Source: Candidatus Omnitrophota bacterium
GTDB lineage: Bacteria > Omnitrophota > Gorgyraeia > Velamenicoccales > Velamenicoccaceae
Assembly (NCBI GenBank): GCA_028717105.1
Contig: JAQUOM010000003.1
Span: 1 to 33,696 of the forward strand
Direction: 5' to 3'
DNA length: 33,696 nt
Shown here: positions 1 through 33,696 of the stretch, piece after piece
How the letters are laid out: each line of letters starts with the position of its first letter
How positions within the stretch are numbered: position 1 is the first letter of the stretch
Made by a program: the position numbers and the translations under genes
Notes under the pieces: model-generated
The model's database searches: none
Seen by the model: the letters and a program-made list of their open reading frames with translations, nothing else
Told to the model about the DNA's origin: nothing

Positions 1-2
1 TG

Positions 3-128
3 CAGGTTTTCAAGGAGATGCTCGACATCAAGGGCCTGACGGACGACATGAAAAATAAGGTCACGCAGGCCATCCGGCTGATCAATCGCGACGAAGTCGA
101 TGCGGAAAAACAATTGCGGGAAGGATAA
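3..128 (+). CDS. C-terminal fragment of an unidentified protein (partial, runs off left edge)
   Basis: Open frame from the window edge: QVFKEMLDIKGLTDDMKNKVTQAIRLINRDEVDAEKQLREG, stop TAA at 126-128. Too short to assign a family. Confidence 0.55.
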   Translation, partial: QVFKEMLDIKGLTDDMKNKVTQAIRLINRDEVDAEKQLREG

Positions 129-151
129 AACAGCCGACGCCGATAACTCTT

Positions 152-1042
152 TTAGCGGATCTCCGCACGATCACCGGCCAGGATATGATGTTTGTCGGCA
201 AATCCTGCGTGGGTCTCGAGAACGAATTTGGCGGGCCGATCATTCTTAAAAACAGGCGGCATCGCAAGTCCGGAAGGCTGGGCATGGCGCGCCAAACCGA
301 CGACCTTTCCTGAAGCATCCAGCCAGATAATATCTAAGGGGATCTTCGTATTTTTCATCCAGAATCCCCAGAGGCTCTCCTGAGGAAAAACAAAAAGCAT
401 GCCCTGGCCTGCCGGCAGAAACTTGCGATACATCAAACCTCTCTGCCTCTCTTCTTCGGTATCAGCCACTTCAACGCGCACACAAGCGCCGTCTTTAAAA
501 CAAACCCGTGGCATCGCCAACCTCTGGATGACGGAAAATGCAAGACCCAGGCCGATGACAAGAAAGATCAGGCTCCAGACGAACCACCGCTTCGCGGGTT
601 TTTTAACGGGGGCATCCGCAGAGACCCCGTACTGGCGCGCGATCACGCGCACAAGCGTATTGATCAAGTGTTCCGCCTTATAGAAATTGCTCGATTTATC
701 GAAAAATCCATTCACGCCCAATTTATACGCATCCACGCTCATATCTTCTTCACCAAACGCCGAAAGCATGACAACAGGAAGGCGGCTATCAAGTTCCTTG
801 ATCACCCGAAGGGTCTCGATCCCCTCCTGCCGGGGCATCTGGAGATTCAAGAAAACGATCCCGGGTTTCCTGGCCCGGATCATCTCAATGGCCTCTGCCC
901 CGGACATCAAGGCCTCCACCTGATACCCCTGAGAGACAAACCAATAGGTGATCGAATCAAGAAAATCCTTCTCGTCGTCGACGATCATGATGTAAAAATT
1001 ATTCTTGAGATCCTGCGGTTTCTTCGTCGGTTTATTCAGCAC
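152..1042 (-). CDS. Receiver (REC) domain - TM helix - DUF192 fusion protein
   Basis: N-terminal REC fold (MIVDDEKDF...IVFLNLQMP...VVMLSA...GFFDKSS), hydrophobic segment WSLIFLVIGLGLAFSVI, then DUF192 motifs (RGLMYRKFLPAGQGMLFVFP...WMKNTKIPLDIIWLD). Confidence 0.9.
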   Translation of the reverse strand: MLNKPTKKPQDLKNNFYIMIVDDEKDFLDSITYWFVSQGYQVEALMSGAEAIEMIRARKPGIVFLNLQMPRQEGIETLRVIKELDSRLPVVMLSAFGEEDMSVDAYKLGVNGFFDKSSNFYKAEHLINTLVRVIARQYGVSADAPVKKPAKRWFVWSLIFLVIGLGLAFSVIQRLAMPRVCFKDGACVRVEVADTEEERQRGLMYRKFLPAGQGMLFVFPQESLWGFWMKNTKIPLDIIWLDASGKVVGLARHAQPSGLAMPPVFKNDRPAKFVLETHAGFADKHHILAGDRAEIR

Positions 1043-3266
1043 TGTTTTTACCTCCGTGGAATGCCCGAGGGATCACGAAAGTAAACGTACTGCCGTGACC
1101 GACCTGGCTCTCCACCCAGATGTCCCCGCCGTGAAGATTAATGATCTCCTTGGCAATAGATAAGCCCAGTCCCGTCCCGCCCGTACCGACGGGAGAAACA
1201 AGACTGACCTGCTCGAATTTATTAAAGATCCTTTTGAAATCCTTGGGGTCGACGCCTATCCCTGAATCGCTGACCGCGATCTGGGCACACGGTTCCTCGC
1301 AAATCTTGTCCTTGCGGTCAAGGGCTTTTAAGGAAATGTTCACTTCTCCTTTTTTCGGGGTGAACTTCAAGGCGTTACCCACAAGATTCACCATGACTTG
1401 GACCATGCGGTCCTTATCGGCGTTCACCATCACGGGGACCTCCGGCACGTCCTGCCGCACCGTGATCTCCTTGTCCCTGATCCAGCTCGACAGGGACGTC
1501 TTGACTTCCTGGATGACGCCGCGGATGTCAAAAGAAGACGGCAGAAGGACCAGCCTGCCGGCTTCAAGTTTGGACATATCCAAAAGATCGTTGATCAGGC
1601 TGTTGAGACGGGCCAGATTGAGCTTGGAGATCTCCAAGAACCTCTTCTGGTCTTCATTGACCGCCCCCGTCACGCCGCTGTCGATCAACTCCAGAGACTT
1701 CTGGATGGCCACGACCGGCGTGCGCAATTCGTGCGTCACAAGAGACACGAATTGCGACTTGATCTCCTCGATCTGTTTTTCGTGCGTGATATCGCTCAAA
1801 ACCGACACCATGCCGACCGTATCGCCGTTCTCGTTCTCTACGACCGCGGTCGAAGCCCTCAGGACCTTTTTCGTCGTCTCATCCTTGCTGTCCAGCTTGA
1901 TCTCCTTGGTCAGCGCGGCTCCCTTGTCGTGGTCCAGATCCTTGGCGACAGCCAGAAGATGATGGTCCTTGAGGCTCTGCACCAGATACTTGCCTAAAGA
2001 TTCTTTGGCCTGGCTGTCGAGCAGTTTTTCCGCGGCGGGATTCATCATCAGGATGCGGCCTTCCTTATTCACCACGACAACCCCTTCGGCCACATGCCTC
2101 ACGATGGCGTCGGTCCGCTCTTTCTCATCCGCCAGCCGCTTATTGAGGCGCATCAACTCTTCCGTGGCGGTCTTCACGCGCGCCTCAAGTTCCTCGTCAA
2201 ATCGCTCGGAGATCCTCATGAGCCTGCGCAGCTTCTTTTGAGAGACGGCCGTTTCGTCGTCCCGCGCCATTTCCGCCTTCAGCTGCCTGATGAAGTCCTC
2301 GCCCCCCGGGCGCGCCGCCAGATCGCCTGCAAGTCTGGAAACATATTTCTCCTGGCCCCGTTCTTCTCCCAGGATCTCGGCGGCCAGCGCCACGGCCTTC
2401 CCGGGATCGCGTTCAAAAGAAAAGAAAGCGCGCAAGACCATCGCCATCTTGATATCGTCCGCACAGGAATAGATGGCATCCTCAGCCGATGGAAAAACAA
2501 CCCCCATATCCCAGGCGCGTAAGGCGTCGAAGAAACGCTCAAAGACAACAAAAGAACCGGGCTTGCGCTCGAGGACGAACGGCACAACATGCTCGATCAT
2601 CCAAGCGGTCCACTTTTTGAGGACGCCGTCAAAATCCCCGGCCTCTCTGGCAACCTGGACGGCCACCTCGGCCAAACGGCCGGGATCCCCCTCCAGTTTC
2701 TCAAAGACAGCCTCGGGGGCGCATCCCGCATCCGGGGCCTTGCCGGAAAGGAAATCGCGGACATCGACGATAATTTTTTCCGGCCGGCCGCCGTCAGTCT
2801 CCACTCCAAGCCCGGCCGCAACCTGCTCCTGGGCATGCTCAACCAAAACCTTGCGGATTTCAATATGCTGCGAACCGACACGAAAGATATCGGGGGCTTC
2901 GGAAGCCTTCCCGTCCGGTGAAGACGGCCACGCCAGGGCCTTGATGAAATCCGCTAATTCGTTCAAAACCAACCCCTGGGTGAATACCACGCCGCCGAGG
3001 CCGAGCCCCCGGAAACGACGGCATATTTCACGGACCCCCAGGACATCCATCCCCATCGGCTCATCGTTAAGAAGAACAAGGCCCCTCTGGTCGTCCGCCG
3101 AAAAAACAATCTCTTTTTTTTCTCTAAGGATCATATCGACGATGGAAAACGCATTTGTCAGGGTCTCGCGGGACAAGGGATGTTGCGAGGAATACAGCGA
3201 AAGCCTTTTGAAGGCCTGAAAGAAGGACTTGAAAACCTCTCGATATAACGCGGATTTCTCAGACAT
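1032..3266 (-). CDS. Sensor histidine kinase (N-terminal uncharacterised domain, PAS, HisKA, HATPase_c)
   Basis: H-box FVSLVTHELRTPVVAIQKSLELI; N box VNLVGNALKFTPKKG; G boxes DSGIGVDP and GTGGTGLGLSIAKEIINLHGG; PAS-like AIVRHVAEGVVVVNKEGRILMMNPAAEKLL. Overlaps the downstream REC gene by 11 bp. Confidence 0.95.
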   Translation of the reverse strand: MSEKSALYREVFKSFFQAFKRLSLYSSQHPLSRETLTNAFSIVDMILREKKEIVFSADDQRGLVLLNDEPMGMDVLGVREICRRFRGLGLGGVVFTQGLVLNELADFIKALAWPSSPDGKASEAPDIFRVGSQHIEIRKVLVEHAQEQVAAGLGVETDGGRPEKIIVDVRDFLSGKAPDAGCAPEAVFEKLEGDPGRLAEVAVQVAREAGDFDGVLKKWTAWMIEHVVPFVLERKPGSFVVFERFFDALRAWDMGVVFPSAEDAIYSCADDIKMAMVLRAFFSFERDPGKAVALAAEILGEERGQEKYVSRLAGDLAARPGGEDFIRQLKAEMARDDETAVSQKKLRRLMRISERFDEELEARVKTATEELMRLNKRLADEKERTDAIVRHVAEGVVVVNKEGRILMMNPAAEKLLDSQAKESLGKYLVQSLKDHHLLAVAKDLDHDKGAALTKEIKLDSKDETTKKVLRASTAVVENENGDTVGMVSVLSDITHEKQIEEIKSQFVSLVTHELRTPVVAIQKSLELIDSGVTGAVNEDQKRFLEISKLNLARLNSLINDLLDMSKLEAGRLVLLPSSFDIRGVIQEVKTSLSSWIRDKEITVRQDVPEVPVMVNADKDRMVQVMVNLVGNALKFTPKKGEVNISLKALDRKDKICEEPCAQIAVSDSGIGVDPKDFKRIFNKFEQVSLVSPVGTGGTGLGLSIAKEIINLHGGDIWVESQVGHGSTFTFVIPRAFHGGKNSAE

Positions 3267-3376
3267 AAGTCTTATGATTAAAGTTTAGTTCTATCTTATC
3301 CTGCGCATCAAAAAATATCAAGACGAAATAAGGGAAAAAAGAGAACAAAAAAACCGGCCTGACGCGCCCTTTGCTT

Positions 3377-4531
3377 CTAACCGAACGTAAGAGCGTAAAT
3401 CGATAAACCGGGGCCGTCTACTTCGATCTCGATCTTGTGACGGCCATACCCCCGGCCGCAGACAATGCGATAAATATCCTCGCCCGAAATCTTGATGATG
3501 CCGCCTTCCCCCATGTCTTCGCAGGCGTATGACGGATTGATGTATCTGCCGTCCATCTTGATCAGAAGCCGCGCACCCGTCCTCTCTGCCCCTGCGACAA
3601 GATTAACGGATTTGGCGTCATAAATGAGGACGATCTTCCCTCTGGCCGACTCCAGGCGAAGATGATCGGCATCATTGAACCATTCTCCCTCCAGATAGAC
3701 CTGGTTGGGCCGAAGCGTATCGGGCACGGCATAACGGATCGTCTTGCCATAAACAAGCCCTTCGGGGTTACCGAAGTTGCCGCGTGTCGTCTCGGCCCCC
3801 AGATAGATCTCGGGGGTCCCGATCGAACCAAAATCAACGTCCTGGGCCCCACGGGGCTGGACGACAGAACCGGAGGGCATCGCCTCCTGGATATGCAGGA
3901 CGCGGCGCCGCTCTTCTAAAAGGCTGCGGATCGCATCTTCGGTCTTGTCATAATCCCCTTCGCCCACGTGTTTATAGACGATGAAACCGTCGATATCGAT
4001 CAGGTATTTCGTCGGCCAGTAAAGAGTGCCGTAAAGACGCATATTGGCATGGGCGTTATCCTGGATCACGGGATAACGGATACCGGCTTTCCTGACGGCG
4101 GCAACGACATTGTCATACATCTTCTCAAAACCGAATTCCGGGGCATGGACGCCGATGACGAGCAGGCCTTGCGGCCCATACTTGGCGTCCCAGGCGGTCA
4201 AATAAGGCAAGGTTCTTTGACAGTTGATGCAGCTGTAGGTCCAGAAATCGACCAGAATGACCTGTTTTCCGACGGCATCGGAAAGACGGAACGGCTCTGC
4301 ATTGATGGTGCCATCGGGCGAAATAAATTCTTTGGCGCGCTGGTATCTCTTATTCTTTTCCGCGATCCGTTTCCCGGCCGCCCCCGTCACAGCAGGCACC
4401 GCGATCTCCTGGCGGCGGACAACGGACGAAGAAACACGGGGCGTCTCTTTTTGTCTACGGGTTCCCAGAAAATAGATGGCGGTGACGATCACCGCCAGCG
4501 CGACGAACAAAAGAAAAGGTTTCTTCGTCAT
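3377..4531 (-). CDS. TlpA/DipZ-like thioredoxin-fold protein with membrane anchor and C-terminal extension
   Basis: N-terminal TM; VILVDFWTYSCINCQRTLPYLTAWDAKYGPQGLLVIGVHAPEF (CxxC = CINC); YWPTKYLIDIDGFIVYKHVGEG. Adjacent to CcdA. Confidence 0.9.
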   Translation of the reverse strand: MTKKPFLLFVALAVIVTAIYFLGTRRQKETPRVSSSVVRRQEIAVPAVTGAAGKRIAEKNKRYQRAKEFISPDGTINAEPFRLSDAVGKQVILVDFWTYSCINCQRTLPYLTAWDAKYGPQGLLVIGVHAPEFGFEKMYDNVVAAVRKAGIRYPVIQDNAHANMRLYGTLYWPTKYLIDIDGFIVYKHVGEGDYDKTEDAIRSLLEERRRVLHIQEAMPSGSVVQPRGAQDVDFGSIGTPEIYLGAETTRGNFGNPEGLVYGKTIRYAVPDTLRPNQVYLEGEWFNDADHLRLESARGKIVLIYDAKSVNLVAGAERTGARLLIKMDGRYINPSYACEDMGEGGIIKISGEDIYRIVCGRGYGRHKIEIEVDGPGLSIYALTFG

Positions 4532-5244
4532 ATCTGCCTCAGCAGTTCTTCATTCAGGAATGTGCCGCTCACCAGGACCGCCAGTTGATCCGTAAAAACA
4601 AGGATACCCAAAAGGATCAAAAAAACGCCCGTCAATCGATGGATGATCCAGAGATAACGGGCCAGCCTGCCGATCAACTTCGCAGCGAAAGATGCAAAAA
4701 GCCCTGTCAGGAGAAACGGAATGCCCAGCCCGAGAGCGTAACTCAGCAAGAGCCAGAAACTTTCACCCGGACGGTTTGCCGCAAGGGCCAGGATACTTCC
4801 CAGAATGGCTCCGACACAGGGCGTCCAGCTGACGGCAAAAACCGCACCGAACACAAAAGACAAAACATAGGGAGAAAGATGCATCCCGCTTTTTAGCTGG
4901 ACTTTATGCTCCTTTTCGAGCCAGGGGATTTCAAGAAGCCCCAGAAGATGCAAACCAAAAACAATAATGACGGTGCCGCCGAGACGCCCCAGCCACTCTC
5001 TGGCCGTAAACGAAATCTGCTGCAGGATGGTATTGAGCAAAACCCCCAGGAGTGCGAAGACCGCGGCGAAACCCAAAACGAAAAAACAGGAACATAAAAA
5101 AATCCTGAGGCGCCCCTCCATGAACCCCGTCGAAGAAACGCCGGAAAGATACCCCAGAAAACCGGGAATGAGAGGTAAAACGCAGGGATTTAGAAAAGAC
5201 AAGAGGCCCGCACCGAACGCTATGACAAGAGAGATTCTATCCAC
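4528..5244 (-). CDS. ccdA: CcdA-family cytochrome c biogenesis / thiol-disulfide transmembrane protein
   Basis: GAGLLSFLNPCVLPLIPGFLGYLSG...FGAVFAVSWTPCVGAILGSIL; six-TM CcdA pattern with paired NPC and TPC cysteines. 4-bp overlap with the thioredoxin gene. Confidence 0.9.
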   Translation of the reverse strand: MDRISLVIAFGAGLLSFLNPCVLPLIPGFLGYLSGVSSTGFMEGRLRIFLCSCFFVLGFAAVFALLGVLLNTILQQISFTAREWLGRLGGTVIIVFGLHLLGLLEIPWLEKEHKVQLKSGMHLSPYVLSFVFGAVFAVSWTPCVGAILGSILALAANRPGESFWLLLSYALGLGIPFLLTGLFASFAAKLIGRLARYLWIIHRLTGVFLILLGILVFTDQLAVLVSGTFLNEELLRQI

Positions 5245-5320
5245 GATCGTCCTGACGAGTACCCCGGCCGTACCCCTTGGCCGAAAACAAGAAAGACAAA
5301 GGAATGCCAGGGCCCGAAGA

Positions 5321-6250
5321 TTAGTCGCCGTGATGCGTTTCGCTGCTCAAGGGCTCGACGTGCACCACGATATCGCTGACTCCGCAAAATTCTTTTTTGA
5401 TAAGGTCTTCGATTTTAACGGTCAGATCGTGGGCATGGACCAGTTTCATCTGGTCATTCACCAAAACATGAAGATCGATATAGATATCGTCATGACGGCC
5501 GCGGGTCCGGATCTTATGGCATTTCTTGACCTCCGGGATCGCCATGATCAGGCGCTCGATGGCCTGGCGGTCGATCGCCGCCGTATCGCAAAGGACTGCC
5601 GAAGATCGCTTCAAGATCTCGATGCCGGAAAAAGCGATAAACACGGCGATGACCATGGCGACAACGGCGTCCAAAACGGGAAATCCGAGCTTGACGCCGA
5701 CGAAAGCGACGCCGACGGAAAACGAGGTCAAAAGGTCCGCCCGCGTATGCATGGCATCTGCAACCAGGATGTCGCTGCCCAGGACGCGGCCGCGGCGACC
5801 CTCATAAAACATGACGCCCGCGTTCACCACCATGGTCACGCCCAGAACGACAAAACCCCAGACAGTAACTTCCGGGGCCCTCCTGGCCCACAGCCTCTCC
5901 CATCCATCGTGGATCAAGTGCAGACAGATCAAAAACAATAAAAACGCGATCACCAGGGAAGCCAGCGTCTCGTATTTCTTATGGCCGTAAGGATGGTCTT
6001 CATCCTTGGGCTGGCCGGCGATCTTCATGCCCAGCAATCCCACGATATTCGATGCCCCGTCCGCAAACGAATGATAACCGTCGGCCACCATACTGGTGCT
6101 GTTAATCAAATATCCAAAGATGAGTTTCAGGACCGCCACCAGCCAGTTCAAGCCCAGGACCCAAAAGAGGATCCTGCGGACAGCGGCCACATAACCCTTG
6201 GGGCCCCTCGGATCGTGATGCCCGTGATCATGATGTCGATGGATCAGCAT
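5321..6250 (-). CDS. Cation diffusion facilitator (CDF) family transporter
   Basis: His-rich N-terminus HRHHDHGHHDPRG; NSTSMVADGYHSFADGASNIVGLLG; second-site VADAMHTRADLLTS; CDF cytoplasmic C-terminal domain. Confidence 0.9.
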   Translation of the reverse strand: MLIHRHHDHGHHDPRGPKGYVAAVRRILFWVLGLNWLVAVLKLIFGYLINSTSMVADGYHSFADGASNIVGLLGMKIAGQPKDEDHPYGHKKYETLASLVIAFLLFLICLHLIHDGWERLWARRAPEVTVWGFVVLGVTMVVNAGVMFYEGRRGRVLGSDILVADAMHTRADLLTSFSVGVAFVGVKLGFPVLDAVVAMVIAVFIAFSGIEILKRSSAVLCDTAAIDRQAIERLIMAIPEVKKCHKIRTRGRHDDIYIDLHVLVNDQMKLVHAHDLTVKIEDLIKKEFCGVSDIVVHVEPLSSETHHGD

Positions 6251-6253
6251 GGA

Positions 6254-7000
6254 TTACTCCAGCAACAAAAGAAGCGCCATCACCATAACGCCGCAAATAA
6301 TGGACAACAGCTGAAAGATGGAACGGGAAAAACGGATCTCGCGATGAAGTTCCGGAATCAAATCAGACCCCGCCAGATAAATGAAGCCGCCGGCCGTCAA
6401 CGGAAGGGCATAATCTGCGAAATCATTGATATGCGGCCCGATAAGCAGGGCTGTCACCGCGCCCAGAACGGCCACAAGGGCGCACAGGAAATTCATACCG
6501 AGAGCCTTGCGCCTGCTCAAGCCCCCATTCACGAGGATCCCGTAATCCCCTATCTCCTGGGGAATCTCGTGCAGGACGACTGCCAAGGTCGACGTGATAC
6601 CGATCGCGAAACTGACAGAATAGCTGGCCCCGATGATGATACCGTCGATGAAATTATGGAATGCGTCGCCGATAAGATTGAGCCAGACCACGGGCTTGTC
6701 GTGCATATCACAAACCCCCGCATGGCAATGCCGCCAATAGATGAACTTTTCAAGGATGAAAAACAAAAGAATACCTGCGATGACACCGAAAGAAACGCGC
6801 AGGGGTGAAACAGCCTCCTCAAAAGCTTCGGGGAGAATATGGATAAAGACGTCGCCGAAAAGCCCCCCCACGGCAAAACTGACAAGAAAAAGCAGGGCTC
6901 TTTTCAGTCTGCGTTCGTCAATGGCCAGCGCCAGGATACCAACCAAAGAAATAATACTGACAAGAAAAACACTTAATAATGCGTATATCCAAGTTTTCAT
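6254..7000 (-). CDS. ZIP family metal transporter
   Basis: IGDAFHNFIDGIIIGASY and VVLHEIPQEIGDYGILV, the paired TM4/TM5 ZIP metal-site signatures; 8-TM hydropathy. Confidence 0.92.
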   Translation of the reverse strand: MKTWIYALLSVFLVSIISLVGILALAIDERRLKRALLFLVSFAVGGLFGDVFIHILPEAFEEAVSPLRVSFGVIAGILLFFILEKFIYWRHCHAGVCDMHDKPVVWLNLIGDAFHNFIDGIIIGASYSVSFAIGITSTLAVVLHEIPQEIGDYGILVNGGLSRRKALGMNFLCALVAVLGAVTALLIGPHINDFADYALPLTAGGFIYLAGSDLIPELHREIRFSRSIFQLLSIICGVMVMALLLLLE

Positions 7001-7040
7001 AATATCCTTTCCTGCCAGAAGTTATAATTTTTCTCTCTTA

Positions 7041-7069
7041 AGATTAGTCCAAGATGGCTTTTTTGTCAA
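7041..7069 (-). promoter_or_regulatory. Sigma70-type promoter for the ZIP/CDF genes
   Basis: On the minus strand TTGACA - 17 nt - TAATCT, upstream of the ZIP start. Confidence 0.75.
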
Positions 7070-7115
7070 TCAAAAGGGCATATTACTCGGCTGCGGTACT
7101 TCCGGGCGAAAAAAG

Positions 7116-7150
7116 AAAAGCCAGGCATTAAAGGATAATGCCTGGCTTTT
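7116..7150 (-). terminator. Rho-independent terminator downstream of the thi4-like gene
   Basis: Perfect 15-bp inverted repeat AAAAGCCAGGCATTA-AAGGA-TAATGCCTGGCTTTT; minus strand continues TTTTCTTTTTT. Confidence 0.92.
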
Positions 7151-7170
7151 CTCCGAAAGACAAAGATCTT

Positions 7171-8013
7171 TTACCGGCCTCGTCCGGAATTTTCGCTGCA
7201 CAAACATTGGCTGTCACCGGCCGCGATCTTATCCTTAATGAGTCGAGCCACTTTCTTTCCTGAATATAGCATCCCGGAGAACGTCGGCCCCATGCGCGGG
7301 ATGGCAAAAACCGTTGCCACGCTCATGCCGCAGGCATAGAGCCCCGGGTAAACCTCTCCCGTTTTCTCCACGAGGGCATCTTCGGAGCCAACGACATCCA
7401 TGGCCCCGCATTCTCCGAACGACAGAATCCCCCTCTTCTGCAATGCCTGGCAGACGCGCGCGTCATGTCCCGTGGCATCGATAACGGCCTTTGCCTCCAG
7501 GGCCACAGGGTCAACGCAGGTGATGGCCCGCGGCAGGGCCGACACGGCCGCCCAATTGACGACCACGCCTTCCACCCTTCCCTGGCGACAAACCACATCA
7601 TCGCACTTCGTCATGTGAAGAAACTTCACCCCTGCGTCGCACGCCGCGGCGATCAGCTTGGAACAGGCCTCGGGGCCGCGGGCCGCATACAAACCCTCCT
7701 CGATCTTTTTGTATCTGATGCCCATCTCATCAAGCATCTCCTGCCCCGGACTGCGGAACGTCAGCGTGTTCATGAAATAACCGCCGATCCAGAATCCTCC
7801 GCCCAAGTAATTATTACTCTCGACCACCAGGGTCTTCAAGCCGCTCCGCGCCAGGTCCCGCGCTGCCACAAGACCGCTGGGGCCGGCCCCGACGATCACC
7901 ACATCGTTTTCAATATGCCCGTCGAATTCCTGGAAGAATTCAGACGAAATGGCGCGCGTGATACGCGCCTCGTTGATAGGATAAAATGTCATCATGTCCT
8001 CCAAAAGTTTCAA
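7171..8013 (-). CDS. thi4: Thi4-family thiazole synthase (active-site Cys type)
   Basis: VVIVGAGPSGLVAARDLARSGLKTLVVE Rossmann motif; GVVVNWAAV...ITCVDPVALEAKAVIDATGHDA; GLYACGMSVATVFAIPRMGPTFSGML. Preceded by a TPP riboswitch. Confidence 0.9.
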   Translation of the reverse strand: MKLLEDMMTFYPINEARITRAISSEFFQEFDGHIENDVVIVGAGPSGLVAARDLARSGLKTLVVESNNYLGGGFWIGGYFMNTLTFRSPGQEMLDEMGIRYKKIEEGLYAARGPEACSKLIAAACDAGVKFLHMTKCDDVVCRQGRVEGVVVNWAAVSALPRAITCVDPVALEAKAVIDATGHDARVCQALQKRGILSFGECGAMDVVGSEDALVEKTGEVYPGLYACGMSVATVFAIPRMGPTFSGMLYSGKKVARLIKDKIAAGDSQCLCSENSGRGR

Positions 8014-8087
8014 TGAGTGTTTTTGGGTTCTGGCTTTACGCTTTTCGTTTTAAGTTGTTCTACCCCGGCCCGGCTTCCGGCCGGCCA

Positions 8088-8120
8088 AAACAAAACCCCA
8101 CGGCCTTCAATGCCATGGGG
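8088..8120 (-). terminator. Intrinsic terminator between TPP aptamer and thi4 (expression platform)
   Basis: Minus strand CCCCATGGC-attgaag-GCCGTGGGG (9-bp stem with one G-T wobble) followed by TTTTGTTTTGG. Confidence 0.85.
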
Positions 8121-8144
8121 TCAAAACACACCATATCTCATAGA

Positions 8145-8338
8145 CACCTCCCTTCGCTGGCATTACCCAGTCCTGCTTCGCTAAAACGCTTTCGTTTTTA
8201 GCTTCACAGGATTCCTGCGTAGCCGTGCGTGCAAACTGCGCGGCGAAGCAGAAATCAGGTTCATGAGGTCATCCGCTTTTGTCGCCAAGGCCTGCTTGAC
8301 GACACGCGGAACTCTCAGGCCGCTCTACGACCTCCCTC
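8145..8338 (-). ncRNA. TPP riboswitch (THI element), with an insertion in the J4/5-P5 region
   Basis: Minus strand GAGGTC...CCTGAGAG...GACCTCATGAACCTGAT...[83 nt]...CTGGGTAATGCCAGCGAAGGGA matches the conserved CUGAGA, ACCUGAU and CUGG-GUAAUG-CCAGCG-AGGGA blocks of THI elements. P1 was not clearly identified. Confidence 0.85.
8171..8253 (-). repeat. Foldback/palindromic element inside the TPP aptamer
   Basis: Ends are inverted: TCCTGCTTCGC (8171-8181) versus reverse complement of 8243-8253, TTCTGCTTCGC. Internal hairpins GCTAAAACG/CGTTTTTAGC and CAGGA-T-TCCTG. Confidence 0.7.
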
Positions 8339-8402
8339 GATTCAATTGTCGGACCACTGTATCAAAAAATCATATCTCTGTCAAAGCCGCAAACAAGATC
8401 GG

Positions 8403-8594
8403 CTAAACCAATTGTTCGAACAGAATATCCGCCAATTGGGCATGGCGGACCTCATCCCTGAGAACATGACGAAGTTCTTCGATAAGGCGTTCGTCTTCAA
8501 GCAGGGGCATCAACTGCGAAAGAAAAACAATCATTGTTTTTTCTTTGTTGGAGATTGTCTGAAAATATTCCCGGTAATCGGCTTTAGTAAACAT
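8403..8594 (-). CDS. Small two-helix ferritin-like protein B
   Basis: MFTKADYREYFQTISNKEKTMIVFLSQLMPLLEDERLIEELRHVLRDEVRHAQLADILFEQLV; ExxH (EVRH) motif. Start taken at the internal ATG 8592-8594. Confidence 0.6.
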   Translation of the reverse strand: MFTKADYREYFQTISNKEKTMIVFLSQLMPLLEDERLIEELRHVLRDEVRHAQLADILFEQLV

Positions 8595-8820
8595 TTTTCT
8601 CGTCCTTCTGCACGCGGGCGATGATCTGCTCAAAAATTTTTCGATGCCCCCGGGATTCCTCCCAAAGGGTCCTTAAAATCTCGGCGACCTTCTCCTTCGA
8701 ACCCGGCGCGAATCCCGACAAAAACAGCGTATTCCCCATATGCTTGGTATAAACAACAATGGCCGACTCTTCGATCTTAATGCCTTCTTCCAGTTTTGCG
8801 ATCAAGGCGTCTTTTGTCAC
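8584..8820 (-). CDS. Small two-helix ferritin-like protein A (GTG start)
   Basis: (V/M)TKDALIAKLEEGIKIEESAIVVYTKHMGNTLFLSGFAPGSKEKVAEILRTLWEESRGHRKIFEQIIARVQKDEKNVY; carboxylate/His pattern typical of ferritin-like helices. Overlaps both neighbours. Confidence 0.6.
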   Translation of the reverse strand: MTKDALIAKLEEGIKIEESAIVVYTKHMGNTLFLSGFAPGSKEKVAEILRTLWEESRGHRKIFEQIIARVQKDEKNVY

Positions 8821-10004
8821 GTCGTTCCCCCTTCCTGTGCGACATTGCGCACCACGCCGCATGCGATCCCGTCGGCAATCCAGGCCAGGCTGTTAACGAA
8901 ATAATCAGCCTCCCGCCCGTATAGGCCGCTCCTCCAAGAGAGATCGCGTCTCGTCATTTTCAAAAAAATATCCTTCTCATCACCGCCCGCGGGCAGCACG
9001 GCACAATAATACGCCGCATAAAACAAGGGGCTTTCATACTCCTTCAAAGGCTCGCCGGCATAGGTGTATTCGCAAAAAATCTTCCCGCGCTCCTTATACT
9101 CGCTTGCAGCAAACCGGCCGATCGAGCCGCGCAAGATTTCTTCGGCCGCCGCAGAACCAAACCACAGATCATCCAAAACAACCCGCAAGGGAATCCTGAC
9201 CGCCTCCCATCCGAAATCCGCGCTCTTCTGCGCCAAAACCTCAAAAGCGTCGTTGTCATCAACGCAACACCAGTCCGGAAACAAACCCGCGCCTGCCTGG
9301 CCGCCGAGGTTCTTGGCCAGGGCATCCAACACGAAATACGTCGTTTCCGCAAGCTCAAGCCACCGCGGATCATCTGTCAAGGCGTAAAAAATCCGAAAAT
9401 GCGCCGGAGAATAGTAAGAAGGGTTGACCGGGTATCGGCCTCTTCCGGCCGGGACCTCTCCAAGGATCCATGGCGCCAGATACAAACGGCCCGAAGCTGT
9501 CCGGTATGTCTCCAGCCGCAGGATATCGTTCAATACGACGAGGGCCTTTTGCTCATAACCCTCAAGGCCTTCAGGGGCTCCGGACGGCCATGCCCTGGCG
9601 GCAAAAATCAAAGCCAGGGCATAATCGATATCCGCATCGCTGGCAGGCATCCAGTCCACGACCTCCCCGTCTTTCCAGCGCCAGGCCAGAAGATGGTCGC
9701 CTCTCTTTCCAGAACGCGACAAGTGAGACTCTGTCCACCGATAGATCCTGTCGAAGGCTGGCTTATCTCCCATCCAGACCGACCGCAGCAAAGCATAGGC
9801 CTGCCCCTCGGAAACAGAATCCCTTTCCTTGAGGCGCATGACGCACCCGTCAGGAGCGATAAACCTCTCCTGATAACCTTTCCAGGTCTTCTCGACAATG
9901 CGCGCCGACGTGCGGCCGTCTAAAAAAAACCAAACCGCGGCCGCACCCAGCAACGGGAGAAAAAACAACACCCAAAAAATGTTCCGGTCAAACCTTCTCT
10001 TCAT
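8817..10004 (-). CDS. Glycoside hydrolase family 8-like (BcsZ-type endoglucanase-like) periplasmic enzyme
   Basis: N-terminal signal/TM; FIAPDGCVMRLKERDSVSEGQAYALLRSVWMGD (GH8 SEGQ motif); DWMPASDADIDYALALIFAARAW. Located directly after the BcsA-like synthase. Confidence 0.88.
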   Translation of the reverse strand: MKRRFDRNIFWVLFFLPLLGAAAVWFFLDGRTSARIVEKTWKGYQERFIAPDGCVMRLKERDSVSEGQAYALLRSVWMGDKPAFDRIYRWTESHLSRSGKRGDHLLAWRWKDGEVVDWMPASDADIDYALALIFAARAWPSGAPEGLEGYEQKALVVLNDILRLETYRTASGRLYLAPWILGEVPAGRGRYPVNPSYYSPAHFRIFYALTDDPRWLELAETTYFVLDALAKNLGGQAGAGLFPDWCCVDDNDAFEVLAQKSADFGWEAVRIPLRVVLDDLWFGSAAAEEILRGSIGRFAASEYKERGKIFCEYTYAGEPLKEYESPLFYAAYYCAVLPAGGDEKDIFLKMTRRDLSWRSGLYGREADYFVNSLAWIADGIACGVVRNVAQEGGTT

Positions 10005-11514
10005 TAAAATAAAAAATACTGGAGAATAATAAAAAGTGATACGCGATCCAGGCCGCATTCAGCAAAATGGCGGCAGAACGGGCATAAACCAGTTTATTCA
10101 AAGCCCAGGTCAACGCCGCAAGATTCACACCCCAGAAAAAAAGCTGGGGCCAGAGATAAACATAAGGGATACGCCGCCCCCCGTTTTTTGCCGTCACTTC
10201 AAACCTTCCTTTAACCCCCAGCAAACCGAACAATGACGCCCGCAGGTAAACCGGCAGCGTGACAAAAACTAAAAGCTGCCCCAGTATTGCCTGCCGCATA
10301 TCGTAGGCACGCTCATACATACTATAATAAAAAATCGCCAGCGAAAGGATCAGATAGGGAACAAAACTCAGAGAGTAAACGACGGAATTCATGAAAAAAG
10401 ACGGGATGCCGAAAAAGATATACAGGACCGGGCAGAAAATGAGAAAAATATACGCCCACCCGATCAAATAGTAACTCCCTGTAACAAAATACTCGAACCA
10501 CTGCGCGAGCGACAACCGGAAAGGGTTCCTGAAAAATTCCACAATGATACGGCGCAAGACCGCCACATTTCCCATGGCCCAGCGGTGCTGCTGCTTGAGA
10601 TACGCCACGAGATCCTCCGGCCCCTGGCCGAAGACATAAACGTGGTTGCTGTAGAGAGACCTCCAGCCTCTCAGATGAAGCTTGACGGACGTGGCAAAAT
10701 CCTCCGTCACGGTCGCTTCATCGAGCCCGCCGACCTCCAGAAGCGCCTGGCGCCTTAAAACGACGTTGGTCCCGCAACAAACCATGGCCTCATTCGACCC
10801 CTTGCCTTCGCAAATGTATTCATAGAAAACCGCCTGCTGGACATTGGCGGCCAAAGCGACCCTGCTCGAAGCGGTATTGGAATAAAACTGCGGCGTCTGG
10901 ATAAAACCCAGCCGGTCATCCGCCTCGAGAAACGGGACCAGCTTATCCAAAAAGGAAGCTATGGGGTTCTGATCGGCATCGAAAATGGCGATATATTTCT
11001 CGTCCAGTGTCGCGACACAATCATTGATAATGCCGGCCTTGGCGCCCCGACGAACATCACGGCTGAAGACCTTGGCTTCGTATTTCCGGGCCAGCCGTGC
11101 GGCCTCTTCCTTGAATTTTGGAATGGAAGAATCGTCGAGAAGATAAATATGCTTGTTGGGATATTGCAGGTTATAAAGGCAAACGAGCGTATCTTCCAGG
11201 ACCCCGGTCGGTTCATGCCTCGCCGGAACAAGGATAGCGACGGAAGGAATATGCGGCACGGCCTGGACCGCAGGCAGAACGCAGCGCTTCTGCCGGCAAC
11301 GGTAAACGGTTATAAAATAGCCCAGGGCCTGGACCAGCACAAAAGCTTCGCACAAGAGGAAAACGACGGCCAGCGTCTTTTCCAGGATATCGTAGCGGGC
11401 AGAAACGACGAAAACGGACCGAACGAGAAAATAAACGACGAGAAAAACAAACAGCAGCACGAGGAATGCCGTGTAAGATTGCCGCTCTTGATGGAAGCGT
11501 TCGCGAAAACCCAT
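9988..11514 (-). CDS. Membrane GT2 polysaccharide synthase (BcsA/cellulose synthase-like), no PilZ domain apparent
   Basis: VAILVPARHEPTGVLEDTL, LLDDSS, IAIFDADQNP, VTEDFATSVKLHLRGW, LKQQHRWAMGN (D, DxD, TED, QxxRW) with N- and C-terminal TM helices. Confidence 0.93.
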   Translation of the reverse strand: MGFRERFHQERQSYTAFLVLLFVFLVVYFLVRSVFVVSARYDILEKTLAVVFLLCEAFVLVQALGYFITVYRCRQKRCVLPAVQAVPHIPSVAILVPARHEPTGVLEDTLVCLYNLQYPNKHIYLLDDSSIPKFKEEAARLARKYEAKVFSRDVRRGAKAGIINDCVATLDEKYIAIFDADQNPIASFLDKLVPFLEADDRLGFIQTPQFYSNTASSRVALAANVQQAVFYEYICEGKGSNEAMVCCGTNVVLRRQALLEVGGLDEATVTEDFATSVKLHLRGWRSLYSNHVYVFGQGPEDLVAYLKQQHRWAMGNVAVLRRIIVEFFRNPFRLSLAQWFEYFVTGSYYLIGWAYIFLIFCPVLYIFFGIPSFFMNSVVYSLSFVPYLILSLAIFYYSMYERAYDMRQAILGQLLVFVTLPVYLRASLFGLLGVKGRFEVTAKNGGRRIPYVYLWPQLFFWGVNLAALTWALNKLVYARSAAILLNAAWIAYHFLLFSSIFYFNEEKV

Positions 11515-11515
11515 A

Positions 11516-13456
11516 TCAGAAATAATACGTCCCTTTCACCGTCACGCGATTCTCCGTCCATATCCCCTTGCGCTCGTAAAACGTCTTGGACGCCTCCAGG
11601 TGCGTCGAAAACTTCTTGCTCCAATCCCTGTGAACATCCAGATAAAACGCATGGCCGGTCTGATCATGGACGTCCAGGATAACGTTATAACGGAACGTGT
11701 AATACGTGTCCAGGGCGCCCCAGAAAAGGCCTTCCTTGTTCAAAAAATGCCTCCACTCCACTCCCAGGCGCGTCGTATGAAAACTGCCCGGCGCGAAATA
11801 GGTACGGCTCGGGTCGCGAAAACCGTACGCCTCATGCCTGAAGAAAACCTTCAGGGCCCGCGGCTCAAACAAGATGATCCCGACACCGTCAATACCGTAG
11901 CGCCAACGTTCATTCTCGTCGGTAAAATGGGAAAAAGTATAATCAGCCCCGGCGGCAAGCCGACGGATCGGCGCCATCTGCCAGCGCAACATATAATCAT
12001 CCCTCTGGAGGCTGGAACGCACCGTATTCTCATTGTCCGTCACGTCCCGGCGCTCATGAGAAACAAGAAAAAGATTAAAATCGTCCGGTTTAACAATGAT
12101 CTTTTCGTGGAACGTATGGGTCGCCTGAAGACCTTTGGTGTAGTGGTTGAAATCATAGCCGGCCTCGGCCTGAAGATGAGGAGGACGATTCCAGGTGATA
12201 CGCATGGAAGGGCCGCTGCGCAAAACGCGCAACCCGGAAAAGTCGTACCAGAAATTGCTCTCTCCTAAGCCCAGCTTCCACTGTGACGACAAAGGCATAG
12301 ACAGGTGCGAATCAAGAGAGATATAGCGCTCGTTTGTAAAACGCTCGCCGCTGTCGGCTTCATAAAAAGACAATTCCTCGTCCCAAACAACATGGGACCC
12401 CTTAAGCGCGGCCTTATCGAGGGCCTGACGCGCGCGGAAATGCGTGGGGACCAGGTCGAGCAGCCGGGCATATTCCTGACGGGCCTGCGGCCACATCTCT
12501 TGAAGAGAATAGGTCTGCCCCAGGTCGAAAAGCGCCTCCTGGTTATCAGGCTCCTGCGTCAGCCACGCCTGATAATATTTCACACCTCTTTGATATGCCC
12601 CGCGATAATACTCTTCTTTAGCGTCTTTCTCGCAAACGAGCGGCCCCTGAGGGCCGAAGCGGGCTATCGCCTCATCGTAGACCCGAAAAGAATCCGCATA
12701 ACGGAGCATCCACCCCAGGACACGCGCCTCTTCGCGCCATAAAAGCACCTGCTTCGGGTCATCCACCTTTAATTCCCGGTAAGCCTCGAGAGATTCATCG
12801 TAGCGCCCGGCCCAGCTCAAGACCCTGGCCAGGCGGAGTTTTACTTCGAAACGATCGGGATCCTGTTCCAAAAGACGGCGGTAAATCTCTGCGGATGGTC
12901 CGTACGCGCCCGCCCAGGAATACGCATCTCCCAGCCCCAGGAGAAGACGCGTATTGCCGGGGTCCATCGACAAAAGCTGCCGGCGGATCGCGATCAGGCC
13001 CTCCAGATCTCCCGTCCATAAAAAAAGATGCGCAATGTCCTGAAGGACGCGGGCATCCCGGGGGTTGAGCCGATAAAGCTCATCGGCGCAGGCCTTGGCC
13101 TCCTGAAACCGCTGGTGCGTTTCTAAAATACCGATGCGCAGACGCAAAACATCGGGATTACCGGCCGTATCCTTCCCCAGGCCGTCGAGCAGAAAAATAG
13201 CCTCATCAGGCTTGTCGCCGTAGCCATAGCTTTTTACCAACTCAAGAAGGACCGGGACATTCTCCGGATAGCGCCGATATAACTCTTCCAAATAGCCCTC
13301 CGCCTCTGAATATCTTTTCAGATTATTCAAACTCAGCGCAAGCCCGAAGGATGCGCGGTCCTCGTCACGCAAAAACTCCTGAGCGCCGGACATGCCTGCC
13401 GTCAGCAAGGTGAACGCAGAAAGAAACAACACGCCGGCCTTAATTTTCCTCTTCAT
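11516..13456 (-). CDS. Outer-membrane TPR plus beta-barrel exopolysaccharide export protein (BcsC/PgaA-like)
   Basis: Signal peptide MKRKIKAGVLFLSAFTLLTAGMSGAQ; TPR repeats; C-terminal strand-rich region ending in aromatic (VTVKGTYYF). The ORF track extends upstream to 13849, but that part is out-of-frame shadow of the upstream TPR gene. Confidence 0.85.
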   Translation of the reverse strand: MKRKIKAGVLFLSAFTLLTAGMSGAQEFLRDEDRASFGLALSLNNLKRYSEAEGYLEELYRRYPENVPVLLELVKSYGYGDKPDEAIFLLDGLGKDTAGNPDVLRLRIGILETHQRFQEAKACADELYRLNPRDARVLQDIAHLFLWTGDLEGLIAIRRQLLSMDPGNTRLLLGLGDAYSWAGAYGPSAEIYRRLLEQDPDRFEVKLRLARVLSWAGRYDESLEAYRELKVDDPKQVLLWREEARVLGWMLRYADSFRVYDEAIARFGPQGPLVCEKDAKEEYYRGAYQRGVKYYQAWLTQEPDNQEALFDLGQTYSLQEMWPQARQEYARLLDLVPTHFRARQALDKAALKGSHVVWDEELSFYEADSGERFTNERYISLDSHLSMPLSSQWKLGLGESNFWYDFSGLRVLRSGPSMRITWNRPPHLQAEAGYDFNHYTKGLQATHTFHEKIIVKPDDFNLFLVSHERRDVTDNENTVRSSLQRDDYMLRWQMAPIRRLAAGADYTFSHFTDENERWRYGIDGVGIILFEPRALKVFFRHEAYGFRDPSRTYFAPGSFHTTRLGVEWRHFLNKEGLFWGALDTYYTFRYNVILDVHDQTGHAFYLDVHRDWSKKFSTHLEASKTFYERKGIWTENRVTVKGTYYF

Positions 13457-14141
13457 CCAGGGACTCCCTGTAGAGCTTGATCGCTTCCTCATCACGCCCG
13501 GCCCAGCGAAGATTATCGGCCGCCTTAAGCAACAAAGACCTGTCATCCGGCCGCGCCGCAACCAGCGTACGATAGCATACCGCCGCCTGGTCATGGCGGC
13601 CGGTCCAATTGTAAATGTCGGCCAAAAGTTCCACCGCCTCAAGGTCTTGAGGATGGTCTTTCGTGAACGCCACCAGAAGAGGCAGAGCTTCTTCATATTT
13701 TTTTTGCCACAAAAGATTCTCAAGATACTTTTTGGCGACCCTTGCGTTATCTTTTGTCCTGCCCAGAATATTATGATAAAGCTCCGCGGCCTTCCCGTAT
13801 TCCGACAAACGATAATACAAATCCGCCAGTTCCTCGGCCATCCCGACATCCGTCGGCCGGGTCTCCCATATGCGCTCGAGGATATCCCTTGCCTGCGCGT
13901 CCATCCCCAGTTCCCGATAGGCCAAAAGCAAAGTGCGGGCGACGTGCGGATCGGAAGGATTCATGCGGTAGGCGGACGCCAGATACGGAAGGGCGTCCTT
14001 CATACGGCCGGCATCAAAATAATTCTTGCCCGCCGCGCTTAATTTATAAAAAGTCTGGGTCTTGTGAAAAAGGAAAGTTGTCGCCAGAACAATGACCAGG
14101 ACGCTTAAGGAAAGTACGAATTTCCGCAACGCAAGAGACAT
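13440..14141 (-). CDS. TPR protein with N-terminal TM anchor
   Basis: LSLSVLVIVLATTFLFH TM; repeated TPR-like units (AGRMKDALPYLASAYRMNPSDPHVARTLL; YNWTGRHDQAAVCYRTLVAARPDD). Confidence 0.85.
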   Translation of the reverse strand: MSLALRKFVLSLSVLVIVLATTFLFHKTQTFYKLSAAGKNYFDAGRMKDALPYLASAYRMNPSDPHVARTLLLAYRELGMDAQARDILERIWETRPTDVGMAEELADLYYRLSEYGKAAELYHNILGRTKDNARVAKKYLENLLWQKKYEEALPLLVAFTKDHPQDLEAVELLADIYNWTGRHDQAAVCYRTLVAARPDDRSLLLKAADNLRWAGRDEEAIKLYRESLDEEEN

Positions 14142-14145
14142 AAGT

Positions 14146-15027
14146 CTAAGGAGTTTTCAGCGCTTTCGCATTGATCTCGTTATCGGCGCGCTGGGTCAAC
14201 GGGTTTTCCGGATCCAATTTTTTGGCATCGGCCAGATACTGCCGGGCCGTCTCTGTTTCTCCGCGGCGAAAATAGATCTGCGCCAGCCGCGCATAGGCGT
14301 CTGCAAAATAGGAATCGACTTCGATCGCCTCTTTGAGAAGCGAGAGCCCTTTCTCGGCATCTCCGCCGGCGATGCCGGGTGCCAGCGCATAAAAACTCCC
14401 CAATCCGAACAGGACGCCGGCGGAACGAGGCTGAAGTTCCTGGGCTTTTTTGAGATACCCCAATATCTGCGTGCCCTGAAAAAGCTTGGAGAAGATCCCT
14501 CCTTCGTCGGCGATCATGCCTTTGGCCCCTCCGATGATAAGGTAAGCGCGCGCATAATTCGTCAGATCGACCCGGGCGCGACCCTGTTTTAAAACTTTCA
14601 ATGCCAGGCGGATCGACCTCTCGTATTCCTTCTTATCGAAAATCATATACCCCAGAGTGATGGAAGCAGGGGAGAATTCCGGGTCTTCTTTGATGATCTC
14701 ATCTAAGACCGCCTCGGCTTTCTCCGGCTGATGCCGGCGCCGCAAAATCTCGGCCTGTCCCCATCGCGCTTCGATGCTCGTCGGATCAACGGCCAGCATA
14801 CGCGCAAATACGTCACCGGCCTCCTGGATCTTGTAAAGATTCAAATAAACCAGGCCCAGCGTGTAAAGGGTTTCCTGGGATTGCGGATTTTTCTCCTGGT
14901 CTGCCAGGGCCTCGGCCAAAGAGATCTTGTCGGCCTTCTCGTGAAGATCTTTCCAATCCATCGCACCGGCAAGCCCGCATGCCGCCCAAAAAAAAGCCGC
15001 AGACACAATCGATAAAATATATCTCAT
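14146..15027 (-). CDS. Periplasmic TPR protein
   Basis: Signal peptide MRYILSIVSAAFFWAACGLAGA; TPR units throughout; SD GGAAAGG upstream. Confidence 0.85.
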   Translation of the reverse strand: MRYILSIVSAAFFWAACGLAGAMDWKDLHEKADKISLAEALADQEKNPQSQETLYTLGLVYLNLYKIQEAGDVFARMLAVDPTSIEARWGQAEILRRRHQPEKAEAVLDEIIKEDPEFSPASITLGYMIFDKKEYERSIRLALKVLKQGRARVDLTNYARAYLIIGGAKGMIADEGGIFSKLFQGTQILGYLKKAQELQPRSAGVLFGLGSFYALAPGIAGGDAEKGLSLLKEAIEVDSYFADAYARLAQIYFRRGETETARQYLADAKKLDPENPLTQRADNEINAKALKTP

Positions 15028-15063
15028 CTTTAAGCCTTTCCGGAAACGTGAATGCACGGCTCT

Positions 15064-15091
15064 ATTGTAACAAATCCCGGACGAATGCCAA
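15064..15091 (-). promoter_or_regulatory. Candidate sigma70 promoter for the exopolysaccharide operon
   Basis: Minus strand TTGGCA - 16 nt - TACAAT. Confidence 0.6.
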
Positions 15092-15192
15092 CTAAAACTA
15101 GCGACGCTCCGCCTAAAAGAGCCGGGGCTTTCTGGCGTCGAAAGGAAAACCCCCTCAACGCATCGAAACAGACATTATCCTTCGGTCATATA

Positions 15193-15221
15193 TTGTCTCC
15201 GGGGCCGCAAGATGCTATGAT
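15193..15221 (+). promoter_or_regulatory. Candidate sigma70 promoter for ispH
   Basis: TTGTCT - 17 nt - TATGAT with extended -10 (TGC). Confidence 0.65.
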
Positions 15222-15319
15222 AAGCTCCGTATCCTGTTAAAACATCCCGTTCATGGGGTTTAAAAGACGGGCCATCTTCACCGGTCAAAAACGCATATCC
15301 AAAATAGGCATCCGGGACC

Positions 15320-16162
15320 ATGAAAATCAACCTCGCAAAATCAGCCGGCTTCTGTTTCGGCGTACGCCGGGCGATCACGATCACTCTTAAGACGACGGCG
15401 CAGCACAAAGACGTGCGGATGCTCGGCGATATCGTCCATAACGAAGACGTCATCGCCATGATGGAAAAAAACGGGGTAAAAAAGATCAGGACGCTGCGCA
15501 AAAATCGCGGCCAGACGCTCGTGATCCGAGCCCACGGATCATCGGCTTCTGTCTTTAGGCGCGCCCGGGCCCTGGGTTATTGCATCGTGGATGCGACGTG
15601 CCCGATGGTCAAAGAAATCCACAAGATGGCGCGACAGATGGAAAGCGAAGGAAGGCGGATCATCATCATCGGGGACAAAAAACACGATGAGGTCCGCGGT
15701 ATCAAGGGGCAGCTCAAGACAAAAGCGTTTATCGTCCCTTCTGCCGGGGCGGCGCTGCGCCTTCCCTTCAGAAGGATCAAAAAAGCCGGCGTGGTCATCC
15801 AGTCAACGCAGGATGAGGAAAATGCGCGCGGCATCCTCCGGACAATTTCCTCGCGCGTGCCGGACCTTAAATTTTTCAATACCATCTGCGCGCCGACCCG
15901 CGTCAAACAGACAGAGATCAAAGCTATCCCTTTGAAAAACGACGCTGTGATCATTATCGGCTCCCGCGCGAGCGCCAACACGCGGCGTCTCTTTGAAATC
16001 GCCAAAAAACTCAATCCGCGCGCCTACTGGGTCCAGCGTGCCGGGGATATCCGTCCCCGCTGGCTCAAAGGCATCTCGTCCATAGGGATCACAACAGGGG
16101 CGTCGACGCCGGATGCCACGACTCAAGAAGTGATTGCGCGCATCCGGACCCTTTGCGCCTGA
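15320..16162 (+). CDS. ispH: 4-hydroxy-3-methylbut-2-enyl diphosphate reductase
   Basis: AGFCFGVRRAI, IVDATCPMVKEIHK, KKHDEVRGIKGQ, QSTQ, FNTICAPTRVKQ: three Cys of the Fe-S site and the general IspH pattern. Confidence 0.95.
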   Translation: MKINLAKSAGFCFGVRRAITITLKTTAQHKDVRMLGDIVHNEDVIAMMEKNGVKKIRTLRKNRGQTLVIRAHGSSASVFRRARALGYCIVDATCPMVKEIHKMARQMESEGRRIIIIGDKKHDEVRGIKGQLKTKAFIVPSAGAALRLPFRRIKKAGVVIQSTQDEENARGILRTISSRVPDLKFFNTICAPTRVKQTEIKAIPLKNDAVIIIGSRASANTRRLFEIAKKLNPRAYWVQRAGDIRPRWLKGISSIGITTGASTPDATTQEVIARIRTLCA

Positions 16163-16202
16163 AACATCCCCTCTTTTCTGGTCAAGGATTCTCGCATCTC
16201 GA

Positions 16203-17474
16203 TTAAAAATTCTGCTTGTACTTCAAAAAAACGGCGTCGTTCGGCTCTGGAAGCTGTGTCGTATTCGTAATGGTCTGCTCGGAACGCATCTCCTTCTCCC
16301 CTTCTACAGACAAATGGTCCGCCACCCTGTAGACCAGCGCCGTCTTCTGGGTCACGGAGACATTGCCCGTGGGGCACTCTTGCTGTGAAACGGTATAATT
16401 CAGGCGGGCGCGCGCCGTTACCTGGGCCCCCAGACCGAACCCTTTCTTGTCCTGGTCGATCTCCAGGTGGACCTCGCTCACCCCCAGGAGACGGGCCAAC
16501 TCAGTCGCCTTGCCGCCGAAAAACAAAAAGTCCAACGCGTCTTTGATCAAATCGGCAGAGACTCCGCCCCGCGACAAAGACTCCTCGGCGCTGCGCCAGC
16601 TCCTGCCGGTCAAAAGCATCACCAGAAGCCGTTCCTGTGAAAAAGAAGTGTCCGAATCAAGCCTGATCTTCGGTTCTTTCAAGGTCCCCCTCAGATAAAT
16701 ACCGATCGCAATATCCTCCACCTGCGCAACCCCTTTAAGGTCAAAGCGGAGATCCTGCGGGTCTTTTGCGGCGAGGCTCAAACGGCCGGGCTTCAGCAAG
16801 ACAGACACGTGCGGTAATGTAAGCCGTCCGCCATAAATATTGACCGCCGCAGACAAACCGGACCCGGAAGATTCTGCCTGAAAACCAAACGGACAGTCCT
16901 CCAGGACAAAACGGCTGCCGGAAATATTTGTCACGCGGGCCTTCCCCCGGATGTCCCAGGTCCGCCGGGAAACCTTCAGGCGGCATTCCAAGCGGTTGAT
17001 GCGTCCGGAAAAACCTTCCAGTTCTTTGGCCCGGGACTGGAAAAATGCGGGCAGGTCCGTCACGTAAATATCGCGCCCGAAAATTTCCCCTTCGAAAACG
17101 CCGTCCTGATAGACACCGTCGATGACAACGCACCCCGCATCCGGCAGGATCAAACGGCCGTTATGCACCTCGACATTGAGTCCTTTCAGGGAAGGGGCTG
17201 TAAAAAAAATATCGGCCTTCGAAATCCGCGCGGCCGGGCCTGAAGACAAACGCCCCCTGAAACGACGGATTTCCAGGTCCTTGACCGTCAGATGCCCGAA
17301 TAAAAACCCTTCCATCTTGCCGATGGAATAATCCTCAGCGCCAAAGACGTGGCTGATCACGTGGCGGACCGCGAGGTGCGCGCCGGACGGCGTGAACAAT
17401 AACCATCCCAGCATCATCGCGAAGAGCGCGACGGCAAAAATAAAAAACCATAACCACGATATTCTTTTTTTCAT
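16203..17474 (-). CDS. Short TamB/DUF490-like protein
   Basis: N-terminal TM (RISWLWFFIFAVALFAMMLGWLLFTPSG), AsmA/TamB-like YSIGKMEGFLFGHLTVKDLEIRRF, C-terminal TamB-like GLGAQVTARARLNYTVSQQ...VYRVADHLSVEGEKEM and terminal F. Confidence 0.8.
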   Translation of the reverse strand: MKKRISWLWFFIFAVALFAMMLGWLLFTPSGAHLAVRHVISHVFGAEDYSIGKMEGFLFGHLTVKDLEIRRFRGRLSSGPAARISKADIFFTAPSLKGLNVEVHNGRLILPDAGCVVIDGVYQDGVFEGEIFGRDIYVTDLPAFFQSRAKELEGFSGRINRLECRLKVSRRTWDIRGKARVTNISGSRFVLEDCPFGFQAESSGSGLSAAVNIYGGRLTLPHVSVLLKPGRLSLAAKDPQDLRFDLKGVAQVEDIAIGIYLRGTLKEPKIRLDSDTSFSQERLLVMLLTGRSWRSAEESLSRGGVSADLIKDALDFLFFGGKATELARLLGVSEVHLEIDQDKKGFGLGAQVTARARLNYTVSQQECPTGNVSVTQKTALVYRVADHLSVEGEKEMRSEQTITNTTQLPEPNDAVFLKYKQNF

Positions 17475-17536
17475 TGTTGTCTGCAGTTCTTTTGCTTCGG
17501 CGTCTTTGCGCCCATACCCCTTCAAACCGCCCTTCG

Positions 17537-20368
17537 CTACCGACAGAGACAAAAAAACGGGCATGTCCTGCAATAAAAAATATCCGACGGATCGGCTTCA
17601 AAATCAGCGGCAGGATCAAAAATTTCATTCATAACGGCGCTCAGGGCGGACAGATAGCGGGACATCCCCGCCTGCCGGCTTTCCGCGTCTTCGCTTTCAC
17701 CAAAAAGGGTCTTGATCCCGCCTTTTTCCAGCGCGTCGCGCAGGTTATACAGGCCGGCGTTCATGACCTCCGAACCGTACACTTTCTGGACCAGGGTAAA
17801 ATACAGAGGCAACTGGAATGACTTAACCGCGCGCTTGATCGCCCTGCGGCCCGCCTCCAGGCCGTCGAGTTTTTCGTGGCGGACCGGCATCTGATCTGAA
17901 GAACCCGTCTTATAGTCAAGGACCAGCAGGCCTCCGTCTTCGAGCCTGTCGATCCGGTCGATCCTGGCACGAAAACAATAGGGGCGGCCGTCAAGGCATA
18001 CTTCGTCTTTGAGCGCCTTCTCCAAAGACACGATCTCTGCGATATTCCTGCTTCTCTCGTTTTCAAGGAACCTCTCCATGCGAAATGCAAGGACTTCCCT
18101 GATGAGAAAAGCGTCGGAACGCATCTTTCGGCGCAGTTCCGCCTCAAAACGCGTATCGAGCTCCTCAAGAAACTCTTTGCGGAAGGCCCGGGTGATGGCG
18201 GGCTTGCGTCCGGAAAAACGTGCGAACGCGCTCTCCAGGAACGCATGCAGGAACGTGCCGATATCGGAAGCTTCCAGGTCGCCTAAGACCTCCTCTTTCT
18301 CCTGCAGGCCCAGGACATACTGATAATAAAACCGCAACGGGCAATTCATGTACGTATTGACACTGGAAGCGGAAAAGCAACGGCTCCGGAGAAAATCCGT
18401 ATGGGCAGGCTGTTTTTTGACCCGCGCCTGGAAAAACGCCCCCTTGATGCGGAAAGCGCCGATGGGCACGCGCACGACACCGACAGCCTTTTCCTGTTTT
18501 TCCTTTTCCCATATCAATGCCTCGACAAAACGGCTCTTTTCGCGGTCGTCGCGCTCCTGGTAAAAAATATGGGCCCGACGGGCAGAAGCCACCAGGCGCA
18601 TAAACTGATACCGCTGGATCTCTTCTTCCTTCTCCAGGCGGTTTAATCCTAATTGTGTCATGACATCCCGCGGGATCAGGGGCTCGCGCACCTTGAGTTT
18701 CGGAAGGACCGACTCGTTGGCATCCAGGACAAAAACATCGTCAAACCCCAGGGAACGGGTCTCGAAGAGCCCGAGGATCTGCAGCCCTTTTAAGGGAGAG
18801 CCGGAAAAAGAAATGATCTCTCCCTGGAGGCGTGCCTTAAAAATCCGCAGGATCTCTTCCTGGGGAAAGCGTTCCCGGCAAAACGACGACGCCGCCATCT
18901 GGCGGCACATCGCATGGAGAAGCTCGACGATCTTAAGATTGAGCGGGTACTTTTCCAAGGGGCTCTTCACGAGCAAGGCATCCAGAAAATCCTCCAAGAC
19001 AGCCGCGAAATCAGCGAAGGTGTCCACTTTCTGCCAACGGACAAAAAGGAGCCTGTGCAGCTCAAGGACGGCCTTTTTCATATCTGCCCGCTCCCCGCCG
19101 TATTCCATCCTCTCGAGCGTCGCGGCGGCGCCGGCATAAAGCGCATCCTCCCGGATAATATTCCTGGGATCGATAAAAAGGCTCCCCGCCAAAGGCGTCG
19201 GGATCGTGCCGACCAGGATCTCTTCGATCTTGTGGACGAGGACGCGTGTGAGCGCCGCATCAGGGCCTAACTGGAGATTCTTGACCAAAGGATGGCTCAA
19301 CAGGCCGAGATAATCTTTCACATAATACATCCCCTCTCTGCGGGATTCCTGCGCGCGGATCAAGAGGTCGAAAAGAAAATACAGGGAACTGCGGACGACC
19401 GGATACCCCATCGAGACATTGATATCGCCGACAAATGAGGTGATCTCGGAAAGCAAGGGGACAACGGTGGCCGGTTCCGGAAGGACGATGACCGTGTTCT
19501 GGATGTTGTCCACGCGGCGGAGGGCCTCCCGTGCCATGCCGATTTGGGAATGCAGGTCAAATCCGCAGGCGATCGAGATCTCAGGCCGATGCCGAGGGCG
19601 GTCATCCGGCTCAATGGGCGACGCAAAAACCTTCTGGAGCTTATCCAAAACGCTCCACTCCCCGGCCCGCCCCTGGAACACCATGGTCGCCCGGCCCCCT
19701 GCATGAAAAGCGCGCATCACGGTCTCTTCAGTCTTGTGCAGATAAAAGAAATTGCAGAAAAAAATCTGGTCGAATTCATCCAGGCGTATTTCGGGTGCGC
19801 GCCGATTGGCCAAAAGATAGATGAATCCGCGGCTATAAGACAGGCCCTCCCGCATCTTATGATGCAGGGCATCCCGCAAAACATAGATCTGGCCCAGGAG
19901 GACATTGATATTTTCCGGGACGTCATAACCGATCTCGGCGCTGAGTTTGACGCTTTTAAGCGAAGAACTCTGGATGTCTTCCAGGTCAAGCTGTTCGATA
20001 AAACCCAGTATCTCCTGGGCCCAGGGCAGAAAACGCCAGAATTCTTCACGCCCCTCCAAGAGGAGAGGAGACTTCTCCTGGGCGATCCGATAAAGATCAA
20101 AGCATGCCTCCAGGTCGGAAAGGCGGCTGAAGGGTTCCGGCCGGGACGCGACATATTCCATGAATTCGTCGATCGAAAAAAAACGCGGGGAAAAGCTCGC
20201 TTTTCCCGCCCTTTCTGCCAACGCTTTTTGCAGGAACAGCTGCGGCCGCCGGCCGCCGAAAACGAATGCCAGCCGCGGCCAGGATGCCGGCGCATAACGG
20301 CGGACAATCTCGTCGGCCAACCTGTCGATGAACCGGTCGCTCAAATCATACGTGATGACGTTCTTCAT
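17537..20368 (-). CDS. addB: AddB-like PD-(D/E)XK nuclease (Fe-S staple type)
   Basis: C-terminal nuclease RIDRIDRLEDGGLLVLDYKTGS; cysteines YMNCPLRFYYQYVLGL and FYCRTCPFFCLCR match the AddB 4Fe-4S arrangement; ATGA overlap with upstream AddA. Confidence 0.88.
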   Translation of the reverse strand: MKNVITYDLSDRFIDRLADEIVRRYAPASWPRLAFVFGGRRPQLFLQKALAERAGKASFSPRFFSIDEFMEYVASRPEPFSRLSDLEACFDLYRIAQEKSPLLLEGREEFWRFLPWAQEILGFIEQLDLEDIQSSSLKSVKLSAEIGYDVPENINVLLGQIYVLRDALHHKMREGLSYSRGFIYLLANRRAPEIRLDEFDQIFFCNFFYLHKTEETVMRAFHAGGRATMVFQGRAGEWSVLDKLQKVFASPIEPDDRPRHRPEISIACGFDLHSQIGMAREALRRVDNIQNTVIVLPEPATVVPLLSEITSFVGDINVSMGYPVVRSSLYFLFDLLIRAQESRREGMYYVKDYLGLLSHPLVKNLQLGPDAALTRVLVHKIEEILVGTIPTPLAGSLFIDPRNIIREDALYAGAAATLERMEYGGERADMKKAVLELHRLLFVRWQKVDTFADFAAVLEDFLDALLVKSPLEKYPLNLKIVELLHAMCRQMAASSFCRERFPQEEILRIFKARLQGEIISFSGSPLKGLQILGLFETRSLGFDDVFVLDANESVLPKLKVREPLIPRDVMTQLGLNRLEKEEEIQRYQFMRLVASARRAHIFYQERDDREKSRFVEALIWEKEKQEKAVGVVRVPIGAFRIKGAFFQARVKKQPAHTDFLRSRCFSASSVNTYMNCPLRFYYQYVLGLQEKEEVLGDLEASDIGTFLHAFLESAFARFSGRKPAITRAFRKEFLEELDTRFEAELRRKMRSDAFLIREVLAFRMERFLENERSRNIAEIVSLEKALKDEVCLDGRPYCFRARIDRIDRLEDGGLLVLDYKTGSSDQMPVRHEKLDGLEAGRRAIKRAVKSFQLPLYFTLVQKVYGSEVMNAGLYNLRDALEKGGIKTLFGESEDAESRQAGMSRYLSALSAVMNEIFDPAADFEADPSDIFYCRTCPFFCLCR

Positions 20369-23300
20369 AAGATCTCTTCTAATCTTGCGGTATCACAAAA
20401 GACAAGAAACCCCCGGACGCGCCTTCCGTTAAAAATGTCCGCCACAAGCTCCATATATTCCCTCACCTGTTCTTCTCCCCTGTCCCGTTCTTCCCGGGAC
20501 ATCTTGTAATCAACGACCCAGCACTCCTCGGGCCCCGTCAGGAGACGGTCCAGTCGCCGGGAACGGCCCCGCCGGTCGATCAATTCCTTTTCGACATAGA
20601 CATCTTTCCCCTGAGGATAAAAAATGGGGCGGCAGGCGGCCGCCGCAACAAGGCGCCCGGCAAGACGAAGGCATTCGTCCAGGAAGGCAAAAGAAGGATA
20701 CGCCGTCCGCGCCCGCGCCGCTGCGGCTTCCAGGGCTTCACGCGGTTCCCGGCCGTTCATATCGCCCAGGTGCGCAAGGATATGATGCATCACCTCGCCT
20801 TTCAAAAGGGCCTCGCGCCGCCGGATGAGGCCGCTGTCCCCAAACTCCCCCTTAAGGAACCCGATCCAGTCCTGATACGACGCCGCGGGGATCTCTTCAG
20901 AAAGATCGATCTTCGGAGCCGGCGTCCCCGATGAAGACGCTGCAGGCGCGCCGGCCTCGATATCTTGATCGCCCACCAGGGACACGGCCAGATTGGAACG
21001 CCGTCCGACCCGGGGGACAAAAATATAAAGCTCTTGCCTGGCCCGGGTCATGGCCACATACATGTTATCGAGCTCATCGATAAAACAACGGTGATATTCC
21101 TGCGCGAATATCCGTTCCAGTATAGGCGAGAACCGGCGTGATTTTTCCGTCACGCGGACCAGGTCCATGCGGTCGTCCGCAACCGATGTCAGGACCGCCG
21201 GGACCTCAACCGTCATCTCCAGGAACGGCAGGACGACGACCTGGAAACCCAGGCCCTTGGCCTTGTGGACGGTCAGGACTTTGACGGCGTCCGTTTTCGG
21301 CGGCCGGACATAAAATGCTTCTGTCTGGGCGTCGGCGAAGAAATCCAGGAAAGACGCCAACGGGCCATGGTCTTCCTCGGCCTCTTTGATCAATTCTAAA
21401 AATCTCATAAAAAACGCCTGTTGGTCCCCAAAGACCTCCAGGCAGCGGAATTTACGCAAGATGCTCACGGCAAGCTCATAGAGAGGGACATACCCGACGT
21501 TGCGGAAAAACTCCTCCATAAACTCCGCCCAGATAGAGGGAAACCGGCGCCTGAACTCCCGGTAGAAATAAACTTCTTCCCGGCGGTCCCGGTCCGCGCG
21601 CAGGCAAAATACGAAATCATGAAGCGCTTCGCCGCTCAAGCCGCTGGCCGCCTGGAATATCCCGCCCAGCACAAAAGAGACGAAAGACAGGTTGTCGATA
21701 GGCGACTGAAGGAATCTTAAGAAAGAAACCAACTCCTTGATCAACGCGTTGTTGCGGATATCCAGCGTCTTTTCCGACTCCACGGGGATCTCCGCGGTGA
21801 TCAGCCATTCGGAAACCATCTCGACGTCGTCGTTTTTGCGCACGAGGATCGCAATATCCGCGCGGGCGTAGCGTTTCGTGAGGTCCCCAAGAAGCGTCAT
21901 CAGCTTCTGGCGCACGCTTTCGTTCTTCTCCTCCTGCGACGAGGCTTCCATTTGATAAAGACGGACATACCCTCCGCCCCTTCCGCCGACAGGTTCCTGG
22001 CCGGCCCCCTCAAAAACGCGGATAACAGCCTCCTCGGCCGCGGGCCCCATGTTGAAAGAATCTTTGCCATCACCCCTCAAGCCCTCAAGGAAACGCCTGA
22101 GGTTCTGAGCGCCAAAAACACCGTTTGTGAAAAGGACGATCTGGCGGCAACTGCGAAAATTATGCCGCAGGAACTCCCTGTGCAGAGGGAACATGGACAG
22201 CTGATCGGCCGCGGCATCGAAGACAGACACATCGCCTCCCCGGAAGCGGTAGATCGCCTGCTTTTTGTCCCCCACATAAAACAACGACCCTCCCACGGAA
22301 AGGGCCTCCCGGACCATCCCGCTCATGTTCTTCCATTGTAAAGGGCTTGTATCCTGGAATTCGTCGATGAGATAATGCTTCAGGCGGAGACTCAGGCGAT
22401 AATAAAGCTCCGGGATGTCGAGCTTCTTTTCTCCGAACAAAAGATGCGCCTGCCGGTTCAACTCCTCTAAAAACAGGATGTCCTCTTTGACGCAGACGTC
22501 ACGGCAATCGCGCAGAACCATGCGGAAGATAGCCACATAAGAGCCGAAAACCAGCATGGCCTCTGCTTCCGCCGCCAGACGAATGCCCTCCCGGATCTTA
22601 TGCCACAGCTTCCGGATCCCGGCAGGGATCCGCTCATCTTTACGCGCCGGGAAATCTTCGCGGGCGAAAAAACCCGACAATTCCGCGACGAGAAAACTCG
22701 AGCGGGGCCGGGAAAGGAATTCTCCAAGTTTCCTGGCAAACATCGCATGCGTCCCCTCCGGCAGGTCCCGATACAAAGCTCTTATGTCTGAAAGAACGTC
22801 CTTCTTGACGCGCGCCGCATCGTCCAGCGATCCCGCCGGGACGACAAATTCCCCGCCGTAACGGTTGGTCTTGCCAAAAAGATCGATGGCCACCTCAAGG
22901 ATGTCCTTTTTAGGAAACCATCCGCTCCGTTTTTCAAGATGCAAATACTGATGGAGAAAATCAAGAAACGCCTCCCGGACACGCCTGTCCTGCGGCGCCC
23001 GGTCGATAAGCGCGTCGAGGCCATAAGCCAAATAGTCGGTGCATTCCGTTTTGATCCTGAAGTGTGCGGACAATCCCAGCCGAAAAGCGCAGCCGGAAAG
23101 AATGGCATTGATGAAACTGTCGATCGTCTGGACCTGAAAAAAATTGTAATTCCTGACGATCTGGTCCATGGCCGCAAAAGAACGCCTCCCGGCCTCCTCT
23201 TCGCTCAAGCCCAGGCCCGCCAGGAGCGCCTCTTTTTCCTGCAGGCCTTCAAACCGGCCCAAGGCCATTCTCTTCAAAAACAAGAGGATGCGCTCTTTCA

Positions 23301-23493
23301 TCTCGACGGCGGCCTTATTGCTGAACGTAATGGCCAGGATATGTTTTAAAGGCAGGGACCCGTCGGGCGCCGGAGCGAGAAAAAGAAGTTCGATATACCT
23401 CTTGGCCAACGCGTAAGTTTTTCCGGAACCCGCCGACGCTTCGACGATCCGGACTTCCGGAAACCGTTGCTGGGGAGAATGTTGGATGGGCAT
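20365..23493 (-). CDS. addA: AddA/RecB-like UvrD-family helicase-nuclease
   Basis: VEASAGSGKTYALAKRYIELL Walker A; LAITFSNKAAVEMKER; LIDEFQDTSPLQWKNM; VGDKKQAIYRFRGGD; VLTVHKAKGLGFQVV; C-terminal RLDRLL...WVVDYK nuclease motif. Confidence 0.93.
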   Translation of the reverse strand: MPIQHSPQQRFPEVRIVEASAGSGKTYALAKRYIELLFLAPAPDGSLPLKHILAITFSNKAAVEMKERILLFLKRMALGRFEGLQEKEALLAGLGLSEEEAGRRSFAAMDQIVRNYNFFQVQTIDSFINAILSGCAFRLGLSAHFRIKTECTDYLAYGLDALIDRAPQDRRVREAFLDFLHQYLHLEKRSGWFPKKDILEVAIDLFGKTNRYGGEFVVPAGSLDDAARVKKDVLSDIRALYRDLPEGTHAMFARKLGEFLSRPRSSFLVAELSGFFAREDFPARKDERIPAGIRKLWHKIREGIRLAAEAEAMLVFGSYVAIFRMVLRDCRDVCVKEDILFLEELNRQAHLLFGEKKLDIPELYYRLSLRLKHYLIDEFQDTSPLQWKNMSGMVREALSVGGSLFYVGDKKQAIYRFRGGDVSVFDAAADQLSMFPLHREFLRHNFRSCRQIVLFTNGVFGAQNLRRFLEGLRGDGKDSFNMGPAAEEAVIRVFEGAGQEPVGGRGGGYVRLYQMEASSQEEKNESVRQKLMTLLGDLTKRYARADIAILVRKNDDVEMVSEWLITAEIPVESEKTLDIRNNALIKELVSFLRFLQSPIDNLSFVSFVLGGIFQAASGLSGEALHDFVFCLRADRDRREEVYFYREFRRRFPSIWAEFMEEFFRNVGYVPLYELAVSILRKFRCLEVFGDQQAFFMRFLELIKEAEEDHGPLASFLDFFADAQTEAFYVRPPKTDAVKVLTVHKAKGLGFQVVVLPFLEMTVEVPAVLTSVADDRMDLVRVTEKSRRFSPILERIFAQEYHRCFIDELDNMYVAMTRARQELYIFVPRVGRRSNLAVSLVGDQDIEAGAPAASSSGTPAPKIDLSEEIPAASYQDWIGFLKGEFGDSGLIRRREALLKGEVMHHILAHLGDMNGREPREALEAAAARARTAYPSFAFLDECLRLAGRLVAAAACRPIFYPQGKDVYVEKELIDRRGRSRRLDRLLTGPEECWVVDYKMSREERDRGEEQVREYMELVADIFNGRRVRGFLVFCDTARLEEIL

Positions 23494-23500
23494 TTGATTT

Positions 23501-23529
23501 ATTATAGACACTTACAAGTTAACCTGCAA
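23501..23529 (-). promoter_or_regulatory. Sigma70-type promoter for addAB
   Basis: Minus strand TTGCAG - 17 nt - TATAAT, 7 nt before the addA ATG. Confidence 0.7.
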
Positions 23530-23580
23530 GCGCGCAGATATCTACAGTAAGGCGAGAAATTTTTTAGTTATTCACGATAC

Positions 23581-23611
23581 AAAAAAAGGGCCCGGTATTT
23601 CTACCGGGCCC
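23581..23611 (-). terminator. Terminator of the cold-shock gene
   Basis: Minus strand GGGCCCGGTA-GAAA-TACCGGGCCC followed by TTTTTTT; perfect 10-bp stem with GNRA-type loop. Confidence 0.95.
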
Positions 23612-23631
23612 CTGGATTTAGCAAACCAGCA

Positions 23632-23832
23632 CTATACCTTGTGAACGCTTGTCGCCTGCTCGCCCTTGGGGCCTTGTTCGATTTCGAACTCAACCTCCTG
23701 GCCTTCCTCCAGGGTCTTGTATCCTTCGCCCTGAATGGCGCTGTAATGCACGAACACATCTTTACCGGATTCGTGAGTAATGAATCCGAAACCCTACTGA
23801 GTGCTGAACCACTTTACTTTTCCTTTTGCCAT
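23632..23832 (-). pseudogene. Cold-shock domain protein with in-frame TAG at codon 13
   Basis: Minus strand translates [65 protein letters not shown]. Internal TAG at 23794-23796 replaces the K of K-G-F-G-F-I. Strong SD AAGGAGGG and its own terminator are intact. Confidence 0.9.
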
Positions 23833-23980
23833 TACTCACTACCCTCCTTTCTTGCCGGGATTTCGTCGATAGTAAATAACGGCAGGGAAACGGTACTGCA
23901 AAACTGCGGGTTCGCGACGCTCGAGAGAATCTTATATTCTCGCGGCGCACACACCTTCCACTCCTTTATTTACTACTAAA

Positions 23981-24040
23981 CCCCGTTACAGAACTTTGTT
24001 CTCTGGCGGTCTGCGCCGACGGTGGCTTTCTCTAACGGGG
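23981..24040 (-). other. Structured segment upstream of the cold-shock gene
   Basis: Minus strand CCCCGTTA ... TAACGGGG (8-bp closing stem) enclosing GGCG-cagac-CGCC and AGAAC-aaa-GTTCT hairpins. Confidence 0.55.
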
Positions 24041-24076
24041 CAAACAAATAAATATTACGATGGCACTTTTCCTTTG

Positions 24077-24724
24077 TCAAGAAATTCTTCTTCCCATGAT
24101 ATAAACGGAAAAATCGTGCCCGAGAAGATGTGTCCAATAGCTGCGTTTGGCTGAAAAAAGAACGGAAAATTCCATGTGTTCGAAAAAATCCCTGCCGTTT
24201 TCGGAAGCCGTGCACAACCGCACCTCGCTCCTGCCGCAAGACCTCAGGTATTCCAGATAGGCTTCGATCAAACGCTTCCCCAGCCCCCGTGAACGGAATT
24301 CTTCCCGGCAATTAATATGCAGCGTCGCCCGGTCGTCGCCGGGGATAGGCGGCAGGCGCAATTCCCCCCGCGCGCAACTCAAGAAAAGCCGGCCGAGAAA
24401 CCTCCTGTTCTTTGCGGAAAATAAAACAGGCCCGAAAAAAAGACGCCCCAGAAGTCCGGGAAGGATCTTGACCAAAAAAATGCGCCCCATGCGATGGGTA
24501 TCCTTGCTGCCGACCAGATAACCGGCCACGCGGCCGCCGCATTCAGCCACAAAACAGGACTCGGGCTCCTCATCCGTGAAATAGCGGATCAGCGCGTCGC
24601 ACAAAAAACGCTTGTCGTCGAAAAAAATATCGGCGGGACCGCCCCGGAAAGCGGTCTCCCAGGCGATCTGACGGACCTGTTCTTTGTCGGCGGGGACGAA
24701 TTTACGGACGAAGCAATCCTGCAT
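24077..24724 (-). CDS. GNAT family N-acetyltransferase
   Basis: VAECGGRVAGYLVGS; ATLHINCREEFRSRGLGKRLIEAYLEYLRSCG (R/Q-x-x-G-x-G/A-like); CTASENGRDFFEHMEF. Confidence 0.85.
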   Translation of the reverse strand: MQDCFVRKFVPADKEQVRQIAWETAFRGGPADIFFDDKRFLCDALIRYFTDEEPESCFVAECGGRVAGYLVGSKDTHRMGRIFLVKILPGLLGRLFFGPVLFSAKNRRFLGRLFLSCARGELRLPPIPGDDRATLHINCREEFRSRGLGKRLIEAYLEYLRSCGRSEVRLCTASENGRDFFEHMEFSVLFSAKRSYWTHLLGHDFSVYIMGRRIS

Positions 24725-24765
24725 AGGACGAGACCCTTCTTGCGGCGGTCAAAAGCCCCTTCATC

Positions 24766-26142
24766 TCACTCGCGGGGCTTGAGGAAAATGAGCCTCCAGG
24801 CGGTATTATCGAACGGCAGGTCCTTGGAACTGGTCTTGACAGAAGCCAGGACGCGATCGGGATGACCCAAAAGCGCCAGGGGGACCTTGACGATCAGGCA
24901 GCGGCCCTCGTAGCTCATCGCGACGTCCCTGTTGCGAAGCCGTTTGAACCTGTCCCACACATGGATGCCGCGCATACCGACGGAAATACGGATCTTGGGC
25001 ATCTGCGCGAAATCCTCGCCGCCGCGATAACCGAACAGATAGAGAAAAACGCCGAAATTCTTATTGAACCGGCGTTTGAGCGTCAACCGCACGAACAGAT
25101 GATCTGCGCTCAAGGCGTAACTTAAGGCGGATATCTCTTCCAGGCCCTCGGCCGCAGGATCCATTTCCGAAAAAATATGAACATCCTTCCAGAGAAGGTC
25201 CGGGCCGCTTGCGGGAAGCTCGAGAGGAGGAAAATCATTAAACAGCTCGTTCTGCCTGGCAAAGCTGTAAAGATAGGACGGCGCATACGCGAGCTGGCTC
25301 TTGTATAAAGAGATCGCCATTCTCTTGATCCATATCTCCTCTTCCGTCAATTCCAGGTCCAGCCACCGGATCCCGCTGTCTTTGAAACTCTTCGGGGGCA
25401 CTTCATAAAGATACGGTCGAAAACCCCGCGGCCAGGGCCAGCGCACCACGTGCACCAGATAAGGATGCAGGGCCGGCAGGGGAATCTTCCCCTCGAGGTC
25501 CCAGAGGGCAACCCTTAAAAAAACATACAAGGCCCGATGGTCGCGGTTCGTGTCGGCGGGATGGGAAACAAAAATCCTGGTCGGTTTGAAATCCCCGATC
25601 ACGGCCTTCAGATCGTTCACGATGCTCTGGCCGGCATAAGGGGCACCGAAGGAAAAACTGTCGTGATACGGAACAGATGTGACGCGCGTCAACATGCTGC
25701 GGAACGGCCGTTTCGGGTCCCAGTAGCGCATAAAAATCTCCATGGTGCCGAAATCAGGATAGCCCAGAAAAACAAGATCCTCCTTTTTCAACCCCAGGTA
25801 AGCCATAGAGCGGATGGCTTCTTTGCGCCGGACCTCCCCCATATACACAAACGCATTCTTGCGAAAAACCAGGCGTTTCTCGTAAACGATGAAAGACAAC
25901 TCATTGTTGTCTCCATTCGTAAAATAGACGATTTTTATGGGGATATCGTTTTGAAGGCATCTCTGGATGACGCCGGAGACGGCAATCGCTTCATCATCCG
26001 GGTGAGGAGCCAGGACCAGGACCCTGTCCTGAGATGTCAATTCGGGGAATGCAGAGATATCCTGTGTGACGGCCCCTGCCGGCCGGCCGCCGGACAAGGA
26101 AAGAAAAAAAAGACAGAAAAAAATACGGCGCGCAATCATCAT
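24766..26142 (-). CDS. PIG-L/LmbE family deacetylase with C-terminal extension
   Basis: RVLVLAPHPDDEAIAVSGVIQ (AHPDDE), IKIVYFTNGDNNE, RIFVSHPADTNRDHRALY (HPxDxNxDHR); signal peptide. Confidence 0.9.
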   Translation of the reverse strand: MMIARRIFFCLFFLSLSGGRPAGAVTQDISAFPELTSQDRVLVLAPHPDDEAIAVSGVIQRCLQNDIPIKIVYFTNGDNNELSFIVYEKRLVFRKNAFVYMGEVRRKEAIRSMAYLGLKKEDLVFLGYPDFGTMEIFMRYWDPKRPFRSMLTRVTSVPYHDSFSFGAPYAGQSIVNDLKAVIGDFKPTRIFVSHPADTNRDHRALYVFLRVALWDLEGKIPLPALHPYLVHVVRWPWPRGFRPYLYEVPPKSFKDSGIRWLDLELTEEEIWIKRMAISLYKSQLAYAPSYLYSFARQNELFNDFPPLELPASGPDLLWKDVHIFSEMDPAAEGLEEISALSYALSADHLFVRLTLKRRFNKNFGVFLYLFGYRGGEDFAQMPKIRISVGMRGIHVWDRFKRLRNRDVAMSYEGRCLIVKVPLALLGHPDRVLASVKTSSKDLPFDNTAWRLIFLKPRE

Positions 26143-26144
26143 GG

Positions 26145-27812
26145 TCAAACTCCGGTAAGTCCCGCCTGCTTAGGCAAAATGCGCACGATATACTCGTCAC
26201 CCGCCTGATAAAGGACGATATGGCTGTAGGCATCGCCGATCAACCGGCCCAGGTCCTCCACATAGTCCTTGCGTAAGACGGCCGTCGTCACCGGCTGCCG
26301 CTTCAGGAAAGACTGAAGCTTGTCGACGGTATTGATGTATTCCACGGGGTGAGGGCTGAAATAACCGCTCCCGTTAATATCCAGGACCGCAATGGTCTTG
26401 TCGGTGTAAAACCTGATCCCGCGCGCGAAGAATTTGGAACAAAGGATGACGTCGGATGCAGGGCCGCGCTCTTTGAGGTATTGCCCCGCCTTCCGCGACG
26501 ACACATAAGATTCGAAATGCGGCGTCATCCAAAGAGAAAAAGCCAGGAGAACGGGCAAAAACGCCGCCAGCATCCAGAAACCCGGAACAAAACGCCGGCG
26601 CCAGGCGAAAACAAGGAACACGGCCAGATAAACGGCGAGGAAGGCCGCAAAAATCAGGACGGGCAGGGGTTGAGAAACATATTCCGGGACTATTTTGACC
26701 GCGACAACCAACCCCACGGGAAAACCGAAACAGAAAACACCGGTCGCGATCATGCCGGCCCTTAGTACGCGCGGCCATTTCTTTTGCTCAGCCTCAACGA
26801 AGAAAAACCCCGTGATCAAAGCCAGGGCGGGAAAATACGGAAAGATATAGCTGGTCAGTTTGGAATGCGCCGACTGGAAAATGATGAACGTTACGGCAGT
26901 CCAGCATATCAGATAGAGGAAAAAGGGGTTCGACCGGCGGCGGAACGTCCGGACCAGCCACACAGCCGCCGAAATAAAAAATACGCTCCAGGGAAACATG
27001 CTCCCGATCGTCGTTAAAGGATAATAATACCAGGTGTCCGCGGCCGGATGTTCCGCTTCAACCACGCGCCGCCAATGATCATTGACGAAAAACTCCCGGG
27101 TAAAAACAGTACCATACGTCTTGATCATAAAAATGTACCATGGCAGGGCAAGAAGCCCGAAGACCGCAATGCCCAGAGGAAACCCCCAGCCTTTCAGCAC
27201 GGCGATTTCCCGGCGTGCCAGGAGAAAAGCAAGAACGGCGCAAAAAGGAATGATCAGGCCCAGGGGGCCTTTTGTCAAAACCGCCATCGCGCAGAAAGCA
27301 AAAAACAGGACCCAGCCGGCCTGTCTCCGTTTTTCGACGGCATATCCCCAAAAAAACGCCAAAAATGACAAAAGGATAAAAACGGTAAAGATCAGGTCCG
27401 TAAAAACCGTGCGCGACAGCCCGACATAAAGGCCGCAGGACAAAAGGATAACAGCCGATAAGAACGCCTTGCGCTGATCCCTGAAACCAAGCCATCCAAG
27501 AAGGTAAACTGCCAGGACGCCGATCATCCCGAAGAAAGCGGGAAAAAACCTCGCCGCAAAAGGCCCCGCCCCGCCGGCCTCAAAGGCCAGGCGCAAAAAC
27601 CAATAGGTCATAATGGGTTTTTCAAACTGGGGCTGACCGAACAAATAAGGCGTCATCCAACTCCCTTGCTGCTTCATCTCACGGGCGGTCTGGGAGTAAA
27701 AAACCTCATCGGGATTCGTCAGGCTCAACATGCCGTTGCCCAGCATCAGGAACACGTAGCCCAGTGCCAGCAAGATCACGATGTTCTTCAGATGGCTTTG
27801 CGATTTCATCAT
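26145..27812 (-). CDS. ArnT-like (GT83/PMT superfamily) membrane glycosyltransferase
   Basis: LTNPDEVFYSQTAREMKQQGSWMTPYLFGQPQFEKPIMTYWFLRLAFEAGG; many TM helices; ALPWYIFM; HSKLTSYIFPYFPALALITG. Confidence 0.9.
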   Translation of the reverse strand: MMKSQSHLKNIVILLALGYVFLMLGNGMLSLTNPDEVFYSQTAREMKQQGSWMTPYLFGQPQFEKPIMTYWFLRLAFEAGGAGPFAARFFPAFFGMIGVLAVYLLGWLGFRDQRKAFLSAVILLSCGLYVGLSRTVFTDLIFTVFILLSFLAFFWGYAVEKRRQAGWVLFFAFCAMAVLTKGPLGLIIPFCAVLAFLLARREIAVLKGWGFPLGIAVFGLLALPWYIFMIKTYGTVFTREFFVNDHWRRVVEAEHPAADTWYYYPLTTIGSMFPWSVFFISAAVWLVRTFRRRSNPFFLYLICWTAVTFIIFQSAHSKLTSYIFPYFPALALITGFFFVEAEQKKWPRVLRAGMIATGVFCFGFPVGLVVAVKIVPEYVSQPLPVLIFAAFLAVYLAVFLVFAWRRRFVPGFWMLAAFLPVLLAFSLWMTPHFESYVSSRKAGQYLKERGPASDVILCSKFFARGIRFYTDKTIAVLDINGSGYFSPHPVEYINTVDKLQSFLKRQPVTTAVLRKDYVEDLGRLIGDAYSHIVLYQAGDEYIVRILPKQAGLTGV

Positions 27813-28570
27813 GGATTCCCCCGGTTTTGCCCGGTCATTGACAAAAGTTCCGTAACGGTCACGAACTTCCACCCTTTCTCTTTGAGCCGTTCGATCAGCC
27901 GCATGACAGCCAGGACCGTTTCATCCCTGTCGCCGCCCTCGGTGCTGAAGGCGCCGCCGCTGTCGTGGAACAAGATAATGTCTCCCGGCCGCACGTGATG
28001 CATCAGATATTTGATCATATATTTGTCGTCGAAGGTCACCCAGTCTTTGGAATTCAAGGACCAGAGGACGATTTCATAACCCATCGACCTGATGAGTTTT
28101 TTCTCCCGGGCCGTCATCCAGGCCTTCGGGGGCCTGAAATAACGGGTCGTCACCCCGGTGACTTTCTGGATGATCCCTTCGGTGCGCCGGATCTCATTCT
28201 CAAGCTTACGGACGTTGAAATATGTCAAAAGAACGCGATGATCGTAGGTATGGTTGCCGATGTCATGGCCTTCCGCGACGACGCGGCGGGCGACATCCGG
28301 ATATTTTTCCACGTGTTCCCCCAGCATAAAGAAGGTCGCGCGGACATCGGCCTCTTTGAGCACATCGAGAATCTTCGATGTCCAGACGGGCGACGGCCCA
28401 TCGTCAAAGGTCAGGGCCACGACCTTTTCGCCGACCTCTTCGCGATAGATCGTTCCCCGGCGCACAAAGACGGCCTGGTCGAAAAAGATGATAAAGACGG
28501 CCCCGAAAAAAACGACCAGGATCGCCAAAAGAAGGACAAGACGCAACGTCCGCATGATGGAAGGCAGCAT
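27809..28570 (-). CDS. NodB-type polysaccharide deacetylase
   Basis: VVALTFDDGPSPVWTSKILDVLKEADVRATFFMLGEHVEKYP...GHDIGNHTYDH; RYFRPPKAW; GDIILFHDSGG. Confidence 0.93.
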   Translation of the reverse strand: MLPSIMRTLRLVLLLAILVVFFGAVFIIFFDQAVFVRRGTIYREEVGEKVVALTFDDGPSPVWTSKILDVLKEADVRATFFMLGEHVEKYPDVARRVVAEGHDIGNHTYDHRVLLTYFNVRKLENEIRRTEGIIQKVTGVTTRYFRPPKAWMTAREKKLIRSMGYEIVLWSLNSKDWVTFDDKYMIKYLMHHVRPGDIILFHDSGGAFSTEGGDRDETVLAVMRLIERLKEKGWKFVTVTELLSMTGQNRGNP

Positions 28571-28621
28571 AACGGTTATAATGTATCAAAAGGAGGATGA
28601 TCGCACAATCAAATTCTTTCT

Positions 28622-28716
28622 CCTGCGCCCTTTCCCTGTTTGATCCCGTTATGCGGGACGGATGCGCACGTCCGCTTGTCGCCAAAAACAGGGAAACCGA
28701 CGCCCCCGCACGCAGG
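28622..28716. repeat. Imperfect cruciform / multi-hairpin inverted repeat in the nodB-thi4 divergent intergenic region
   Basis: CCTGCG (28622-28627) with CGCAGG (28711-28716); TTTCCCTGTTT (28631-28641) with AAACAGGGAAA (28686-28696); internal TCCCG-TTATG-CGGGA and GGACG-N8-CGTCC. Confidence 0.75.
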
Positions 28717-28734
28717 ACGGGCACGCGGCGAAAC

Positions 28735-28763
28735 TTCACTTTCCGCTTCGGATTTGCTATAAT
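28735..28763 (+). promoter_or_regulatory. Extended -10 promoter for the second thi4-like gene
   Basis: TTCACT - 17 nt - TATAAT with TGC immediately 5' of the -10. Confidence 0.65.
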
Positions 28764-28849
28764 AGAAGCGCTCAAAAAATCAACGCTCTCTGACACGCAG
28801 ATTTCTGCGTTTCAAGCTCCCGAAAAAACACGGAAAGGAACTAAAAAGC

Positions 28850-29623
28850 ATGATCGACGAAATCAAGATATCGAAAGCCATCATTGACACCTATAGCAAA
28901 AAGCTGATCAGCCACCTGGATGTGGACGTGGCCATTGCCGGGGCCGGGCCTTCCGGGATGACCTGCGCTTACTACCTGGCCAAAAAAGGCAAGAAGGTCG
29001 CCATCTTCGAACGCAAACTTTCCGTCGGCGGCGGCATGTGGGGCGGCGGCATCATGTTTAACGAGATTGTCGTCCAGGCACAGGCCAAAAAGATCCTGGA
29101 TGAATTCGGCATCCGCAGCCGCGTCTACGAAAACGGCTATTACCTGGCGGATTCCATAGAGGCGACCGCAACGCTCTGCGCGCAGGCCCTCAAGGCCGGT
29201 GCCGTCATCTTTAATTGCATGAGCGCCGAAGACGTTATGATCAGAAAAAACCGCGTCTGCGGGCTCGTCCTGAACTGGACGGCTGTCGAGATGGCGCGGC
29301 TCCACGTCGACCCTATCACCATGCGCGCCTCCTATGTCGTTGACGGCACGGGCCACGACGCCCAGATCGTGCATCTCGTCGAAAGAAAATCCGGGATACG
29401 CCTGAAAACAAAAACCGGAAAGGCCGTCGGGGAAGGCTCCATGTGGGCCGACATCGCCGAGACGACGACGGTCAAAAATACCCGGGAAGTGGCCCCCGGC
29501 CTCTACGTCTGCGGCATGTGCGCCAACGCCACTTTCGGCGGGCCGCGCATGGGGCCCATTTTCGGAGGAATGCTTCTGTCGGGCAGAAAAGTTGCCGGGG
29601 AACTGCTGAAGAAACTGAAATAA
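28850..29623 (+). CDS. thi4: Thi4-family thiazole synthase (active-site His, archaeal/multi-turnover type)
   Basis: [110 protein letters not shown]. Confidence 0.95.
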
Positions 29624-29665
29624 TCACCGCCGAGCTGCAGGCTGCAAGCTTCGGGCGAGAAACAC

Positions 29666-29707
29666 AAAAAAGAAACCGCTGACTTTTGTCAGCGGCTTCT
29701 TTTTTTC
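29666..29707 (+). terminator. Terminator downstream of thi4 (His type), potentially bidirectional
   Basis: GAAACCGCTGAC-TTTT-GTCAGCGGCTTC with flanking A-run and TTTTTTT. Confidence 0.93.
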
Positions 29708-29719
29708 AAGCTCACCTCT

Positions 29720-30019
29720 TTACATCGTCATGGGACCGCGAACAACCCCGTCGTATTCCACGTCCGGATTATTTTCCACACGGGTTTGAGCTTCACCGGA
29801 TAGAAAGGCCTCCCCGCGGACACTCATGTCGGCGGCCTCAAGCGCTGCATCAGGGCCCGTCCCGGAAGAAACATGGACAGACACCGCGGCCGGCGGCGGC
29901 CCAGCAGGAGCATCCCCCGCTTTCTGTTCCATCCAGAACGCGATGATCGCTAACCCTAAAATGACAATAACAAGAAATAAACCGATGGTTAAAACCATAT
30001 GAAGCGGCGTTTTTTTCAT
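29720..30019 (-). CDS. Small single-TM protein at end of pilin operon
   Basis: MKKTPLHMVLTIGLFLVIVILGLAIIAFWMEQKAGDAPAG...; start codon is one base from the stop of the PilX-like gene. Confidence 0.7.
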   Translation of the reverse strand: MKKTPLHMVLTIGLFLVIVILGLAIIAFWMEQKAGDAPAGPPPAAVSVHVSSGTGPDAALEAADMSVRGEAFLSGEAQTRVENNPDVEYDGVVRGPMTM

Positions 30020-30020
30020 T

Positions 30021-31730
30021 CTAGACTCCTTCTCCTTCCCAGATCATCTTGTCATCAAGATGAAAATCGTCCTGCGCGGTGAAACCCGACAAATAAGGAA
30101 AATACGGCGGGGTCTTGCCGTTTAGCACGCGCGGGTCATAAACGAAATTGCGGCCGTAACCGTGCAAAGGCGTCGTCCCGGAGAACTGGCCGAACGCGCC
30201 GTAAAAATCGGTGATCACCCCGCCCAAAAGCGTAGCCGTACCGCGCGGCGAACCCCCATCGTAATTATCTACCGTAAAAACGCCGTGCGGCGCCATGATA
30301 ATGCCGTGTATCTCGACGTTATGGGGCGCGCTTGTCCCGATGCGCACATCGCCGCCCCAGGCAATGAGGCCCAGCATGTTGTCGGCCGCCAGGCCCGTAG
30401 CCGGGTCTGTCCCGCTTAAAGGGCTGGCCGTATACGTTTCATAACGGACATTGTTGGAAATAACGATGTCGCGTTCCGCCGACACCGTTACGGAAGAATT
30501 TTTCTGGACCGTGCCGGAGAAAGACGTGATATCGTCCAAAGAATAGATCAAAATACCTTCGTCGTTGACGCCATCCGGCACCCCGGTATACGTCACCGTG
30601 CTGCCGCTGACGGTTTCCACGGTGGTCTGACTATTGGCCCTGTCCACCGTGATATTCTTCGTCGTCGACCCTTGTGTAATGGCATAGACGGCATTGTTGC
30701 TGGCGTTAACGCTCATGGTCACGCTCGCATCCCCTTTGATCAGGATCCCTCCCGTGACCGCGCCGCTGCTGTTGGGGACATAGATCCCGTCGCTGCCCGG
30801 ATTGGCCATGGTCCCCAGGGCCTGGGTCTTCAGGTCGTTCTGCGTTACAGACGAAGGAAGATTGATCAGGCTATAGCCGCGCTCATACCCTACATCGAAA
30901 ATCGGCACATCGGTCGTGCCGTTGGCGTCCGCATCCATCAAAATAGACGAACCCTCGTTATAAAACCTGGCTTTTGTTTCATGCTGGGTCACCGCATCCG
31001 TGAAGTGCCCCGAAGGATTGTTGGCAAAACTGAAACGGCCGTTGGTGGAAACAGGGCCCGAAAAATTGGTATTCTCCGTAAACCAGACGGTCGTCCCGGA
31101 AGGTGTCGTGTGATGGCTGGTAAACAACGCGAATTTCGCAAAGTTGGCGCGCAGGATCGTGATGGCGAATTCTCCCTGCCACAACCGGACATTCTCTTTG
31201 ACAGACGGGTTCGTCGCCGTGACAGAACCCTGGGACGTCACGCTGTATTGATAAGGAAATACATAGACATCTGCCGACGGACTGGTCGGCGCGCCGTTGG
31301 GCTGAACAAGGAGCGTTGCCGTATAATTACCGCTGATGGCCGTATTGAGGTCGGGAGCGTTCAACGTCAGCGTCGCATTCCCTCCGGATACGGTGAATTG
31401 CGGCTGGCCCGCCGCATAGCCGAAATCATGCAAAAATCCCAAAGAATTATTCCCTGCGATATACGCCGAAAAGGTCGCGGATGTCCAATGTTCGGCGGGG
31501 TCCTCGATCCTGCCCTTGATATCCACGCGGACACGCTTCTTAAGCTCTGCCCGCCCCTGCGACGCCCCGGCCTCGGCCAATGCCAAAGACTGCATCGCGT
31601 ATTTCTGAAAATCCACGGATGTCTTCTGGGAAAGCAGGCTTGAAAAAAATATGCTCGCCAGGACCAGAAGGACCGCTACGCCCATCAAAACGGCGGCCAG
31701 CGCAACCCCTTTTTCGCTCTTGTTTGACAT
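30021..31730 (-). CDS. PilX-like type IV pilus assembly protein
   Basis: N-terminal class III-like leader KSEKG|VALAAVLMGVAVLLVLASIFFSSLLSQKTSVDFQKYAMQSLALAEAGASQGRAEL; long polar C-terminal region. Confidence 0.8.
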   Translation of the reverse strand: MSNKSEKGVALAAVLMGVAVLLVLASIFFSSLLSQKTSVDFQKYAMQSLALAEAGASQGRAELKKRVRVDIKGRIEDPAEHWTSATFSAYIAGNNSLGFLHDFGYAAGQPQFTVSGGNATLTLNAPDLNTAISGNYTATLLVQPNGAPTSPSADVYVFPYQYSVTSQGSVTATNPSVKENVRLWQGEFAITILRANFAKFALFTSHHTTPSGTTVWFTENTNFSGPVSTNGRFSFANNPSGHFTDAVTQHETKARFYNEGSSILMDADANGTTDVPIFDVGYERGYSLINLPSSVTQNDLKTQALGTMANPGSDGIYVPNSSGAVTGGILIKGDASVTMSVNASNNAVYAITQGSTTKNITVDRANSQTTVETVSGSTVTYTGVPDGVNDEGILIYSLDDITSFSGTVQKNSSVTVSAERDIVISNNVRYETYTASPLSGTDPATGLAADNMLGLIAWGGDVRIGTSAPHNVEIHGIIMAPHGVFTVDNYDGGSPRGTATLLGGVITDFYGAFGQFSGTTPLHGYGRNFVYDPRVLNGKTPPYFPYLSGFTAQDDFHLDDKMIWEGEGV

Positions 31731-31799
31731 GACATTCTCCTTAATTTTGCCTCTACAGGGGTTTCTCTTCTCTACAAAATTAACTCCGCAGCTTGCGCC

Positions 31800-31835
31800 G
31801 TAAATTTTTGCCGTCAGACCATGGCAAAAATTTAC
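31800..31835 (-). other. 13-bp perfect inverted repeat between pilW-like and pilX-like genes
   Basis: GTAAATTTTTGCC - 10 nt - GGCAAAAATTTAC, no following T-run. Confidence 0.75.
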
Positions 31836-31878
31836 AAGCGGTTAAGCAAAGAGTAACGCTTATTCCTTAATGTTGTCT

Positions 31879-32493
31879 CTAAAACTCGCCCTCATCCGGT
31901 TCTTCCACCGCCGTCTCGGCGGAAACCGTCATGTTCAGGTTGCGCAATGTCACATGCGTCTCCCAGTTAAAACCGACTTCCTTAAAAGTCTCGATCTCCA
32001 TCCGGACCCGCGGGCAGGCCTGGTCCACGGCCGTGCACCCCGAGCAGCCGCAACCAATAAAAAAATCCTCGACGGATGACGCCGCCACGGTCTCCGCCGC
32101 CGTCCCTTCTTTCATCAAGAGACGCGTCTCATCGGCAGGGTCAAGTTTGAAAGTGACCTTCTGCAAGGACGTCACAATGCCGGAGGCATTAAAGACCGGC
32201 CGGTAAAAGTCGATGCGGGTATTGTTGCTGGAGATCGTCACGGGGTAGTGCGTCGCATTGATCACCCAATCGGGGTTCGCTTCCCTGACCAGCCCCGCCA
32301 GTTTGTCTGCGGCGCGGCGGGCTTCCTGGGCTTCGACGATCTTGCCCCTGCCGATCTCCCAACCCCGATCGGCATTCCTTAAAATCAGGGCAAACATGGA
32401 AAACAGGATCAAAAAAATACACAGCACCATCACCAACTCGATCAAGGTGTGGCCGCTTCGGGTCCTCGAAAAATATGATGTCTTATCTCGCAA
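31879..32493 (-). CDS. PilW-like minor prepilin
   Basis: TRSG|HTLIELVMVLCIFLILFSMFALILRNADRGWE, prepilin cleavage/methylation motif. Confidence 0.85.
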   Translation of the reverse strand: MRDKTSYFSRTRSGHTLIELVMVLCIFLILFSMFALILRNADRGWEIGRGKIVEAQEARRAADKLAGLVREANPDWVINATHYPVTISSNNTRIDFYRPVFNASGIVTSLQKVTFKLDPADETRLLMKEGTAAETVAASSVEDFFIGCGCSGCTAVDQACPRVRMEIETFKEVGFNWETHVTLRNLNMTVSAETAVEEPDEGEF

Positions 32494-32989
32494 TGAGAGT
32501 CACCACCTCTGCCGACGAATCCAGACGGCTGTTATTATTAACGTCTTCGCCGGAATCCAAAATACCGTTAAAATTCCTGTCCTCTCCTACCGTCCTGTTC
32601 AAACGCGTGGCATAAGACGCGACGAGACGGACCCTTGTCAGCGTTGCCGGATACCCGGAGAAACTTGTTACGACATCCACGCGCCCCCGGGAAAGCTGGC
32701 CATCCGTAAACCCGTAATCGGTCAGGTTGAAAGGACCGGCCGCCGCAGGAATATTGTCAAAATCCATGGCCCTGATCTCTTCAAGCTTGGCCAAAAGGCT
32801 GTTGCTTGCCAAGGCATGGTCCCGTTGCATATCCGTCAGGACAAACATGCTGATATATGTCAATAGCAGGCCTGACAGCGTCACAGCAAGGATCGCCAAC
32901 GCAAACACCACTTCAACCAGGGTAAACCCCTTCGCCCTTTTTTTGACGCCCCCGGCCCTTCTGCGGAAAAAAAACTCGCGCCTATCCAT
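32483..32989 (-). CDS. PilV-like minor prepilin with C-terminal Asp/Asn-rich loops
   Basis: AKG|FTLVEVVFALAILAVTLSGLLLTYISMFVLTDMQRDHALASNSLLAKLEEIRAMDF; GEDRNFNGILDSGEDVNNNSRLDSSAE near C-terminus. Confidence 0.88.
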   Translation of the reverse strand: MDRREFFFRRRAGGVKKRAKGFTLVEVVFALAILAVTLSGLLLTYISMFVLTDMQRDHALASNSLLAKLEEIRAMDFDNIPAAAGPFNLTDYGFTDGQLSRGRVDVVTSFSGYPATLTRVRLVASYATRLNRTVGEDRNFNGILDSGEDVNNNSRLDSSAEVVTLIAR

Positions 32990-33186
32990 ATATAAATTAT
33001 ATAATTTTTTAAGACCACTTACAATGTTAATCCTCCTGAAGAAAGAAAGCTTTTATTTCGTCTTTCATCCTTCCGCGCCGTGAAGGTATCTTGTTGATAC
33101 AAGGAAAGTTACAAAGGCCGGCATCCCCCTCTCAAACGACACAACCCTCCCGGATGGCGCTATCGTTTTCCTCCTCGCAAAAAGGC

Positions 33187-33332
33187 CTGTTTTTTTACAA
33201 AAACAGCCGCGTTCCCCAAAGATTTTCACCCCGGATTAGCCGGCCTGGCAGGCCCCCTGAAGCTCAAAAGGCAAAACGGCCTTTAAGGAAAAACCCTCCT
33301 TGAAGATACAAGCTTGTAACCTTGCGGCAAGG
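33187..33332 (-). other. Multi-hairpin 5' leader of the minor-pilin operon (candidate ncRNA)
   Basis: Seven short inverted repeats in 146 bp (listed in findings), ending in a U-rich hairpin followed by TTTTT. No ORF of pilus type in between. Confidence 0.5.
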
Positions 33333-33424
33333 CCGCGCCGGCGGCAGCCCTTCGAGAATCTTCGGCGATACGGCGTCCCTATCTCCGGATCGACTGATAT
33401 TTTTTCCCGGCATAGCCCTTATAA

Positions 33425-33453
33425 GAAAAAACCGCCCTTGTTTAAAGAGCGGC
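33425..33453 (-). terminator. Terminator downstream of the holin-like gene
   Basis: Minus strand CCGCTCTT-TAAAC-AAGGGCGG followed by TTTTTT. Confidence 0.85.
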
Positions 33454-33517
33454 CTTCCTGTTGCTTGATATCCCGCGGCCAAAAAGAACCCTTGGCCATC
33501 AGCCATGAAAAGAGGCT

Positions 33518-33696
33518 TCACTTTACAAGTTTATTATAGAGCCAGGCGAAGAGCAAGCCGCCGGCCAAGCCGTCGACAAACGCCCATACGGCCCCGATCG
33601 CGCTCCCCAGGATCGTCTGACTATAACCAAGATAGAACCCGCAAAGGAGACCGAAGAACCCCATGCCCCATCCTGTCATTGCGCTCAAAACCCCGG
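33518..33696 (-). CDS. Holin-like small membrane protein (partial, runs off right edge)
   Basis: Minus strand GVLSAMTGWGMGFFGLLCGFYLGYSQTILGSAIGAVWAFVDGLAGGLLFAWLYNKLVK*; glycine-rich TM helices. Confidence 0.65.
   Translation of the reverse strand, partial: GVLSAMTGWGMGFFGLLCGFYLGYSQTILGSAIGAVWAFVDGLAGGLLFAWLYNKLVK

Follow-up and report, generated by a model that had tools for sequence, protein, structure and literature searches.

The window, a 33,696-nucleotide stretch of a 1.6-Mb Candidatus Omnitrophota MAG that is 93% complete, carries two very small minus-strand genes, here called A and B, between a run of polysaccharide genes and a Thi4 gene (Table 1). The start of A shares 4 bp with the end of the GH8 gene, and the 11-nt overlap of A with B is predicted to couple their translation. 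The initial annotation, made from the sequence alone, described two tiny ORFs that overlap by 11 bp and each contain about half of a ferritin-like domain. The coordinates bear out the overlap, and both products read as two-helix half-ferritin modules, with ferritin-like matches among their relatives. In the window itself, A matches Pfam Rubrerythrin just under threshold (E = 8.5e-4, 20 bits, cut-off 22.8), and a Pfam scan of B alone gave no relevant family match.

Table 1. Features of the A/B locus and its neighborhood (window coordinates)
Feature	Position	Strand	Remarks
TPR protein, first gene of run	14146..15057	-	promoter-like site 15091-15064
TPR protein of the EPS operon	13440..14141	-	conserved cluster among relatives
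TPR protein, weak PgaA-like outer-membrane barrel signal	11516..13849	-	
Processive GT2 (cellulose/PNAG-synthase-like), no PilZ domain	9988..11514	-	
GH8 glycoside hydrolase (BcsZ-like), directly upstream of A	8817..10058	-	Pfam Glyco_hydro_8, E 2e-37
Gene A, half-ferritin subunit	complement(8584..8820)	-	78 aa, GTG start
Gene A residue codons	Glu17 8770-8772; Ser56 8653-8655; His59 8644-8646	-	
A/B gene overlap, 11 nt, ATGTTTACTAA on minus strand	8584..8594	-	same overlap in 41/47 pairs
Gene B, half-ferritin subunit	complement(8403..8594)	-	63 aa, ATG start
Gene B residue codons	Glu18 8541-8543; Glu48 8451-8453; His51 8442-8444	-	
Sigma-70-like promoter TTGACA-17-TACAGT, between B and Thi4	8356..8384	-	10/12 matches, consensus scan only
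Probable TPP riboswitch aptamer, unusually long insert	8132..8347	-	RF00059, 25.0 bits, E 0.0079, below gathering 54.3; core motifs present
Terminator-like hairpin after TPP aptamer	8122-8094	-	
Thi4 gene	7171-8013	-	

Single-sequence searches of 334 sampled phylum genomes recovered A relatives in 43 and B relatives in 20, with profiles finding more, and a genome-contig scan with a narrow A alignment gave 8 loci. The related loci come from Candidatus Omnitrophota; within the window's own family, the seven further genomes sampled have neither the A/B pair nor the GH8 gene. The initial annotation had proposed looking for conserved adjacency, and a B-type ORF indeed lies directly behind A at all 47 extracted A loci. 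The overlap is exactly 11 nt in 41 of these 47 pairs, and A/B pairs duplicate as pairs. A frame error splitting a single longer gene, raised as a possible undoing of the original proposal, is ruled out by the identical two-ORF layout of the 47 pairs, the fixed overlap, and dN/dS values of 0.08 to 0.30 for both genes among close relatives, which indicate purifying selection. A and B are confirmed as real genes rather than chance ORFs. In a mirror-tree comparison, the A and B distance matrices correlate with an r of 0.82 (best of 2000 permutations, 0.24); shared ancestry contributes to this correlation, which fits co-inheritance of A and B and is no proof of contact. Matches of the A profile to ORFs of 520 to 550 aa cover part of A only and look like false positives. 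Two other loci (L020:1245-1719 and L022:1245-1725) hold more distant A-like genes, each followed with an overlapping start by a different half-ferritin (LRFEKxRxNEExAAWKYQE), and represent a related but distinct pair type.

Aligned with hhalign, the profiles of A and B prove homologous (probability 95.5%, E = 1.4e-8). When both were placed in one tree of 90 leaves, the 45 B's formed one clade apart from the 45 A's, with support of 0.99. Pfam Rubrerythrin is matched by 11 of 28 A's (best, 2e-5) and 12 of 28 B's (best, 2e-6), and several B's also match the Pfam families EncFtn-like, Ferritin_2, and DUF2383. Against the PDB, the better-scoring matches of the B profile are mostly di-iron or di-Mn bundles (due ferri designs, bacterioferritin, and EncFtn/EncB/EncC), with Mn catalase and aldehyde decarbonylase as weaker matches. 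Profile matches of A and B to single-chain relatives are weak; taken as a whole, both proteins show significant sequence and profile similarity to the ferritin-like superfamily. An AlphaFold2 model of one B relative (L087) contains the helix hairpin, and a single-sequence model of an A-B fusion, at a pLDDT of 48, was too low for use.

The putative metal ligands are conserved. Across 45 pairs, Glu17 and His59 of A are each present in 45/45, and in B, Glu18 is kept in 38 (Asp in 1) and Glu48 and His51 in 39 each. These residues are essentially invariant in the 39 nondegenerate pairs despite overall identities of 20 to 45%, and the E-30-E-3-H spacing of B is found in 38/38 intact relatives. The Tyr of the fuller E-7-Y-23-E-3-H spacing occurs in 30/45 B's and is Leu in the window B. 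Position 56 of A is Ser in 34 pairs, Gln in 4, Thr in 3, Cys in 2, and Ala and Lys in 1 each, and never Glu. Helix 2 of the window A reads ESRGH, and this Ser at the ExxH position means that the two halves are not equivalent. The earlier picture of two ferritin halves stands for the ligands and ExxH motif of B and is corrected at the second helix of A. If A and B pair, they would together offer three Glu and two His, forming an asymmetric di-metal site one bridging Glu short of a standard di-iron protein.

The initial annotation had left the choice between A+B co-assembly and homo-oligomers. Our alignments favor A:B over A:A, because none of the 45 A sequences has the bridging Glu and A, short of one ligand, could not form a homo-oligomeric ferroxidase site; the B:B option survives in a form that we consider improbable. 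Here, B alone would build an EncFtn-like homodimer around a di-iron site, with A as a separate homologous partner, either chaperone or inhibitor. Two-helix homodimers are known, and each B chain brings three ligands in the exact EncFtn spacing, but this arrangement gives no reason for the invariant Glu17 and His59 of A (45/45) or for the obligate A/B pairing with its fixed overlap. Further, encapsulin (PF04454) was not found in the 93% complete window genome, whereas control genomes were positive. With no shell gene in the genome, we also rejected A and B as encapsulin cargo.

The genes preceding A and B (TPR, TPR/barrel, GT2, and GH8) are a synthase-dependent exopolysaccharide (EPS) operon, with the pair at its end. 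The GH8 gene falls below the cut-off of NCBIfam BcsZ, and a PilZ domain was looked for on the window GT2 and not found. This position, which the initial annotation had called unexplained, is the commonest context of the relatives. The order TPR-GT2-GH26/GH8-A-B recurs at L079-L087 and others as well as in the window, and a second order, A-B-GT2-TPR/PgaA-like barrel, is found at L142-L145 and L147. At four further loci (L101, L102, L104, and L106) the pair sits in an antioxidant cluster comprising Rrf2, ferredoxin, rubrerythrin, desulfoferrodoxin, glutaredoxin, an ArsP permease, thioredoxin reductase, A, B, and 8-oxoguanine DNA glycosylase (Ogg). The first two contexts point to polysaccharide, and the third points to reactive oxygen.

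On the other side of the pair, the adjacency to Thi4 remarked on earlier is real, but it does not amount to an association, since Thi4 is a separate transcription unit. We rejected a functional link because a separate promoter-like site and a leader resembling a TPP riboswitch precede Thi4; the leader belongs to Thi4 and not to A/B, and the gene forms a thiamine unit of its own. The window has a second Thi4 paralogue at 28850-29623 (+). It also encodes, at 5321-7000 (-), a zinc transporter of the ZIP family (Pfam Zip), and the translation of a neighboring gene reads like that of a cation-diffusion-facilitator transporter.

In six pairs (L081, L082, L094, L099, L100, and L103), the three B ligands are all missing, a joint loss that supports the idea that these residues work as one site. 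The degenerate A'B' pairs are second pairs in five of the six loci, and most are followed by a receiver-domain gene. They occur in exactly the six operons whose GT2 is ~600 to 630 aa long and in 0/14 operons whose GT2 is ~503 to 515 aa long, showing that a pair is worth keeping beside the synthase without the site and that a role in EPS can exist without metal. Such a role would suit the proposal that A:B serves the GT2 synthase complex chiefly as a structural adaptor, with metal binding secondary or vestigial. The constant presence of the pair next to GT2 operons, in two different gene orders, agrees with this proposal as well, but it sits poorly with ligands that hold essentially invariant in the other 39 pairs and with an antioxidant context that has no GT2, and we judge it quite unlikely. 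The longer GT2 proteins of these six operons, among them those at L099:3875-5713, L081:6223-8055, L103:6424-8325, and L100:9402-11237, carry a C-terminal extension of ~100 aa. The extension gives a weak in-register profile match to PilZ (probability 22%, E = 9e-4) with the PilZ motifs absent, and it is possibly a divergent half-PilZ.

In 10 relatives, B is extended by a PilZ domain (Pfam E-values down to 4e-10), and the RxxxR and [DN]xSxxG c-di-GMP motifs are present in 10/10. The AlphaFold2 model of the 163-aa fusion from L087 (pLDDT 90.8) has helices at residues 4-31 and 35-63, a linker helix at 67-77, and then a beta barrel. Foldseek ranks cellulose synthase with c-di-GMP first among its matches and further PilZ proteins next (E ~2e-3, probability 1.00). 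Both the motifs and the modeled barrel are those of PilZ receptors, and these relatives are predicted to bind c-di-GMP. Seven of the B-PilZ genes close a TPR-GT2-GH26 operon. Similarly, at L085:1613-3124 and L140:4112-5632, the B-type half forms the N terminus of a protein with REC-like and CofD/YvcK domains, in L085 with an A-type gene directly upstream; REC genes adjoin some A/B pairs. The initial annotation had held that homologs fused to unrelated domains with no metal ligands conserved would speak against it, and the PilZ and REC-CofD fusions keep theirs. The window genome encodes 11 GGDEF domains, so c-di-GMP signaling is present there. The PilZ extension is absent from the window B, however, so the c-di-GMP link does not extend to the pair in this genome.

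Because of these fusions, the adjoining REC genes, and the GGDEF complement, A:B looks more like a sensory or regulatory module than an iron store, and the Rrf2-rubrerythrin-desulfoferrodoxin-glutaredoxin-TrxR-Ogg cluster suggests that what it senses is redox. The same cluster could instead house a small metalloenzyme, a rubrerythrin- or Mn-catalase-like peroxidase or ferroxidase that guards anaerobes from oxidants and, in EPS operons, protects the synthase or a cell-surface process without any signaling. Ferritin-like homology, the set of three Glu and two His, the company of an 8-oxoG glycosylase, and TrxR as a possible electron donor would all suit an enzyme of this kind. The lack of rubredoxin and of cage-forming parts would not, nor would the retention of ligand-less paralogue pairs beside the synthase, and the PilZ and REC-CofD fusions point to signaling; we regard the enzyme as unlikely.

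The explanation that we prefer, at a probability of about 0.5, is that A and B form an obligate heterodimeric half-ferritin whose asymmetric metal site senses O2, reactive oxygen species, or redox state and modulates polysaccharide synthesis, together with c-di-GMP in some lineages. A and B, expressed from translationally coupled genes, would each contribute one of two nonidentical halves to a single ferritin-like four-helix bundle and would assemble as an A:B heterodimer or possibly a higher oligomer. A-Glu17, A-His59, B-Glu18, B-Glu48, and B-His51 would together bind two metal ions, iron or another metal, with only one Glu as a bridge, A having Ser in place of Glu56. Being short of this canonical Glu, the site may equally be mononuclear or weak. 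Reaction with O2, peroxide, or cellular reductants would change its state, which would be passed to a partner, in EPS operons the GT2 synthase machinery. In the 10 PilZ-bearing relatives, the signal would travel through the c-di-GMP-binding domain fused behind the second helix of B; the window B, which has no PilZ, would directly affect either the synthase complex or an unlinked partner. The initial interpretation as a whole is thus partly supported.

More broadly, and tentatively, the pair may be an obligate heterodimer, conserved across Omnitrophota, whose asymmetric di-metal site senses O2 or redox state and which is connected to one of several outputs: a PilZ receptor, a receiver/YvcK-like protein, a GT2 synthase, or an antioxidant operon. 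Where it accompanies EPS genes, it would then be a split-protein coincidence detector for redox and c-di-GMP. If redox sensing is true, A:B would be a new class of sensor in the control of c-di-GMP and exopolysaccharide, and this in a large phylum that is mostly uncultured and about whose surface biology little is known. Ferritin-like proteins are widely held to have arisen by duplication of a two-helix hairpin, and a living family in which the halves are still separate, unequal, and gene-coupled offers a direct test of that idea. Half-ferritins, PilZ domains, and GT2 operons are each already known; among the open-licence papers searched, no title or abstract opening suggests an obligate two-gene half-ferritin heterodimer tied to PilZ or EPS.

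Among known systems, EncFtn (PF22277; Rhodospirillum rubrum Rru_A0973) shares with A and B the two-helix subunit and with B the Glu/Glu/His spacing E32-E62-H65. Its Glu32, Glu62, and His65 make up the ferroxidase center at the homodimer interface, and its Tyr39 corresponds to the Tyr kept in 30/45 B's (PMC5012862). EncFtn is a symmetric homodimer and decamer carried as encapsulin cargo, whereas A and B come from two genes and A is without the ExxH Glu. Rubrerythrin and other ferritin-like proteins (PF02915) resemble the pair in the sequence of both halves, the E(+7)Y and ExxH motifs, and their antioxidant-cluster company. Rubrerythrin is, however, a single chain of four helices and six ligands, while A and B are separate two-helix proteins with five ligands between them and no rubredoxin domain. 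Mn catalase uses three Glu and two His with a single bridging Glu, the ligand set that A and B would offer jointly, and is a weak profile match of B; it differs in being a single long chain and a hexameric enzyme. Hemerythrin-type systems tie a di-iron four-helix bundle to c-di-GMP signaling by redox state (PMC9388753), as we propose for A and B. They belong to a different fold family with a His-rich site, whereas A and B would form a split bundle whose output is PilZ, a c-di-GMP receptor, rather than c-di-GMP synthesis or breakdown. Finally, the PilZ domains of the cellulose synthase BcsA and of Alg44, like the predicted one of B-PilZ (absent from the window B), are c-di-GMP receptors linked to a processive GT2. 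Unlike them, B-PilZ has its PilZ domain attached to a ferritin-like half and thus acting in trans with respect to the GT2, if it acts on it.
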